Shown here: positions 1-64,000 of the stretch, piece after piece
How the letters are laid out: the number at the start of each line of letters is the position of its first letter
Position numbering within the stretch: position 1 is the stretch's first letter
NCBI GenBank assembly: GCA_002786715.1
Contig: PCTW01000044.1
Location: 1-64,000, forward strand
Direction of reading: 5' to 3'
DNA length: 64,000 bases
Origin: Bdellovibrio sp. CG22_combo_CG10-13_8_21_14_all_39_27
Lineage (GTDB): Bacteria; Bdellovibrionota; Bacteriovoracia; Bacteriovoracales; Bacteriovoracaceae
Notes under the pieces: model-generated
The model's input: only the letters and a program-made list of their open reading frames with translations
Databases searched by the model: none
Told to the model about the DNA's origin: nothing
Made by a program: the position numbers and the translations under genes

Positions 1-94
1 GTCATTGAAAAGAATGGCTCAACTTAGCACTAAATAACAAAATGAAAGAGCGATTGATATTTTCTGAACACCATCAAAGTGGTCCAGTTTTAAA

Positions 95-859
95 TTATCT
101 TTTGAAATACTGGTTTGCTAAACGACTGAAAAGCGAAGGAAAATGTTGGGCCAACCAAAGTCCAAAACCACTGCTTCCCTTTGGTCTCAGAACCGCTTTT
201 CCAGACTCAATAGCATCGAGAACCATGACAGCATATTCTTCAATGGTGATAGAGCTCATCATCTTCAAGTCCATTTTTTTCCCATAGCGTACACTTAAGT
301 CATCAAACATATCAGTCTTGATTCCAGGGGTGTAGAGAGTCAATACTTTTACATCGGTTGATTTTAGCTCGGCCCTTAAGCATTCAGAATAGGCGGCGAG
401 AGCAGCCTTAGATGCCGCATAGGTCGAAGCCATTGGGAAACGCATAATCGCCGAAACAGAAGTATTGTTGACAATCATGCCCGCATTCTTAGCGACCAAT
501 TTAGGCAACACAGCTTTCACTATTTTCATTGGGATAATTGAATTGATTGTCATGACATTTTCTATTTGCTCATATGTCTGGTCTTCCGCCAATTCACCAG
601 TGAGAATTCCAGCATTATTTATAACGATATCTACTTCTGGTAGCTGTTCGAGAAAATTCGAAACTTGTGAGGGACTGCCTAGATCCGCTTCTATAAACTG
701 ATGATGATCAGGATGAAGGAATTCCGTTTTAAATTCAGCAGTCCACTTTCGCGCATGTAAAATGAGTAAAGCTCCTCGTTTTTCCGCTTCTAAAGCAAAA
801 CCTTTTCCCATCCCTCGATTCGATCCGGTAATTAATATCTTTTTATTTTTTACTTTCAA
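95..859 (-). CDS. Short-chain dehydrogenase/reductase (SDR)
   Basis: NAD(P)-dependent oxidoreductase of the classical SDR family, substrate unknown. The N-terminus has the Rossmann motif TGSNRGMGKG, followed by the NNAG motif near residue 82 and the catalytic YAASK (YxxxK) with an upstream Ser. Length (about 254 aa) is normal for the family. The start is a TTG that overlaps the stop of the upstream acyltransferase gene by four bases (TTGA), so the two are probably translationally coupled. The last 30 residues are hydrophobic and basic, which could allow loose membrane contact. Pairing with a PlsC-type acyltransferase suggests lipid metabolism, but this is inference. Confidence 0.85.
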   Translation of the reverse strand: MKVKNKKILITGSNRGMGKGFALEAEKRGALLILHARKWTAEFKTEFLHPDHHQFIEADLGSPSQVSNFLEQLPEVDIVINNAGILTGELAEDQTYEQIENVMTINSIIPMKIVKAVLPKLVAKNAGMIVNNTSVSAIMRFPMASTYAASKAALAAYSECLRAELKSTDVKVLTLYTPGIKTDMFDDLSVRYGKKMDLKMMSSITIEEYAVMVLDAIESGKAVLRPKGSSGFGLWLAQHFPSLFSRLANQYFKR

Positions 860-1590
860 TCAAGCTTCCCCGTTTTAAGCCACTGATCAACTTGTTCGTC
901 TAGTCTTTCGAGCTCCGCTTTCATTAAGCTTTGACAAAGATCTCTTAATTCCTCGACTGTTTTATCTTGAGTATCAACAGGATCGAGGACACTTGTTAAA
1001 ATAAGTCCAGACTTCCAACGATTAAAATTAAAACGATTATGGTAACTCGAAAAAACCACTGGGAGAATTGGAACATTGGCATTCTTAGCGGTATGAAACG
1101 CCCCCTTTTTAAAAGGCAACATTCCTTTTCCTTTACTTCGCGTCCCTTCAGGCATTACCCAAACACTTCTCTTCCCTTCTTTCATTTTTGCAGCAAGCTC
1201 GCCCATGGCGCGCTTACTCTTCATGGGATTACCTCTATCAATGAAAAGATTCCCGGCCAACCAAAAAAATTGCCCAAAAAAAGGAATCCACTTAATACTT
1301 TTCTTACCCAAAATGGCCATTCCTTTCGGACACATCATGGCGCCAGGAAACATATCTAAATTATTTTGATGATTAGAGATAACCACAGCTGGTCTGATTT
1401 CAAATAATCTTTGTCTGTGTGAAGCCTTAAATTTAAGACCTAAAATCTTGAAGCCGATTGGCCCTAAAAGCTGACAGATCAACCAATTGTTATCTTGATG
1501 GAAGGGTCTCAATAAGCATATGAACCACCCTAAAAGAAAACAAAAAGCTCCATAAAGAGATACGACAAAAAAGCGAATTGCTGTTATCAT
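856..1590 (-). CDS. 1-acyl-sn-glycerol-3-phosphate acyltransferase (PlsC family)
   Basis: Predicted inner-membrane acyltransferase that would acylate lysophosphatidic acid or a similar lysophospholipid. The N-terminal 25 residues form a membrane segment. The LPLAT motifs are visible: NHQNNLD (the catalytic HxxxxD block, with His followed by Asp four residues later), the block around FIDRGN, and VMPEGTRSKGKG as the substrate-binding EGTRS block. Length 244 aa matches PlsC. It is the first gene of a two-gene minus-strand unit with the SDR gene, and is divergent from the MATE exporter gene with only about 67 bp between them. Exact acyl acceptor cannot be told from sequence. Confidence 0.88.
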   Translation of the reverse strand: MITAIRFFVVSLYGAFCFLLGWFICLLRPFHQDNNWLICQLLGPIGFKILGLKFKASHRQRLFEIRPAVVISNHQNNLDMFPGAMMCPKGMAILGKKSIKWIPFFGQFFWLAGNLFIDRGNPMKSKRAMGELAAKMKEGKRSVWVMPEGTRSKGKGMLPFKKGAFHTAKNANVPILPVVFSSYHNRFNFNRWKSGLILTSVLDPVDTQDKTVEELRDLCQSLMKAELERLDEQVDQWLKTGKLD

Positions 1591-1657
1591 AGCGGTAATT
1601 TTAAATGGTGACGCGTCGAAATGCCAACCTTTCTTCTGATAATGAAGTGATATCCCT

Positions 1658-2965
1658 ATGCGAAATAAGATTAGAGAAATTATTTTATTCTGTTTACCCT
1701 TAATCGCTGGGCAAGTAGGTCAAATGATGTTTGGCATTGGCGATATTATTGTTGCTGGACGACATTCTTCGGAAATGGTTGCCGCTTTAGGTGTTGCGAA
1801 TGGTCTTTTTTCTCCCTTTTTCATGATATGCCTTGGTCTCTCATTTGCCGTCGCCCCTTTAACAGCTCGCTTCATTGGTCAAAGCAAAGGAGACCATAAT
1901 CTCTTTAGCAGCGCCATTGTTGCTTCCCTAGGTTTTTGTTTTATTGCTCATATCGGAATACTCATTGTCGCTTCGCAAATTGAGCATTTTCATATTCAAG
2001 AAGTTCTCGTCCCTGAGGTTATTAAGTATATAAAAATTTGCACTCCCTCTTTGTATGGGGCCATCTTATTTCAAGTCTGCAAAGAATATCTTCAAGGCCA
2101 TTTAAAAACTTACTTTTCAAATGGCCTTATTGTAGTAATGAATTTTGTAAATATAGCGATGAATATCATTCTCATTTTTGGTTATGGTCCCATTCCAGCT
2201 TTTGGTATCGAAGGTGCGGCTTGGGCAACTTTATTTTCTCGGACTTTTATGGGGGTCGTTCTTTTTATTTATGTTTTAAAGCACTATGGATTAGGTAAAG
2301 TAAAAATTGATCTCATCAAACAAGTTTGGAATTTAGGTTTTCCAATTTCTATTTCAGTTTTAATTGAAGTCATGGTTTTTGCGACTGTTACAACTTTAAT
2401 CGGAAGAATGCCTGTCATATCTTCAGCTGCACATAATGTTGTTTTAAATATGGCCAGTTTAACTTTTATGGTTCCTTTGGCCGTTTCTTCGGCGGCAGGT
2501 ACCTACGTTGGTCTTCACTTCGGAACAAAAAATTATCAGGAACTTGTCGACTATGCTCATGGTTGTCTCTTTATTTCGCTCGCATTCATGAGCTTTACAG
2601 CGAGTCTTTATTTTTTGGCCCCACAATTTCTTTTACGAATATTTACTGATGATAAAGAACTCATTGCACACGCATCGACTTTATTAGTGATAGTTGGTCT
2701 TTTTCAACTTCCAGATGGTGCTCAAGTCACTCTTCAGGGAATTCTTCGAGGCATAGGAATTACTAAAATTCCAGCTCTCATGGCTTTTGTCTGTAATTGG
2801 TTGATCGGCTTACCTATTGGTTATCATCTGGCTTTTTCAATGGGATTAAATGCTCGAGGGTTGTGGTCAGGCTTGGCCATTGGTTTATCGGCAATGGCCC
2901 TTTCAGTCGCTTTTCTTTTTATTCGTCACAAAATTCTTATAAAAGAAGAGTTTGCTCAGGCTTAA
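1658..2965 (+). CDS. MATE family efflux transporter
   Basis: Multidrug and toxin extrusion type cation-coupled exporter with about twelve predicted membrane helices across 435 residues. The first helix region LIAGQVGQMMFGIGDIIVAG is typical of MATE proteins (a helix followed by a D in the loop before the AALG-like stretch). The two halves show the usual pseudo-symmetry, with a second block beginning near residue 225 (LGFPISISVLIEVMVF). Exported substrate is unknown. The gene stands alone between the divergent plsC-like gene and the downstream HD-domain gene, which starts 45 bp after its stop and may share its transcript. Confidence 0.9.
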   Translation: MRNKIREIILFCLPLIAGQVGQMMFGIGDIIVAGRHSSEMVAALGVANGLFSPFFMICLGLSFAVAPLTARFIGQSKGDHNLFSSAIVASLGFCFIAHIGILIVASQIEHFHIQEVLVPEVIKYIKICTPSLYGAILFQVCKEYLQGHLKTYFSNGLIVVMNFVNIAMNIILIFGYGPIPAFGIEGAAWATLFSRTFMGVVLFIYVLKHYGLGKVKIDLIKQVWNLGFPISISVLIEVMVFATVTTLIGRMPVISSAAHNVVLNMASLTFMVPLAVSSAAGTYVGLHFGTKNYQELVDYAHGCLFISLAFMSFTASLYFLAPQFLLRIFTDDKELIAHASTLLVIVGLFQLPDGAQVTLQGILRGIGITKIPALMAFVCNWLIGLPIGYHLAFSMGLNARGLWSGLAIGLSAMALSVAFLFIRHKILIKEEFAQA

Positions 2966-3010
2966 CACTGAAAATTCAAGAGTTTAGTTAATCCTCCGAA
3001 AAGAGAATCA

Positions 3011-3949
3011 ATGACAAACTACAGCCCAATAAGAATTTCTACTTTAAAGTCGAAACTGGATATTCCTTTCCCACTCTTTATTCATTTTAGAGATCATTAT
3101 CTTGAATATGCAAAAGCTGGTTCTCAATTCACAGATGACAAATTTATAAAACTCAAAAGACAAAAAATTGCTCGCTTCTATATTCTAGATGTCGATGAAA
3201 AAAAATATCAAAATTTTCTCGATGAGCTTTTAAATAAAACTCTCAATGATCCAAATACAAAAATAGAGGCTAAGGTTGATTTGGTCCAGGGGGCAGCTGA
3301 AACAGCTCTCGATAATATGCAGGCCAATCCTCAATCTCAGGCATCCTACAAGATGACTCAAAATGCAGCAAAAAAAGTTCGCGAGCTTGTTCAAAAAAAT
3401 CCAGATGCTCTCAAATTTATGTTTGGAAACAATCAAGAAAGTGAACCCATTATAAAGCACTCGATAAATGTTTGTACTCTCTGTATTAAATTGGCAAGTC
3501 TCTATAAGTTGCCAGATAGCGATATTGATCATCTTGCAACTGCAGCACTCATGCATGATATTGGCGTTGGCAATCTCGATGAAAATACCCAATTGCTTTT
3601 TAAAAAGCCCAAGCAAGAGCTTGATGCCCAAGAGAGACAAGCCTACTTTCATCACTGCTTTAATATATTTCGAATTCTCAAAGAGAAGCCTTATGCCACT
3701 CCTGAAGTCATGGAGCTCGTAGAGAATCACGAAGAAAATAAATCAGGTTCTGGACCTAATAAAAAGACCAAACTAAGTCGCAGTGAAGAGATCCTCTCTC
3801 TTGTGAATACTTATGATAAAAGAGTAACGATAGAGGGAATGAAACCCCAAGAAGCCATGAAAAAAATGATGATTGAGGAATTGGGAAACTACGAACTAAA
3901 ATCTCTTCAAACGCTCCAAGAAATTCTCAAAAAAGAAAAACTTTTCTAA
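3011..3949 (+). CDS. HD-GYP-like protein with altered GYP loop
   Basis: Probable cyclic-di-GMP phosphodiesterase relative. The N-terminal 130 residues form an uncharacterised alpha/beta and helical region. The C-terminal half carries an HD domain: HSINVC then MHDIGVGNL with the metal-binding H182-D183. A later HE pair (H240-E241) corresponds to the HHE block of HD-GYP domains, but the following loop reads NKSGSGP instead of the usual DGSGYP, so the diagnostic GYP triplet is lost. It may bind c-di-GMP or hydrolyse it poorly. The gene ends one base before a convergent gene for an Hpt-like protein. A second HD-GYP-like protein, with the opposite defect, lies at 28689-29702. Confidence 0.75.
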   Translation: MTNYSPIRISTLKSKLDIPFPLFIHFRDHYLEYAKAGSQFTDDKFIKLKRQKIARFYILDVDEKKYQNFLDELLNKTLNDPNTKIEAKVDLVQGAAETALDNMQANPQSQASYKMTQNAAKKVRELVQKNPDALKFMFGNNQESEPIIKHSINVCTLCIKLASLYKLPDSDIDHLATAALMHDIGVGNLDENTQLLFKKPKQELDAQERQAYFHHCFNIFRILKEKPYATPEVMELVENHEENKSGSGPNKKTKLSRSEEILSLVNTYDKRVTIEGMKPQEAMKKMMIEELGNYELKSLQTLQEILKKEKLF

Positions 3950-3950
3950 T

Positions 3951-4466
3951 CTATTTCTTACTATTAATCAACTTTTCTAGTTCTGCAGTAGTATTGACCG
4001 TTTTTCTTTTGGTAGTAGGCTCATTTTCAATGGCCACCGAAGATCTTTCAATATGTTTGAATTTATCAGCTAACCACTTCATACGAGTTAAAAAGGCCTC
4101 AATATTTGTCTTCATTGTATTCATGTCACGCTTTTCCATCCCCGTTGTTAATTCAGAGAGAAGATCGACACAATCAAACATGACTCCACAGACGATTTGA
4201 TTTAAGGCGACATCTGTTGACTGACTCGCTTTATAACCAATCATTTTCCCAAGTTGACAAATTTTACCAATAGGCTCTGCTCCAATCGTTTGAGCAGCAC
4301 CCATAATTCTATCTATTTTCTGACCAAATTCTTCGAGCTTAATATTCTGGGTAGGATCCTCTTCATATGCTTCGAGACATTCTTGAAGTTCACTCAAGAG
4401 GGTTCTTGTTTCACCACAAAATCCGTCAATAATCTCTTGCATGTCAGGATCTTTTAAAAAGTCCAA
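3951..4466 (-). CDS. Hpt-like four-helix protein lacking the phospho-histidine
   Basis: A 171-residue, mainly helical cytoplasmic protein. Residues 8-110 resemble the histidine phosphotransfer (Hpt/CheA P1) fold: a helix with FCGETRTLLSELQECLEAY followed by FGQKIDRIMGAAQTIGAEPI, which lines up with the family signature HTxKGxAxxxGxxxL. The phospho-accepting His is replaced by Asp (D52) and the Lys after it by Met, so the protein cannot relay phosphate in the usual way. The start is probably TTG at 4466 with a GAGG motif nine bases upstream; an in-frame ATG lies at 4442. The C-terminal 50 residues are basic. It converges on the HD-GYP-like gene with one base between the stops. Role unknown. 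Confidence 0.6.
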   Translation of the reverse strand: MDFLKDPDMQEIIDGFCGETRTLLSELQECLEAYEEDPTQNIKLEEFGQKIDRIMGAAQTIGAEPIGKICQLGKMIGYKASQSTDVALNQIVCGVMFDCVDLLSELTTGMEKRDMNTMKTNIEAFLTRMKWLADKFKHIERSSVAIENEPTTKRKTVNTTAELEKLINSKK

Positions 4467-4535
4467 AATAAAACCTCAGTTAGTAATAACTCTAATATAT
4501 TGAAAATTTAAAAAAAAGGAATGCTAGAAAATATT

Positions 4536-5732
4536 TCACTCAACAAAGTACAGCAAATACTTGATATAAAAGCTCGAGTCTTGAAGATGGCCAAAAGGAT
4601 GATCTTGTCCCTGGACGCCAACATCAATCAAACTCACCTTTTTTCCTGATTTTTTAGTAGCTTCCAGTACTGTTCTATCAAGCTCATCATGAGAAATTCC
4701 ATGAGTGCAAGAAGCAACTGCAAAAAGTGAATTGCTCTTTAAAAGTTTCAAGCATGAAGTATGCAATTTTTCATAGCCAATTAAGGCTTTGCTTTTATTC
4801 TTGAGGTTTTTAGAAAAAGCCGGAGGATCGGAGATGATTAGGTCAAATTGCTTGTTTTGACTCAAAGACTGCTCAAGATAGTCGAAGACGTCATCGCGAA
4901 CAAAGTCCCCTCTTTCCTCGAGATTGTTATTCTTGAGATTATTTAAAATAACTTCCTTAAATGCTCCCTGATCAATGAAAGTCATGTTTTCCATACCTGC
5001 TCTTAAAGCAGACATTCCCCATGCTCCTGAATAGCAAAAAAGATCGAGGCCATTCTTAAGGGAACCATTAAAATTTAAGACAGCTTGCTCAAGCTTATTT
5101 CTGTTAACACGATGATCGTAATAATGACCTAGCTTTTGAACAACTCCGAGGGGAAGCTCAAAAGTGAATTGATTTTCTTTGATAATAATGGGGTCAGGTA
5201 ATTGTCCCTGCAATGGAAACAGTGGCAAAGCCTCAGCTTTTCGGTATTCAGGCTGATCAAACAAGATAGCAGTTCGATTAGTCTTTTCTTGAAGATAGTC
5301 TTTTATTTGAGCTCTAAAGCGATCAATTCCGGCACTATTAATTTGAACAACAACTGCATTTACATAGCAATCGACAACTAATCCCGGAAGCTGATCAGCT
5401 TCGCCGTAAATGAGTCTACTACCGTCTTTTAAATTTTTAAAAAGTGATCTTTTATAAATTGATCTATCGATTAGGGTTTTAAGGATTTCCCAATCGCTCA
5501 AATCTTTAAATTCATTCTTCCAAGTTGTAACCGCTCTTATTTTTGGCCCAAGTTGCGCAAGGTGATTAACCATAACAAGTAAACGATCTTGTCCATCACC
5601 TTTAAGTAGTCCCCATTCTCCAGGTGTAAAACTTGATAAGCTTCCTTCAATATCGCGATCGTAAAAATCTCGACGATAAAGAAAACCTGGTCCTTTGAAC
5701 TTGTTTGATAGCTGTATTTCTCGTAATGCCAT
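4536..5732 (-). CDS. Class I SAM-dependent rRNA methyltransferase (RlmI/RlmK-like)
   Basis: Predicted 23S rRNA cytosine-C5 methyltransferase of the RlmI type. The N-terminal about 75 residues match a PUA-like RNA-binding domain, followed by the EEHD/SAM domain: LDLFCYSGAWGMSALRAG is the SAM-binding motif I and SDPPAF (DPPxF) is the catalytic/target-base motif IV. Length 398 aa equals that of RlmI. The C-terminal residues include the SCTHG-type segment that in RlmI carries the catalytic Cys. The gene starts at an ATG, divergent from the aminotransferase gene with fewer than 50 bp between starts, so promoters overlap. Confidence 0.85.
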   Translation of the reverse strand: MALREIQLSNKFKGPGFLYRRDFYDRDIEGSLSSFTPGEWGLLKGDGQDRLLVMVNHLAQLGPKIRAVTTWKNEFKDLSDWEILKTLIDRSIYKRSLFKNLKDGSRLIYGEADQLPGLVVDCYVNAVVVQINSAGIDRFRAQIKDYLQEKTNRTAILFDQPEYRKAEALPLFPLQGQLPDPIIIKENQFTFELPLGVVQKLGHYYDHRVNRNKLEQAVLNFNGSLKNGLDLFCYSGAWGMSALRAGMENMTFIDQGAFKEVILNNLKNNNLEERGDFVRDDVFDYLEQSLSQNKQFDLIISDPPAFSKNLKNKSKALIGYEKLHTSCLKLLKSNSLFAVASCTHGISHDELDRTVLEATKKSGKKVSLIDVGVQGQDHPFGHLQDSSFYIKYLLYFVE

Positions 5733-5780
5733 AGAGGATAGTATATGATGCTTTTAGCAAGACGACAATCGAGGAGACTC

Positions 5781-6905
5781 ATGGATTGGAACATAATTCG
5801 CCAACAATTTCCGATAACTCAAAATCAAACCTACTTAATGAACGCAGCCGTCTCTGGAATGCACGAAAGAACACTCAAAGTGGCCAATGAGATGTTAATG
5901 AAAATAGCGATGAAAGGAGCTATTGCAGACGAAGACTACTTCAATCTGATCGTGAGTAGCAAGGATATAGCAGCTCAATTTGTCAATGCAGGGCCAGCAG
6001 AAGTGGTTTTCACCAGTAACACTTCTCATAATATGAACCTTCTTGCGATGATGTTAAAGGATTCTGGTTCTAAAAGAAAAATATTAGTTCCAGATGATGA
6101 ATTTCCATCGTCCGTTATCCCATGGCATCATCATGGCTTTGAAGTCATAAAAATCCAAAGTCAGAAACATGTCTATTCAGCTTATCAATTTGAAGAACAT
6201 ATTACCGACGATGTAGCCGCAATTGTTATCAGTGGTATCCAATATGGAACTGGTTTTAAAATGCCTATTAAAGAAATCGTCTATATCGCAAACAAATACT
6301 CAGTCCCTGTGATTTTGAATGCAACTCAACAGCTTGGCCAATCATCGGTTGATCTCAAAGAGTTAGGAGTTGCAGCCATGTCTTGCTCTTGCCATAAATG
6401 GTTGGGAGCTGGGATAGGAATGGCCCTCCTTTATGTAAACGAAAATTTTAGTAAGGATAAAAAATGGCCATTTGCAGGATGGGTCAGTGTCGAAGAACCA
6501 TGGACATTAAGTATTGATAAACCTCAAGTAAGAAGAGATGCGGGTGTTTTAGGCACAGGCTCAGCTCCCTTTATTAATATGGCGGCTATTCAAGAAGCAA
6601 TGAAAGTACAAATGGAAATTGGAAAAGACCGAATAGAACAACGAATTTGCGAGCTAAGCCAAAAACTCTATCAAGAGTTAACGACACTAAATTATAAAGT
6701 ATTCACTCCACGTGAAAGTAAGACTTTTTATAGTGGCATTATCAGCTTTGCCCACCCTGAAAAAGAAGCTATTGAAATAGCATCGCTTTTAAAAGAGCAA
6801 AAAGTCTTTATTAATCACCGAAAAGGACGAATGCGAGCTTCAATACATTTTTATAACAACGAAGATGATATTCAAGCTTTGATTTCAGGATTGCGTAGTC
6901 TGTAA
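5781..6905 (+). CDS. Class V aminotransferase-fold PLP enzyme
   Basis: Pyridoxal-phosphate enzyme of fold type I, class V (the family of cysteine desulfurases, serine-pyruvate aminotransferases and isopenicillin-N epimerase-like proteins). The Schiff-base lysine is K206 in SCSCHKWLGAG, and the upstream TSNTSHNMN and NATQQLGQ stretches fit the cofactor phosphate and ring-binding regions. I chose the ATG at 5781 because GAGGAG lies five bases upstream; an earlier in-frame ATG at 5745 has no such site. Substrate is not predictable, and no Fe-S scaffold genes are nearby. The last 34 bases overlap the convergent response-regulator gene. Confidence 0.82.
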   Translation: MDWNIIRQQFPITQNQTYLMNAAVSGMHERTLKVANEMLMKIAMKGAIADEDYFNLIVSSKDIAAQFVNAGPAEVVFTSNTSHNMNLLAMMLKDSGSKRKILVPDDEFPSSVIPWHHHGFEVIKIQSQKHVYSAYQFEEHITDDVAAIVISGIQYGTGFKMPIKEIVYIANKYSVPVILNATQQLGQSSVDLKELGVAAMSCSCHKWLGAGIGMALLYVNENFSKDKKWPFAGWVSVEEPWTLSIDKPQVRRDAGVLGTGSAPFINMAAIQEAMKVQMEIGKDRIEQRICELSQKLYQELTTLNYKVFTPRESKTFYSGIISFAHPEKEAIEIASLLKEQKVFINHRKGRMRASIHFYNNEDDIQALISGLRSL

Positions 6906-7561
6906 CCGACGCCTCTTACTGTTTCAATCAAATCATCATATAGTTTTTGCCTAATTTGAAGCACATGAGTATCGACGGTTCTGGTCGTAGGAAAATTTTC
7001 GTAACCCCAAACTTTATTCAAAATTTCTTCTCGTGAAAAAGCTCTGTCAGGGTGCTCGGCCAACAATGTTAAAAAATCAAATTCCATTTTGGTAAATTCA
7101 ATGATTTCACCTTTGAAAGAAATTTCTCTCTTCATTTTATCTATGATGATTTCTCCCACTTTCACAGTTGAATGAGAATCTTTGTCACTTTCATCAGTAT
7201 GGTTGATTATTCTTTCTTGAACTCTAAGTCGAGCAACGAGTTCCCGAGGTTCAAAAGGCTTGGTTAAATAATCACTGGCTCCAGACTCTAATCCTAGAAC
7301 TTTATCGATAAGCTCAGTTCTCGCTGTCAGCATAATGATAGGTTTTGCTTGAAGCTCCTTTCGAACTTCGCGTACGAGGTCTATGCCCTGACCATCTGGT
7401 AACATCCAATCAAGAATCATTATATCAAAATCTTGATAATTTTTTGCTCGTGCTCCTTGAAGATTATCAACCCATTCAACATGATACCCCTGATCTCCAA
7501 GATATCTTTTTAAACTATGACCAAGATTTTTATCATCTTCGACCAGTAATAGGCGTGTCAT
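6872..7561 (-). CDS. OmpR/PhoB-family response regulator
   Basis: DNA-binding response regulator partnered with the histidine kinase encoded immediately upstream. Residues 1-120 form the receiver: acidic pair in LLVEDD, phosphoacceptor D51 in MILDWMLPDG, Thr in MLTART and the conserved Lys in YLTKPF. Residues 130-229 form a winged-helix effector ending in TVDTHVLQIRQKL...VRGVGYRL, characteristic of OmpR/PhoB. Its ATG overlaps the kinase stop (ATGA), so expression is coupled. Regulated genes are not identifiable here. Confidence 0.93.
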   Translation of the reverse strand: MTRLLLVEDDKNLGHSLKRYLGDQGYHVEWVDNLQGARAKNYQDFDIMILDWMLPDGQGIDLVREVRKELQAKPIIMLTARTELIDKVLGLESGASDYLTKPFEPRELVARLRVQERIINHTDESDKDSHSTVKVGEIIIDKMKREISFKGEIIEFTKMEFDFLTLLAEHPDRAFSREEILNKVWGYENFPTTRTVDTHVLQIRQKLYDDLIETVRGVGYRLRNPEIKA

Positions 7562-9150
7562 ATAGCTCCTTTTATTTCGGGAATTTCTAAAATAAAGACA
7601 GTATTAGGCTTGGCCTGAAAATTTAATTTTCCGCCCATTTCTTCTATAATTGATCTCACAATATTGAGCCCAAGTCCTGATCCAGAACTGGCCGTTCCTT
7701 TAACAAACTCTTTCGTCATATCTCCAAGTTCTTCAAAAGTACATTCACCATGATCTAACACTTTTACTAGCAGCTTAGAGTTTTCATGAAACAATTCAAT
7801 TTCAACAGGAGGCTTGCCATGGGAAAGAGCATTCTCGACTAGGTTTTTGACGACTATTGAAATCCAGTAAACATCTCCTCGCCAAGATGTATCCTGCGCC
7901 AGAGGGTTAAATTTAACCATATTTGGATAAAGATCAACATAAGGAGAAATCAGCTCTTCTATGAATTCATTAACTGATGCTATCTCTGCGGAAGAGAATT
8001 GAATGACTCCTCCTCTTTGTTCAGCCTTTAAATAATGTTTCGACATCTCAACAAGTCGTTGTAGTCGGTAAACTTCGCTCGACATTCGAAGAAAAGCTTC
8101 TTGTGAATCTTCGTCAAGCTCACTCATTTTTTTATTTAATCTTTCGATTAAAAGAAGCATAGAGGCAACTGGAGTTCTAAATTCATGAGTTAACACTCTT
8201 AAAGCAAATCGTCTTCGCTCATCTTCATGTTTCTGCTGTTTTAATTTCTCTATCAATAAGTGTACAACGATAGTAACGATGAGAATGAGTCCAAAAAAGA
8301 GAATAATCGTTGATGAGTTGGCCAACTTAAAAACATGTTTGACATTGTAATCCCAACAAATGCTTCCATCGCGATAAAAACAAGAATCTCCTTTTCGAAA
8401 ATTGGTTAAAACAAATGGAGAATCCTTTAAAAATTGATCAAGCTGGGATCGAAGATAAACTCGGTATTCGAGCACATCGTCCTTCCCAAAATAATTTAGT
8501 CTCGCTAATAAATAGTCATTCGTAAGAATCGTCCCATCTCCTTTACTGAGATGGGAAAGTTCCATTTCATTTAATTTTTCTAGAATAGAGAAGATTCCTC
8601 TTAATTCACCTACTTCTTTTTTAACTTTTCGAAGTTCCGTAGAGTGAAAAAAGGGCAAATGGTTCATTACCCATTGCTTGTCTTGGTACTCACCTTTTGT
8701 ACTTAGAAAAGCCAACATGGCGTAACTCATCCCAGTGGGGTGAATAAAAGGTGGTGATGTAAAAAATCCGAGAGGAAGACTATTTCTTCTATTGCATCGA
8801 AATTCTTCCCATATCCAAACTTTTTCAAAGTTTCTAAAGTTAAGAAGCTTACCAAATTGTTGAAAACAATTTTGATTGGTAAAATACGAAATTTTAGCAT
8901 CACGAACACCTGGCTCAGGTAATGCGTAAAAGGGGTTCAATAATTGAACTTGACCTGAGCTTGAATAAAGCGAATTGAAATTAACAATTCCTTCTGGCTC
9001 TACATTTTTCTGAAACTCAGTTTTTAATTGGGAGATGGTGACAATATCTTGCTCTGTTGCCTGATAAGGACCTCGTAAAAAAAGCGCAACATAACCAGTG
9101 GCAAAGGCCATTGAAATTGCAGCTAAAATAAGGAGGATATACGCTCGCAT
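7558..9150 (-). CDS. Sensor histidine kinase with large periplasmic domain
   Basis: Membrane sensor of the two-component system. Using the ATG at 9150 (a TTG at 9174 is an alternative; neither has a clear ribosome site), residues 3-22 are a membrane anchor, about 250 residues are periplasmic with several Cys, and a second helix lies near 280-300. HisKA carries H322 in LTHEFRTPV, then a HATPase domain with the N-box NLVENALSHG and G-boxes in SGSGLGLNIV. The periplasmic domain is unlike the PAS or Cache sequences I know, so the ligand is unknown. It is cotranscribed with the response regulator. Confidence 0.9.
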   Translation of the reverse strand: MRAYILLILAAISMAFATGYVALFLRGPYQATEQDIVTISQLKTEFQKNVEPEGIVNFNSLYSSSGQVQLLNPFYALPEPGVRDAKISYFTNQNCFQQFGKLLNFRNFEKVWIWEEFRCNRRNSLPLGFFTSPPFIHPTGMSYAMLAFLSTKGEYQDKQWVMNHLPFFHSTELRKVKKEVGELRGIFSILEKLNEMELSHLSKGDGTILTNDYLLARLNYFGKDDVLEYRVYLRSQLDQFLKDSPFVLTNFRKGDSCFYRDGSICWDYNVKHVFKLANSSTIILFFGLILIVTIVVHLLIEKLKQQKHEDERRRFALRVLTHEFRTPVASMLLLIERLNKKMSELDEDSQEAFLRMSSEVYRLQRLVEMSKHYLKAEQRGGVIQFSSAEIASVNEFIEELISPYVDLYPNMVKFNPLAQDTSWRGDVYWISIVVKNLVENALSHGKPPVEIELFHENSKLLVKVLDHGECTFEELGDMTKEFVKGTASSGSGLGLNIVRSIIEEMGGKLNFQAKPNTVFILEIPEIKGAI

Positions 9151-9266
9151 AAGAAGATGATCATAGCACTTCAAAAAGCGATCGTGTCAAGAATCAGTAA
9201 ACTCGTGGTCATTTCATAGTTTTTCATTTAAAAAGTTCTCTACTAATCCCAAAAAAGGACCAACTA

Positions 9267-10055
9267 ATGGGGCATAACCCACTAATTCTAGGTATTGATA
9301 TCGAAGGTGTAGGACTGGACCTCACTATTACTGGTGCACCTAATCATGAAATTGATCGCGTCATGGAAATTGGCGCTGTCCTTTGGGACTGGGAAGACAA
9401 ACAGCCAGTGAGGATTCTTTCCGAAATTATCGATGAAGCTGATCGAATTGAGGTCTCTCCCGAGCTCGTTGAGTTGACTGGTTTATCAGATCGTCTTCTT
9501 GAAAAATGGGGAAAGAAAGGCACTGAAATAAAAAATGTCCTTGAGCAACTCTCCGCTCTAGTAGAACAAGCAGACTATCTCATGGGACATAATGGGAATC
9601 ATTACGACAAACCCATGCTCGAAGAAATGTACAAAAGATACAACCTCAAATTTCCGGACAAAGTCTGGATAGATACAATGATTGACGTTGAGTATCCTGC
9701 AAAACTCCCCCACAAGTCTCTGGCCATGCTTGAGTATTCTCATGGTTTCATTAATCCCTTTCCTCACAGAGCGGTGACAGACGTATTGGCGATGTTAAAA
9801 ATTGCATCTCACTACTCCCTTGAAAGAATGGTCTCTCTCGCGAAATCACCAATGGTTCGTATTGTGGCCATCCTTAAGGCGCCGAACTGGTCTGACCGAC
9901 AACAGGTCGATACCTTTAATAAGATCAAACACAAAGTCTCTAGATCAAAGTTCAAATGGAATCCCGACAATAAAACTTGGTATAAAGACGTTCATAAAAT
10001 TCTTCTCGATGAAGAAAAATTTAATTTTGATTTTGAATGGACCGTCGAAAAATAG
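9267..10055 (+). CDS. DnaQ-like 3'-5' exonuclease with C-terminal extension
   Basis: DEDDh-family exonuclease. The three exo motifs are present: D11-x-E13 in GIDIEG, the ExoII region MGHNGNHYDKP with its Asp, and H167...D172 in HRAVTDVL. The nuclease domain ends near residue 190. The remaining 70 residues contain FKWNPDNKTWYKDV, a small Phe/Trp-rich module of the kind appended to some nucleic-acid enzymes. An AAGGA ribosome site precedes the ATG. It may act in DNA repair, RNA turnover or dNTP handling; the length (262 aa) does not allow a choice. It lies 97 bp upstream of the putative motor genes in the same direction. Confidence 0.82.
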   Translation: MGHNPLILGIDIEGVGLDLTITGAPNHEIDRVMEIGAVLWDWEDKQPVRILSEIIDEADRIEVSPELVELTGLSDRLLEKWGKKGTEIKNVLEQLSALVEQADYLMGHNGNHYDKPMLEEMYKRYNLKFPDKVWIDTMIDVEYPAKLPHKSLAMLEYSHGFINPFPHRAVTDVLAMLKIASHYSLERMVSLAKSPMVRIVAILKAPNWSDRQQVDTFNKIKHKVSRSKFKWNPDNKTWYKDVHKILLDEEKFNFDFEWTVEK

Positions 10056-10152
10056 ATATTTAAATACCCGACAAAAGCTCTTTCAATCTAAGCCTTTTTG
10101 TTTATCTGACCGATAGAGATCACTGTGAATCTCAACATAGGTCCGTCAAAAA

Positions 10153-13128
10153 ATGAATGACAACGATAATGATAAACCAAAAGAAGATGGTAGTGTCTGG
10201 ACTTCTTATTCCGACATGTTCACAACCATGGCCATTATTTTCTTGGTAATGTTCGTCTTTGCACTCCTTAGATCTGGAGTGAGTAAAATGGAACAAGCTC
10301 AATCCAAAAAAGAAAATAAAGAAATGCTTGAAGGCAAGATCCCTGAAGCCGTTGTCAAAAAAAATGAAGAGAGAAAAGATCAATTGAATGATTCTATCAA
10401 AGAGATGGAACAATTTAATAACATGATTTCGCAAAAGATGCTGGAATTAAATAAGTTCTCTGAAAAGATGAAAACCCATTCAACCGTCATGAAAGATCTC
10501 ATCAAAGACCAAGAAATTAAAGAAGCTCAAGTTGAGAATTTAAAAACAGAGTTTGAAAAGAAAGACAAAGAAGTTCATCTCACGAAAGCTCAAATGAATG
10601 AATTGAAAAAAGAATTACAAGTCAGAGTCAATGATCTTGAGCAATCAATTTCCATGAACGAAGAACTTCGAAAAAAAGAATCAAAGTTAGAGAAAACAAT
10701 AAATGATTGGCAAACTCAACTTGAAAATGTCAAAAAAGAGAATCAATTCAGCATCAAAGTAAAAGACCAAGAAATTCAAAAATTGGTTGAAGTTGTTCAA
10801 AGAAAGGAATTAGAAAAGGAAGACCTCCAAAAAAATGTTCAATTGGTTAAAGATTTAACGAAACAAAAAGAGAAAGAGATTGTCGATATTAAGGAAGTGG
10901 TTAAAAATTTAGAATCACAAATTATAGAAAGAAAAGAAAAACTTGCTCTTATGCAAGATCAACTTCAAAAGTCAGATCAACTTACGATAACTCAAAATCA
11001 AAAGTTAAAAGATATTCAAGAGAAATTACAAGCCTCGACTCAAGTGAATAAAGAAACGAGCAATCTTGCAGAATCCCTAAAGCAAAAGCTTACCGTTTCA
11101 GAATCAAAAATTAATGAAATGACTAAAAGAGTTGAAAATCAGTTGCAACTAGAGGCAAATCTAAAACAAAAGATTGCCGCCGTGGAGCAAGAGTTGACAC
11201 AAAACAAAGAGAAGAACTCCGAGCTAACTGCTGAATCACAAGAACTACAAAATGAGATTATTAATTTGAGCGCCCAAATTGAACAAAAAACAAAAGATGA
11301 GTCAGAGCTCAACAAAAATTTCCAATCTGCACAAACAGAAAATAAAAATCTTGCGACTCAAATCAATACTATGCAAACAAATGTGAATGCACTCCAAAGC
11401 CAAATCGATACGCGAGATCAAAAAATTCAACAAATGAAGAACACTGTTGCTGAAATGGAGAAGAAAGTAGCTGGAGAATCCACGACCAATCAGCATCTTA
11501 AGCATAAAATTGATAATCTTAATGATGTTATTAACACTCTTCAGGCTGACTTGGGCACAAATAGAAAATCACAAGATCAATTGCAACAGAAACTTTCTCA
11601 GCTTCAAGGCGACTACAATCAAAAGCAACAAGAAGCTGGACAGCTCAATAAGCAGATAGAAGGTCTGAATCAAAAGATAGATGGCCTAAACAATAAAATT
11701 GCCGAGCAAAATGGAAATGAGCAAGATCTCAAGTCTAAAATTGCCCAATTAGAATCACAAAACAAATCAGGCTTGGGTTCAAACAGAGAGCTCCAGCAAA
11801 AAGTCGATAGCTTAAAAGGACAACTCGCTGGCATGCAGGCTGATCTCAAAGGAGAACAAGGCAAAGTATCGGAACTTCAAAATAGCCTCGCTCAATCGAA
11901 CTCAAATTTTAAAAATGCCACTGATCTCAACAAAAAACTTGAAGGTCAAGTGAGTAATCTCAATCAAAAGCTTGAGTCAATGAATGGGACAGTTGCCAGT
12001 CTTAATGGACAGATTGAAGGTCACAAGAATAAGGAAAAGGGACTGCAAGAGCAAATGGCCAGCCTTGGCAAAGAGCTTGGAGAAGCGAACTCCGCCAATC
12101 AAAAAGCGAATGAAAAGATGCAGGGTTTAGCAAGCGAAGTAGGACAACTCAATCAAAAGATATCAGGACTAACCGGACAACTTCAAAATGAAAAGAAAGG
12201 ACGCGATGAGCTTGGCGAGAAATTTAAACAAGCTGTTTCACAATATGAAAATGCCCTTAATAAAAATAGAGATTTGAAAAATGAAATGGCCAATCTTAAT
12301 GATCGTTTGAGAGGAATGTATGCTCAGCTCGCAGATTTGAAAAAACCTCAAACAAAAGATAATCCTAATCTAACCGCTGAAAATCAAAAGCTCAAAAAAG
12401 AGCTTGAAGATGCAATAAAAGAAAAAGAGTTTCAAAAGCAAGCTCTGCAAATCATGCAAAATGAAAATGCTAAGATCAAAGGCGATGCCAATAAAGTTCA
12501 ACGCAAAATTGCCAGTGTTCAGAACTCCTTTCGCCAAAACCTTGCAAAGAAAATTGCGGATCGTCTAAGAAAATCTCATCTCAATGTTTTTGTAGATCCT
12601 CATACTGGAAATCTCATTCTAAGAATGGATGATTCAGTCCTCTTTGAACACAATAGTTCACGCCTAACAAAATCGGCGAAAGACACCTTGAAGAAAGTGA
12701 TCCCTCTTTATATCGAAGAACTTTTCAATGACAATGCGATTTCAGATAAAATCAATCACATCAACATTACTGGTCACGCCTCCCCACAATTTCGTCAAAA
12801 GTTCGTGGATCCTCTTGATAAAAACCAATACGCTTATAATTACAATTTGGATTTATCTAGTGAAAGAGCGATGGCCATTGTTAAGTTTATCTTCACAAAA
12901 GAGTTTGGAGAATTTAAACACAACATGATGTTTAGACAAAAAGTACAAGCAATTGGAAAAAGTTATTCAGAACCAGTTGAGCGCTCCCCCGCTTCTAAAA
13001 AGACCAAGGGAGAGGATTGCGGCCCTTACGATTGTCGACTATCAAGACGTGTTGAATTTAGTTTTACTTTAAAAGATACAAAAGAAGCTTGGGATAAAAT
13101 GAATCAATTACAAGGGGACTCCCTATGA
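10153..13128 (+). CDS. MotB/OmpA-like protein with giant coiled coil
   Basis: Predicted stator-type subunit of an ion-driven envelope machine. Residues 14-40 (SYSDMFTTMAIIFLVMF) match the single transmembrane helix of MotB/ZorB, including the ion-binding Asp (D21). Residues about 45-795 are almost uninterrupted heptad-type Lys/Glu/Gln/Leu coiled coil with Gly-containing spots around 510-700. Residues about 795-985 form an OmpA-like peptidoglycan-binding domain (LFEHNSSRLTKSAKDTL, then ITGHASP and LSSERAMAIVKFI). MotB itself is about 300 aa, so the insertion is exceptional. The stop overlaps the start of a MotA/TolQ-like gene (TGATG), strongly implying one complex. Cargo or function is unknown. 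Confidence 0.85.
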   Translation: MNDNDNDKPKEDGSVWTSYSDMFTTMAIIFLVMFVFALLRSGVSKMEQAQSKKENKEMLEGKIPEAVVKKNEERKDQLNDSIKEMEQFNNMISQKMLELNKFSEKMKTHSTVMKDLIKDQEIKEAQVENLKTEFEKKDKEVHLTKAQMNELKKELQVRVNDLEQSISMNEELRKKESKLEKTINDWQTQLENVKKENQFSIKVKDQEIQKLVEVVQRKELEKEDLQKNVQLVKDLTKQKEKEIVDIKEVVKNLESQIIERKEKLALMQDQLQKSDQLTITQNQKLKDIQEKLQASTQVNKETSNLAESLKQKLTVSESKINEMTKRVENQLQLEANLKQKIAAVEQELTQNKEKNSELTAESQELQNEIINLSAQIEQKTKDESELNKNFQSAQTENKNLATQINTMQTNVNALQSQIDTRDQKIQQMKNTVAEMEKKVAGESTTNQHLKHKIDNLNDVINTLQADLGTNRKSQDQLQQKLSQLQGDYNQKQQEAGQLNKQIEGLNQKIDGLNNKIAEQNGNEQDLKSKIAQLESQNKSGLGSNRELQQKVDSLKGQLAGMQADLKGEQGKVSELQNSLAQSNSNFKNATDLNKKLEGQVSNLNQKLESMNGTVASLNGQIEGHKNKEKGLQEQMASLGKELGEANSANQKANEKMQGLASEVGQLNQKISGLTGQLQNEKKGRDELGEKFKQAVSQYENALNKNRDLKNEMANLNDRLRGMYAQLADLKKPQTKDNPNLTAENQKLKKELEDAIKEKEFQKQALQIMQNENAKIKGDANKVQRKIASVQNSFRQNLAKKIADRLRKSHLNVFVDPHTGNLILRMDDSVLFEHNSSRLTKSAKDTLKKVIPLYIEELFNDNAISDKINHINITGHASPQFRQKFVDPLDKNQYAYNYNLDLSSERAMAIVKFIFTKEFGEFKHNMMFRQKVQAIGKSYSEPVERSPASKKTKGEDCGPYDCRLSRRVEFSFTLKDTKEAWDKMNQLQGDSL

Positions 13129-14030
13129 TGCTAATACTAAATTTTTGTTCTCATTACTTAATAGAAGTGATGAGTGTCTTTTTCCTTATAGCCATTGGCT
13201 TTAGATGGGCTTCGTATAAATCTAGTCGTGTCGAAGAAATCTTTTTTACCACTTTTACCAGTGAAGTTGAAAAGGTTCTCTTGATGCAAAAAGAAAAAGG
13301 TGAACAAGTACAAGATGTCGAAAAGTACATCCATAACCTACTCGACCAGGTTAAGGATAAACTTCCAACACGCACAGTGAGGCACAAAACAAGAAAACGC
13401 AACAAGGAAAGAGCCCGTACGCTCGGTGCACAAAGTGTTGTTTCATTAAAAGATTATGTGACAGGAGATCAAAGTCTCTTTTTAGGTATCAAGTCTGAAG
13501 TTGGTTCATTTAAATCGAAATACCCCCCAAACTTCAACGAACTCACTGATCGTATTCTAGAACACGACGAGAAGTGGAATAAGCTTTTAAACATTTTCCC
13601 AATCGGTCCCATCTCTCGCTTAATTGATATTATGCCTGGCATTTTTGTGGTTCTCGGAATTTTTGGAACCTTTATTGGTATCGCGATGGCCCTACCTGAA
13701 ATTGCCAATATGGATTTTAGTAACTTGGAATCTTCTGGTTCTATTCTGACCAGATTTGTGAACAATGTTACCTTTTCCATGAACACGTCAATTGCTGGGA
13801 TTATATTCTCCCTGCTTATGACTTTCTTAAACACGATTGCCCCAGTAAGTGGACTCCGTCATAAAATCTATAAGAAAGTTGGAAACTCATTTGAAAATAT
13901 TTGGCATTCCATTCATGGAGAAGCAACACTTGAGCAAGAGCTCAAAAGTACTCTGCCTAGGCTTCTTCAAGAAGTTAAGATGTTAAGAGAAAAATTTGTG
14001 ACATCCGAAGATAAAAAAGAGTCAGCTTAA
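13125..14030 (+). CDS. MotA/TolQ/ExbB-like proton channel protein
   Basis: Predicted channel partner of the preceding MotB/OmpA-like protein. Three membrane helices are visible: residues 8-27, about 165-192 (MPGIFVVLGIFGTFIGIAMAL with the family GTxxG motif) and about 215-242 (NTSIAGIIFSLLMTFL). The large basic cytoplasmic loop between helices 1 and 2 (residues 30-160) gives a TolQ/ZorA-like, not MotA-like, topology. The short helical tail ends at residue 301, without the long tail of ZorA. Start is one of two adjacent ATGs at 13125/13128 within the upstream stop, so translation is coupled. A cNMP-binding gene follows 15 bp later. Confidence 0.85.
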   Translation: MMLILNFCSHYLIEVMSVFFLIAIGFRWASYKSSRVEEIFFTTFTSEVEKVLLMQKEKGEQVQDVEKYIHNLLDQVKDKLPTRTVRHKTRKRNKERARTLGAQSVVSLKDYVTGDQSLFLGIKSEVGSFKSKYPPNFNELTDRILEHDEKWNKLLNIFPIGPISRLIDIMPGIFVVLGIFGTFIGIAMALPEIANMDFSNLESSGSILTRFVNNVTFSMNTSIAGIIFSLLMTFLNTIAPVSGLRHKIYKKVGNSFENIWHSIHGEATLEQELKSTLPRLLQEVKMLREKFVTSEDKKESA

Positions 14031-14045
14031 GCGAAAGGAGCAAAC

Positions 14046-14516
14046 ATGTCCGTTGCCCAATTGGTAAAAGGATGTCCTCTTTTTCATGAAATCTACGATG
14101 AAGAAATAGAGGAGATTATCAAAGATTGTTTTGTCGCAAGCTTTAAGCCCGGCGATCTCATTATTAAACAAGGTGATACCAGCAGCGATATTTGTGTCAT
14201 ATTGACAGGAGAAGCCGAGGTTGTCGTTCACAAAGGAACTTCAAAGTTTTCAATTGTAAAGCTGGGTCGCGGAGATCTCTTTGGAGAATTGGTTCTGATT
14301 AATGAAACTCAAAGAACAGCAGACATTGTGGCGATAGAAGAAACTGATATCCTAGTGATGACCTATGAGAATTTCTTTTCTCACTTTAGTACTAAACCTC
14401 AAGTTTTTGCTTTAATGATTCTAAATGTAACGAGATTGATTACAAAACGTCTAAAAGCATCTAATTTGAAAATCGAAGAATTAGCACAGCAATTAAACCA
14501 AGAAAAAGCAGCCTGA
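14046..14516 (+). CDS. Stand-alone cyclic-nucleotide-binding domain protein
   Basis: A 156-residue protein made of one cNMP-binding (Crp-type) beta-roll and a C-terminal helix. The phosphate-binding cassette is intact: FGELVLINETQRTAD, with G80-E81 and R90-T91 as expected ligands of the cyclic nucleotide. No DNA-binding helix-turn-helix follows, so it should act by protein contact. AAAGGAG precedes the ATG, and the gene lies 15 bp after the MotA/TolQ-like gene, so it probably regulates that machine. Ligand could be cAMP or cGMP. The 3' end overlaps a terminator read from the opposite strand. Confidence 0.85.
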   Translation: MSVAQLVKGCPLFHEIYDEEIEEIIKDCFVASFKPGDLIIKQGDTSSDICVILTGEAEVVVHKGTSKFSIVKLGRGDLFGELVLINETQRTADIVAIEETDILVMTYENFFSHFSTKPQVFALMILNVTRLITKRLKASNLKIEELAQQLNQEKAA

Positions 14517-14535
14517 AGTCGAAACTTCAGACTGC
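14503..14535 (-). terminator. Intrinsic terminator of the subtilisin gene
   Basis: Read on the minus strand, the stem GCAGTCTGAAGT pairs with ACTTCAGGCTGC across a TTCG tetraloop with one G-T wobble, followed directly by TTTTT. It follows the stop of the S8 protease gene at 14549. The right arm and T tail lie inside the last codons of the convergent cNMP-binding gene, so the two genes share this DNA. Confidence 0.8.
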
Positions 14536-14548
14536 AGAGAAATCACTC

Positions 14549-15811
14549 TTATTTTAACAATGAAAAAGCATCAGCGCGACCTGAGGCCGTGTAATTATCG
14601 AGAGCAGAAGTTCTTACAGCTGAACTCATAATGCGTTCTCTCACTTCTTTTGGACTTAGATTTGGCTCTTCAGACAAAAGCAAGCCTACAATTCCTGAAA
14701 CATGAGGACAGGCCATGGAAGTGCCACTCATCTTTTGATATTTTCCACCTTTCACAGTCGAAATAATATCTTTTCCAGGGGCAAAAACGTGAACCGTTGT
14801 TTTACCATAATTTGAAAAGCTGGCGCGCTTTCCTGCACCATCCATAGCTCCAACAGAGATGACGTTTTCAAGCTTATAGTTTGCAGGATACGTATCACCT
14901 TTATCATTGTCGGCATTTGAATTTCCTGCAGCAGCTACGAAAACAATTCCCGCTTCATTGGCCGCAGAAATGGCATCCATAAGAGCTTGTGAGAACTCTC
15001 CGCCTCCCCATGAATTGGAAAGAACATTTGCACCTCTTTTAATAGCGTAATCGACTGCCTTAATGGCACCTTCAGTTGTTCCTGATCCACTGTCAGATAA
15101 AAACTTCACTCCAAACATTTTCACATTGGCCATCACTCCGCGAGTTCCTTGTGTATCATGAAGGGCTCCGATAACTCCTGAACAATGCGTACCATGACCG
15201 TGTCCATCGATTGGATCACCATCATTGTTGGCAAAGTCATAGCCGTAGATATCATCGACATACCCATTACCATCATCATCGACACCTGACTGACCATTCA
15301 ATTCATCAAGATTGATATCAAGGTTTCCTTTCAAGTCAGGATGGTTGTAATCAATTCCCGTGTCGATAATCGCCACTTTGATTTGTTTTGAACCACGAGT
15401 AAGACCCCAAACTTTTTCAGCGTTAATATCTTCTCCCGCTTTACCTCTAGAAAGCCATCCTCCAGAATTCTTACCTGTGTTCTTTAGTCCCCACTGCTCA
15501 GCAAAACGAGCATCTTGAACCACTTCCCCATTCATTGAGGACATGGGCTCAAAGGTCCACGTTTTATCCTCTTCCACATACTCAACTTCATTCATTGATT
15601 TCAAAAGTTCGATAGTATTGAGTGATTTTTCACTAGCGACTTCAACAACTGCAAAATTTCCGACTTGCACGTCGAGATGCCGCACCTGAGCATCCATACT
15701 TTTCATTTGAACCAGTTTTGCACCTGGCTTGAGTTTTACAATTAATTTTTTGGGAGACTGGGCCATCAGGCAAAAAGGAAACAAAAGAGTCAGAAATACC
15801 GCTTTTTTCAT
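14549..15811 (-). CDS. Secreted S8 (subtilisin-like) serine protease
   Basis: Exported endopeptidase. I start at 15811 (AAGGATG nine bases upstream), giving a signal peptide MKKAVFLTLLFPFCLMAQ. Residues about 22-95 resemble an I9-type propeptide (VKLKPGAKL...VEYVEEDKTW), then the catalytic domain carries D150 (IDTGIDYNHPDL), H206 (HGHGTHCSG) and S365 (GTSMACPHVSG), a complete triad. The segment DINLDELNGQSGVDDDGNGYVDDIYG, read as an Asp-rich loop near residue 175, fits calcium binding. Total about 420 aa, with no C-terminal extension. A predator would plausibly use it for prey protein digestion (inference). Confidence 0.93.
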   Translation of the reverse strand: MKKAVFLTLLFPFCLMAQSPKKLIVKLKPGAKLVQMKSMDAQVRHLDVQVGNFAVVEVASEKSLNTIELLKSMNEVEYVEEDKTWTFEPMSSMNGEVVQDARFAEQWGLKNTGKNSGGWLSRGKAGEDINAEKVWGLTRGSKQIKVAIIDTGIDYNHPDLKGNLDINLDELNGQSGVDDDGNGYVDDIYGYDFANNDGDPIDGHGHGTHCSGVIGALHDTQGTRGVMANVKMFGVKFLSDSGSGTTEGAIKAVDYAIKRGANVLSNSWGGGEFSQALMDAISAANEAGIVFVAAAGNSNADNDKGDTYPANYKLENVISVGAMDGAGKRASFSNYGKTTVHVFAPGKDIISTVKGGKYQKMSGTSMACPHVSGIVGLLLSEEPNLSPKEVRERIMSSAVRTSALDNYTASGRADAFSLLK

Positions 15812-15959
15812 AATATCATCCTTGATAAAAAATCTTAGCTTCGCCATAATGGCCGTTATCATTCCATTGTGATTAAAATCGAATGACAATCAAGACCCAG
15901 ATCTTCCATCGTAAGTTTATGTTAGGAATTAGGGTCATAGTAAAGGTATCGGGTATCTG

Positions 15960-16646
15960 ATGAATGCACCTAGCCAGAAAAAAGAAAATCCATTAATAAA
16001 TATTTTTATGAACGTGGTGATCCCGACTCTTATTCTTACTAAATTTAGTAAGCCAGAATACTTAGGACAAAATTTAGGGTTTATTATCGCCATCGCCTTT
16101 CCTGTTGCTTATGGCGTCTACGATCTGATACTCAGAAAAAAATATAATATTTTCTCAATCATTGGTTTTGTCAGCGTGCTATTGACTGGTGGAATCGGTC
16201 TACTCAAATTGGACGGCTCTTGGATTGTGGTTAAAGAAACTTCTATTCCTTTACTCATGGGTATCATCGTTATCGTAATGGAAAGATTCGGAAAGTCCTT
16301 TGTTAAGAAGATCTTTATGGAAGTTCTCGATCTTGAAAAAATTGAAAAAGCTTACGATGAAAAAAACATGGCCGTTGATCTCCAACAAAGTTGGAAATGG
16401 GCTTCTTATGGAATGGGTCTTTCTTTTTTACTTTCGGCCATTCTCAATTATGTATTGGCGAAAGTTGTCTTAACTGGCGCTCCAGGAAGTGTTGAGTTTA
16501 ACGAAAGTCTAGGAAAAATGACGGCCCTAAGCTTTCCAGTAATTACGATTCCCACTATGATTATGTTCATGATCATCATGTATCGCTTTTTTAAGAATGT
16601 TAAAGATGTCACTAATTTAGAACCTGAAGATCTCATTCGCCACTAA
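15960..16646 (+). CDS. VC0807-like integral membrane protein
   Basis: A 228-residue membrane protein with about six hydrophobic helices and a conserved-looking core (PTLILTKFSKPEYLG, VAYGVYDLILRKKYN, GGIGLLKLDG). The pattern resembles the VC0807 family of uncharacterised inner-membrane proteins, distantly related in style to intracellular septation protein A. No enzymatic motif is visible. It is followed after nine bases by the aldo-keto reductase gene and is probably cotranscribed with it. Function unknown. Confidence 0.65.
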   Translation: MNAPSQKKENPLINIFMNVVIPTLILTKFSKPEYLGQNLGFIIAIAFPVAYGVYDLILRKKYNIFSIIGFVSVLLTGGIGLLKLDGSWIVVKETSIPLLMGIIVIVMERFGKSFVKKIFMEVLDLEKIEKAYDEKNMAVDLQQSWKWASYGMGLSFLLSAILNYVLAKVVLTGAPGSVEFNESLGKMTALSFPVITIPTMIMFMIIMYRFFKNVKDVTNLEPEDLIRH

Positions 16647-16655
16647 GAGGTAAAA

Positions 16656-17699
16656 ATGATTAAGTCAAAACTTGGAAACACTTCAATTGAAGTATCAAAG
16701 ATATGTTTAGGAACAATGACTTGGGGTGAGCAAAATAATGAAACAGATGCTCACCAACAACTCGACTATGCTCTTGAGAGAGGCGTAAACTTTATTGATA
16801 CTGCTGAAATGTATCCCGTTCCTCCAAGAGCTGAAACATATACAAAGACAGAGACGATTATTGGTCATTGGAGTAAATTAAAAACAAATCGTGATCAAAT
16901 TATACTCGCTACTAAAATTGCAGGTCCAAGTTCAGGCATGACTCATGTCAGAGAAGGACTAACTCAATTTAAACGTAAACATTTGGTGGAAGCTTTTGAA
17001 AATTCTCTCAAGCGACTTCAAACCGATTACATAGATCTCTATCAACTTCATTGGCCAGAACGACAAACAAATTTTTTTGGGCAACTCAGCTATCATCACA
17101 TTACCAAAAATGAAGACATAACACCTTTTCATGAAACTCTTGAAGTGCTCTCTGAATTCATAAAAGCTGGAAAGCTACGTGCAATTGGTCTTTCAAATGA
17201 AACACCATGGGGTGCCATGAAATTTTTAGAAGCAGCGGATAAGCATGCACTTCCAAGAATGGTCTCAATTCAAAATCCCTACAGCCTTTTGAACCGTACA
17301 TTCGAAATTGGATTGTCAGAGATAGCAATGAGAGAACATCTCGGACTGCTCGCCTATTCACCGCTTGGCTTTGGAGTTTTAACTGGTAAGTACCTAAACA
17401 ACCAGAAACCTAGTAAAGCCCGTATCACGCTTTTTGAGCGCTTCTCGCGCTACACAAATGTCAATGGTAAGAAGGCCACTCAAAAATATGTTGAGCTGGC
17501 CCAATCACTAGGGATAAGCCCTGCTCAAATGGCCTTGAGCTTTGTGAATAGCCGACCTTTCGTGACCAGTAATATTATCGGTGCAACCTCAATGGATCAA
17601 CTAAAAGAAAACATTGATTCTATCGAGTTGAAATTAGGCCAAGAAATCCTTCAAGAGATTGACAGTATTCATCAGGATATACCTAATCCATGTCCGTAG
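16656..17699 (+). CDS. tas: Aldo/keto reductase, Tas family
   Basis: NADPH-dependent aldo-keto reductase of about 347 aa. The sequence strongly resembles E. coli Tas: LGTMTWGEQNNETDAHQQL near residue 20 and FIDTAEMYPVPPRAET with the catalytic Asp and Tyr of the AKR tetrad; DLYQLHWPERQTNFFG holds the catalytic His region. In E. coli, Tas suppresses tyrosine auxotrophy under starvation; physiological substrate is uncertain. A GAGG motif precedes the ATG. The upstream membrane protein gene is nine bases away. Confidence 0.88.
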   Translation: MIKSKLGNTSIEVSKICLGTMTWGEQNNETDAHQQLDYALERGVNFIDTAEMYPVPPRAETYTKTETIIGHWSKLKTNRDQIILATKIAGPSSGMTHVREGLTQFKRKHLVEAFENSLKRLQTDYIDLYQLHWPERQTNFFGQLSYHHITKNEDITPFHETLEVLSEFIKAGKLRAIGLSNETPWGAMKFLEAADKHALPRMVSIQNPYSLLNRTFEIGLSEIAMREHLGLLAYSPLGFGVLTGKYLNNQKPSKARITLFERFSRYTNVNGKKATQKYVELAQSLGISPAQMALSFVNSRPFVTSNIIGATSMDQLKENIDSIELKLGQEILQEIDSIHQDIPNPCP

Positions 17700-17763
17700 C
17701 GCCCAAAGCATAAATCTGGTAAAATAAATTGATTGATTTGGGATTCAACAAGGAAGTTGGTCT

Positions 17764-18378
17764 ATGTTTTCGTTAAAAAAAGTTTTAAATCCTCTAAAAA
17801 AGTTAGCCCCTCAAAATACTTTAATGGGCTATTTTATTTCCAAACAAGAAAGTGAAGAGAGCTCTTATCAATTGGCCCTCCAATCATACCAAGAACTCCG
17901 TAAACAATGTAAAACTCAAGAAGAGTTTATGCTCTTTCTCTTAGAAGATATTATTTTCACTTCTTTAAGTGCCACTTTTTATGAAGAAGTTTTCAATACT
18001 GCAAAAGAAAATCCAAGTCTTGCTCATGCTCTGATTGATGAGTTTGAAAAAGATACTGATTCAAGAGAACAAAATATTGCTGAACTCACAGAATTCCACG
18101 CTCGCTACATAATGAACAATGGGAAATGCCCAGGCTGTCCAGCATGTAGCAATCATAGCGATGTCCACGAACTTCTCGTTTACTGGAAGCAGAATGATAT
18201 GCAGTTCTTTTCAAGACTCTATATTGGTATGCAGACAATCAAGTTTGCGATGGAAGATCTACTCTATATGGGATTGATCGAAAGACCTGAGCTTATTCAA
18301 AAAATTGATAGAACAGCAATACTCAATTTCAGACAGGATATTATAGATTGGGTCGAGGCTCAAAAAGAGATGAACTAG
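17764..18378 (+). CDS. Hypothetical helical protein with CPGCPAC motif
   Basis: I do not recognise this 204-residue cytoplasmic protein. It is predicted mainly helical. Near residue 120 it has the sequence NGKCPGCPAC, three Cys in a CxxCxxC arrangement followed by His residues (NHSDVHE), which could bind zinc or an Fe-S cluster. AAGGAAG lies upstream of the ATG. The following SGNH lipoprotein gene starts 12 bases after its stop, so they may be cotranscribed. Confidence 0.65.
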   Translation: MFSLKKVLNPLKKLAPQNTLMGYFISKQESEESSYQLALQSYQELRKQCKTQEEFMLFLLEDIIFTSLSATFYEEVFNTAKENPSLAHALIDEFEKDTDSREQNIAELTEFHARYIMNNGKCPGCPACSNHSDVHELLVYWKQNDMQFFSRLYIGMQTIKFAMEDLLYMGLIERPELIQKIDRTAILNFRQDIIDWVEAQKEMN

Positions 18379-18389
18379 GAACTTCGTTC

Positions 18390-19103
18390 ATGCCCTTAAA
18401 ATTTCAATACCTCTTCATTAGCACTTTGTTTTTATTTTCTTGCTCCATGGCGAAGAGGCAAACAGCTTCAGAAAACAATGAAGTTCTCTTTGTCGGAGAT
18501 TCTCAAACAGCAGGCGCCTTAGGTGAACTTGTTCACGAACATTTAAAAAATCATCTTCCTGTAGAATCATTTGAAGTTTATGGAATAGGTTCTAGTTCTC
18601 CTCGGCATTGGGGAAAAGCGCGAAACAGTAAGGACGGTCAATGGCTCTGCAATAGAAAAGGTAGGTACAACGCTTCTTATGAAATCCCTCTCAAGAAAAA
18701 ACTATGCAAAGGACCTGAGGACCAATCAATTTTTAGCTATATCAATCGATTCAATTCAAATCTTGTGGTTTTTCAATTCTTAGGAAATTCAGTTGGCTTC
18801 TCGGAATCTCAAATCAAAAAGAATATCAATGAGCTCCTCAGCTCATTGGGAAATCAAGATTGTCTGTTCATCACTTCCCCACCCCATTACATTGAATTAG
18901 AAGAAAAAAATAAAGTCAGACTAGAAACTGAAAAATATTTTCTCAATGCTATTGGTTCAAGATGTCGTGTGATAAGAGGTATGAGCGAAGAAAATCTCAA
19001 ATTCTTTCAATATCAAAGAGATTATTACTTAAATGATAAAATCCATTTAAGTAAAATAGGTGCTCAGGTCTTTTTTGAGCAATTTAAAAAATCTTTGCCT
19101 TAG
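18390..19103 (+). CDS. SGNH/GDSL hydrolase lipoprotein
   Basis: Predicted outer-membrane-anchored esterase-like hydrolase. The start at 18390 (AGGA upstream) gives a lipoprotein signal ending in LFLFSC. SGNH blocks are visible: I, VLFVGDSQTAG (Ser in GDS); II, a Gly in GIGSSSPRHWG; III, FLGNSVGF (GxN); V, DKIHLSKIGAQ (DxxH). Length about 237 aa. Related proteins act as lipases, peptidoglycan or polysaccharide esterases; substrate cannot be chosen. The 3' end overlaps the convergent rpsU gene by four bases. Confidence 0.82.
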   Translation: MPLKFQYLFISTLFLFSCSMAKRQTASENNEVLFVGDSQTAGALGELVHEHLKNHLPVESFEVYGIGSSSPRHWGKARNSKDGQWLCNRKGRYNASYEIPLKKKLCKGPEDQSIFSYINRFNSNLVVFQFLGNSVGFSESQIKKNINELLSSLGNQDCLFITSPPHYIELEEKNKVRLETEKYFLNAIGSRCRVIRGMSEENLKFFQYQRDYYLNDKIHLSKIGAQVFFEQFKKSLP

Positions 19104-19318
19104 TCTTTGAAAGCTTTGAAAGTTTTTTCTGGCTTATTTTTTCTCTTGCTTGCAGAAGCCAGCTTTTCTTTCTTTTTCACTGATGGTTTTTTGTATTCTT
19201 TGCGATCACGATATTCACGAATAACACCGTAAGACTCGCAAAGTCTTTTGAACTTGCGAAGCGCTCTCTCAATTCCCTTAGCATCAATGGCCACTTCAAC
19301 ATTAGATTTCTTCGACAT
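19100..19318 (-). CDS. rpsU: 30S ribosomal protein bS21
   Basis: Small, very basic 72-residue protein. The central part AIDAKGIERALRKFKRLCESYGV followed by IREYRDRKEYKKPS, read together, matches bS21 (ALRRFKRSCEKAG...REFYEKPS), and the Lys-rich tail is typical. The start is the ATG at 19318, with GGGAG eleven bases upstream; a TTG further upstream would be part of that site. bS21 takes part in translation initiation on the small subunit. The usual dnaG/rpoD neighbours are absent. Confidence 0.88.
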   Translation of the reverse strand: MSKKSNVEVAIDAKGIERALRKFKRLCESYGVIREYRDRKEYKKPSVKKKEKLASASKRKNKPEKTFKAFKD

Positions 19319-19379
19319 TTGAAAAACTCCCAAAAAATTTAAAGCAACTTTAGCATAACTTCATCAAATGAAGAAGGGG

Positions 19380-19400
19380 GGGGACCCTCTAGAGATCCCC
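19380..19400 (-). terminator. Possible weak terminator hairpin
   Basis: On the minus strand GGGGA-T-CTCT/AGAG-GG-TCCCC forms an imperfect hairpin overlapping the stop codon of the gene ending at 19389. It is followed by a C tract and TTCTTC, not a clean T run. A G8 homopolymer (19376-19383) sits in it. Confidence 0.4.
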
Positions 19401-20105
19401 AGTATCAATTTGTGGGCATGATTTTTCGATAAAAGTCTTTAAATCTTGGTCAGTTACGAACTTTAAGACGGCCCCATCAACCCCGCCTCTTTGGTCATAA
19501 ATGAGCTTAAAAAGGTTTGAATTCTTCTGCTGGCAGCTATTTCCAAGGGCATCCTTAAAAGTACTTTTGTTATTCATATGAATTCGCGGAAGCTCACCAA
19601 TGGTCCATCCCTCATCTAAAATGAGGCCTTGAGTTGGGGTCAATTCAAGTCCTCCCCCATTCGTGCGAGTCGGAGCTCCTTCATCTTCATAATCGATACC
19701 TGTAGTGGCGATAATTTTTTCAGCAGCTAAATCAAAGGTAAAAGTAGCTCCATTGGGAACTTTAATGATGACCATCTCGGCTTGTTCATCAAGAGAAAAG
19801 GCCAGCTCTTCGGTTCTAGGAAAAAAAGAAAACTCTCTTGCTCCCGTGTCAGTACTAGGTGATCCGGCCCCAAGAGAAGCAAAAATCATCAACCAGCTTT
19901 GATCTCCAAACATATAATCTCTATAAATAGGCCATTGATTATCAGGGTGAACAGACAACCAGCATTCCCCATTTACTTTATAAAGAGTGAAATAAGAACC
20001 CGAGAATCTTTTATTAAAAGTTTCTGAATCGACACACTTCGTGAAATTTTGGGCCCATAATTGAGAAGTAAAAAGCAATGATATTAAAATGATCAATTTC
20101 TTCAT
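19389..20105 (-). CDS. Exported hypothetical protein
   Basis: A 238-residue protein with a clear signal peptide (MKKLIILISLLFTSQLWAQ) and a mature part with four Cys (near residues 24, 49, 191 and 231) that may form disulfides. The sequence alternates short beta-type stretches and contains several Asp/Gly loops. I recognise no family. AGGAGA precedes the ATG. It is the first gene 5' to fabH in the minus direction (17 bp after the fabH stop), so it may be read from the fabH transcript. Periplasmic or secreted role unknown. Confidence 0.7.
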   Translation of the reverse strand: MKKLIILISLLFTSQLWAQNFTKCVDSETFNKRFSGSYFTLYKVNGECWLSVHPDNQWPIYRDYMFGDQSWLMIFASLGAGSPSTDTGAREFSFFPRTEELAFSLDEQAEMVIIKVPNGATFTFDLAAEKIIATTGIDYEDEGAPTRTNGGGLELTPTQGLILDEGWTIGELPRIHMNNKSTFKDALGNSCQQKNSNLFKLIYDQRGGVDGAVLKFVTDQDLKTFIEKSCPQIDTGDL

Positions 20106-20122
20106 AAATATCTCCTAAAAAA

Positions 20123-21139
20123 TTAAAATCTAAAAACGCTAGAGGCCCAAGTAAACCCAGAACCAAATGCCGCCATCGCAACAACCATTCCAGGCTTAAG
20201 CTTGCCTGCCTTAATGGCATCTCTCATTCCAAGGGGAAGCGTGGCTGCTGTCGTATTTCCATACTCTTGAATTGTATTAAAAATTTTGTCTTGAGGAATG
20301 CCCGCAATTTCTGCCACCTTGTCGTTAATACGAAGATTGGCCTGATGGAACAAAAACAAGTCAACATCATTAAAAGTAAATCCACTCTCACTGAGTGTAT
20401 GAGATAAAGTTTCGGCCATTCTTTTTACAGCGTGAGCGAAAACGGCTTTTCCATTCATTTTAGGATAATGTAGTCCCTCATCTATCATTTCTTTAGTGAG
20501 TCTCTCTGTTCCAGTAAAGGCATTTCCCGGTGCTGCGATCCAAAGTTCCTTGGCATAACTTCCATCAGCATGTAAATCGTTTCTAATAATAAATGAATCT
20601 GTTTTAGCATCTTTTACATCTGTACGAGAGACAACAACCGCTCCTGCTCCATCCCCGAACAATACTGAAACATCACGACCTGATGGAGTTTTGTTTAATC
20701 CCTTCGAATGAATTTCAGCACCGACCACGAGAATATTTTTATATTGTCCAGAACGAATAAAATTATCTGCAATGGAAAGAGCATAAATAAAACCAGTACA
20801 CTGTTGACGAATATCTATAGCTGGAATTCCAGGGACATCCAATTTGGCCTGTAGGAAACAACCAGTGCCTGGAAAATCATGATCAGGGCTCAGGGTCGCA
20901 AAAATGATCATATCCAGTTCAGATTTGTTTATGCCAGAATTGGCGATCGCTTCTTGAGCGGCGTGAAAGGCCAAGTCTGAAGTTGAAACGTCAGCGGCAA
21001 CCCAATGACGACGCTCAATTCCAGTTCTTTGAACGATCCAATCATTCGTTGTGTCGAGAAGTTTTTCTAAATCAGAATTTTTAACAGTAAGAGGTGGAAC
21101 ATAAGCACCGACTCCCGTAATTTTTGAATAAATACTCAT
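20123..21139 (-). CDS. fabH: Beta-ketoacyl-ACP synthase III (FabH-like)
   Basis: Condensing enzyme that starts fatty-acid synthesis from acyl-CoA and malonyl-ACP. The thiolase-fold triad is complete: C114 in QQCTGFIYAL, H265 in FLFHQANLRI and N295 in YGNTTAATLPLG; the C-terminal GSGFTWAS is the usual final strand. Length 338 aa is normal. AAGGATG precedes the ATG. It is not in a fab cluster (no plsX, fabD, fabG, acpP nearby), so it may be a second copy with a special substrate, for example branched or signalling lipids. The exported protein gene follows. Confidence 0.9.
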   Translation of the reverse strand: MSIYSKITGVGAYVPPLTVKNSDLEKLLDTTNDWIVQRTGIERRHWVAADVSTSDLAFHAAQEAIANSGINKSELDMIIFATLSPDHDFPGTGCFLQAKLDVPGIPAIDIRQQCTGFIYALSIADNFIRSGQYKNILVVGAEIHSKGLNKTPSGRDVSVLFGDGAGAVVVSRTDVKDAKTDSFIIRNDLHADGSYAKELWIAAPGNAFTGTERLTKEMIDEGLHYPKMNGKAVFAHAVKRMAETLSHTLSESGFTFNDVDLFLFHQANLRINDKVAEIAGIPQDKIFNTIQEYGNTTAATLPLGMRDAIKAGKLKPGMVVAMAAFGSGFTWASSVFRF

Positions 21140-21173
21140 TGCTACATCCTTGTTAACAATTATTAAAACTTTT

Positions 21174-22154
21174 TTAAAGTTTACATTCTAAGTAATCTTG
21201 GCAAATTTTCTGCATGGCTTCGTGAGCAGAGTTAAAGGCCGAAATAATTGATCCGCCTTTCTTTCCTGCAGATAAATCTCCTATTAAAAAGAGACCAGGA
21301 ATTGAGGTTTCAAATCCATCCTTAACCACAGGTTCTTCACCATTGAAGGCAATACCGAGCAAAGATAAAAAGTTTTTAGGGGTTGATCCACCCAAAGCAT
21401 AAACAATCACATCAAAAATTTTAGCTCCATGTTCTGCTTCACCAAAAACGACTTCCACTTTATTTTGATAAGGTCGAAGCTCGGTAATATTACTTTTCAG
21501 TATAGGCATAACTTCTTGACGATCAAAAAGTGCAGTCAAACTTTTCTGATTGATTTCATTCATGCGAGAAAATTCATCTTTTCGATATGAAAAAGAAACT
21601 CGATTTCCTTCTTGGTTTAAATATTGAGCATATTCAGAAGCACTATCGCCTCCGCCAACGACTAAAACATCGCTGTTGCGAATAGGTTTTGTAGTGATAT
21701 CGAAAGTCACTAAATCTCGAACTTCTGATGGGATGGCATAATCGGGTTTATTAGGTTTACCCATCATGCCTATCGCGATAACGCATATTTTACCTTCGTA
21801 ACTACCTTTATCAGTTTCAACTAAAAATGTTCCGTCGGTACGACGATCAATTTTATGAACCGAATTGAGGTACTTCACATTCATTTTATAGCTTTCAATG
21901 GCTTGATCTAAATAAGAAATGGTATCGGCCTTACTGGAATCGGAGAGACACATCACCCCTTTGCATAGCGCTGCCTTGCCTTTGTAATTGGCCGTAACTA
22001 ATTTTTGATCAGGATAAAATTTTCTGATGGACCACGAATGAGCTTCCGATTTTTCTAAGATAACAATTTTTTCAGATGGAATTCCTGCGAGTACTGCTTC
22101 AGCCGCCATACTTAGACCTGCGGGTCCTGCACCAATGATGATCAGTTCGAGCAT
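21174..22154 (-). CDS. FAD-dependent pyridine nucleotide oxidoreductase (thioredoxin-reductase-like)
   Basis: Flavoprotein of about 326 aa. The N-terminus has the FAD-binding IIIGAGPAGLSMAAEA, a second dinucleotide motif VLVVGGGDSASEYA lies near residue 165, and the C-terminus has the FAD-binding GLFLIGDLSAGKKGGS. No CxxC redox pair is visible between the domains, so it is not a classical thioredoxin reductase; it resembles YpdA/ferredoxin-NADP reductase-like members. I start at the ATG at 22154 because GGGAG lies five bases upstream. It precedes fabH in the same direction (34 bp). Confidence 0.82.
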   Translation of the reverse strand: MLELIIIGAGPAGLSMAAEAVLAGIPSEKIVILEKSEAHSWSIRKFYPDQKLVTANYKGKAALCKGVMCLSDSSKADTISYLDQAIESYKMNVKYLNSVHKIDRRTDGTFLVETDKGSYEGKICVIAIGMMGKPNKPDYAIPSEVRDLVTFDITTKPIRNSDVLVVGGGDSASEYAQYLNQEGNRVSFSYRKDEFSRMNEINQKSLTALFDRQEVMPILKSNITELRPYQNKVEVVFGEAEHGAKIFDVIVYALGGSTPKNFLSLLGIAFNGEEPVVKDGFETSIPGLFLIGDLSAGKKGGSIISAFNSAHEAMQKICQDYLECKL

Positions 22155-22338
22155 ACTCACTCCCATAATTTAGACTATTCTATTAAATATCAGCTGTTAT
22201 CAACTGGCCAAGTAATTACCCAACTCGCCGCAGCAAGTCAGCTATCTGATTGAGATATGGCCATCATCGATTTTTACCAGTTGTCGCACTTCGCACAAAA
22301 AGGTAGACCTTTGCCAATCGCATTACTAAGGAAAAAAG

Positions 22339-23655
22339 ATGAAAATGATGACAACTCTCACTCTTTTATTGATGACATGGTGTGCTCACGCAACTTCTTT
22401 AAAGGACTATAAGCCTTTTAACTACGAAGTTCTTTTCACCAATCCTGAATGCAAACTCTATTCATATGATCAGCCTCAAATCAATTCAAATGGCGAAGAA
22501 GTTAAAAGCAAAACGAAGAATGCTTATTGTAAATCGTCAGATTCTTCACGCTCACAAAACCGAACAGACTCTCCACACTCGAGATTTATTGATTGGATTT
22601 CTGATACAAAAACTAAATCCATTTTTATGGCCTACCTTTCTTTTAGCAAACATTCAGTGGCGGAAGAATTATGCCGTGCTGTCAAAAGAGGCGTTAAGCT
22701 CACTATGATAATTGATTCCAATAATGATGGTGACATCAATCGCATGCGTGAGCTTGATTATATTTCTAAGTGTGCGCAAGACTCTTCAAATGTTCGTCTT
22801 GAATTAAGAGGCGGAGAAGGAAGAGGAAGTAATAAACTTGGTTACGCTCACAACAAAATTTTCTTAATAAATCATGACTTGAAAGGAGAGACTAAAATTG
22901 CTTTTTCTTCAGGAAATCTCTCCTCAGGCTTGGCAACTCACCATGAGAACTGGCATTTTGTAACGACTCACACATCTTCTTATTTTGCTCAAGCTCATCT
23001 CTGCCTCATGACTGGAATGCTTGATCACCACGAAGGTAAAAAAGAATATGCTCAATTCGTAAAATCTTGTAAGTCCAAAATTAACGTTCCGGAAGAAGAT
23101 GACATGAAAACATTTTTTGTTCCAGGAGAAGGTCCAAAAGCTTTGGCCATAATGAAAAAAAGTTTTGGCGAATCTGATCTCGTCCAAGTCGCTGCTCACC
23201 GCTTTTCTCTCAATGTTCTAGAACAATTAATTAAGGAAAGTTTAATTCAGAAAAAAACGGTTCAACTTGTGGCCGACGATGATCTTCACTACTCTGCTGT
23301 TTATAAGAAAGGAGTGGGAAGAAATATGACCAATGAAGCTTATAAAGTAAAAAACCTTGAAGCCAAAGGTCTTCAAGCTCATTTTATAGAAACTTGGATG
23401 GATAATCTGGAAGCTCCACAGAGCCTTCAATTGCATCATAATAAATTCCTCATCTTTAATAAAAGAAATCATCCATTCGCAGTCTTTGCTGGAGCAGGAA
23501 ATTTGACCAACGCAGCATTTCAAACCAATTTTGAGAATTTTTACTTCACAACAATTGATAGTGTGGTTGAAAAGTTTGCTGAGCAGTACAAATATCTGTT
23601 TAGTAAACTCGGGAAATCTTCAAGTGAATTACCGAGTGAGTTAGTTTTACCTTAG
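22339..23655 (+). CDS. Secreted phospholipase-D-like protein
   Basis: Exported protein (signal MKMMTTLTLLLMTWCAHA) with two PLD-type phosphodiesterase repeats in 438 aa. The motifs read AHNKIFLIN (H171, K173) and HHNKFLIFN (H367, K369), followed by SSGNLSSG and GAGNLTNA, the usual GxxN elements. In both copies the Asp of HxKxxxxD is Asn. Mature N-terminal Cys residues suggest disulfides. It may cut phospholipids or nucleic acids of other cells; many secreted PLD proteins are toxins or nucleases. AAGGAA lies upstream of the ATG. It is followed by a lipoprotein gene. Confidence 0.85.
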   Translation: MKMMTTLTLLLMTWCAHATSLKDYKPFNYEVLFTNPECKLYSYDQPQINSNGEEVKSKTKNAYCKSSDSSRSQNRTDSPHSRFIDWISDTKTKSIFMAYLSFSKHSVAEELCRAVKRGVKLTMIIDSNNDGDINRMRELDYISKCAQDSSNVRLELRGGEGRGSNKLGYAHNKIFLINHDLKGETKIAFSSGNLSSGLATHHENWHFVTTHTSSYFAQAHLCLMTGMLDHHEGKKEYAQFVKSCKSKINVPEEDDMKTFFVPGEGPKALAIMKKSFGESDLVQVAAHRFSLNVLEQLIKESLIQKKTVQLVADDDLHYSAVYKKGVGRNMTNEAYKVKNLEAKGLQAHFIETWMDNLEAPQSLQLHHNKFLIFNKRNHPFAVFAGAGNLTNAAFQTNFENFYFTTIDSVVEKFAEQYKYLFSKLGKSSSELPSELVLP

Positions 23656-23696
23656 GCAAATCTCCTCTTTCACTATTTCTTTGCTACAATCTCATT

Positions 23697-24212
23697 ATGA
23701 AAATGAGATCGTTTTACCTTTACGCAATTCTCTCTATTGCTTTCTTTTCTTGTTCAACAGCAGATAAGAAAGTTGAAGCGCCATTGCAGTATTCAGAGCA
23801 AACTGAAAAAACTTTTAATTCAATTGAAACTGAAGAAGCACAGCTTTTGGAACGCTACCGCCAAATGAGAATGCAAAACTGGGATCATTACGTTGGTAAA
23901 AAGAAATATGAAAACCCAGCTGCAGATTACGCTCGTAGGCGGCAAAAAGCAGCTCAGGCCGTAGTTCGCTCTAAACCTGCTCCTCGAACCCCTCCTCCTC
24001 CGCCTGAACTTTCAGAGGAGCAACTCAAGGCCATTGAAATTGAAATCAATCAAAGAAAAAGTATCTTTTGTATGAAGGCCAAAACGCTCAATCGTTTTGA
24101 CTCTGAGGCCGACTGCCAAGCCTTTGTTGAAAATAATCATTACGAATGCATCAAGCAACTGGGAGAAAAAAGTAAATCACTCGTCAGTTGCTTAAAAGGT
24201 AAACTTCGATGA
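23697..24212 (+). CDS. Hypothetical lipoprotein
   Basis: A 171-residue predicted lipoprotein (signal ending FFSC, Cys about residue 19). The mature part begins with charged helix-forming sequence, then a Pro-rich hinge (PAPRTPPPPPE) and a C-terminal region with four Cys (residues about 125, 140, 151 and 166). An alternative start is the ATG at 23703. No family recognised. Its stop overlaps the next start (ATGA), so it is coupled with the SRPBCC-like gene. Confidence 0.7.
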   Translation: MKMRSFYLYAILSIAFFSCSTADKKVEAPLQYSEQTEKTFNSIETEEAQLLERYRQMRMQNWDHYVGKKKYENPAADYARRRQKAAQAVVRSKPAPRTPPPPPELSEEQLKAIEIEINQRKSIFCMKAKTLNRFDSEADCQAFVENNHYECIKQLGEKSKSLVSCLKGKLR

Positions 24213-24649
24213 TCTCCCTTTGGATAGAAACAAAAGTGAAAGGACAGCCTCTTAAGATCTTCGAAGGATTTAATGAAACTCTATTTAGATCGTTAAAACC
24301 TCCAGGAATGAGTCTTGATGTCTTGAGATTTGATGGCTGTAAAATTGGAGACCAAATTCATCTCAGAGTCGGAGCGCTGGGCATAACCCAACCATGGATA
24401 TCCATTATTACTGAAGTTCATCGCGATGATCATGAATGCTATTTTGTTGATGAAGGCAAGCAGCTTCCAACTCCTTTTTTTACTTGGAAACATGCCCATA
24501 GAATTAGAAAATTTGATGATTACCATTCTCTTATCATTGAAGATATTCAATATACTTGTCAGCCTCAGTTTCTTGAGAAGGTTCTGAGTCCTTTACTCAA
24601 GTTCCAATTTTCTCTGCGTTCTTCTGTCTATCTCAAGTTTTTTTCTTGA
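24209..24649 (+). CDS. SRPBCC-like ligand-binding protein
   Basis: A 146-residue cytoplasmic protein. Its layout (ETKVKGQPLKIFEGFNETLFRSLKPPG, read as an N-terminal strand and helix; central strands; DEGKQLPTPFFTWKHAHRI; a long C-terminal helix) resembles SRPBCC/START-like proteins, including those annotated as ligand-binding SRPBCC domain proteins. Such proteins bind hydrophobic ligands. Translational coupling with the lipoprotein gene (ATGA overlap) is clear. Ligand unknown. Confidence 0.6.
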   Translation: MISLWIETKVKGQPLKIFEGFNETLFRSLKPPGMSLDVLRFDGCKIGDQIHLRVGALGITQPWISIITEVHRDDHECYFVDEGKQLPTPFFTWKHAHRIRKFDDYHSLIIEDIQYTCQPQFLEKVLSPLLKFQFSLRSSVYLKFFS

Positions 24650-24679
24650 TTAATATCTTGAGCTTGGCATGATAGATGT

Positions 24680-25351
24680 ATGAATATACAGAATGCTAAA
24701 TCAGAAAATCTTATCCCCACATTAGATCCAGTTTCAATGAAACGAACCCTCCAAGGCTTAAAGGCGCGCGAAAAAGAGATCTTCGCTTGGCAAAACATTG
24801 ATAACCAACGAATCAGCATGACCATCTCAACAGCTGATTTTATTCTGGGAGAGAAACTTTTCATCTTTAACAAAGAAGTTTGTAAAATTTTTCAAGAGTC
24901 AAAGCCTCTTTATTTTTTTGCTGGTCCTAATACCATTATTTTTAAGGCCCAAGTTTTAGCAAAGAAAAATGAACATCTCGTCATTGAATATCCGGAGTCA
25001 ATGCAAATCGAAGAGTCTCGAGATACAAAAAGATTTTATTTTAAGCAAAACTTTAAGTTTCTTAACGTTTCTAAGAAAAATAAAAATTCAACACCAACTC
25101 GTTACAGAGTTTCACTCTTTGATATATCTGAAAGTGGAGCTTCCTTCACTCTTAATGATTTCCAAAAGCAGAATATTGATAGTAAAGACTCTCTTAAATT
25201 GCACTCCATCGATGACCAGATTTTATCTCCTTATTTAAATGCAGAGATCAAGTACATCGTTCCTTTTCGAGTCATGGGAACTTCACTTCATAAGGTTGGG
25301 ATCCAATTTGACAGACTACTTACACCTAGCGAACTCAAAACTATTATTTAA
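24680..25351 (+). CDS. PilZ-domain c-di-GMP receptor
   Basis: A 223-residue protein with a C-terminal PilZ domain. The c-di-GMP ligands are present: RDTKR (RxxxR, R114/R118) and DISESGAS (DxSxxG, D148). The first 100 residues form a YcgR-N-like beta domain (strands with ISMTISTADF and YFFAGPN), so the layout resembles YcgR, a flagellar brake. No clear ribosome site precedes the ATG at 24680. It overlaps the convergent AlkB-like gene by four bases. Together with a GGDEF protein and HD-GYP-like proteins, it points to c-di-GMP signalling. Confidence 0.8.
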   Translation: MNIQNAKSENLIPTLDPVSMKRTLQGLKAREKEIFAWQNIDNQRISMTISTADFILGEKLFIFNKEVCKIFQESKPLYFFAGPNTIIFKAQVLAKKNEHLVIEYPESMQIEESRDTKRFYFKQNFKFLNVSKKNKNSTPTRYRVSLFDISESGASFTLNDFQKQNIDSKDSLKLHSIDDQILSPYLNAEIKYIVPFRVMGTSLHKVGIQFDRLLTPSELKTII

Positions 25352-25917
25352 AATAAAATTTTTCTAAATGTAAGATTAATTCGAGGTTCAAATATTTTTG
25401 ATTTTTTGGGAATTTGATGCTTCCAGTTCTTTTGCAATTCTCCACTCATGATTAGCAATGACCCACTTTCGAGCAGAATATTCCGTCGCTCTCCAGTTGC
25501 TTTATGTTTAAGCTGAAACACTCGAGAACTTCCGAGACTTAGGGAAGCAATCGTGGGATTTTCTCCAAGCTCTTTCTCATCGTCAGAGTGCCAACCGTTG
25601 GAATCTTTTCCATCCCTGTAAAGGTTGGCTAGCACGCTGTTATACGAGCTGTTTGTCAGGGCTTCAATTTTGGCCTTTAAAAGCATTAGCTCTTCTGTCC
25701 AGGGTTTTGGATGCATAGAAAGCCCAGAATAAGCATAAGTGGCTCCAGGGTCCCCAAACCAGCATTGGAGCCTTGGTATATCCAACCATTTGCCAAATAT
25801 TCGTATTTTATCCTGACTCCATGGCAGAGTTTCCAACCAAATTGCTAATAATTCAGTACTTTCCTGTGAACTGAGAAACTCTCTAAAGTAAGAAAGGCGA
25901 CCGTCTGTTATTTCCAT
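25348..25917 (-). CDS. AlkB-like 2-oxoglutarate/Fe(II) dioxygenase
   Basis: Predicted oxidative demethylase for alkylated DNA or RNA bases. The iron ligands are H110 and D112 (WHSDDE) and H167 (NWKHQIP), and the 2-oxoglutarate-binding Arg lies in RINLTFR near the C-terminus. Length 189 aa is close to the ALKBH2/3 type, which uses a short N-terminal nucleotide-recognition lid. No other DNA-repair gene adjoins it. It converges on the PilZ gene. Confidence 0.87.
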   Translation of the reverse strand: MEITDGRLSYFREFLSSQESTELLAIWLETLPWSQDKIRIFGKWLDIPRLQCWFGDPGATYAYSGLSMHPKPWTEELMLLKAKIEALTNSSYNSVLANLYRDGKDSNGWHSDDEKELGENPTIASLSLGSSRVFQLKHKATGERRNILLESGSLLIMSGELQKNWKHQIPKKSKIFEPRINLTFRKILF

Positions 25918-26028
25918 AATTCATTAAACCTAGTGCTGTTTACATCGACAAGCAAAGTCCTATGAAACAGTTTCACAGTATCTTTGTTTTTGTTAAAAAT
26001 ATGCTAGAAGGTCGCCATAGGGGAAATC

Positions 26029-26364
26029 ATGAAAAAAATAATCTTATTGTTAGCACTTTTTAGTGCTCAAGCTTTTGCCACAAGTCTGCCTCAATATGTT
26101 CGCTCTCAGAAAAGCAAAATTGAGTCCTTAATGACTGAAAAGTACGAGTACACTTTCAAAGTAGATTACGACACCATGAAGTGCTTAGAGCGTACAAAAT
26201 TGGTTGAAGAAACTGAACAAAAGGTTGGAGTTTGTCTGATTAATGCTCAGGCGATTGAAGAATCAGCTCGCGTTGTTTTCTCTGTTACTGTGGCTTCAAA
26301 TTATGATGGTACTGGTGAAACTGAACGAGAAATTTCGATAGCACTCGTTGATTATAACTTATAA
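26029..26364 (+). CDS. Small exported hypothetical protein
   Basis: A 111-residue protein with signal peptide MKKIILLLALFSAQAFA. The mature 94 residues have two Cys (near 61 and 78) that could form a disulfide, and charged helical plus beta sequence. GGGGAA precedes the ATG. It is monocistronic: a strong hairpin follows immediately after the stop. No family recognised. Confidence 0.7.
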   Translation: MKKIILLLALFSAQAFATSLPQYVRSQKSKIESLMTEKYEYTFKVDYDTMKCLERTKLVEETEQKVGVCLINAQAIEESARVVFSVTVASNYDGTGETEREISIALVDYNL

Positions 26365-26365
26365 A

Positions 26366-26396
26366 ACGAAACCCCCTCTTTCGAGGGGGGTTTCGT
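26366..26396. terminator. Bidirectional intrinsic terminator
   Basis: Stem ACGAAACCCCCTC / GAGGGGGGTTTCGT around a TTTC loop with one bulged G, lying between convergent genes. Read on the minus strand it is followed by TTTTAT, so it terminates the HPF-like gene best; on the plus strand a shorter T-rich tail follows. Confidence 0.85.
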
Positions 26397-26398
26397 AT

Positions 26399-26716
26399 CT
26401 AAACAGCTAAGAATTCATCATTATATTTGTAACTCATATTTTTTCGACGAGATTTTACTCGTTGTTGTTTTAATTTTCTTGCTTGTCTGATCAATGTTTC
26501 TGAAGCCATCTTTACGGCCTCTCCAATACTTTCTGCTCTTTTCTTAACGACAAGCCATTTGCGTCCAATTTTAGCTCGAATGACTGTACTATGAAGAAAA
26601 GGACTTTCTTGATGAGCTTCGACTTGAACTGAAGTTAATTCCGGCTCAACTTCTTTCAACCAACGTTCTGCTCTTAAAAGATGAGTGTGGGATTCCGAAG
26701 ACTGTCTATGTTGCAT
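26399..26716 (-). CDS. HPF/RaiA-like ribosome-associated protein
   Basis: A 105-residue basic protein. The segment after residue 20 (HLLRAERWLKEVEPELTSV, then STVIRAKIGRKWLVVKK, then SIGEAVKMASETLIRQ) and the basic tail ARKLKQQRVK resemble the beta-alpha-beta-alpha core of ribosome hibernation factors such as HPF/S30EA, where the final helix binds 16S rRNA. Start at 26716 is set by AGGAGG five bases upstream. If right, it would inactivate or protect ribosomes in starved, non-growing cells. The similarity is moderate and is an inference from pattern. Confidence 0.6.
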   Translation of the reverse strand: MQHRQSSESHTHLLRAERWLKEVEPELTSVQVEAHQESPFLHSTVIRAKIGRKWLVVKKRAESIGEAVKMASETLIRQARKLKQQRVKSRRKNMSYKYNDEFLAV

Positions 26717-26807
26717 AAAACCTCCTAAGGTTTGTTTCATGCATCCACTCTACACCTTCAAAGTCAGGGGCAAATAACAGTCATGTCAATTCGCTGTCAA
26801 TTCGTGA

Positions 26808-27230
26808 TTAACGACGGTTTCCACCGCGATTGCCGTCATTGCGCCCATTGTTAGGTCCGCGATTTCCCTGAGGACGACGATCATCTTTTTTTGGAACTTG
26901 AGGTTTTGAAACATCTAATGTTGGCCCATATTCACGACGGTAACGACCATTTTTAGCAAATTCACTTTGCTGAGTAGTACGGCAATTGTCATGTATTTCC
27001 AATTTGTCCGCACAAGCAGAACAAATCCATTGAGCATCAGTAAAGGGAGATCTATGTCTAAATTTTTCTACGTCAGGTTGAGTGCAATTACAGTGTTCGC
27101 AATAATTACGCAATTCCTGATGTCTCTCAGATTGCTTAATCTCGCGTCCCTGTTTAGGTTTGCGTTCATTTTCAACTTTCGCTGAACGAAGTCCCGCTTT
27201 TAACAATGCATCTTTTAAACTATTGGCCAT
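26808..27230 (-). CDS. Zinc-ribbon protein with RG-rich tail
   Basis: A 140-residue basic protein. The N-terminus MANSLKDALLKAGLR resembles that of DUF2058/YaiL proteins. Residues about 45-80 contain CEHCNCTQP and CSACADKLEIHDNCR, giving paired Cys that fit a zinc site. The last 30 residues are rich in Arg, Gly and Asn (NRGPNNGRNDGNRGGNRR), a low-complexity RNA-binding type tail. Start at 27230 follows a G-rich ribosome site (GGGTGGGG). I infer a nucleic-acid-binding role. Confidence 0.65.
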   Translation of the reverse strand: MANSLKDALLKAGLRSAKVENERKPKQGREIKQSERHQELRNYCEHCNCTQPDVEKFRHRSPFTDAQWICSACADKLEIHDNCRTTQQSEFAKNGRYRREYGPTLDVSKPQVPKKDDRRPQGNRGPNNGRNDGNRGGNRR

Positions 27231-27301
27231 AAAAAACCCCACCCTTTGTGACATTTCACGCCATTCTAACTTAAATAAATGAAGAGGGAAAGATGAGTCG
27301 G

Positions 27302-27559
27302 TTAGGCCGTTTTGCGCGCTGATTCCAAGTGGTCCTGAAGATCAGGTATTCGACCATTATCAAATAGAATCTCTTTTTGAACTTCACTTAAACGATTATC
27401 GTCATGAGCGAATTCACTCATCGTGTCCCAGTTGAGCTGAGATGGATGATGAATCTTCTTTTCTCCATCGGGATAAAGACAAACAAGTGCCCCCGTTTCA
27501 ACTTCGTCAACAATCACTAAAACAGTGCCATTATTATGCAAAATTTTTGCTCTCGTCAT
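27302..27559 (-). CDS. Small hypothetical protein
   Basis: An 85-residue acidic cytoplasmic protein with no recognised family. It begins with strand-forming sequence (AKILHNNGTVLVIVDEV) resembling a small beta-barrel (SH3-like) and ends helical. AGGAGG lies six bases before the ATG at 27559, which supports the gene strongly. It stands in a run of small minus-strand genes. Confidence 0.65.
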   Translation of the reverse strand: MTRAKILHNNGTVLVIVDEVETGALVCLYPDGEKKIHHPSQLNWDTMSEFAHDDNRLSEVQKEILFDNGRIPDLQDHLESARKTA

Positions 27560-27699
27560 TGCCAACCTCCTTGATTTTAAAGCTTCAGCAATAAAACATT
27601 ATAGCAGAACTCAAATCAAGCATTGAGAGCTTTCGATTAGACAGCATTAACTGACAATTTCAATAATTTAGAATGGGTGATCCGGCAATTTTTGCCCCA

Positions 27700-27948
27700 T
27701 TAAGGACAACTGACCTTGAGTAATTGCTGGCGATTGAGATCGAATCTGGCCATAGAGGAGCCTATTCCGCCTATTGGTTTAGCGGTCACAATATTTTTAT
27801 CCATGCCAACGACTTTGAAAGTGTAGATACCAAAGGGTTCTTCCACACAATCGCCTATTGAAAGGTTGTATTTTCCAGACCCCTGCTCGGAGCTGCTTGA
27901 ACATGAAAAGGCCAATGCGCTTATCATAATAAAGAAGAAATATTTCAT
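27700..27948 (-). CDS. Small lipoprotein
   Basis: An 82-residue predicted lipoprotein (signal MKYFFFIMISALAFSC, lipobox AFSC). After a Ser/Gly linker the mature part contains YNLSIGDCVEEPFG and KVVGMDKNIVTAKP, a short beta-barrel-like pattern. Two further Cys. No family recognised. Confidence 0.65.
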   Translation of the reverse strand: MKYFFFIMISALAFSCSSSSEQGSGKYNLSIGDCVEEPFGIYTFKVVGMDKNIVTAKPIGGIGSSMARFDLNRQQLLKVSCP

Positions 27949-27989
27949 ATGACTATTTCAGCATTTTTGAAGACGAATTGGCAAAAGAA

Positions 27990-28190
27990 TTATTTATCAC
28001 CTTTGGCGGATGAATTTTTCTTAGAGCTCTTTTTTGTTTCTTCCGTTTTTGTCGTGCCCTTTGCGTCTTGATTCCAATGACGTTTCGTCATCATCTTGAG
28101 AGGAATCATCATTCCATCTTTCATAAGAAAAGCGGGACCTAGTCTCATTGCTTTCAATTCTTCTTCTCCTGAAGTTACGTACCTGCACAT
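27990..28190 (-). CDS. Possible small basic protein
   Basis: A 66-residue reading frame with a hydrophobic/Met-rich middle (LGPAFLMKDGMMIPLKMM) and a Lys/Ser/Thr-rich tail. No clear ribosome site precedes the ATG at 28190, so it could be spurious; the composition is nevertheless protein-like and the downstream genes are in the same orientation. Confidence 0.4.
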   Translation of the reverse strand: MCRYVTSGEEELKAMRLGPAFLMKDGMMIPLKMMTKRHWNQDAKGTTKTEETKKSSKKNSSAKGDK

Positions 28191-28397
28191 AATGATACCA
28201 AATATTCAATCGTCAAGGTTTCAAAGCTAGAAATTGCCTAAAAATTTGGGCATAGGCTTCGTAATGCACTGAATTCCATGTTCAGTATTTATTGTTTGCT
28301 TATCAGTTTTCAGCAAATTACAAAAACCACATTTGATTTTCTCAAATTGATGCAGAATGAATTCATCACGAAGCACTCATGTGTGTAAGGAGGATCA

Positions 28398-28454
28398 ATG
28401 GCAATCCCATTATTATTTAGAGAAATTGCCCATTTCGCTTCAGCCCCCCCTTGA
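28398..28454 (+). CDS. 18-residue ORF with perfect ribosome site
   Basis: TAAGGAGG lies four bases before an ATG opening an 18-codon frame: MAIPLLFREIAHFASAPP then TGA. The ribosome site is among the strongest in the window, yet the product is tiny and ends Ala-Pro-Pro-stop, a type of ending known to slow termination. It could be a leader peptide. It lies just upstream of the predicted non-coding RNA, whose possible -35 element overlaps its stop. Confidence 0.4.
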   Translation: MAIPLLFREIAHFASAPP

Positions 28455-28481
28455 CGGTACCTGATTAAAATTAATCGATTC

Positions 28482-28692
28482 TGTTGCCCCTTTTTAGGGG
28501 ATTATTATGGGCTCATGTTTGCCCTATGTGATTACTGACCTTGATACCTCGAATTAGACATTTTCCGACGTATAACTAAAACGTCCTCCACTTACGGAGC
28601 AGGCCTCTGGTGCCTTTGAATGAAAGCTCATGCTTGAGGATGCAAAAACGATGGTATTTATTCAACCCCCTACTCGCTAGGGGGTTTTTTAT
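28482..28692 (+). ncRNA. Predicted structured non-coding RNA of unknown class
   Basis: The 28210-28688 stretch has no sizeable gene, yet a clear plus-strand terminator ends it. Upstream a TTGACG element (28451) could be a -35, although the -10 is poor. The body holds four local hairpins: CCCCT/AGGGG (28487-28500), GACGT/ACGTC (28567-28585), CTCC/GGAG (28586-28599) and CTCA/TGAG (28627-28638), plus the direct repeat GCTCATGyTTG (28511 and 28626). No convincing long frame runs through it. Length about 200 nt would fit 6S RNA, but I could not confirm the 6S bubble, nor tmRNA, RNase P, SRP or c-di-GMP riboswitch signatures. Confidence 0.55.
28664..28692 (+). terminator. Strong intrinsic terminator
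   Basis: AACCCCCTA / TAGGGGGTT with a five-base loop, followed directly by TTTT on the plus strand. Read in reverse it lacks a T tract, so it ends a plus-strand transcript although the nearest plus-strand gene of normal size is kilobases upstream. It overlaps the stop of the convergent HD-GYP-like gene. Confidence 0.85.
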
Positions 28693-29702
28693 TTTTGTGG
28701 AACTTCTATTCCCATCACAATATAGAGCGATTTACAGGGCTGTTGGAAGTTGGGAAAATCAAAATGCACCGATAACATTTCATCAATGAAGCCCTTTCGA
28801 TCATCATAGGCAAAATTGGTTTCAATGAGCTTATTAACGTAATGACGGGCAACAATCAACATCGCCGACATTTGGTCTATTGAGAGACCCTTAAGTCCAT
28901 TGGGAAAGCCACTTCCATCTGGTAGCTCATGATGCTGTTCGATAGCTCGCAGAACTTCTCTACTAAAGGCGTTTTTCAATCGTCCCAGCAATCGAGTGGC
29001 TTCAGTGGGATGAATGTGATAAGACTTAGACCATTTACTGCGATCACCATTGGCCAAAATGACTTGCATGATATCTTTGTCACTTAATGTAAAATCTCCA
29101 AAAAGTGCCGCTTGCATTATCTTTTCATAAATTTGGGGTGGCCAACTCAAAGCCCTCACGAGGCCAATTCCAATAAATCCCACAAAAAGATTCTTTAAAT
29201 GCTCATCCTGATTGGTTGTTATAAAAGGTTTGAAATATTGATTAATACTTGGAGCAGTCTTTACCCAATTAAGTACCTTATTGGCGTTTTCTTCGCCCGC
29301 AGCAACTAATTCATCATCAAGACCAATATATTTTACGGCTTTACTTACGAGCATTAAGATCTGTTGCTGACTCAAGGTTTTGCTGGCCAGCTCATCATCC
29401 TTCATAAAAAAACCGGTCAATCCTCTTTTAATCGAACTTAAAAAAAGAAAATAATCTTCTTTCGCAAAGAGGATATTCGCCAACCCTTTTTCTTTATAAT
29501 TAACCATTTTTCCCTTGAGATCATCTTCGCCAAATTCAATACGAACTCTCTTCTCTTCAGATAATGGAATGAAAAATCCAGACTTGATTTTATCTGAATA
29601 CTTGATGGCCACATCGATCGGCATAAAAAAATAAACGACGCCATCAATGACGACCTCTTTTGCTAATTCTTGCGATGGCTGTTCGTTATTTTCTTCACTC
29701 AT
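28689..29702 (-). CDS. HD-GYP-like protein with degenerate HD motif
   Basis: A 337-residue relative of c-di-GMP phosphodiesterases. The first 150 residues are an uncharacterised region that begins with a PilZ-like or beta-strand pattern. In the HD-GYP region the expected HD dipeptide is lost: ALFGDF at residues 199-204 replaces ALLHDIG. The later block HHELPDGSGFPNGL (H257, H258, E259, GSGFP) is well preserved. AGGAAAG precedes the ATG. It most likely binds c-di-GMP or a partner and not cleaves it. The protein at 3011-3949 shows the opposite pattern. Confidence 0.75.
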   Translation of the reverse strand: MSEENNEQPSQELAKEVVIDGVVYFFMPIDVAIKYSDKIKSGFFIPLSEEKRVRIEFGEDDLKGKMVNYKEKGLANILFAKEDYFLFLSSIKRGLTGFFMKDDELASKTLSQQQILMLVSKAVKYIGLDDELVAAGEENANKVLNWVKTAPSINQYFKPFITTNQDEHLKNLFVGFIGIGLVRALSWPPQIYEKIMQAALFGDFTLSDKDIMQVILANGDRSKWSKSYHIHPTEATRLLGRLKNAFSREVLRAIEQHHELPDGSGFPNGLKGLSIDQMSAMLIVARHYVNKLIETNFAYDDRKGFIDEMLSVHFDFPNFQQPCKSLYIVMGIEVPQK

Positions 29703-29783
29703 TTTGCATCTTTCCTAATAGAGCCTTATTATACATGAATGAGAAGCATTTAAGTTAAGACAAATTTTAACCATTTTTTTTAT

Positions 29784-30257
29784 ATGTATAAAAAACTACC
29801 TTTTCGAACTGTTATTAAAATTATGAATTTTTGGCCTCCCTATTTAGGAGCTGGTGTCAAAGTAAAGCTCCTCGATCCAAAAACTTTGAAAATCAGAGTT
29901 GAAATGCCGCTGAAAATTTTTAATAAAAACTACATTGGAGTGCATTTTGGTGGCTCATTGTATTCAATGGTCGACCCCTTTTATATGTTGATATTGATGA
30001 ATAAAATTGGTCGGGATTTTATTGTGTGGGACAAAAGTGCAAGTATTAAATTTGTTCGTCCAGGAAAAGGAAGAGTTTGGGCCGAGTTTAACATAGATGA
30101 TCAAACTGTTTCGGAAATTGAGAACAAAGCTCGAGAACTTAAAAAGTTTGAACCTGAATTTCAAATTGAAATTAGAGATGAAAATAACCAGATAGTAGCA
30201 ATTGTAGATAAGAAATTATGGGTTAGTTTAAAGAAAGAAAAATCTCATGAGCAGTAA
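29784..30257 (+). CDS. DUF4442 hotdog-fold protein
   Basis: A 157-residue protein with a hotdog (PaaI/thioesterase-like) pattern: VKVKLLDPKTLKIRVEMPLK, then YIGVHFGGSLYSMVDPFY where the central helix would sit, then KSASIKFVRPGKGRV. This matches DUF4442 proteins, proposed acyl-CoA thioesterases. No ribosome site precedes the ATG. The last 35 bases overlap the convergent NUDIX gene. Substrate unknown. Confidence 0.75.
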   Translation: MYKKLPFRTVIKIMNFWPPYLGAGVKVKLLDPKTLKIRVEMPLKIFNKNYIGVHFGGSLYSMVDPFYMLILMNKIGRDFIVWDKSASIKFVRPGKGRVWAEFNIDDQTVSEIENKARELKKFEPEFQIEIRDENNQIVAIVDKKLWVSLKKEKSHEQ

Positions 30258-30693
30258 CCTTACCGTTTTGATAAGTAATGGTTCCTTCAAATTGAGAATT
30301 TGAAAAAACGTGGGGAATAAAAAGTTGATCTCCTTCCCACAAGTTAAGCTCAAGAATTTTGCCAATGGGAATCCATTTTAATTCACCTTCATGATTGAGT
30401 TTGATGAGCTCACCTTTAAAGTGATGAACGGTATAGATAAAAACCAACCAATCCCTGCCGTGCTTATCAAATTTAGGAAATAAAAGATGACCTTTAAAAG
30501 CCAATTCAAGCGCATCTAGTCCGCTTTCTTCTTTTAGCTCTCTGATAGCACATTGGCGTGGCGACTCCCCTTCTTCGAACTTTCCACCGAGTCCATTGTA
30601 TTTATCAAAATGCAAATCATCTGGTCTTTGATTACGATGGATCATTAAAACCTTATCATCTTGTACTACGTAGACGAGAGTCGCTAAAATCAT
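30223..30693 (-). CDS. NUDIX hydrolase (8-oxo-dGTP diphosphatase-like)
   Basis: A 156-residue NUDIX protein. The Nudix box is complete: GKFEEGESPRQCAIRELKEESG. The N-terminus (VLMIHRNQRPDDLHFDKYNG) resembles MutT/MutX-type 8-oxo-dGTP diphosphatases. It would hydrolyse nucleoside diphosphates linked to X. I prefer ATG at 30693 (one base after the upstream stop) over GTG at 30702. It is read with the pseudouridine synthase gene upstream. Confidence 0.83.
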   Translation of the reverse strand: MILATLVYVVQDDKVLMIHRNQRPDDLHFDKYNGLGGKFEEGESPRQCAIRELKEESGLDALELAFKGHLLFPKFDKHGRDWLVFIYTVHHFKGELIKLNHEGELKWIPIGKILELNLWEGDQLFIPHVFSNSQFEGTITYQNGKVTAHEIFLSLN

Positions 30694-30694
30694 A

Positions 30695-31342
30695 TTAATC
30701 ACTCACAAATTTTTCTGTTTCGATAAAAGCAGGAACACCAAATTTAAGACAAAGATTGACAGGGATGTCAGCACGAATTGAGCGCAACGCAATCGAGCCA
30801 TCTTCGAACGAGGGATCTCCACCATAGAGGACATCTCCCCAAATCGGGTAGCCTGCTTGCGATAAATGAACTCGCAATTGATGAGAACGACCTGTTACAG
30901 GATGCAGTTTCCAAAGTGAACATTGACGATTTTGAAATGAAGCGAGCTCTACTTTAGAAACTTCAGTGATGGCCTTTTTGCCATGGGGAGCTTCAAAAGA
31001 TCTTTTTTTACCTCTTACCAAAAGATTTTCCCACTTGATTGGAGGATGAGGTAGGTCATTGCAATTTAAAGAGAGAGCTTGATATGTTTTACGAATCGAA
31101 TGATTTTCAAATGCCATATTAAATTCACGATGAGCTTGAACATTTTTTGCGTAAAGAATAACGCCAGAAACTTCACGATCCAGTCGATGAACTGGATAAA
31201 TTTGAATCTTCAATCTTTCTTGTAACCAAAAAGATAAACAATCACGTTGCTCATTTTTTCCTTCTCGACCCGGAACAGAAAGCCATCCACTTGGTTTATG
31301 AATAGCGATTAAATGCTCATTTTGAAAAAGGATTGATTTCAT
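30695..31342 (-). CDS. RluA-family pseudouridine synthase
   Basis: RNA pseudouridine synthase of about 215 aa. The catalytic Asp is D55 in HRLDREVSG, preceded by IAIHKPSGWLSVPG (the KP motif) and followed by HPVTGRSHQLRVHL (the RxHQLR motif). It lacks an S4 domain, so resembles TruC/RluA small members. The substrate site in tRNA or rRNA cannot be told. ATG at 31342 is preferred; TTG at 31357 is possible. It follows the ABC ATPase gene by 16 bp and could be the last-but-one gene of that operon. Confidence 0.85.
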   Translation of the reverse strand: MKSILFQNEHLIAIHKPSGWLSVPGREGKNEQRDCLSFWLQERLKIQIYPVHRLDREVSGVILYAKNVQAHREFNMAFENHSIRKTYQALSLNCNDLPHPPIKWENLLVRGKKRSFEAPHGKKAITEVSKVELASFQNRQCSLWKLHPVTGRSHQLRVHLSQAGYPIWGDVLYGGDPSFEDGSIALRSIRADIPVNLCLKFGVPAFIETEKFVSD

Positions 31343-31358
31343 CGAAGGAGATTGCAAT

Positions 31359-32126
31359 TTAAACAGACTCCACGAGGCGTAAAAATTCAGAGGTTCTTGC
31401 TTCTTTTGGATTTTTAAATATTTGCTCAGGAGTTCCCTGTTCTAGAATATATCCTTGATCCATAAATACCACCCTATCAGCAACTTCTTTGGCAAATCCC
31501 ATCTCATGGGTAACTACCATCATCGTCATGCCTTCTTTTGCCAAATCTTTCATGACTTTTAAAACTTCTCCAACGAGTTCAGGATCAAGTGCCGAAGTCG
31601 CTTCGTCAAAAAGCATCACTTCAGGTTTCATAGCGAGGGCCCTCGCAATTGCAACTCTTTGCTGTTGTCCACCTGACAAGGCCCTTGGGTAAAAATCTTT
31701 TTTATCACTTAGACCTACCCGTTCCAAAAGGTCCAATCCTAACTGGAGAGCTTCATCTTTTTTTAATCCCAAAACTTGAATTGGAGCTTCAATAACATTT
31801 TGAAGGGCCGTCATGTGAGGAAATAAATTGAATTGTTGGAAGACCATACCAATTTTTGTTCGCTGAAGATTCAGCTCCTTTTCGGATCTCTTTAGCCAAC
31901 GATCATTAATCTTTTGTATTCCAAGAGAATCACCGTTGAAATAAACAATTCCATCAGAAGGCTGTTCTAAAAAATTCACGCATCGAAGGAGTGTCGACTT
32001 ACCTGAACCAGAAGGACCAATAATGACAACCACTTCACTTTTTTCAACAGAAAGATCAATTCCTTTCAGAACATGTGTAACACCAAATGATTTGATTAAC
32101 CCTCTTAATTCAATAATAGGAGTCAT
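31359..32126 (-). CDS. Amino-acid ABC transporter ATP-binding protein (GlnQ-like)
   Basis: Cytoplasmic ATPase of a polar amino-acid uptake system. Walker [10 protein letters not shown], signature [15 protein letters not shown], Walker [14 protein letters not shown] and the H-loop VTHEMGFA are intact. I start at ATG 32126 (GAGGAGG nearby, one-base overlap with the permease stop), not at the extra 36 codons further upstream, which translate the permease 3' end in another frame. Length 256 aa. Third gene of a binding-protein/permease/ATPase operon. Confidence 0.92.
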
Positions 32127-32803
32127 TATACGCCTCCTCTCATTTCGAGTTTTCTCTCTAGATGTCCAGCTAAAACAGTTAGTCCAACAACTAAAATAAG
32201 ATAGCTTATCGCTGCCCAAAAATAGACTTCCCATGGTCGCAAATATTTTGCTCCCAGTCTTTGAGTAGTATAGAGAAGCTCCGCCAGTGCAATTACTGAA
32301 ACGAGCGAAGTGTCTTTAGTCAAAGCTGCAAGTTCATTAACAACTGGTGGAATTAATCGCTTGTAAGTTTGAGGAATGATAATTCGTCTCATACTTTTAC
32401 TGTAGCTCATCCCTAGGGCACGAGCGGCTTCCATCTGTCCTTTTGGAATTGATTCAATGGCAGCTCGAAAAATTTCCGCAAAATAAGCTCCTGCATTTAA
32501 CGACAAGGCCAATACACCTGCTGGAAATGAATCCAATGTAATATTGAATAATGGTGGGACCGCAAAATAAACAAACAGAATTTGAAGGAGTAGCGGAGTT
32601 CCGCGAAAGATCGTTACATAAATCAAACCTAAGGATCGAATAATTTTTGATCTTGAAATGCGGACTAAGGCCAATAAAAGGCCCCAAAATAAGCCGAGAA
32701 AACCGCTTATAAGGGTTAGTTTGAGAGTGATTCCCATTCCCTCAAAGAGTCTTGGAATGACGACATCAAAAGAGAATTGCCAAAAACTTAGTTGTTCGCC
32801 CAA
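32126..32803 (-). CDS. Amino-acid ABC transporter permease (HisM/GlnP type)
   Basis: Inner-membrane subunit of 225 aa with about five helices. The EAA loop is present ([17 protein letters not shown], with IPQTYK after it), as is the [17 protein letters not shown] segment common to polar amino-acid permeases. The start is TTG at 32803. It lies 11 bp after the binding-protein gene and overlaps the ATPase start by one base. It probably forms a homodimer because no second permease gene is present. Confidence 0.9.
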
Positions 32804-32814
32804 AGTGATTCTCT

Positions 32815-33591
32815 CTACATTTTAAGAACTGGGTCTTTACCGAACCACTTCGTATAGATTTTTTTGTATGTACCATCTTTCATCATCGCTTTAAATTGCG
32901 TTGCAATTTCTTTTGAAAGGACTTCATCCGACTTTCTAATTGCAATTCCTATTGGTTCAGGAGCAATCGCTTCTCCTGTGACGACAAAAGTTTGTGGAGC
33001 AAGATTTACATAATAATTTCCAACAGGCTCATCGATAACAATTACTTCTGCTTGTCCAGCTTTGATTGCATTAAAAGTATCAGTAGCGGCACTAAAGTTT
33101 TTTACAGATTTAATTTTGATTGTTTTCTGGAAGTTTTCAACAGCTTCTGATGAAGTTGTATCTTTTTGAACGGCAACAACAAGTCCATTCAGATCTTCTT
33201 TGCTTTTGACTACTTTGCCACCCTTTTTGGCGACAAAAATTTGCCCCATTCGCGCATACTCAACAAAATTCACTACTTTTTTTCTATCATCAGTAATATT
33301 CATAGAAGAGATAATGACGTCATATCGCTTACTCGCCAAACCGGCCAAAATTCCATCCCATGGCATAACAATAAACTCAGCTTTGACTCCAAGGCGTTTC
33401 GCTAGCTCTTTTGCAAAATCAACATCAAAGCCAATAATTTCGCCTTTCATGTCTTCGAATTCCATTGGAGGATATGTCGTATCAACAGCAACTTTTAGTA
33501 AACCACTCTTGCTCACATCACCTAAATCGGTGCTGCCCATAGCAAAAGACAAATTTAAAAATAGAAAACATGTCAGAAATCTCCGAATCAT
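32815..33591 (-). CDS. Amino-acid ABC transporter periplasmic binding protein (family 3)
   Basis: Exported solute-binding protein (signal MIRRFLTCFLFLNLSFAMGS) of 258 aa. The SBP family 3 pattern KVAVDTTYPPMEFEDMKG, GFDVDFAKELAKRLG and DVIISSMNITDDRKKVVNF is clear. The ligand, as in HisJ/GlnH/ArtJ, is an amino acid; ligand-contact residues do not decide which. The start at 33591 follows GGGAGG. First gene of the operon with permease and ATPase. Confidence 0.9.
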   Translation of the reverse strand: MIRRFLTCFLFLNLSFAMGSTDLGDVSKSGLLKVAVDTTYPPMEFEDMKGEIIGFDVDFAKELAKRLGVKAEFIVMPWDGILAGLASKRYDVIISSMNITDDRKKVVNFVEYARMGQIFVAKKGGKVVKSKEDLNGLVVAVQKDTTSSEAVENFQKTIKIKSVKNFSAATDTFNAIKAGQAEVIVIDEPVGNYYVNLAPQTFVVTGEAIAPEPIGIAIRKSDEVLSKEIATQFKAMMKDGTYKKIYTKWFGKDPVLKM

Positions 33592-33701
33592 AAAACCTCC
33601 CAATAAGATCCTCTTAAATGTACTTATTTCAGCACTTCCGGTCTAGGAAACTTTGTTCTATTGTAGATTAAAGTTATTTATATTTTTAATTGAGATTTTC
33701 T

Positions 33702-35435
33702 ATGCTGCGAAGCAACGAGAGACAAAATAACAAAGAACAGCTTCCTTATTTTGCAAGGAACTTAGTATCATTTCCCTACAAGCTCGTTTTCTTATACGCA
33801 CTCTTATCAGTAATCTGGATTACCTACTCGGATCGCTTGCTTGATTCACTTTACTTAAGCCCTCACCAACTTTCGATATTGCAAACTTATAAAGGTTGGT
33901 TTTACGTTTTCATCTCAAGCATTTTTTTACTCTTCTTTTCGATTAAGTTAATTCGATCTGCAAAAGAAGAAGCTCAACTTCTGAGCATGAGACTCATTGA
34001 TGAAGCTCCTGATGCCATTATATTGCTTGATATGCAAACCGGAAAATTTGTTTATCAAAATGCATCGGCAGAAAAATTATTCGGTTACACAATTGAAGAA
34101 ATGAAGAAGTTAAGTCCCATCGAATTAAGCCCAAAACTTCAGCCCAGTGGAGTAGAATCTGAAAAAGCAGCAAAATTAAATATTGAATTAGCGATTAAGG
34201 GGGAATATCCCAAAATCGAGTGGCTCCATAAAACGAAATCGGGAAAACCCATTTTGTGCGAATTGTGGCTATCTCTCTTTAAATATGGTGATAAATCCTA
34301 TATTAGAGGAAGCTTGACTGATATTTCGGAGAGAATTCGCCTTCAAAATGAAGTTCTGCATTTGCAAAAAATTGAAAGCATTGGGCAATTGGCCGGAGGA
34401 GTTGCACACGATTTTAACAATCTTCTCACAAGTATTGTTGGATTTGCTGAGCTCGCAAAGAACAATCATCAGCCCAATAATCACATCGACAAAATATTAG
34501 AGTCGGCCCAACGTGGATCACGTCTCACCAGACAATTGCTCACTTTTGCCCGAAAACAAGTTGTCGAATATCAAGTTATTGATGTCGACGAAGTTTTACT
34601 GGCCTTATTGCCAATGATCGAGCGATTAATACGGGAAAATATCAAGCTTAGCTATTTTAATCGCTCAAAAGAAACAATGAAGATAAAAATAGATCTTAGT
34701 AACTTCGAACAACTCATTATCAATTTTTGTGTCAATGCGAGGGATGCTATCAAGGACAAAGGAGAAATAAATATAACGGTCGATTCGAACGAAGATCATG
34801 TTCAAATCATCATTCAAGATAATGGAATGGGCATACCTTTAGAGTTGCAATCTAAAATATTTGAACCTTTTTTCACCACTAAAGAAAATGGCAATGGGAC
34901 TGGTTTGGGACTGGCCATGTGCCAGAGTATCGTTCAACAAATGAACGGTGTTATTTCATTTCAAAGTGAAGAAGGTGTCGGAACAAGTTTTATTCTTCAA
35001 CTGCCAAAAACTGATGAGCCACTTAAATCTGCAAGAGTGGAAGAAAAAGATTATCGAAACATTGATTTCAAAGGAAGCGAAACCATTTTATTAGTCGAAG
35101 ATGACCACTTTATTCGAGATTATTTGGAGGAGTCATTAAGCTCATTGGGATATCATGTTCTCGTCGCTGAGGATGGACAAGTGGCCCTCAATATTTTTGA
35201 AAAGAACAGAAATATCGATCTCATTATTACAGATATTGTTATGCCAAACTTAAATGGCAAAGAACTCATTGAGAAAATTAATACAATAAGACCCGGTGTA
35301 AAGATTATTTTCACTTCCGGCTACCCTGAAGAGACGATCTCTCACCATGGAATCCTAGAACGAGGTATTCACTTCATTCAGAAGCCTTTCACTAGAGATG
35401 TTTTATCTGCGAAGATTAGATCTGTTTTAAGTTAA
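33702..35435 (+). CDS. Hybrid sensor histidine kinase
   Basis: Membrane sensor of about 577 aa. Two helices near residues 25-47 and 65-85, a PAS domain (residues about 95-210: DEAPDAIILLDMQTG...ENEAVLHLQ in outline), HisKA with H236 in GVAHDFNNLLTSIVG, HATPase with NGTGLGLAM, and a C-terminal receiver (ILLVEDD, phosphoacceptor D511 in TDIVMP, KPF). No DNA-binding output domain. It lies between two amino-acid import operons on the opposite strand, so it could sense nutrient state; its target is unknown. Confidence 0.9.
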   Translation: MLRSNERQNNKEQLPYFARNLVSFPYKLVFLYALLSVIWITYSDRLLDSLYLSPHQLSILQTYKGWFYVFISSIFLLFFSIKLIRSAKEEAQLLSMRLIDEAPDAIILLDMQTGKFVYQNASAEKLFGYTIEEMKKLSPIELSPKLQPSGVESEKAAKLNIELAIKGEYPKIEWLHKTKSGKPILCELWLSLFKYGDKSYIRGSLTDISERIRLQNEVLHLQKIESIGQLAGGVAHDFNNLLTSIVGFAELAKNNHQPNNHIDKILESAQRGSRLTRQLLTFARKQVVEYQVIDVDEVLLALLPMIERLIRENIKLSYFNRSKETMKIKIDLSNFEQLIINFCVNARDAIKDKGEINITVDSNEDHVQIIIQDNGMGIPLELQSKIFEPFFTTKENGNGTGLGLAMCQSIVQQMNGVISFQSEEGVGTSFILQLPKTDEPLKSARVEEKDYRNIDFKGSETILLVEDDHFIRDYLEESLSSLGYHVLVAEDGQVALNIFEKNRNIDLIITDIVMPNLNGKELIEKINTIRPGVKIIFTSGYPEETISHHGILERGIHFIQKPFTRDVLSAKIRSVLS

Positions 35436-35438
35436 TGA

Positions 35439-36170
35439 TTAAAGAATTTGAGAGAGAAACTGTTGGCCACGTTCTGATTTGGGGCCACTAAAGAATTGAT
35501 GAGGATTATCTTCTTCTACAATTTGACCTGCATCCATAAAAATAACTCGATCAGCAACCTCTTTCGCAAAACCCATTTCGTGGGTCACACACATCATAGT
35601 CATCCCTTCTTTCGCAAGATCAACCATAACATCTAAAACTTCTTTTACCATTTCTGGATCAAGGGCCGAAGTTGGTTCGTCAAACAGCATTATCTTTGGT
35701 TGCATACAAAGCGCTCGTGCAATCGCCACACGCTGCTGTTGTCCGCCAGACAATTGTCCAGGATATTTAAGAGCTTGATCTGCAATCTTTACTCTTTCTA
35801 AAAGCTCCATTGCTCTTTTCTCAGCTGATGCTTTATTCTCTTTTCGAACTTTGATTGGGGCCAATGTGAGATTCTCAAGAATTGAGAGATGCGGAAACAG
35901 ATTGAACGATTGAAAAACCATACCCACTTCAGAACGGATTTTTTCAATATTCTTAACATTTTCATTTAAGGTAATTCCATCAACAATGATCTGACCATGT
36001 TGATGTTCTTCAAGACGGTTAATAAGTCTCACAAGTGTTGATTTACCAGAACCCGATGGTCCCAAGAGTACAATCTTCTCTTTTGGTTTAACAGTGAGAT
36101 TGATATCTTTTAAAACATGAAAGTCGCCATAATACTTATTCACGTTATTCATGCTAATAATAGAATCCAT
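35439..36170 (-). CDS. aapP: General amino-acid ABC transporter ATPase (AapP/BztD-like)
   Basis: ATPase of the AapJQMP (BztABCD) type uptake system. Walker [13 protein letters not shown], signature [15 protein letters not shown] and Walker [14 protein letters not shown] are intact. Ends four bases before the stop of the hybrid kinase gene. GGGAG precedes the ATG; 12 bp separate it from the aapM-like gene. Product 243 aa. The same system includes the permeases at 36183-38206 and the binding protein at 41498-42502. Confidence 0.9.
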
Positions 36171-36182
36171 GATTGCTCCCTT

Positions 36183-37235
36183 TTAGCGTTTAACAACACT
36201 TAATTCGCGCTCCATTTTGCGCGAAAGTCGGCTCAAGCTTGAACAGAAAAAATAATAAATAAGACCTACAAAGACATATGCTTCAACACTGAAGCCTAAC
36301 CAACTTGAATCTTTTAAAGCTGATTTTGTAGAACCGAGTAAATCAAATAAAGCAATAATGAGAACTAAAGACGTGTCTTTAAAAAGTCCAATTGCCGTCG
36401 ACACTGTCGGAGGAATAACAATTCGTAAGGCTTGAGGCAATATAATAAAAATCTGAGTCTGCGGCGAAGATAGCCCTAATGCTTTTGCAGCCTCAGTTTG
36501 TCCTTTCGAAATGGCCTGCAATCCACCTCGAACGACTTCGGCCATATAAGCTCCCATAAACAAAATAAAAGCAATCTGGGCCCGCCAATATTTTTCGAAG
36601 ACTACACCTTCGGGAAGAAAAAGAGGAAAGAGAACACTGGCCATAAAAAGAACTGAAATAAGTGGAACACCTCTAATCAATTCGATAAAGCCAATACAAA
36701 TCCATTTAATAATTATCAAATCGGAACGTCTGCCAAGAGCTAGAAATATTCCTAACGGATAAGCGCCTAGCAGACCAAAAGTAAAAAGCAATAATGTGAG
36801 AGGCAGCCCCCCCCACGAATCACTTTCAATATAATGGAGTCCAAACATTCCCCCTCTTAAGAAAAAGAGAGTCCAAAAACCTAGGACTAGCCAATTGATC
36901 AGTAGATTCAATCCCCAGCGTTTTTTATCGAAAGACATAAACATCAAAACAACAAAAGCGATAACTGTAAGGATGGGTCTCCACAGATATTCTCGGGGAT
37001 AGAGTCCAAAAAGAATCAGGGACATCTTTTCCCAAAGAAATGGCCAGCAAAACCCACTATTGGCCCGACAAACTTCCGCAGAACCTGTCCAAGTCGCACT
37101 TAAGAGCATCCAATTCAAGAGTTTAGAAATGGCGGCAAAAATGATAGAGCCTAGAATAATTGAAACGATACTTTCTTTCGGACTTGAAAATAAATTCTTC
37201 TTCATCCACAAACCGCTTCGCTCTCCAAAATTCAT
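36183..37235 (-). CDS. aapM: General amino-acid ABC transporter permease (AapM/BztC-like)
   Basis: Permease of 350 aa with a long N-terminal membrane region (residues 1-130) before the conserved domain, as in AapM/BztC. The EAA motif (EAAKALGLSSPQTQI) and PPTVSTAIGLFKDTSLVLIIAL are present. A C8 run on the plus strand (36807-36814; GGG GGG in Trp-Gly-Gly codons) lies in the coding sequence. AGGAG precedes the ATG, which overlaps the upstream aapQ-like stop by four bases. Confidence 0.9.
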   Translation of the reverse strand: MNFGERSGLWMKKNLFSSPKESIVSIILGSIIFAAISKLLNWMLLSATWTGSAEVCRANSGFCWPFLWEKMSLILFGLYPREYLWRPILTVIAFVVLMFMSFDKKRWGLNLLINWLVLGFWTLFFLRGGMFGLHYIESDSWGGLPLTLLLFTFGLLGAYPLGIFLALGRRSDLIIIKWICIGFIELIRGVPLISVLFMASVLFPLFLPEGVVFEKYWRAQIAFILFMGAYMAEVVRGGLQAISKGQTEAAKALGLSSPQTQIFIILPQALRIVIPPTVSTAIGLFKDTSLVLIIALFDLLGSTKSALKDSSWLGFSVEAYVFVGLIYYFFCSSLSRLSRKMERELSVVKR

Positions 37236-38206
37236 CGCTCAGCTCCTTTATGCGCAATACTTCGATGATAAAGATTGGCGATAAATGAAGTACTTAGACT
37301 CATGAAAAGATAGATAATCATAATGAGAGAAATGACCTCAACGGCTTGACCAGTTTGATTTAAAGTTGTGTTAGCAATGGTGACAAAATCAGGAAATCCA
37401 ATCGCCACGGCCAATGAAGAGTTCTTCGAAAGATTGAGCAATTGAGAAATCATGGGAGGAATTGCCACTTGCATCGATTGAGGAATAATTACTTTAATCA
37501 ACATTTGAATTCGAGTAAGACCTAATGACTGAGCTGCTTCCCATTGTCCTCTCGGAATTGATTCAATACCTGCACGAACAATTTCTGCATTATAAGCACC
37601 TGTGTAAAAAACTAAACCCATAATTAAAGATAAAAACTCTGGTGTAAGTGTTCCACCACCTGTGAAATCAAAACCTGAAAGTGTTGGAATTTCCCAGTGC
37701 CCTGCCATAAACCATGGAAACTTTAAACCCCGTTGAGATAGAAAAACCATGTCCCCAAGACTATAAGCTTGATCCACTGCCGGTAACAATTCATTAAAAA
37801 GAGAGTACCAAAAAAAGAGTTGGAGCAAGAGCGGAATATTGCGAGCGATTTCGACATAAAAGCGACAAATTCTCGAAATCATCCAATTGGGAGACATAGA
37901 AAAGACGCCAATAAAAAGACCGACTAAAACAGCGAGAACATTGCCAATAAGGGCGACGTAAACAGTATTGAGCAATCCAACCCATAATGCCTTGAGATAG
38001 GTTTCATCACTCCAATATTCAATCAGGGTCTCTCCTATTTCAAAACCTGACTCTTGTGATAAAAAATTCCAACCGGTGGCGACACCCTGCTTCTCAAGAC
38101 TCATCGAGGCCTGATGAACCAGATAATAGGCACCAAGACACAATGCAACTAATATTGCTAACTGCCAAAGCGTTGAACGATTAAAGATCTTGTTTTTATT
38201 GAACAC
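37232..38206 (-). CDS. aapQ: General amino-acid ABC transporter permease (AapQ/BztB-like)
   Basis: First permease of the pair, 324 aa, starting at GTG 38206. A large periplasmic loop separates helices (residues 40-90 and 150-190), as in AapQ. The EAA-type loop reads WEAAQSLGLTRIQML with PQSMQVAIPP; LLNLSKNSSLAVAIG follows. The start of the divergent RND transporter gene lies 68 bp away, so this segment holds promoters for both directions. Confidence 0.9.
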   Translation of the reverse strand: MFNKNKIFNRSTLWQLAILVALCLGAYYLVHQASMSLEKQGVATGWNFLSQESGFEIGETLIEYWSDETYLKALWVGLLNTVYVALIGNVLAVLVGLFIGVFSMSPNWMISRICRFYVEIARNIPLLLQLFFWYSLFNELLPAVDQAYSLGDMVFLSQRGLKFPWFMAGHWEIPTLSGFDFTGGGTLTPEFLSLIMGLVFYTGAYNAEIVRAGIESIPRGQWEAAQSLGLTRIQMLIKVIIPQSMQVAIPPMISQLLNLSKNSSLAVAIGFPDFVTIANTTLNQTGQAVEVISLIMIIYLFMSLSTSFIANLYHRSIAHKGAER

Positions 38207-38273
38207 GACATTATTTTAAGGGCAATGGCCATTCGTGTCCACATAGAACTTCTCGCCCCCCGTTTTCGAGTAT

Positions 38274-40640
38274 ATGATCGCGAACATGAAAGAAAAATCG
38301 AGCGCTCCAAAAATTGCGCATAAAGTATCTCAGTTTTTAGTTCATCGTCCGAGAACTTCTCTCATTCTATTTTCTATTACTCTTCTCATTCTTCTGCCAG
38401 GACTCTTGAACTGGCATGCTAAATGGACGCCCAAGATTTGGTTTGCTCCAGATCATCCGAATATCCAAAAGCTTGATGCCTTTGAAAAACAATTTGGTTC
38501 TGATCAAGCTGTCGGCATGGGAGTTTATTATCCTGATGGAATTTTTAGGAAAGAAGTCTTAGAAGCCATTCGCGATTTAACTAATGACGTTTGGCAAATT
38601 ACAGATGTCGTCAGAGTAGAATCTCTCACGAATTATAACGATATCATGGGAAAAGATGACGATGTCGTCATTCAACCCATACTGCCCGAAGATTTTGATT
38701 TTACATCCCAGAATTTAGAAAATCTCAAAACTAAAGTTTTAGCCGATCAGGTTATTCCCGATTTTTATGTCTCTAAAGACGCTACCTATTCCATGGTTTA
38801 CGGATTCGTCATTCCTTCAATTGAAAGAGAGCCCGATTTTGAAAAGGTGGTTGATGAAGCAAGAGTTCTCGCAAAAAAATATGAAGCTAAAGTTCCAGGC
38901 TTAAAAATTATGATTGTCGGCGAAGCAGCCGGTAATAACGCTTTTAGAGAAATTTCCGGTCAAGATAATGAACGCATAATTCCTTTTATGCTCACCTTCC
39001 TCTTTATTTTACAGTTTATTATGTTCCGCTCATTGGCCGTAGTGACAATTCCCTTAGGACTCGTCACAGTCACAATTGGGGTGACCTATGGTTTTATGGG
39101 ATTACTTGGTATTTATTTTAACTCCATGCTAGCGGCTATTCCGGGAGTTATGCTTTCGATCTGCCTTGCTGACTCCATTCACATCATTACAACGTTTATA
39201 CATCACCGAAAATCGGGAAAAAGTTCTTTAATCGCCATAGAGGCAGCCTTAGTTAAAAACTTTGTTCCAACCTTTATGACTTCTTTGACGACTGCTCTAA
39301 GTTTTGCCTCAATTGCCTTTACCGATATTCTCCCGATTCATGATTTGGGAATTCTTGCTTGTTTTGGAACAATGATCGCTTGGAGTTATACTTATTTGCT
39401 CATTGGTCCTCTGATTTCTCTATTGTCAAATCATCTTGATAAAAAAATACCTCCGAAAAGTGAAGAAACAAAACAACGCTTTGAATTCAGTCTTGGTTTT
39501 CTTAACCCATGGTTATTTAAAAATCGTTGGCTGATTATTATTTTCTTCACTCTTTTAACCACTGGTTCGACTTATCTTGCACTTCAAAATGAAGTGAACT
39601 CAGACCCTATTAAATATTTTGATAAAGAGGTTGATGTACGTGCAGCCTATGACTTTACATCAAAGAAGATGAATGGTCTCAAAGGGATTGAGCTCGTCAT
39701 CGATAGCGGAGCCGAAGGTGGAGTTAAAGATCCTGCTTTTCTTAAAAAAGTGGAAGCCTATACTCAATTCCTCATTAATGATCCTGAAATCACAAGAGTA
39801 AAAGGCATATTAGATATCATCAAAAGAATGAATAAAGTCTTACATGGTGATGACCCAGCTTTTTTTACCATTCCAGACTCTCGTGAAGCTGTTGCTCAAT
39901 TGCTTTTCCTATACTCAGTCGGCCTTCCTGCAGGAATGGATATGAACAACTTATTCACTCTCGATTCTCGTTCATTGAGACTCAGAGTGATTTGGAATAT
40001 TGAAACTTCTCATGAAGGGGATCTCAAAGCTCAGTGGCTAATGAAAAAAGCAACTGAATTTGATCTCAATTCTCATACCGCAGGTAACGTTCCAATATAT
40101 CTCTCGATGAATGCTAAAGTCGTCTATTCATTTCTCAATTCACTCGCAATGTCTTTGGTCATGATGATGATCCTTTTAAGTATTGTCTTTAAGGATATCA
40201 AGCTTGCAGCTCTTTCTATGATACCAAACCTCGTCCCTTTACTTGTTGGTGGGGCCATTATGAAATTAATGGGAGAATACATCGATATTGGAACATCTCT
40301 GGTTTATGCCGTCTCTTTAGGAATTGCTGTCGATGACACCATTCACTTTGTGGCCAATTATAAAATCTATAAAGATCAAGGATTGTCCCCTTATGAAGCT
40401 TGCCATGAAATTTTCAAAGTAACAGGAAAAGCCCTAGTCGTAACAACTTTATTATTAGTGGTGGGCTTTGGTTCATTTATCTTTGCAGATTTTGTTCCGA
40501 ATCACAATTTTGGAGTTCTCTGCTCGATCATCTTACTTGTTGCTCTTCTTTGTGATTTGGTTCTATTACCTGCTTTGCTCTATATCCTTGATCCCCAGAA
40601 AGCAAAAACCGAGGCGAAGCTTCAAGTAACAAATCCTTAA
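38274..40640 (+). CDS. RND/MMPL-type exporter
   Basis: Predicted inner-membrane exporter of 788 aa with two repeats of an N-terminal helix, a periplasmic loop and five helices. Characteristic SSD/RND features: VGEAAGNNAF loop end, IPGVMLSICLADSIHII and later SLGIAVDDTIHFVANY (the conserved acidic residue pairs in the helices). There is no membrane-fusion or outer-membrane gene beside it, so it may act as an isolated lipid or small-molecule transporter of the HpnN/MmpL type. It separates the aapJ-like gene from the other aap genes. A later ATG at 38286 is possible. Confidence 0.87.
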   Translation: MIANMKEKSSAPKIAHKVSQFLVHRPRTSLILFSITLLILLPGLLNWHAKWTPKIWFAPDHPNIQKLDAFEKQFGSDQAVGMGVYYPDGIFRKEVLEAIRDLTNDVWQITDVVRVESLTNYNDIMGKDDDVVIQPILPEDFDFTSQNLENLKTKVLADQVIPDFYVSKDATYSMVYGFVIPSIEREPDFEKVVDEARVLAKKYEAKVPGLKIMIVGEAAGNNAFREISGQDNERIIPFMLTFLFILQFIMFRSLAVVTIPLGLVTVTIGVTYGFMGLLGIYFNSMLAAIPGVMLSICLADSIHIITTFIHHRKSGKSSLIAIEAALVKNFVPTFMTSLTTALSFASIAFTDILPIHDLGILACFGTMIAWSYTYLLIGPLISLLSNHLDKKIPPKSEETKQRFEFSLGFLNPWLFKNRWLIIIFFTLLTTGSTYLALQNEVNSDPIKYFDKEVDVRAAYDFTSKKMNGLKGIELVIDSGAEGGVKDPAFLKKVEAYTQFLINDPEITRVKGILDIIKRMNKVLHGDDPAFFTIPDSREAVAQLLFLYSVGLPAGMDMNNLFTLDSRSLRLRVIWNIETSHEGDLKAQWLMKKATEFDLNSHTAGNVPIYLSMNAKVVYSFLNSLAMSLVMMMILLSIVFKDIKLAALSMIPNLVPLLVGGAIMKLMGEYIDIGTSLVYAVSLGIAVDDTIHFVANYKIYKDQGLSPYEACHEIFKVTGKALVVTTLLLVVGFGSFIFADFVPNHNFGVLCSIILLVALLCDLVLLPALLYILDPQKAKTEAKLQVTNP

Positions 40641-40684
40641 GGGAATTAACTTTAAACTTTTCAAACTTCACATATACTAAAGGT

Positions 40685-41497
40685 ATGAAAGAATTTATTT
40701 TATACCTTAGAGAGCGTTATAACCCAAGTAGCTACGTACCTGTGATTTCTCTTGTTACAGTCACTTTGTTTCACCTCAATCATTACCTCTTTGCTTTCCA
40801 TTCAATTCCAACCATCGTTCTTGTTATTGCTTCAATACTTTTGATGTTTCGATTATTGGATGATTTGGGAGAACTCGCTGAAGAGAAAAAACTTTACCCT
40901 CATCGCGTTCTTTCGAGATCATCAAAACCAAAGATATATTGGCTCATCTTCTTTCTTCTCTTTATCGTCAACGTTGTTTTGTTGTTTTGGCTGCAAAAAG
41001 GTAGCACCATCGTTTACACCTTTATTGGTTATACTTTTTTTCTAAAACTCTATTATCACAAAATAAAAAAAATTATTCCTTCAACATATTTAAAAACACT
41101 TATTCCAATTACAAGGTATCCACTAACTGTTTATGTATTGCTTTCTGATTACACTCGACAATTTGCCACTTCCGAAGTTTTATTCTTTTTAGCATTTCTC
41201 TTTATTGCGCTAAGGCTTTATGACTGGAGTCATGATCAAGAACTTAATCGAAAAAAAATTGTCGTTGCTTGGTTGCAAACTCTTTACGGCGTTCTTTTAA
41301 TTTGGGGACTATTTAGTGTTGAGTCTTTATTGGGAATGGAATTTTATATCTTAAGAATAATGTCCATCGTTGGATTTATTATTTATGCCATAGATTTTCA
41401 TTGGAAGAAATTTCTTCCAGCTTTTTCAATTGTTCACTTGACGCTTATTTTGAATTTGGCGCTACTTTTGATAAAGCAACGCCAAATGTTGCTTTGA
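40685..41497 (+). CDS. UbiA-superfamily prenyltransferase-like membrane protein
   Basis: A 270-residue integral membrane protein with about eight helices. The first cytoplasmic loop carries RLLDDLGELAEEKKLYPHRVL, which corresponds to the UbiA signature of acidic clusters for Mg-pyrophosphate (DDxxDxxxD with substitutions). The second Asp-rich motif is seen only loosely as RLYDWSHDQELN. The acceptor (ubiquinone-type, haem, chlorophyll-type) is unknown. The stop lies directly against that of the convergent aapJ-like gene. Confidence 0.72.
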   Translation: MKEFILYLRERYNPSSYVPVISLVTVTLFHLNHYLFAFHSIPTIVLVIASILLMFRLLDDLGELAEEKKLYPHRVLSRSSKPKIYWLIFFLLFIVNVVLLFWLQKGSTIVYTFIGYTFFLKLYYHKIKKIIPSTYLKTLIPITRYPLTVYVLLSDYTRQFATSEVLFFLAFLFIALRLYDWSHDQELNRKKIVVAWLQTLYGVLLIWGLFSVESLLGMEFYILRIMSIVGFIIYAIDFHWKKFLPAFSIVHLTLILNLALLLIKQRQMLL

Positions 41498-42502
41498 TTA
41501 TCTTAGCGGAGGAGCGTAATGCAAGCCACCTTCTGTCCAAAGAGCATTCTGCCCTCTAGCAAGCTTTAGTGGTGAATTCTTTCCAACATGTTGATCAAAT
41601 ATCTCTCCGTAATTTCCGACCTGCTTAATGACGTTATAGGCCCAGGCTTCATCAAGTCCTAAGGCTTGTCCATTACCTTCAGAAACACCTAAGAATCTCT
41701 TAATCCTCGGATCCTTATCTTTCTTCATTTTATCAACATTCATAGAAGTGATGCCAAGCTCTTCTGCCTCCATCAATGAATAAATAGTCCAAGTTACGAT
41801 GTCAAACCACTGATCATCACCATGTCGAACAGCAGGAGCTAAAGGTTCTTTTGAAATGACTTCTGGAAGAATGATAAAATCATCAGGCTTTGGAGCCTTA
41901 GTTCTCTCTGCAGCGAGGCCAGAAGTATCAGTTGTGTAGGCATCACAACGTCCCTTGAAAAATGTTTGAACCGTTTCATCGTTTGATTCAAAAACTACGG
42001 GTTTGAACTTCATTCGCTGAGCACGGAAATAATCAGAAAGATTCAACTCGGTAGTTGTTCCCTGTTGGGTACAAATGGTGGCACCATTTAATTGCTTAGC
42101 ACTCTTAATTTTAGAACTCTTTCTGACCATGAAACCTTGTCCATCATAAAAAATAACAGGTGCAAAATTGAGCCCAAGTGAGCTGTCTCTCGTCAACGTA
42201 TAGGTACTGTTTCGAGACAAAATATCAATTTCTCCTGACTGCAAAGCCGTGAAGCGAGATTGAGCTGAAAGCGAAACAAATTTCACTTTCTCACTATTTC
42301 CAAAAATCGCCGCAGCGAGTGCACGACAGACATCAACGTCGATTCCGGACCATTTCCCTTTAGAATCTGGAGTTGAAAATCCTGGTAGTCCTTGACTGAC
42401 ACCACAGACCAATTGCCCCTTAGACTTTACTGTTTTAAGAGTAGATTCCGCTTGAGCAGATGACATAAGCGCCAATGCGAATAGAACCGCAATAAATTTC
42501 AT
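41498..42502 (-). CDS. aapJ: General amino-acid ABC transporter binding protein (AapJ/BztA-like)
   Basis: Periplasmic binding protein of 334 aa with signal MKFIAVLFALALMSSAQA. GQLVCGVSQGLPGFSTPD, SGIDVDVCRALAAAIFG and SLSAQSRFTALQSGEID match the AapJ/BztA family, which binds a wide range of L-amino acids. AAGGAG precedes the ATG. Its partner permeases and ATPase are encoded 3.3 kb away on the same strand, with two plus-strand genes in between, so the operon seems split. Confidence 0.9.
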   Translation of the reverse strand: MKFIAVLFALALMSSAQAESTLKTVKSKGQLVCGVSQGLPGFSTPDSKGKWSGIDVDVCRALAAAIFGNSEKVKFVSLSAQSRFTALQSGEIDILSRNSTYTLTRDSSLGLNFAPVIFYDGQGFMVRKSSKIKSAKQLNGATICTQQGTTTELNLSDYFRAQRMKFKPVVFESNDETVQTFFKGRCDAYTTDTSGLAAERTKAPKPDDFIILPEVISKEPLAPAVRHGDDQWFDIVTWTIYSLMEAEELGITSMNVDKMKKDKDPRIKRFLGVSEGNGQALGLDEAWAYNVIKQVGNYGEIFDQHVGKNSPLKLARGQNALWTEGGLHYAPPLR

Positions 42503-42536
42503 ACTATCTCCTTCTTTGATGAGCCCATATTGTTAC

Positions 42537-42565
42537 TTTATAAGAGTTATTTGGCAACATTTGAA
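42537..42565 (-). promoter_or_regulatory. Candidate promoter of the aapJ-like gene
   Basis: Minus-strand TTCAAA, a 17-base spacer and TATAAA, about 35 bases before the ATG at 42502. The -10 is strong, the -35 moderate. Confidence 0.45.
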
Positions 42566-42603
42566 GAATTTCACTCAAGTATAAAGATATTTAGATGTAA
42601 AAC

Positions 42604-42732
42604 TTGAAATCTGATAAATATAAGAAGCTAAAAATCTATTTTAAATTCATCGTCCTGATCTTTCTTTTAGTCTCTTGTTCGGGACCTGCAAAAACTGCAG
42701 AACTTAAAACGGTTAATGCATGCAAGTTATAA
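42604..42732 (+). CDS. Possible 42-residue mini-lipoprotein
   Basis: Open frame from TTG 42604 with a charged start, a hydrophobic stretch and a lipobox (LLVSC at about residue 25), followed by 17 residues (SGPAKTAELKTVNACKL) that include a second Cys. No clear ribosome site and no ATG. The layout resembles small lipoproteins such as lysis or VirB7-type proteins. Apart from this and the inverted repeat at 42783, the 42503-42912 interval shows no gene. Confidence 0.35.
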   Translation: MKSDKYKKLKIYFKFIVLIFLLVSCSGPAKTAELKTVNACKL

Positions 42733-42782
42733 ATCAGAACAAGAAAAAATTCTCCTTTAAAAATCAATAACCTGTCTAGAAT

Positions 42783-42806
42783 CTCTTGGAGTGTCACTCG
42801 CAAGAG
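42783..42806. repeat. Imperfect inverted repeat
   Basis: CTCTTG-GAGTG-T-CACTC-G-CAAGAG forms an 11-bp dyad with one extra base, about 105 bp before the small exported protein gene. It could be an operator or a hairpin. Confidence 0.3.
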
Positions 42807-42912
42807 CTGTGGGGGACCACATAGAATCTTTAATTAAACATTAATCAAAGACTTGCCCAGCTCCGTTACCTTTTGCATAATAACCTTATTCAAACTGAAC
42901 GGGAGAACACTA

Positions 42913-43176
42913 ATGATTAAATCAATCATGACCATTGCAACATTGTCATTTGCTCTATCAGCTTTTGCTGTAGATTATCAGGCCAATCTCAATGTGAACA
43001 AAGAGCTCCTTGAAGAAATGAATAAACTGGACGAGGATTTTGATCTCATAAATAATCAAGTTCAACTCAATGTTGATTATGCTCAGGGAAGTGATTGCAT
43101 TATTGAATTTGAATTTCATGGTTTGAAATTCACTAATGACCACCTCTGCAAATTAAACGAAACTGAGAATCAATAA
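42913..43176 (+). CDS. Small exported hypothetical protein
   Basis: An 87-residue protein with signal MIKSIMTIATLSFALSAFA and a mature part with two Cys (near 62 and 79) and an acidic helix. GGGAG precedes the ATG at 42913, so the extra 20 codons upstream are unlikely to be translated. Its stop overlaps the start of the next lipoprotein gene by one base. No family recognised. Confidence 0.65.
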   Translation: MIKSIMTIATLSFALSAFAVDYQANLNVNKELLEEMNKLDEDFDLINNQVQLNVDYAQGSDCIIEFEFHGLKFTNDHLCKLNETENQ

Positions 43177-43562
43177 TGAAAAAAATATGCATTCTGACCC
43201 TCTTCTTATTCACTTCATGTGCTAAAATGCCTTGGCAGAAAAATCAAAGTACACAGAGCTCCACATCTCAAATACAAGACTATACAGGCCAAATTCGCCA
43301 GAGATTAATTGATAATTATGCCAATATTCTTTTTTGTTATGAGAGATACGGTAGTGGTGAAATCCAAGGAGGGATCTCTATTCGAGTTGCCATTAATAAG
43401 CATGGAAGTGTGAATTCAGTCACCCTAGTAAAAGACTCTTTAAAAAACTTAAAAATCAAAGGTTGTGTGATAAAAACCGTCTCTTCAATCATGTTCCCTC
43501 CTCACTCCAAGAAACAAGACGTGATTCTAATTCAGCCATTCAATTTTTCAGCTAAAAAGTAA
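43176..43562 (+). CDS. Lipoprotein with AgmX/PglI (TonB-C-like) domain
   Basis: A 128-residue predicted lipoprotein (signal ending FTSC). Residues about 45-128 match the AgmX/PglI C-terminal pattern: NYANILFCYERYGSGE, GGISIRVAINKHGSV, then the paired Cys in KGCVIKTVSSIMFPPHS. The two conserved Cys suggest a disulfide. AgmX-type proteins are linked to gliding motility or envelope complexes in myxobacteria (family knowledge). It is coupled to the upstream exported protein gene. Confidence 0.72.
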   Translation: MKKICILTLFLFTSCAKMPWQKNQSTQSSTSQIQDYTGQIRQRLIDNYANILFCYERYGSGEIQGGISIRVAINKHGSVNSVTLVKDSLKNLKIKGCVIKTVSSIMFPPHSKKQDVILIQPFNFSAKK

Positions 43563-44627
43563 TTAATGAAGAATATTTTTATCGGCGAGCAGCTCTTTCA
43601 CTCTTTTTTGAAAAAGGACTTCGCTAAATCCCTGAACCGATTTATGCCATTCTAAGGCATTATCGTGAAATTTATCACCAACATGATTTTTAGACCAATC
43701 AATAATCTTATCGATGTTTTCAAAACTAAAGACGCCTGAAGATATATTTTCCAACTTGGAAAAGCCTTTTAAGGTGAGAACGGGTCTCCCTGTCGCCAAA
43801 GTCGCAAGGGCATTTTCATGAAAACTTGAAGTTGAAAAATCAATCAATGCAATTGAAGCAGCCAGCATCGGGGCCATTTCCCCTGCACATCGAGGGCCGT
43901 AAAAACGAGTATCTTCGTTTTCCTTTTTTAAACTTGATAGTTGATCGTCAAAACCCACAAAACGATATTTGATATGGGAAGACTCAAGTTTATCGATGAG
44001 ATTTTGGGCCTTATCAAGACTTAAATCTGTTGCTTCAATTGTAACAAAGTCATGGGGAAAAAGTTCTCTCTGGGTCTTTGGAAACAAGGGATACTCATGA
44101 GTTTTAAAAAAAGGAGCTACAACTTCTACTTTGGGAACAAGGCCCTCAAATAATTCTTTTTGCTCTTGGTTGGTCACCCAAAGCTCATCTACTTCACAAA
44201 GCTGATCTTTCGCCCATTTCTTTAAGCGAGATCTAAACAATCGATCGCGCAGGAGAATTGGTTCTGTAGTCCACGGAAGTTCGTCGATCAGATAAGTAAT
44301 CTGCTTTGATTTATCACAACGCTTTATTCCTTGAGACAAACCTCGACTAATATTAATAACAGTGTCGACAGTACATGAGATATGAAGGTTCTTGGCCGCT
44401 CCAGGAATAAGAAATGACCATTTAAATAAATCGTTTTCTTTTTCGACAAATTTTGACAAATAACTCGAGTGAATTCTTCTTAACTCTGCAGGCCCTAAGA
44501 TTGCTTTTGGTCTATGTACAAGAGTGAAAATTTCGGCATCTTCAATTAAATCTAGAAAAGTTTCAAAGATCGCTGTTGTCCAGTTTCTTTCTACTAATTG
44601 ATCACAGGTCAAAACAACCTTCGACAT
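43563..44627 (-). CDS. GT-B fold glycosyltransferase-like protein
   Basis: A 354-residue protein resembling GT4 WbaZ-type glycosyltransferases: an N-terminal half with FETFLDLIEDAEIFTLVHRP and INISRGLSQGIKRC, and a C-terminal half with IKYRFVGFDDQLSSLK, FYGPRCAGEMAPMLAASIALID. The usual E-x7-E motif is relaxed (SSSFHENALATLATGRPVL carries the first part). It probably transfers a sugar in surface polysaccharide. GGA precedes the ATG. The UDP-glucuronate decarboxylase-like gene lies nine bases upstream. Confidence 0.72.
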   Translation of the reverse strand: MSKVVLTCDQLVERNWTTAIFETFLDLIEDAEIFTLVHRPKAILGPAELRRIHSSYLSKFVEKENDLFKWSFLIPGAAKNLHISCTVDTVINISRGLSQGIKRCDKSKQITYLIDELPWTTEPILLRDRLFRSRLKKWAKDQLCEVDELWVTNQEQKELFEGLVPKVEVVAPFFKTHEYPLFPKTQRELFPHDFVTIEATDLSLDKAQNLIDKLESSHIKYRFVGFDDQLSSLKKENEDTRFYGPRCAGEMAPMLAASIALIDFSTSSFHENALATLATGRPVLTLKGFSKLENISSGVFSFENIDKIIDWSKNHVGDKFHDNALEWHKSVQGFSEVLFQKRVKELLADKNILH

Positions 44628-44636
44628 TATCGTTCC

Positions 44637-45614
44637 TTACTTACGTAGACTCTGAAAATATTCAGCTGTTTTTTTAAGACCAACATCAAAAGTGACTTCG
44701 GGTTTGTAATCACTGATGGCCTGAAGCTTGTTTATATTTGGACGCCGTTGACGTGGATCATCTTCAGGTAGTGGAAGATTGATGATTTTTGATTGAGAAC
44801 CTAAAACCTTAACAATATACTCCGCTGCTTCTTTTATCGAATACTCATCAGGGTTTCCAATATTAAAAGGTGTGTGAATATTAGTATGCATAACATTGTG
44901 GATACCTTGTACCAAGTCTGTTACGAAGCAAAATGAACGCGTCTGCGAGCCATCTCCGTAAACAGTAATATCCTCATTTGCCAGTGCTTGATTAATAAAA
45001 TTGGGAATAACTCGGCCATCATCTGGTCTCATGCGAGGACCATATGTATTGAAAATACGAACGATACGAGTATCGACGTTGAATTGCCTGTAATAGGTCA
45101 TCGTGAGAGCTTCAGCAAAGCGCTTCGATTCATCATAGCAAGAGCGTGGCCCAACTGGATTGACTGACCCAACATACTCCTCAACTTGAGGATGGATCTC
45201 TGGGTCGCCATAAACCTCAGAAGTTGAAGCTTCTAAAAAACGAGCATGCTTCTCTTTTGCCAGTTCTAAGAGATTCCATGTCCCAACTGAATTTACTTTC
45301 ATGATCTCAAGAGGAATTATCTTAAAATCGATTGGAGAAGCTGGTGAAGCCAATGAGAAAATATAATCGATATTCTGCCCTTTGAAGTCTGGCAATCCTA
45401 CAGAAATATCTTGTTCATGAAATTCAAAATTTGGATACTTGCTTAAAATTTCAATATTACTTTTTGAACCAGTGACAAAGTTATCAAGTCCAATCACTTT
45501 ACAACCTAGTCCTAAATAAAACTCACACAGATAAGAAGGGACGAAACCTGCAGCTCCAGCGACGATTGCTGTTTTACCTTCTAAAGTTTGTGGAAGTTGA
45601 ACTCGTTGAGGCAT
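44637..45614 (-). CDS. UDP-glucuronate decarboxylase-like SDR
   Basis: NAD-dependent nucleotide-sugar epimerase/decarboxylase of 325 aa, similar to UDP-xylose synthases: STSEVYGDP, catalytic YDESK (YxxxK), GPRMRPDDGRVIPNF and SFCFVTDLVQG are typical. The Rossmann motif reads GAAGFVPS instead of GGAGFIGS, so its third glycine is replaced by proline. GGAG precedes the ATG. Likely supplies UDP-xylose or a derivative to the glycosyltransferase downstream. Confidence 0.82.
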   Translation of the reverse strand: MPQRVQLPQTLEGKTAIVAGAAGFVPSYLCEFYLGLGCKVIGLDNFVTGSKSNIEILSKYPNFEFHEQDISVGLPDFKGQNIDYIFSLASPASPIDFKIIPLEIMKVNSVGTWNLLELAKEKHARFLEASTSEVYGDPEIHPQVEEYVGSVNPVGPRSCYDESKRFAEALTMTYYRQFNVDTRIVRIFNTYGPRMRPDDGRVIPNFINQALANEDITVYGDGSQTRSFCFVTDLVQGIHNVMHTNIHTPFNIGNPDEYSIKEAAEYIVKVLGSQSKIINLPLPEDDPRQRRPNINKLQAISDYKPEVTFDVGLKKTAEYFQSLRK

Positions 45615-45636
45615 GAATACTCCAAAGGTCTGTGAC

Positions 45637-46536
45637 CTAGTAATGCTTCAATTGAATGACTGTAGAGCCAAGAATGAGTAAAGCCCCACCTATCAATTGA
45701 ATAGGTTCTAAAGTTGCTTCTAAGAATACCCAATTCAGCGTAAGTGCGCAAAAGGGAAAGAACATTTCTGCTAATGTTGCAAGGCGTGCAGGGATTTTTT
45801 TAAGCCCCTGGTAGTAGAAAAACATACCGAGAAGCCCTGATAAAAGAACCATAAGTCCTATTTTTGGCCACACATCCCTTCCGATTGAAAAAACTCCCTC
45901 GACAGAGGTTAATGTGGTGAGTAGAAAAACTAGTCCAAAAGCAAATCGAAGTCCCATGATCTCTTGAACTTTGTACCCCTCGCTGGAAAGCTTTTTACCG
46001 AAAACAGTTGATGCTCCCCAACCTGCTACGGCCAATAAAGTAAGACCATAACCCATGAGATGCTTATCACTTAACATTTTCATCGACCAATCAAGATGGC
46101 TTAAGCCTGGTAAAATATCTTTAGAACTAATCAAGAAACCACCAAACAAACAAAGCAATGCCCAACCAATAAACTTTTGATGTATCGGTTCTTTCAAAAT
46201 TATTCGCGCCAATAAAATAGCGACCAAAGGTTGGAGTTTTTGCAAAAGAATAACCAATGATGGGTTAATCAATGTAAAGGCCCTGGTAAATGCAAGCGTC
46301 GACAATGCCGAACCAATGCCACCAATCACCACAAAAGAAAAAATATGGGAAACTCGTGCATTCCAAATTCGCTTAAAATCTTTTAACAGAATAGGAATAA
46401 AAATGACTGTCAAAATGAGATGTTCACCAAAGACAATTTGCTCAGCTGAGGCTCCACCAAAAAGCAATGGGTAGCGAATAAGGGTATCAAGTGCCCAAAG
46501 TGAAGTCGCAATAATAATATAGAGAATTCCGCTCAC
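45637..46536 (-). CDS. EamA/DMT-family transporter
   Basis: Ten-helix drug/metabolite transporter of 299 aa made of two EamA repeats (first from residue 3, second from about 160). The segment PLVAILLARIILKEP and the second-half TLNWVFLEATLEP are typical ends of the repeats. GTG start at 46536 overlaps the stop of trmFO by four bases (GTGA). Substrate unknown. Confidence 0.85.
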   Translation of the reverse strand: MSGILYIIIATSLWALDTLIRYPLLFGGASAEQIVFGEHLILTVIFIPILLKDFKRIWNARVSHIFSFVVIGGIGSALSTLAFTRAFTLINPSLVILLQKLQPLVAILLARIILKEPIHQKFIGWALLCLFGGFLISSKDILPGLSHLDWSMKMLSDKHLMGYGLTLLAVAGWGASTVFGKKLSSEGYKVQEIMGLRFAFGLVFLLTTLTSVEGVFSIGRDVWPKIGLMVLLSGLLGMFFYYQGLKKIPARLATLAEMFFPFCALTLNWVFLEATLEPIQLIGGALLILGSTVIQLKHY

Positions 46537-47915
46537 AGAATTTCCTTGAGCTGTTCTTGGTAAAATTGATCAAAGATTTCTCGTGCTCTCTTGGCAACTT
46601 TCGCTTTTTTAATTTTCTTAATCTGCTTGCGCATTCTGCGTTCTTCTTTCGTAAGTTCAACTGGAGGCATTAAGCCTACATTAATATTCGAAGGCACTGC
46701 TTTGTCAGCAGTCATAATATAATTAACGAGGGCACCCATACAGGTTTCAACCGGATAACTCAAAGGTTCACGGCCTTTGATTAGCGCCAAGATTTGAGTT
46801 CCTACATAGAGACCGGAAGCCGCGCTTTCGGTATAACCCTCAACTCCTGTCATCTGTCCCGCAAAAAAGACTTTAGGGAATTCGCGACTGGATTGATTGT
46901 TATTTAAAATTTTCTTGGCATTTAAAAAAGTATTTCGATGAACCGAACCGAGATGAAAAAATGAGGCATTTTCTAGTCCCGGAATCATTTTGAAGATTCG
47001 CGTTTGTTCTGGGTATTTCAAGCGAGTTTGAAAACCAACTAAGTTAAAAGCTGAACCCAATCTGTTTTCTCTTCGGAGTTGAACGGCTGCGTATGGAATT
47101 TCTCCATTAGGTAATTCCAAACCAATGGGTTTCATACAAGAGAAACGCGCTGTCTCTGGTCCTCGCTCGGCCATCAAGTCGATAGGTAAACAGGCTTCAA
47201 AAAATTTCCAATCTTCAAATTCTTTTGCTTGCACCTTTTCAGCTTGAACGAGTTCGTGAATAAACGCTTCGTATTGCTCTTTATTCATGGGCGCATTGAG
47301 ATAATCGGCCACTTGTCCTTCCTCTTCAGGAACAGGCTTATGGCGATCTTTGTAATAGAGTTTTGTATAATCGAGAGAATCTCCATCGACGATGGGAGCG
47401 ATAGCATCATAAAAGTAGAGATCTTCTTTTGCCAAAACGTTTTGCATCCAATTCTCAAGATCTTTATGAGGCAATGGACCAGTGGCCACAACTGTGTAAT
47501 CGCAACTTAGCTCGGACATTAGGGCCAACGGATCTTTCGCGATTTGATCTTGAACAGTAATCAAAGGATGATCTGTTAAGACTTTCGTCATAATGGTCCC
47601 GAAGTGAATTCGGTCCACGGCCAAGGCGTCCCCAGCTGGAACAGCGGCTTCTTTTGCACTTTTTAATATGATTGAACCCAGCGCCTCCATCTCATACTTG
47701 AGCATGCCATGAGGAGCATTGGCATCCATTGACTTTAAGGAGTTGGTACAAACGAGTTCACCGAAAGCTTCAGTTGTTTGAGCTGGAGTTTTTTCAATTC
47801 TCTTTGATTCAACGAGAACAACTTGGACGCCATGTTGGGCCAAAAAAAAAGCGGCTTCCGAGCCCGCCATTCCTGCACCAATGACTAAGACTTTTGGTCT
47901 ATGATCAACATTCAT
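46533..47915 (-). CDS. trmFO: Methylenetetrahydrofolate-tRNA (uracil-54-C5)-methyltransferase TrmFO
   Basis: Folate- and FAD-dependent methyltransferase for m5U54 in tRNA. VLVIGAGMAGSEAAFFLA is the FAD motif; the AFGELVCTNSLKS stretch holds the family's catalytic Cys; FFAGQMTGVEGYTESAASG is the second FAD element. Length 460 aa, slightly longer than usual because of a Lys-rich C-terminal tail. ATG start at 47915, adjacent to the divergent nadE promoter. TrmFO occurs in Firmicutes, Deltaproteobacteria-type and some other lineages. Confidence 0.92.
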   Translation of the reverse strand: MNVDHRPKVLVIGAGMAGSEAAFFLAQHGVQVVLVESKRIEKTPAQTTEAFGELVCTNSLKSMDANAPHGMLKYEMEALGSIILKSAKEAAVPAGDALAVDRIHFGTIMTKVLTDHPLITVQDQIAKDPLALMSELSCDYTVVATGPLPHKDLENWMQNVLAKEDLYFYDAIAPIVDGDSLDYTKLYYKDRHKPVPEEEGQVADYLNAPMNKEQYEAFIHELVQAEKVQAKEFEDWKFFEACLPIDLMAERGPETARFSCMKPIGLELPNGEIPYAAVQLRRENRLGSAFNLVGFQTRLKYPEQTRIFKMIPGLENASFFHLGSVHRNTFLNAKKILNNNQSSREFPKVFFAGQMTGVEGYTESAASGLYVGTQILALIKGREPLSYPVETCMGALVNYIMTADKAVPSNINVGLMPPVELTKEERRMRKQIKKIKKAKVAKRAREIFDQFYQEQLKEIL

Positions 47916-47916
47916 T

Positions 47917-47945
47917 TTGTGATACCAAAGTGATGCGAGTATAAT
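47917..47945 (+). promoter_or_regulatory. Promoter of nadE
   Basis: TTGTGA, 17-base spacer, TATAAT (perfect -10), about 41 bases before the ATG at 47987. It overlaps the 5' edge of the divergent trmFO gene. Confidence 0.7.
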
Positions 47946-47986
47946 CGCGATATTAATAGCTTGGTGTTACCCTACAGGGAGCAAAG

Positions 47987-49726
47987 ATGCAACTGATCCT
48001 CCATCAAACAATGCAGACGATTGGTGATTTCGAAACCATTTTTAAAGACTTAGAAAAAGCCTTCACGACAAATTCAAAGGGCCCCACTCTTCACCTTTTC
48101 CCAGAGCTTTATTTAACTGGATATCCGCTTCAAGACCTTTGCCTTCAAAGACCTTTTATTGATCGCTATTTGAGTTTGATAGAAAAGATTGACGCATGGT
48201 CAAAAAAACTCAAACAAGCCCAAGATATTGGTCTCATCGGTGGACTTCATTACGAATTTGATCAGAATGGACTTCCTCTGAATATTGAAAATGTTATATA
48301 CAAGCTAGTCCCAGGACAAAAACTAGAGTGCCTCTATACTAAACGCTTACTTCCCAATTATGACATTTTTGACGAGAAAAAATACTTCACATCGGTCAAT
48401 AGACCACAAATTCATACTCTGTTCGACAAAAGAATTGGAGTGATGATTTGTGAAGATATGTGGTCCTCGACAACTCATAACGAGGATCCGACTGAAGACC
48501 TAATTAAGCAAATTTCACAGTCAGGCCCAGTAGAAGCAATCATCAATATATCAGCTTCACCATTTTTCGTCGGCAAGCATGAAAAGAGAATCGCTCGTGC
48601 AAAAGAGATTTCCCATCTATGCAAGGCCCCCTTTTATTACGTGAATCGCATTGGCGGTGAAGATGAGATATTGTTTGATGGACAAAGTTTTGCCGTCAAT
48701 GGAGACGAGGTATTAGACCAGGCCAAGAGATTTATTCCTCAAGATCTGACTGTTCCACTTCCTATTTATCAAAGTTCAAAGAAAGTTGAGTCCAATAAAA
48801 AAGATAATACTTGGGAATCTCTCTTCTCCCCTTCATTTGAAAGTGGAAAAAAGGGAAAGACCAATATGAGAACTTTTAGCGAAGCTGAATTAGCAGAAAT
48901 GCTCGAGGGGCTTTGTTTTGGTTTCCAACAATATGCTCAAAAATGTGGATTTAGCAAATTTACCATCGCCCTCTCAGGTGGCATTGATTCCGCCTTAGTT
49001 CTAACCATAGCGAGACTTTCGCTCGGAGAGAATCAAACGATAGAGGCCGTTTATATGCCAGGGCTTTTTTCGGCTGGGTTGAGTTATGACCTCTCTTCTG
49101 AGTTGTGTAAAAACCTCGGAGTGAGGCTCTATTCACTGCCTATTAAATTTTTCCATTCTTCGATTAAAAATGCCTTTACCTCAAGCTTTGGTCAGGACAT
49201 GCAAGGATTGGCCGATGAAAATATTCAAAGTCGATTAAGAGGAGCCTTGATCTATGCCCGCTCAAACCAAATTGGTTCGATGGTGATTAACACTTCAAAT
49301 AAGTCTGAAATAGCAGTTGGTTACTCAACTCAATACGGAGACAGCGTTGGTGCCATTTCAATGTTGGGTGATCTCTATAAAACTGAGGTTTATCAGCTAT
49401 CCCAATACATTAATAAACGCTATAACAACCTGTTACCCGTGGCCCTCATTGAGAGAGCCCCCACTGCCGAACTAAGAGAAAACCAGAAAGATCAGGACTC
49501 TCTCCCCCCTTACGAGGAACTCGATTGCATTCTAGAAGGGATATTGTGTTATCGTTTAAATCTTGAGCAAATTGTTGAGCTCGGATTTAAAAGGGAAATT
49601 GTTGAAAAAGTCTATCGCCTTTATAAAAACAGTGAATACAAAAGGCGCCAGTTTTGCCCTATAATAAAAGTAAAATCTAAGAGTTTTGGTTTTGGATATA
49701 GAGTTCCGATTACACATAAGTACTAA
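47987..49726 (+). CDS. nadE: Glutamine-dependent NAD+ synthetase
   Basis: Two-domain NAD synthetase of 579 aa. The N-terminal nitrilase-like glutaminase carries E40 (FPELYLTGYP), a Lys near KRLLPNYDIF and C155 (GVMICEDMW); the C-terminal ATP pyrophosphatase carries the P-loop SGGIDS at 330-335. It converts deamido-NAD to NAD using ATP and glutamine. GGGAG precedes the ATG. The lysine-rich protein gene follows after 14 bp. Confidence 0.94.
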   Translation: MQLILHQTMQTIGDFETIFKDLEKAFTTNSKGPTLHLFPELYLTGYPLQDLCLQRPFIDRYLSLIEKIDAWSKKLKQAQDIGLIGGLHYEFDQNGLPLNIENVIYKLVPGQKLECLYTKRLLPNYDIFDEKKYFTSVNRPQIHTLFDKRIGVMICEDMWSSTTHNEDPTEDLIKQISQSGPVEAIINISASPFFVGKHEKRIARAKEISHLCKAPFYYVNRIGGEDEILFDGQSFAVNGDEVLDQAKRFIPQDLTVPLPIYQSSKKVESNKKDNTWESLFSPSFESGKKGKTNMRTFSEAELAEMLEGLCFGFQQYAQKCGFSKFTIALSGGIDSALVLTIARLSLGENQTIEAVYMPGLFSAGLSYDLSSELCKNLGVRLYSLPIKFFHSSIKNAFTSSFGQDMQGLADENIQSRLRGALIYARSNQIGSMVINTSNKSEIAVGYSTQYGDSVGAISMLGDLYKTEVYQLSQYINKRYNNLLPVALIERAPTAELRENQKDQDSLPPYEELDCILEGILCYRLNLEQIVELGFKREIVEKVYRLYKNSEYKRRQFCPIIKVKSKSFGFGYRVPITHKY

Positions 49727-49740
49727 TAAGGAGTATTTCA

Positions 49741-50178
49741 ATGAGCAAGAAAATGAACACTGTTTTTGATGAATGGAAAAAAATTAAGAACGAGGTTACT
49801 AAAAAAGCAAAAGATGGAAACCTCAACATCAAGGAAGTACAACACTTGATTCAAAAAGTGGTTAAGCAAGCTGAAGGCGATATCAAGGGATTGGTTGATC
49901 ACGATGTCAAAAAAGTGATGTCTAGACTCAAAACGGAGAGAAAAGCATTAGAAAAAATGGTTGATGATGTTCTCCAGGCCGAAATGAAAAAGGCTAAAAC
50001 TTTTCTCAACAGCTATAAAAAGCAACTAAAAGGTATGCAAAAAACTGTTGAAAAAACTTTAAAAAATAAAGTCAAAGTTAAGGTTGTTAAGAAAAAAGTA
50101 ACTAAAAAGAAAAGTGCTACTCCAAGAAAAAAAGCTACTAAAAAAGCCGTTGTTGAAACAACAACGACTTCAAAGTAA
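49741..50178 (+). CDS. Histone-H1-like lysine-rich protein
   Basis: A 145-residue very basic protein: about 100 residues of helix (phasin-like amphipathic pattern), then a Lys/Ala/Thr-rich unstructured tail (VVKKKVTKKKSATPRKKATKK) like bacterial H1 or AlgP-type tails. GGAG precedes the ATG. It may bind nucleic acid or polyphosphate. It follows nadE and converges with the giant toxin-like gene (three bases between stops). Confidence 0.65.
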   Translation: MSKKMNTVFDEWKKIKNEVTKKAKDGNLNIKEVQHLIQKVVKQAEGDIKGLVDHDVKKVMSRLKTERKALEKMVDDVLQAEMKKAKTFLNSYKKQLKGMQKTVEKTLKNKVKVKVVKKKVTKKKSATPRKKATKKAVVETTTTSK

Positions 50179-50181
50179 TTT

Positions 50182-53100
50182 CTAGTTTCTCAAATCAATT
50201 ACCTTTTCAATTAAATCCCGGGGGATCTTATCCCCTGGGTTAACTTCACCCTTGATAACTAAGACCTCGTAAGGACGTTCTGGATTTCTTAAATATGTCG
50301 TGGTCGCCTTGCCTGCTTCATCCAAAGTTTGAACAACTTGAATCGCATCAGGATCCATTGCGCCAACACCCATAACTTCCTGCTGGCGAGGATACTTATA
50401 ACTAAATTCGTTTCGCAAATTCTTCAATCGACTGAGATCGACATCCGTTTTGGCCTTCATACCACCAACCAGAACTCTTTGTTTCAATAGATGCTGAAAC
50501 TTTTGATGCTGGCCATAGGGAGCAACCACCATGGCCCCTTGAGCAAATGCTTTCCCCACCTTTCTATCTTTCGAAGTAGAGTAACCCCAACTTTGACCAT
50601 ACATCGGTCCAGTTTCAGAATGGTCTTTGGCCATTCTAACGATACCTTCATCACCATCGACTTCAATTGCTTTGCGATACTTTTCAAGATCATCAAGACC
50701 TGCTTTTCTAATATCATCAGCTTTACTTAAACGTTTACCAAGTACAGCATTGGAAGCCATATGATTGTTGGATTCTCTGAAGAAGTTAATCAACTCTTCT
50801 TCTGATTTAACGCTATTTTTACTCGCGAGACCACGCCATACAACTTGATCATCATAAAACTGAGACATTTTTCTTTCATAAAGAAGTGGATCAGCTGAAA
50901 CGGCCTTGCCATACACGTCTTTAAACTCTCTTGTCACTGGCCCTAAACCAAGTCTTTCAAGTCCCTTCTTTTGATGATCAAAATAAATATTGTCTCGCTT
51001 ATAAAGTTCAGTGGCTTTCTTATCAATGAAATCCCAAGTTCCAGAAGGGTCCTTGCCTGTACGAACCAATTCCTTCAAAGCATTGTCCGATTCTATCACC
51101 TGCATTCTGTAGTGATGGAAAAGGTTTGGATCAACTTTCTCTACTCGAGTAAGAACATCTTTCTTGCCTTGGAGCTTAAAGGTTAACTCCATCGTTTCAG
51201 GTGGAGCTTTAGGAGAAAGTAAGTAAGGACTCTCTTCAAGTTTGAGACCCATTCGAGAGCGATACTCAAAATCATCAATGAGTTTTTGGGAATTACGAAT
51301 TCCTTCTTTAATCTCTTTACTCCAAGCCGAGAGCGGTTGGTAGAGATCGTTATTGGTATCAAGAATTCTTGGAGGTGGGAAACCTTCACGTTTAAGAGGA
51401 TAATAGAGAGCAAACTCTCTGGTCGTTCTACCATTACCATTTCCAAGGGGATGGATGGAGACCATGTCTCTTTGAAGCTCTGCCAAGTCATCGACAAAGC
51501 GATCATATTTTTCAGGAGTATCAATGACTCCTAAGGCATCTCGTTTTTTATTAAATCTTTGAAGAGCTTCTTCTGTTAAGGCATCTACAAGATTTTTATT
51601 CATTCTTGAAGCATCAGAATTCAACCCCATTAACTGTTGCTTAATTTCTGAACTTTCTTGATTGATGGCACTTCTTGCAGCACTTACTTCATCATCTACT
51701 TTTGACAAGCGTAATTTTGCTGCATCCAAGTTCGAAGAAACCTCTTCAAGCTTATCTGCAAAGTTAGGATTAAGGCGGGATTTGTTAAGTTCTACTAATT
51801 CCGCTTCAAGACGACTTACTTCAGCTTCAAGATTTGGTTTAACACGATTTAAGGCACTAAGCCTGTCACTTATTGCCGATTCTTTTGCGAGAAGAGCACG
51901 TCTTAGTTCTATGTACTCCACCACTTCTGGATTAGATTTACGAATGAGGTTCAGAGCATCTTCAGAAATAACTTCTACGTTTGGATACCAGATTTGCCCT
52001 TTGATTAAGCCATCAGAAGTTCTACCCGTTTCAAGAAATGAAACATAAGGATTTTCTCTTAAGACTTTAACTGCCTCCGGTGAAATTCCTCGAGAAGCAT
52101 TTCCGTAAACTTGGCTAGGTCGCATAGCCCCCATATACTGAGGCTGAAGATTTTCAACTCCACCTTCCATCATTTTAAGATGGATCTTTTTCATCGTTTG
52201 AGTATTGAGAGGCGGTTTTTCAGAATTTAACCATACAGAAGCATTTTGAAAGTTTTCAAAAGCCTTATCACCGTTCTCATTATACTTAAGTCTTAATTTG
52301 CTATCAGCAAGTCGAGTTTCACCTTTGGCCATTCTAAGAAGTTCATCACTATGATGTTGATAATCAACAAAATACATCCCATCTAAATTTTCACTTAAGC
52401 GTTTTATTTCTTCGGAAGAGAGTTTCGCTGTTTGAGAAGGGGCTCTTCTCATTTTTCCGGCAAACTCTTGTTCTAAGTTTCTAACAAAAATGTCTTTTCT
52501 TTTTTGAAAACTAGCATTGGCAAAAGGAGACAACCCTTCGTCTGCGAATCCTAAAATACTGGTTGGTGGTCGAGCTGCATAACCAGAACGAATCAAGTAG
52601 TCACTGTATTCTCTAGGTACACTATTATTATCAAATATTTTTACGATGGCCTTTAAGTCTTCGGTCGTTGAAGTGAAGACACCAGTTCCTTTTTTAGCAG
52701 AATACTGCATCGATTGTTCAAGAGAGAGAAGAACTTTTTGCTCAAGCTCTGGAGTTAGAGTCTGTCCTTTTCCTTTCAAATGGTTTGAAAAGTCGCTTAT
52801 TCTATTTGAAAGTTGTTTTTCACTATTACCAACAGCATCTACTAATTGAAAATTCTCTAAACTCTTAGGAGTTTTATTATAGGAATATTTTCCAGCAGAA
52901 TCTCTAATAATGGTTCGACCATCACTTAAGACAAGTTTTCCATCTTTCAAAACTTCACTGAGTGACTTCGGTCCACTTGGGGTAAAAATAACAGTACTGT
53001 CTCTCAAAGAAGGACTAACGGCCAGATAGAGTTCATCCCCTTTATCCGTTGTTGCTTTGGCAAAATTCTTAAGCCCGATATTGGGATTAGAACCTTCTTG

Positions 53101-56100
53101 GGTAACTTTTAAAATATCATCTCGATGTTTATTTAAAAAATTAATGTAATCATCAAAAATCAAATTTCCATTGGCATCTTTAATAGCATAACGTTTAACT
53201 AGAGCATTAATTCTGTTCTCATAGAGTTCCGTTATATGAATACTTTTTTCAACCTTCGGCCCATCCCCATAATTCCAAACCTTATACTTTGCACGATTTG
53301 AAAACCTCACTTCAGTGGTGACTTCACTGGCAATATCATCAAGGTATCCTTTTTCCAGGTATTGCCCTTTTTTGAAAAGCTTGATGTATTCAAGCTTATC
53401 TCCATTCGGAGTTGGCTTTAAAAAGACGATGGCATCATCGCCATTTTTGAGTTTGATAATCGTGGCATCAGCCCCCTTCACGGGATCTAAACTTAAACTA
53501 CCTTTTCTTAGCTCAAATAAAATATCATCTTTAGCAGCATTTAAAGGCTTTGAAAGATTTGTGATTTTAGAGTTTTTTTCAATTCTTTGAACTAAATCAG
53601 CATAACTGTTTTCAGCTTCAGCTTTACTAAGCACCGAAGGATATTCATCAAAGTAGGCACCGAATCCACCAGAGTCTCCGATGTGAATCAACTTTCCATC
53701 GACCGTTTCAAAATATTTTAAGCCTGTTGTTTTTGCATATTCTTTTAAACTGACCGATTTCCCTTCAGAATAAACTCTATAATGCTCTGGCAGAAAATCA
53801 TTTCTCAAAATCAGTAAATCTTCTTTGCCGTTGAGAGACTTTAAGCTTATTAAGTTCTCAGGTACTAAATCTTTGGCAGTAAACTTCCCCGAATTCATTA
53901 AGGCTTCAATTTCATCTGCATTTTTATTCAAAAAGCTGGCAAAGTTTGGATCTTTTGAGGCTTTTGCCACATCATCGATGACCTGCTTATAGCTCGCCAC
54001 CGGAGCATCTTCGATGACTTCAAACATGGCCTGTCGAGCATTCTTATTTCCAAATCGATTTGTCACGCGGATGGCATTTCCGTCTGATAGTCTTAAGAGA
54101 TCGCCAAACTCAGGAGGAAGGTCACTCAGTCTTGTATATTTTGCTTTGGCAAAAGGATTCCATCTGCTTTTCTCTAGGGAGAAAACGAAAGAGTCTGAAT
54201 ATAAGTCTGGATCTTTAACTAAAAGATAGCGTATTCCATCTTTTGGATTATGGGCCCAGACCAAATTTTCAGGTTGAAGCATTTCTTCTTTGATTTTTCC
54301 CGATTTTAAAAGCTCAGCAAGATTTGATTTATGCAACTCTCTAAAAGCTTTCAATTCTTCAGCGTTAATTCCTCTCGCTGCTTCAAATGCAATCCCTCTT
54401 GCCGGAATAACTTCTCTAAATCCTTTACCTGCTAAACCCGATCGTAAAAGATTATCTATCTCATCAGTCGTATAACCTGCTTCTTTTAAGATCCTGGCTT
54501 TTTGACGAATTTCATCTGAAGTGTAAGAGAAAACTTTTGCTCCTCTTTCTGCTCCTACTTCATGGGCTTGAAACAATCCATTCTTTAATTTAGAAACCTC
54601 TTCTGCTTTCATGGCTTTCGTATTTCGACCAGTAAGTCTCACCGCTTCAAGAAAGCGATCTTCTGGAACCATTTCTGCATTTTTTAATATCTCTCCACTA
54701 TGAAAATAGCGCTTCCCATCGAGCTTCAACGCCATTCGCGACGGCTTTGATTTCCAGTTATTAAATTCGATAAGAAGTTTTTCTTTAGTGGAAGGATCTT
54801 GAACAGCTTGAATCCGAGTCATCAGATCTCTTTCCGCCTCAACTACTTTAGTTTTCGAAATCGTTTTGACGAACTCGTCTTCATACCGAAGCTCAGGAAA
54901 AAGTTCATCAATAACTTTATTGAGTTCAATTTTTTGTGGACTCTTTGTAAAAAGGTCATCCAAAACGACAGCTCTATTAGCTTGAACTTTCGTTAAATAA
55001 TCAGCTCTAAGAGCTTCATACTTTCTTGCATCTTCAACTAAAGCCGACATTTCAGTAGGACTCATACTAGGAGAGCGAGGAGCCGAAAGTCGTGTTTCCA
55101 AAATGGCCATTTCTTTGGCAACATCATCAACATTATTGAGTGCAGCCGTAGCGCGTCCACTTAATCCAACAGAACGAACCCCACCTGAAACTACAGCATT
55201 TACTTTTCCACTTAAAAGATCTCCGGCCTTAATTCCTTTTGTGAAGGCAGCTCTTGTTAACTTATTATCAAATGGAAACGTTACAACTTTAAAAGTTGTT
55301 CCTACCGTCTTGCCACCCAGCTGCAAAGTTGTTTTACCTGAGCGAACAACTAATCGAGTTAAGCCGTTATCCATCATTCTACCAACGCGAGATAATGCCA
55401 GCATGGTAGATTTGTGCAGTGGTGAATTGAGGTATCCTTTTCCTAGTGTTGTAGCGGATCTTAAAGTCCACTTACCAGCAGCAGTGCCGACCTTCGCCAA
55501 TTTATCTAAGCGAGTAAGTTGAACTGCTTTTCTCAATTTATCAGAAACTTTTAAAGTTCGACCTAATTTTACGGCCGCATTAGTTCCATGCTTAATGACT
55601 GAGAAAGCTCCCCCTGTTAGAAATGAGGGCACTATTTCTGCCAGCACATTACCGAGAACTGAACAGCCTCCTCGAATCATGCTTTTGCAAGACAGACAGT
55701 CGAATCCTTCGAGAGGCTCGTTACATTTAGACAAGTGCGGAACACCTTCCCATTCCTGGCAAAAGACATCCGACTTGATCCACTCTTTCATCATAGTCAT
55801 TAGACCTGACCACATTTTTCCCATTGATCCTGGAAAATCGTCAATCAGAGCTTGAAAAATACCAGGTTCTTCACTTGCCTGGGCCAGTGCGAGTTGGCCA
55901 TTTGAAGTTTTATCTTCAATTCCCCAAAAATTATTCCAACCTGAAATTACTTTTTTCTTACCCCATTCATAACCCATGCCGAGTAATTCCCAAGTTCCCT
56001 TAAGGAAATTCCAAGCGGCATCCACAAATCCTGTCATGAGCTGTGCAAAACAGTTGTCATCACTTACATCACAGTTTTTTGGCATCGCTTTTTGAAGAGC

Positions 56101-56625
56101 ATCTTGAGCATTTAAGAGTTTTAAAATGGGTCCCACAATTGTGGTTGAAGAGCTCACAAGAGCACATTTAAAATCATCACCACATTGACTATTAATTTGA
56201 GACTTTTTCTCTTCCGTACATTGATTTTCACTATGCTGTGCTAATTGAAGCAGTGAAGGAGGCAAGTCTGGGTTAACGTTTTGATCGGCACGACATTGAG
56301 TTTCACCTGAAACAAGGGGTGCTCCTTCTAAGATTGATTGCACAAGGATAATCTTATCATTAGTAATTTTTATTGACTGTAAATACCCTAAGCAACGATC
56401 GTCAATTTCTTTGCCATCATAAAACTTATCAATAGCTTCAGCAGAGCTGCCTTCAGCGGGTAGGCATTGTTCTTGAATAGCTTTTTTAGTTAACTCTTGA
56501 GCTTCTTTAACGAGGTCAGGAAGACATTTTCCGGCAGGACAATCTTTTTCGAAATTAAACGAATCAGCGAGAAGAGATCCGCTAAAAAATGAAAGAAATA
56601 GAATTAATATAATGTTCTTACTCAC
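50182..56625 (-). CDS. Giant secreted Fic / ADP-ribosyltransferase-like protein
   Basis: Predicted exported protein of about 2147 aa. A GTG start at 56625 fits the GGA seven bases upstream (TTG at 56631 lacks spacing); signal NIILILFLSFFSGSLLA. Residues 20-330 are Cys-rich; about 330-500 contain repeated hydrophobic, possibly membrane-active segments; about 750-1300 hold four diverged modules of about 130 aa. A Fic domain begins near 1470 (LNTQTMKKIHLKMMEGG), is interrupted by a coiled coil (about 1565-1675) and carries HPLGNGNGRTTR at 1725-1736. The last 250 residues have R1931 (WRGL), STS 2016-2018 (YSTSKD) and Q2081-x-E2083 (QQEV), the R/S/E signature of ADP-ribosyltransferases. I infer a bifunctional toxin or effector. 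Confidence 0.7.
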   Translation of the reverse strand: MSKNIILILFLSFFSGSLLADSFNFEKDCPAGKCLPDLVKEAQELTKKAIQEQCLPAEGSSAEAIDKFYDGKEIDDRCLGYLQSIKITNDKIILVQSILEGAPLVSGETQCRADQNVNPDLPPSLLQLAQHSENQCTEEKKSQINSQCGDDFKCALVSSSTTIVGPILKLLNAQDALQKAMPKNCDVSDDNCFAQLMTGFVDAAWNFLKGTWELLGMGYEWGKKKVISGWNNFWGIEDKTSNGQLALAQASEEPGIFQALIDDFPGSMGKMWSGLMTMMKEWIKSDVFCQEWEGVPHLSKCNEPLEGFDCLSCKSMIRGGCSVLGNVLAEIVPSFLTGGAFSVIKHGTNAAVKLGRTLKVSDKLRKAVQLTRLDKLAKVGTAAGKWTLRSATTLGKGYLNSPLHKSTMLALSRVGRMMDNGLTRLVVRSGKTTLQLGGKTVGTTFKVVTFPFDNKLTRAAFTKGIKAGDLLSGKVNAVVSGGVRSVGLSGRATAALNNVDDVAKEMAILETRLSAPRSPSMSPTEMSALVEDARKYEALRADYLTKVQANRAVVLDDLFTKSPQKIELNKVIDELFPELRYEDEFVKTISKTKVVEAERDLMTRIQAVQDPSTKEKLLIEFNNWKSKPSRMALKLDGKRYFHSGEILKNAEMVPEDRFLEAVRLTGRNTKAMKAEEVSKLKNGLFQAHEVGAERGAKVFSYTSDEIRQKARILKEAGYTTDEIDNLLRSGLAGKGFREVIPARGIAFEAARGINAEELKAFRELHKSNLAELLKSGKIKEEMLQPENLVWAHNPKDGIRYLLVKDPDLYSDSFVFSLEKSRWNPFAKAKYTRLSDLPPEFGDLLRLSDGNAIRVTNRFGNKNARQAMFEVIEDAPVASYKQVIDDVAKASKDPNFASFLNKNADEIEALMNSGKFTAKDLVPENLISLKSLNGKEDLLILRNDFLPEHYRVYSEGKSVSLKEYAKTTGLKYFETVDGKLIHIGDSGGFGAYFDEYPSVLSKAEAENSYADLVQRIEKNSKITNLSKPLNAAKDDILFELRKGSLSLDPVKGADATIIKLKNGDDAIVFLKPTPNGDKLEYIKLFKKGQYLEKGYLDDIASEVTTEVRFSNRAKYKVWNYGDGPKVEKSIHITELYENRINALVKRYAIKDANGNLIFDDYINFLNKHRDDILKVTQEGSNPNIGLKNFAKATTDKGDELYLAVSPSLRDSTVIFTPSGPKSLSEVLKDGKLVLSDGRTIIRDSAGKYSYNKTPKSLENFQLVDAVGNSEKQLSNRISDFSNHLKGKGQTLTPELEQKVLLSLEQSMQYSAKKGTGVFTSTTEDLKAIVKIFDNNSVPREYSDYLIRSGYAARPPTSILGFADEGLSPFANASFQKRKDIFVRNLEQEFAGKMRRAPSQTAKLSSEEIKRLSENLDGMYFVDYQHHSDELLRMAKGETRLADSKLRLKYNENGDKAFENFQNASVWLNSEKPPLNTQTMKKIHLKMMEGGVENLQPQYMGAMRPSQVYGNASRGISPEAVKVLRENPYVSFLETGRTSDGLIKGQIWYPNVEVISEDALNLIRKSNPEVVEYIELRRALLAKESAISDRLSALNRVKPNLEAEVSRLEAELVELNKSRLNPNFADKLEEVSSNLDAAKLRLSKVDDEVSAARSAINQESSEIKQQLMGLNSDASRMNKNLVDALTEEALQRFNKKRDALGVIDTPEKYDRFVDDLAELQRDMVSIHPLGNGNGRTTREFALYYPLKREGFPPPRILDTNNDLYQPLSAWSKEIKEGIRNSQKLIDDFEYRSRMGLKLEESPYLLSPKAPPETMELTFKLQGKKDVLTRVEKVDPNLFHHYRMQVIESDNALKELVRTGKDPSGTWDFIDKKATELYKRDNIYFDHQKKGLERLGLGPVTREFKDVYGKAVSADPLLYERKMSQFYDDQVVWRGLASKNSVKSEEELINFFRESNNHMASNAVLGKRLSKADDIRKAGLDDLEKYRKAIEVDGDEGIVRMAKDHSETGPMYGQSWGYSTSKDRKVGKAFAQGAMVVAPYGQHQKFQHLLKQRVLVGGMKAKTDVDLSRLKNLRNEFSYKYPRQQEVMGVGAMDPDAIQVVQTLDEAGKATTTYLRNPERPYEVLVIKGEVNPGDKIPRDLIEKVIDLRN

Positions 56626-57136
56626 AATCAATTCCTTTAATCATTTCATCAGCGAGTTTTGTATGTTGAAAATTCGCTTCACTTGATAGAACTTTTGAAA
56701 AATACATTTTCCCACGACATTCTATGTAATAACTTTTTTCAATATAATGTTTATTATTATGAGTATATTTAACACCGATGCTATTCACTCGGTGCCCTTT
56801 TGAGTTGAGTTCTGATGAATAAGGAAAAACTTCATCAATTATTGCACCAATTTTTTTGGCCCAATTCAGCTTGAGTTGTTTGAATTGATCCTGATTTTTT
56901 TTCATTGATGCTACTTCAAACTCAAAGTTGTCTCCACTTGCGAGAAAGCTAAGATTACTTCTCTGTCCCATCATGTGCGGAGAAAAAAGAATATAAGGAA
57001 ATCCCATCACATTCTTTTTTAACTCCCAATCTTTACTTGGAGTTAAAATGAGTTGCCCTTTCTCTTTAAAATCGAGATTTTCGCAACGAGAGAACACTGG
57101 ATAGAATAAAAATAAACCCAAACACAACCATTTCAT
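56618..57136 (-). CDS. Small exported protein preceding the giant toxin-like gene
   Basis: A 172-residue protein with signal MKWLCLGLFLFYPVFSRC and a mature part with a beta-rich start (GQLILTPSKDWELKKN) and two Cys near the C-terminus, reminiscent of small PsbP/DcrB-like folds. Its 3' end overlaps the start of the giant gene by eight bases, giving translational coupling. It could be an export partner, chaperone or immunity protein; I do not recognise it. Confidence 0.6.
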   Translation of the reverse strand: MKWLCLGLFLFYPVFSRCENLDFKEKGQLILTPSKDWELKKNVMGFPYILFSPHMMGQRSNLSFLASGDNFEFEVASMKKNQDQFKQLKLNWAKKIGAIIDEVFPYSSELNSKGHRVNSIGVKYTHNNKHYIEKSYYIECRGKMYFSKVLSSEANFQHTKLADEMIKGIDCE

Positions 57137-57204
57137 GGTGGACTCATCGACAATATCCGACCAAATGCTTAGGATTATTTTAAAATGAATGTAAAATTAA
57201 AGTC

Positions 57205-58218
57205 TTAGAGTCCTAGTTCGGAGGTTAGACAGACCTTTCCCCGTCCAGTTTCTTTTGCTTGATACATCATCTTATCGGCCTGAGCGATGATATCCTCTCT
57301 GTTCTGGGCATCTTGTGGAAAGAGAGAAATTCCAATTGAAACAGTTAATCTAAAAGTTTTAACTGCATCTTCATGAATGTCTTTTTCTTTTGCCTGAAAA
57401 TGACAATTTTTAACTGTATTGAGAATACGATAGCCAATCGTTTTGGCGAGCTCAAGATCAACATCTCTAATGATTAGTACAAACTCATCTCCGCCATAAC
57501 GATAAATCAGGTCAGTCTCCCGCAGGCAAGCTCGTAAAATATTGGCCATATCAACTAATATTTGTGTTCCTACTAAATGCCCGTGACCATCATTGACGCT
57601 TTTAAAATGATCAATATCTATAAAGAGTACAGCAAAGCCTTCTTTATGATTGGAATATCTTATAATGGCCTCATCTAGGTCCTTAAAGAGTTTTCTTTGA
57701 TTAAACAAACCGGTGACATCATCAACATGAACAAGATGTTCAAGTCTTCTCATCTCATCAAATTTAATCTGCCGCTTTGATTGAGATTGAAAAAAATGAA
57801 CGAGATAGTCCCATAAAACAGGATCACATTGAATTGCTTCCAGAACAGCGTAAACTGTTTGTTTTTCGCTTTTGGAAATCGTAAAACAGATGTCATCATT
57901 TCCATTGGTAACCCAATTGAACTCTTCACCCTTTTGAATTAGCATCTCAATTAATGATGCATGATTTTGTTGATTTTGAGGTTCGCATTGTTTTTTATTC
58001 CAAACAATTCTTGATGTATTTAAAATTTCACTCGCTTTGGTTGCAGGTGTATCAATTGGTAAAGAATAAGCAACCATTAGTTTTATATTGAATGCATCTT
58101 TGAAAAAGCTTTCAACGGCAAAGCAAAAACTTTTACCAAAAGTTAATTTATCAAATGAAGACATAAAATCTAAAAGTTTATTCATCTCAGATGTCTTTTT
58201 TTCATTAGCTGCATTCAA
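57205..58218 (-). CDS. GGDEF diguanylate cyclase
   Basis: Cytoplasmic enzyme of 337 aa making c-di-GMP from two GTP. The C-terminal 165 residues form a GGDEF domain: LVHVDDVTGLFNQRKLF, VLFIDIDHFKSVNDGHGH, and the active GGDEF at 242-246. The autoinhibitory I-site R233-E-T-D236 is intact, five residues before it. The N-terminal 165 residues are an unrecognised sensor-like region without membrane helices. Start is a TTG at 58218, six bases after the stop of the receiver/coiled-coil gene, implying an operon. An ATG at 58185 is possible. Confidence 0.9.
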   Translation of the reverse strand: MNAANEKKTSEMNKLLDFMSSFDKLTFGKSFCFAVESFFKDAFNIKLMVAYSLPIDTPATKASEILNTSRIVWNKKQCEPQNQQNHASLIEMLIQKGEEFNWVTNGNDDICFTISKSEKQTVYAVLEAIQCDPVLWDYLVHFFQSQSKRQIKFDEMRRLEHLVHVDDVTGLFNQRKLFKDLDEAIIRYSNHKEGFAVLFIDIDHFKSVNDGHGHLVGTQILVDMANILRACLRETDLIYRYGGDEFVLIIRDVDLELAKTIGYRILNTVKNCHFQAKEKDIHEDAVKTFRLTVSIGISLFPQDAQNREDIIAQADKMMYQAKETGRGKVCLTSELGL

Positions 58219-58224
58219 AAGTGC

Positions 58225-60987
58225 TTAATCCTTTAAATCATTATTTTTAGAAAGACGATTTGCCTCAACAGTCATATCATCCTCAAGAAGTTGAATAGAA
58301 CCTCTTAGGGTCTTCATCATTCGTTGAAGTCTCTCCTCAAGCTTGATTTTATCTTCACGGCTTTTCTGTTCCCTAATAACGACATTTTCCATATTGAATT
58401 CGAGCTGATCAATTTTTCTTTTCAGCTCAAGAATTTTCATATCTCTGGTTTTAACTTGAGACTCAGAATCCATTGTTACCAATTCCAGCTTTGCCTCGAG
58501 CTCTTTCTCACGATGCTTCACTTGATTTATATCAAGTCTGACTCGTCCTTCAAGACGATCGATTTCCTTGTGGGCTTGACGAAACTTTTCTTCCGCCATC
58601 AATCTCTTTTCCTCACCAATTTTAAGGCGATACTTCAGCTCATCCACTTCATCAGCATGTCTTTTCTTGCTAATTGTGACTTCGACTTTGGCATCATCGA
58701 GCTCGGCTCTCAAGCTTAAATTCTCTTGATCAAGTTGAGCATTCTCGCTTTTAAGTACCTTTATTTCGGCCAACATTTTCTCTCTGTCTTCTCGCAACTG
58801 CCTGATGGTTGCTTGCAATCTGACCAGATCACCTTCATTGACATAAGTTTGGGCGACGTCAACCTGAGTTGAAAAAGTCATAACGCCTTTTTCTTTTTTG
58901 CCCGAAGTTGCTGGCGAAGCAATTTCTTCTTCAAGCTCTTCAACGTCCTCACTATCTTCTTCTTCAAATAAATTTTCGGTCTCTGTTTCTTTGGCGATTT
59001 GCTTACTGGACATGATCATTGTGACGTCAGTTTCATCGGACCCTGTATCAACATCAAGATCATCAAACTCGCCGGTTTTCTCATCAATTATATCTTCGTC
59101 ATCGGAAGACAGATCAATAGCATCTTCGTCCTCTTCAAAAGCTGGCATTCCTTTTTGCATAACAATTGTTTTATCGGTATGATCATCTTCCTCACTAAAG
59201 AGTTCATCATCAGCAAAACTTCCAGTGTCATCAGAATGAATTTCTTCTTCATCGGTTGCTGAAAGCTCTGCGAGATTCAACTCTCCAGATCCTTCATCAA
59301 AGTCATCTGCACCTATTTCAACATCTTCTTCGCTTAAAATTTCTTCATTTTCTTCCGCACCTAAGACAAGTTCCTCTTCTTCAGCTTCTGATTCCCCATC
59401 CGTGCCAAGATCAAATCCCGCATCTTCATCCGAATTGAGATCGATTCCAGAGTCATCATCACCTAAGACAAGCTCTTCGGAGTCTTCACCTAATTCGAGA
59501 GCACTTGAGTCACTATCATCACTTAAATCGATTCCTCCAGCATTATCATCACCGAGCTCTAAGCCTTGACCTTCGTCTTCAAGATCAATTCCTCCCAATT
59601 CAATTCCAGCATTTTCACTATTATCATCCTCACCTAAGTCTAGCCCTTCACTCTCTTCGTCACTGGCAAATTCCAATCCTTCATTTTCATCTTCAATTTC
59701 AACTTCCTCTGGGGCAGAGCTGCCGAACTCTAATCCAACATCCTCAGCATCCGATTCTTCATCTATGCTAAGCTCACCTGTCTTTCCTTTCGAAACACTC
59801 ATATCGACCTCTTTGGAGGGAGCCAAATTTTGACTATCTATATTTGGTAATTCAAGATCATCTTCTGACGGAATTTGCATTTCTAATTCGTCATTCTGAG
59901 AAGTTTCACTTTCTACAGCTTCAGATTCTTCAGAAGCAGCTTCCAACTGAGAAATTTCAACTTCATTCTCTTCTTCTTCCCCGAATTCAAGCGAATCTTC
60001 TGCTATTTCTTCTTCGACAGCTTCCTCGGACACTTCCGGATCATCAATGATGAGCTCTTCATCATCATCGAGAGAAATTTCTCCCTCTTCTGAGAGATGT
60101 TGAGACTCGTTAACTTCAATGTCTATTTCATCTTCATCGTCTATAACTAATTCATCTTCTTCAGAATCTAAATTTATTTCACTTTCTTCTGATACTTCAT
60201 CATCAGGAAGTTCCAAAATAAGTCCATCTTCCTCGTCTTCTTCTATACTGATTGAAGCCTCTGAATCTATCGCTATCTTCTTTCCAGGTTCTGTTTTATC
60301 TTGCCAGTTAGGCAACTCCATATTTCCACTTTTTGCATTAACCGGCTCCGAAGAAGTCACCCCCTCTCCGAAAATAAAATCAAATTTAGCTTGGATTTTT
60401 TTATTAATTTCTGAATTCTGGAGGGCCTTTGAAGTGTTTGAAGAATGCTTATCGATAAGCTTTCTTACTTCACTAGAAACTTTAAACTCACTTATATCTC
60501 GATCTTCAGTATTTTCTGGAGATAAGTCTTCTGAGGATGGTAATGTTTTTTTCTTTGGAGTCGAAGCTTTGCCTAAATGAATTGGCTCAAATCCAGAGTC
60601 ATCAGATTCGGGATTAAGCTCAAGATAAACCGCCATTTCAATTTCATTAACGGCCTCTTCAAGATGTCCTACTGTAAATGGTTTTCTTAAGTAGGCATGT
60701 GCTGCGGACTTACCTTTTTGATGCTTCTTTAAATCTTTAAGAGAGAGCTTGCTTGTTGCAATAAATCGATAAATCCATTCATTTTTAACTAATGAAGCAG
60801 AGAATTTTTCACGCTTCTTTTGATCTTCATCAAAATCAATAACGAGAAAGACATTGTCTTCCTCTGGTACATCATCAAGCCATTCGAGAATTTGTTCCTC
60901 TTCATGACTAACCAATAAACTTTCATGACCGAGACCTTCAACCATCTCAATGAGTTGTGGATCTGCGGTATAAAAGATGATTCTCAT
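58225..60987 (-). CDS. Receiver-like / acidic linker / coiled-coil protein
   Basis: A 920-residue cytoplasmic protein. Residues 1-120 form a receiver-like domain: RIIFYTADP (acidic pair incomplete), D51 in FLVIDFDED as possible phosphoacceptor, and the conserved Lys in LRKPFTV. Residues about 140-700 are an extremely Asp/Glu/Ser-rich linker with repeated LxLGxDxxG units. Residues about 715-905 form a coiled coil. This layout resembles the myxobacterial polarity/motility proteins AglZ and FrzS (receiver plus coiled coil), but the acidic linker is unusual. The second of two adjacent ATGs is chosen (GAGG upstream). Operon with a diguanylate cyclase. Confidence 0.72.
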   Translation of the reverse strand: MRIIFYTADPQLIEMVEGLGHESLLVSHEEEQILEWLDDVPEEDNVFLVIDFDEDQKKREKFSASLVKNEWIYRFIATSKLSLKDLKKHQKGKSAAHAYLRKPFTVGHLEEAVNEIEMAVYLELNPESDDSGFEPIHLGKASTPKKKTLPSSEDLSPENTEDRDISEFKVSSEVRKLIDKHSSNTSKALQNSEINKKIQAKFDFIFGEGVTSSEPVNAKSGNMELPNWQDKTEPGKKIAIDSEASISIEEDEEDGLILELPDDEVSEESEINLDSEEDELVIDDEDEIDIEVNESQHLSEEGEISLDDDEELIIDDPEVSEEAVEEEIAEDSLEFGEEEENEVEISQLEAASEESEAVESETSQNDELEMQIPSEDDLELPNIDSQNLAPSKEVDMSVSKGKTGELSIDEESDAEDVGLEFGSSAPEEVEIEDENEGLEFASDEESEGLDLGEDDNSENAGIELGGIDLEDEGQGLELGDDNAGGIDLSDDSDSSALELGEDSEELVLGDDDSGIDLNSDEDAGFDLGTDGESEAEEEELVLGAEENEEILSEEDVEIGADDFDEGSGELNLAELSATDEEEIHSDDTGSFADDELFSEEDDHTDKTIVMQKGMPAFEEDEDAIDLSSDDEDIIDEKTGEFDDLDVDTGSDETDVTMIMSSKQIAKETETENLFEEEDSEDVEELEEEIASPATSGKKEKGVMTFSTQVDVAQTYVNEGDLVRLQATIRQLREDREKMLAEIKVLKSENAQLDQENLSLRAELDDAKVEVTISKKRHADEVDELKYRLKIGEEKRLMAEEKFRQAHKEIDRLEGRVRLDINQVKHREKELEAKLELVTMDSESQVKTRDMKILELKRKIDQLEFNMENVVIREQKSREDKIKLEERLQRMMKTLRGSIQLLEDDMTVEANRLSKNNDLKD

Positions 60988-61072
60988 CATCCACCTCTAG
61001 ATTCCAGTTTAAAGGTCGCAAAGAGTCCGCGCAACTATAGGAAATTTATGGCAATTTTGACCTTATCTCCTG

Positions 61073-61101
61073 TTGTTCAAAGAACAATAGTCGTTTAGAA
61101 T
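61073..61101 (+). promoter_or_regulatory. Candidate promoter of the L,D-transpeptidase operon
   Basis: TTGTTC, 17-base spacer, TAGAAT, about 50 bases before the ATG at 61153. The -35 overlaps a TTGTTC-AAA-GAACAA dyad (61073-61087), which could be an operator. Confidence 0.55.
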
Positions 61102-61152
61102 AAGAGATGAATGCTAAAGATAAGGCCAAGAATTGGCGAAAGGTAATGTGTT

Positions 61153-62202
61153 ATGATGAGCAGAATAACTAAACATTTTTTATTCATATCCTTGTTTTTG
61201 ATTAGTCCTCTTTTTGCTGAGGAAGTTAAATCAGACCAACTTTATCCTTCAGCTCTCGTCCATTTAGACCCTCTCTTCTCACACCACGTCCTAGTAGCTG
61301 AGAAATCAACACACACCATTCATGTTTTTAGAAATGATAGTTCTTACCCAAAACATATTATCTCTTTTCAAATGGCCACAGGTAAAAAGGCTGGAGACAA
61401 AATATTTCAAGGTGATTATAGAACTCCAGAAGGCGTCTATTTCTTGACCGATTTCATCAGCCATGAAGAGCTTTTAAAGCGCCAAGGTCAACAAGGTGAA
61501 ATCTACGGAGTTGGGGCTTTTGTTCTCGATTATCCAAATGCAATGGATCAATCTTCAGGAAAAACTGGGGGGGGAATTTGGATCCACTCAACTAATGACG
61601 AGACAAGAATTGAAAAAGGATTGGATTCGCGAGGATGTATCGTAACTGCGAATTCAGATCTCATCGAAATTTCAAAATTTATTGAGCTCAACAGAACAGC
61701 AGTAGTCGTCGTTCAAGAACTCACTTACCTTAAAAAAGATGCCTGGGAGCAGATGAGATCAGGTCTTACTGACAGTCTCAAATTATGGTTGGAAGCTTGG
61801 CAACAGGAAGATTTTGAAAAGTATATTAGTAGTTATCATAAAGATTTTAAAGATCCTATCCGCGGTAGTTTAAATTCATTTGGCCAATATAAAAGAGCAG
61901 TTTTCGCTGCGCCTGGAGCACCTCAGGTCGGTATCGATAATATATCAATCCTTTACTCTGGAAGATATGCAGTCGTTACTTTTGTACAAGATTATGTTTC
62001 TAACACCATCAAAGATAAGGGCCGCAAAACTCTGTACTTTAAGCGGGACGAGTTCTACAATTGGCGCATAGTCTCAGAACAATGGACCAAAACAGGTATC
62101 CCTGAGACTGATGAGCAGGTGGCCTTTCAACCGTCAATGCGATTTTTTAAGAGCAATGATCCGGTTCAAATTTTCAATGAGGCCAAGAAACTGCGCAATT
62201 AA
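61153..62202 (+). CDS. L,D-transpeptidase/carboxypeptidase (Csd6-like, YkuD domain)
   Basis: Exported peptidoglycan enzyme of 349 aa with signal RITKHFLFISLFLISPLFAEE. The YkuD motif is present: H145 (WIHSTND) and SRGC with C162. A C-terminal NTF2-like domain (residues about 215-325, WLEAWQQEDFEKYISSYHKD) follows. The same layout is found in Helicobacter Csd6, a carboxypeptidase that trims tetrapeptides and sets helical shape. A G8 run (61567-61574) lies just before the catalytic motif. First of three plus-strand genes ending in a bactofilin. Confidence 0.85.
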   Translation: MMSRITKHFLFISLFLISPLFAEEVKSDQLYPSALVHLDPLFSHHVLVAEKSTHTIHVFRNDSSYPKHIISFQMATGKKAGDKIFQGDYRTPEGVYFLTDFISHEELLKRQGQQGEIYGVGAFVLDYPNAMDQSSGKTGGGIWIHSTNDETRIEKGLDSRGCIVTANSDLIEISKFIELNRTAVVVVQELTYLKKDAWEQMRSGLTDSLKLWLEAWQQEDFEKYISSYHKDFKDPIRGSLNSFGQYKRAVFAAPGAPQVGIDNISILYSGRYAVVTFVQDYVSNTIKDKGRKTLYFKRDEFYNWRIVSEQWTKTGIPETDEQVAFQPSMRFFKSNDPVQIFNEAKKLRN

Positions 62203-62220
62203 TTCATAGGCAGTTAAGGC

Positions 62221-62964
62221 ATGAGTAAAATTTTAACAGAAAAGAAAAGTAAACTCTCCTTCATTATTTATGATGGGGTCAAAGCACCACGTTATTACGA
62301 AATTTCAAGACAAGCGTTTCGAACCCTTTTCTGGGGACTTCCTGGATTTTCAATCGTAAGTTTATTTATTGCCCTCGTATCTGTATTGGCCTACCAACAA
62401 CTCAGAACAAATATGAATCAAGTTGATCCAGAAGTAGTGAGCCAATTAAAAAAAGAGAATCTCGATCTCACTCAAGAAAAAGCATCAGCAGATGTCGTCT
62501 TAAAAGAACTTCAAGATAAACTCTCCCAAACAGCTGCTGTATCTGACAATACTCCGCTTTCGATTCTTCAGCTCTACTCAACTGTTCCCGGGGCTAATGA
62601 CCTAAGTCAAACCCCAGCATTGTCAATGGATGGATTCCAGACTGTTGTGGAGAATGGGCAAACTGTCGTTCGCTTTAATCTTGTCAACGTAACTAAGGAT
62701 TCAGCAAGAATCTCTGGTTTTATTTTTGTAGTTTTAAGAATTGATCAATCGCTTTATTTTTATCCTGAATCAAGCTTTAGTGAAGGAGATCTACAAGTTC
62801 TCTTTTCAAATGGTGAGATTTTTGCAACTTCACGCTTTAGACCCGTTGAAGCGAAATTCCCAGCGCCTACAAAGCCAACAACAGCACTTGTCAAAATCCT
62901 TATCTTTTCGAGAACAGGTGACTTGATGTTCAAACGAATTCAATCTTCAGAGATCAAACCATGA
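62221..62964 (+). CDS. Single-pass membrane protein, bactofilin partner candidate
   Basis: A 247-residue protein: a cytoplasmic N-terminus of about 38 residues (LSFIIYDGVKAPRYYEIS), a transmembrane helix (about 40-62), a short coiled coil (70-100), and a periplasmic beta-rich domain. I recognise no family. Its stop overlaps the bactofilin start by four bases (ATGA), a strong sign that it connects the bactofilin to the periplasm. Confidence 0.7.
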   Translation: MSKILTEKKSKLSFIIYDGVKAPRYYEISRQAFRTLFWGLPGFSIVSLFIALVSVLAYQQLRTNMNQVDPEVVSQLKKENLDLTQEKASADVVLKELQDKLSQTAAVSDNTPLSILQLYSTVPGANDLSQTPALSMDGFQTVVENGQTVVRFNLVNVTKDSARISGFIFVVLRIDQSLYFYPESSFSEGDLQVLFSNGEIFATSRFRPVEAKFPAPTKPTTALVKILIFSRTGDLMFKRIQSSEIKP

Positions 62965-63323
62965 TTAAAATGAACCAAGAAACAGAAGTTCTCGTACGCC
63001 AGGAATATAATCTCTTTGGACAAAAATCTAAAGCAACAGGAACCTTTCATTTCTTCAATACAACTCATCTCTCTGGAGACATTGAAGGTGAAATCACCAT
63101 GGACGCCGAGGCTCCATTAACGATTGAATCTAGTGCCTATATTAGAGGTTTAATTAAAGGTTCACGGATTGAAATTTTTGGAAAAATAGAAGGTTCTATA
63201 AACTGTTCAGAACTTTTGATTATTCATTCTTCGGCCATTGTTTCAGGTGAAATCATCGCCAAGAATCTCATCGTACGTCCAGGCGCTATCGTCAATATGG
63301 AATGCCAGACAGAAGCTCGCTAG
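62961..63323 (+). CDS. Bactofilin
   Basis: A 120-residue cytoskeletal protein. Central beta-helix repeats such as LSGDIEGEITMDAEAPLTIE, AYIRGLIKGSRIEIFGKIEG and SAIVSGEIIAKNLIVRPGA are typical of the bactofilin (CcmA/BacM) rungs. Bactofilins polymerise without nucleotides and position cell-wall enzymes. An ATG start overlaps the upstream stop. Last gene of the L,D-transpeptidase operon; it converges with the M16 peptidase gene. Confidence 0.92.
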   Translation: MIKMNQETEVLVRQEYNLFGQKSKATGTFHFFNTTHLSGDIEGEITMDAEAPLTIESSAYIRGLIKGSRIEIFGKIEGSINCSELLIIHSSAIVSGEIIAKNLIVRPGAIVNMECQTEAR

Positions 63324-64000
63324 AGATAATCTTTGTAATTAAGAATAGTGACCTTTCCAAGTTTCTCTAATTCTTTTTTCAAACTTGCTTCACCTAAGAC
63401 GAGAATCGTTAAGTTATCCCATTCAAAAACTTGATTCGCGAGCTGTGATAAATCATCTAATTTATAACCTCTTATCTTGTCTGCGCTTTTATAGAGCTCA
63501 TCATACGAAAGTCCCAGATGATCTAAAAATAAAAGTTGAAAAAGGTAATGTTCAGATTGTTCAAATCTAAAGGGATATGAACCGGCCAATCCACTTTTCG
63601 CCAATTCAAATCTCTGCTGATCCACTTCTTTTAGGCTCAATTTTTGCAAAGAGTCTTTGACCACATTAATTAACTCCACCACTTTTTCAGCTCTTGTTGC
63701 GGTCGTAATAACTGCTCGCCCATAATCTCTTTGTGCTGCTGAAAAGGCACCCACTCCATAAACTAATCCCCTTTTGGTTCTTAATTCATCCATGAGAATT
63801 GAAGTAAAACCTCCGGCCAAAAATTCACCTAGTAAAGCGTGTCTTTCATCTCCCGGTATCAACTCATCTTTATTCAAAAAACGACCGATTCGGACTTGGG
63901 CCTGATTAGCCTTTTTCACAGGAACTAAAAAGATTGAAGGTCCTTTAGTTGTCTTTTGAGACTTATAATCAACATTACGAACAAATGTTGCTTTGCTACT
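63320..64000 (-). CDS. M16 (insulinase-family) peptidase, C-terminal part
   Basis: Partial: the frame continues past the window edge at 64000 (about 227 residues visible). The visible part matches the second, non-catalytic domain of M16 peptidases: VRIGRFL..., GGFTSILMDELRTKRGLVYGVGAF and FRFEQSEHYLFQLLF. The catalytic HxxEH half would lie outside. Such proteins are often periplasmic proteases or accessory subunits in Gram-negative bacteria. Overlaps the bactofilin stop by four bases. Confidence 0.85.
   Translation of the reverse strand, partial: SSKATFVRNVDYKSQKTTKGPSIFLVPVKKANQAQVRIGRFLNKDELIPGDERHALLGEFLAGGFTSILMDELRTKRGLVYGVGAFSAAQRDYGRAVITTATRAEKVVELINVVKDSLQKLSLKEVDQQRFELAKSGLAGSYPFRFEQSEHYLFQLLFLDHLGLSYDELYKSADKIRGYKLDDLSQLANQVFEWDNLTILVLGEASLKKELEKLGKVTILNYKDYL

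Follow-up and report, generated by a model that had tools for sequence, protein, structure and literature searches.

The closest described relatives of the motor pair analyzed here are ZorA and ZorB (PDB 8qyd, 8vvn, and 8vvi), for which the Asp, the ring of serine/threonine residues, and the binding of peptidoglycan are reported to matter functionally (PMC11890865). In Zorya types I and II, ZorA carries a long cytoplasmic tail and ZorB is short (246–277 aa in the solved chains). This branch is known only from phage defense as far as the open-licence literature showed. In GldLM/PorLM of Bacteroidota, the B-type subunit (GldM) has a long periplasmic part made of folded domains and has no OmpA-like anchor. 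MotAB and PomAB have an Asp helix and a peptidoglycan anchor, and YcgR acts on the flagellar motor as a brake protein. The Agl-Glt machinery of Myxococcus combines AglRQS, in which AglR matches Pfam MotA_ExbB and AglQ and AglS are of the ExbD/TolR type, with GltG, described as a cytoplasmic FHA domain followed by a transmembrane helix and a periplasmic domain (PMC3169522).

The window, that is, the whole 64,000-nucleotide stretch of DNA analyzed, contains three adjacent genes, B, A, and C (Table 1), as the first-pass annotation had described. Their products probably form a membrane motor that is driven by ions and akin to the anti-phage ZorAB motor. Judging from profiles and Foldseek searches with predicted models, the A/B pair belongs to the ZorAB branch, not to MotAB or TolQR. 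Both subunits are homologous to ZorA and ZorB by profile and fold, and the ion-binding Asp, the Thr/Ser ring, and the OmpA-like peptidoglycan-binding domain are found in both pairs. The length asymmetry, however, is reversed: A is tail-less with 301 aa, whereas B proteins of the same class (class I, see below) have 603–1758 aa. The matched PADLOC models span 420–1063 positions for ZorA and 232–240 for ZorB, as against 301 and 991 residues for A and B. A cyclic-nucleotide-binding or FHA protein is linked instead of ZorC, ZorD, and ZorE. With a tail-less A, no ZorC/D/E seen, and no defense neighbors found, the trio falls outside the Zorya definition.

The other systems resemble the trio in part. 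The Agl-Glt combination of a stator-type motor with an FHA/transmembrane/periplasmic-domain protein recalls the plan of class II, but A of the window has no PF01618 match, B is of the ZorB type with a peptidoglycan-binding domain, and class I has no FHA protein. Like GldM, B of the window has a long periplasmic part, which, unlike that of GldM, is formed by a coiled coil with an OmpA-like domain at its end. The Asp helix, the peptidoglycan anchor, and a soluble nucleotide-binding candidate regulator are shared with MotAB/PomAB and their YcgR-type brakes; the pair is nevertheless nearer to ZorA/ZorB in sequence and fold, B has a giant coiled coil, and C carries a cassette for cyclic mononucleotides in place of a PilZ domain for c-di-GMP.

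Table 1. Positions of the operon features in the window.
Feature	Position	Strand	Description
B ORF	10153–13128	+	991 aa; ZorB/MotB-type stator protein with giant coiled coil
B transmembrane helix, residues 21–39	10213–10269	+	only hydrophobic helix of B
B coiled coil, residues about 45–790	10285–12522	+	predicted, hydrophobic period 3.50; periplasmic side suggested by ZorB homology
B ZorB/OmpA-like peptidoglycan-binding domain	12517–13125	+	assigned by profile, predicted model, and invariant residues
B/A stop/start overlap, ATGATG	13125–13130	+	TGA stop of B overlaps start of A; couples B and A
A ORF	13125–14030	+	301 aa; ZorA-like three-helix channel protein without cytoplasmic tail
A ring residues T182 (13668–13670) and S222 (13788–13790)	13668–13790	+	invariant in 38/38
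Small-residue A end, Ser-Ala	14022–14027	+	small-small end shared by 53/55 A proteins across the two classes
C ORF	14046–14516	+	156 aa; soluble protein, predicted to bind cyclic nucleotides
Stem-loop at operon end	14508–14535	not assigned	12-pair terminator-like match with T-run on − strand

Features of the A and B subunits

The channel protein had been called TolQ/ZorA-like, of which the ZorA part is retained and the TolQ part is not; its coupling to B by overlap also holds. A matches ZorA with E-values of 7.9e-10 (PADLOC) and 2.5e-9 (NCBIfam), and shows no match to Pfam MotA_ExbB (PF01618) above the cut-off; the ten PF01618 matches in its own genome do not include A. A profile of 38 A sequences gives significant matches in the PDB for ZorA only, with five chains at 8e-8 or better (best 4.4e-9). 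The predicted model (pLDDT 81, pTM 0.65) shows three long helices, with two further helices at the C-terminus. ZorA is also its best match by Foldseek, with a modest E-value (1.4e-3), TM-scores of 0.43–0.47, and ExbB and TolQ close behind. The chain ends about 60 residues past the last transmembrane helix, and the long cytoplasmic tail is absent. Pro171, Thr182, Ser222, and Gly225 are invariant in all 38 sequences, which cover both classes; when aligned with ZorA, Thr182 falls on the Thr of its GTF motif, and Ser222 on the Ser in its last transmembrane helix. If the second ATG of the overlap is taken as the start, A has 300 residues.

The MotB-type helix and the OmpA-like C-terminus proposed for B are both supported. 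The putative ion-binding Asp21 (codon 10213–10215, within WTSYSDMFTTMAIIFLVMF) shows no variation among the B proteins compared (25/25, from the two classes), and the same holds for Ser20, Phe23, Gly874, Ser877, Pro887, Asn898, Leu901, Ser902, Arg905, Cys956, and Cys961. Of these, Gly874, Ser877, Asn898, Leu901, Ser902, and Arg905 belong to the putative peptidoglycan-binding domain. The C-terminus matches ZorB at 1.6e-36 (PADLOC), and ZorB chains rank first when a profile of this region is compared with the PDB. The predicted fold of the last 203 residues (pLDDT 83, pTM 0.80) likewise finds ZorB first by Foldseek (2.4e-11 for 8vvi, and 4.0e-11), followed by YfiB, PomB, MotB, and OmpA. The Cys-x4-Cys pair Cys956/Cys961 (13018–13035) lies in the periplasmic domain and possibly forms a disulfide beside the peptidoglycan site.

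The giant coiled coil of the first-pass annotation is also borne out. In residues 45–790 (about 745 residues), hydrophobicity recurs at a period of exactly 3.50 and a power of 12.9, while the maximum in shuffled sequences is 1.74, and proline is almost absent, so that a canonical heptad pattern over about 700 residues is predicted. With a rise of 0.1485 nm per residue, the coiled coil would be about 100–110 nm long as a single extended rod. The longest B (1758 aa; G012, L060:7251–12524) would exceed 200 nm as one extended rod. G020 has two class I copies, and in the second (L058:4408–6243) B is divided into two ORFs of 412 and 162 aa, possibly by a frameshift or sequencing error.

Predicted cyclic-nucleotide-binding protein C and the ends of A and C

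The cNMP-binding protein that had been pointed out after A is confirmed as a linked gene. Its start lies 15 nt past the A stop and is preceded by AAAGGAG. C matches Pfam cNMP_binding (PF00027) with an E-value of 5.4e-18, and its phosphate-binding cassette GE-x8-R retains Glu and Arg in 24/24 sequences; C is thus predicted to bind a cyclic nucleotide. The R-T-A motif does not decide between cAMP and cGMP. Within the relatives set, class III cyclases are found in all class I genomes (two in that of the window), and in most non-carriers too. C has neither a membrane segment nor an output domain, and hence its simplest mode of action would be cytoplasmic binding to A or B.

The C-terminal residues of A and C should be noted. 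C of the window ends with KAA, of which the two small residues are encoded at 14508–14513. The strong stem at the operon end is itself symmetric. Two small residues at the end are found in 53/55 A and 18/23 C proteins (KAS, KAA, KGA, and the like, after a variable charged linker), against a background of 36/1106 ORFs (3.3%) in 1.2 Mb of the genome of the window; the sequences are related, and binomial probabilities for such ends overstate their independence. The tmRNA tag of the same genome has a similar end, AMAA. A role of the small-small end as a proteolysis signal is plausible. Proteins with such ends in this genome include MotA_ExbB-family proteins, two CheA-like proteins, one CheY-like protein, and HD-GYP-type proteins. 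Ribosomal L25 and others end in the same way, and a degron restricted to motility and signaling proteins was rejected.

Two classes in Bdellovibrionota

The trio belongs to a family that is widespread in Bdellovibrionota, a phylum that includes the predatory Bdellovibrio. Homologues of A are found in 35/97 relatives and in 182/369 genomes of Bdellovibrionota, the phylum covered in depth; a single scan of named genomes with one query sequence gave only one named relative. A tree of 56 A sequences is divided by a branch with 100/100 support into two classes, and these two clades match the two kinds of third gene.

Class I, to which the window belongs, is patchy and occurs in about 41 genomes by our own count (38 in the family of the window and three in two other families), with two copies in some of them. 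The first-pass annotation had made its proposal depend on conserved co-occurrence of the genes, and C adjoins A in all of the best 30 class I loci, on the same strand in 29. The sole inverted C gene seen is in G009 (L053:5781–6272). Flanking genes vary widely, and the trio is kept across many unrelated neighborhoods; its recurrence across tens of genomes is beyond chance. A response regulator, a histidine kinase, and an exonuclease upstream in the window (6872–10055) are syntenic in the closest relatives (L039–L044) and absent around most other class I loci.

Class II is found phylum-wide and is common in one family (f6), where nearly all carriers have one copy. At most loci, its third gene encodes a protein of 539 to 1369 aa, usually with an FHA domain, a long helical region, a transmembrane helix, and a conserved periplasmic domain in this order. 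Some of these proteins keep the C-terminal part without a recognizable FHA domain, and a few loci are without the gene. The transmembrane/periplasmic domain linked to FHA is absent from all 11 class-I-only genomes searched. It occurs in G019 (C39:16946–17455), where no A homologue was detected, and has an in-frame TAG in G015 (C47:3163–3690). A class II trio is present at 1,107,724–1,112,616 in a genome that is apparently that of B. bacteriovorus HD100. For HD100, the candidate locus tags Bd1173–1178 pointed only to an L,D-transpeptidase. Mutual exclusion of the classes was considered and rejected: among 59 genomes of the family, our own count of 22 with class I, 12 with class II, and 4 with both equals the chance expectation.

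We found no account of the B-A-C unit in the open-licence literature, to which our search was limited. The earlier view of an undescribed system stands to this extent, with the addition that the family extends phylum-wide to a sister class linked to FHA proteins.

Proposed mechanism and alternative functions

Sequence features of the general 5:2 motor class are present: B has a short N-terminus, one transmembrane helix, and the Asp, and A has the Thr/Ser ring on its pore helices. A 5:2 assembly is predicted from homology. We consider it rather likely that the three genes specify a 5:2 rotary motor of the ZorAB type, powered by ions, with a long-tether B anchored to the wall and C as a cyclic-nucleotide clutch. 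Five A subunits would form a ring in the inner membrane around two B helices, and ions moving between Asp21 of B and Thr182/Ser222 of A would make A rotate against B. Dimeric B would run into the periplasm as the coiled coil and end at the peptidoglycan-binding domain. C would serve as a soluble clutch: with a cyclic mononucleotide as its ligand, it would engage the motor from the cytoplasmic side, much like YcgR at the flagellar motor. The third place in the sister class is taken by the FHA/coiled-coil/transmembrane protein. Rotation, ion flow, and regulation by C are what we infer, and the safest statement is that of an ion-driven ring-and-axle motor with the axle anchored to the wall.

A length of about 100 nm is several times any radial gap between the inner membrane and peptidoglycan, and B would thus have to run lengthwise through the periplasm or be folded inside it. 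It would be a tether or lever of great length, fixing on or sensing the wall at a distance. The range of B lengths suggests that no fixed mechanical length is under selection, and, together with the rod of about 100 nm, makes a fixed-length strut unlikely. B would be better explained as a lateral tether, a lever, or a wall sensor of long reach. The sister class has an FHA protein where class I has C, and this gene order suggests that the third gene position is a control or coupling point of the motor, where the sister-class motor is perhaps controlled by phosphothreonine.

A function in gliding or prey entry had been suggested for the system. As an Agl-Glt- or GldLM-like force generator, the motor would move a trans-envelope element, with the class II FHA protein as a GltG-like adaptor. 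The third gene of class II indeed has the plan of GltG (FHA domain, transmembrane helix, and periplasmic domain), the family is distributed phylum-wide, and the identity of the Bdellovibrio gliding motor is an open challenge according to a 2026 review (PMC13104615). However, the intact peptidoglycan-binding domain of B would be expected of an anchor that stays in place, not of a shaft that moves, the adaptor is absent from class I, and HD100 already has an AglQ homologue, bd1480 (PMC9140294). Class I loci have no conserved neighbor family, so gliding partners are probably not linked. The markers do not discriminate either: nearly every genome of the family of the window has FliG, carriers and non-carriers alike, and MglA-like GTPases (PF00025, a loose marker that catches other GTPases) occur in most genomes regardless of the trio. 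We regard this function as unlikely.

Defense, which had also been raised, appears quite improbable as the function of the trio. A divergent system of the Zorya kind would sense wall damage at phage entry through B, and an effector would be triggered by the motor, the signal being relayed by the partner (cyclic-nucleotide or FHA). ZorA and ZorB are the nearest relatives of A and B, and class I is patchy, sometimes with two copies per genome, in varied neighborhoods, all of which agree with such a role. On the other hand, neither the gene maps nor PADLOC searches of 100 flanking genes (E 1e-10) show ZorC, ZorD, or ZorE near the trio; among the best 25 of 35 matched families, none is a Zor family and none occurs in more than one gene. 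A defense island was rejected, as no family listed recurs among these genes. The conserved unit contains no nuclease or helicase. Plasmid and phage records give no match to A, and mobile carriage was likewise rejected. The wide occurrence of class II in f6, mostly as one copy per genome, would suit a standing function better.

An accessory flagellar stator with C as its cyclic-nucleotide brake is very improbable: the MotB-like helix and peptidoglycan-binding domain of B, the FliG of the carriers, and the known brakes on flagellar motors would suit it, but the profile of A fits ZorA and not MotA, MotA_ExbB is unmatched, trio-less relatives also have FliG, and the genome has ten other MotA_ExbB matches.

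Returning to the wall-anchored rotary motor, a broader reading can be offered only tentatively: the family may be an undescribed rotary motor clade that belongs to the standard equipment of much of Bdellovibrionota, with the long coiled coil (tens of nm to more than 200 nm extended) on the wall-anchored subunit and not on the rotor. Controlled by a cyclic nucleotide or by phosphothreonine, it might drive or sense the mechanics of the envelope during predation or movement on surfaces, and could even be the Bdellovibrio gliding motor. The trio would represent a widespread relative of ZorAB without defense effectors, in which the long rod has moved from the rotor to the anchored subunit, and would offer a direct case for how a cyclic-nucleotide or phosphothreonine reader gates a stator. 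As the sister class is apparently present in the genetically tractable B. bacteriovorus HD100, its function may be testable there, where the gliding motor is a stated open problem (PMC13104615).
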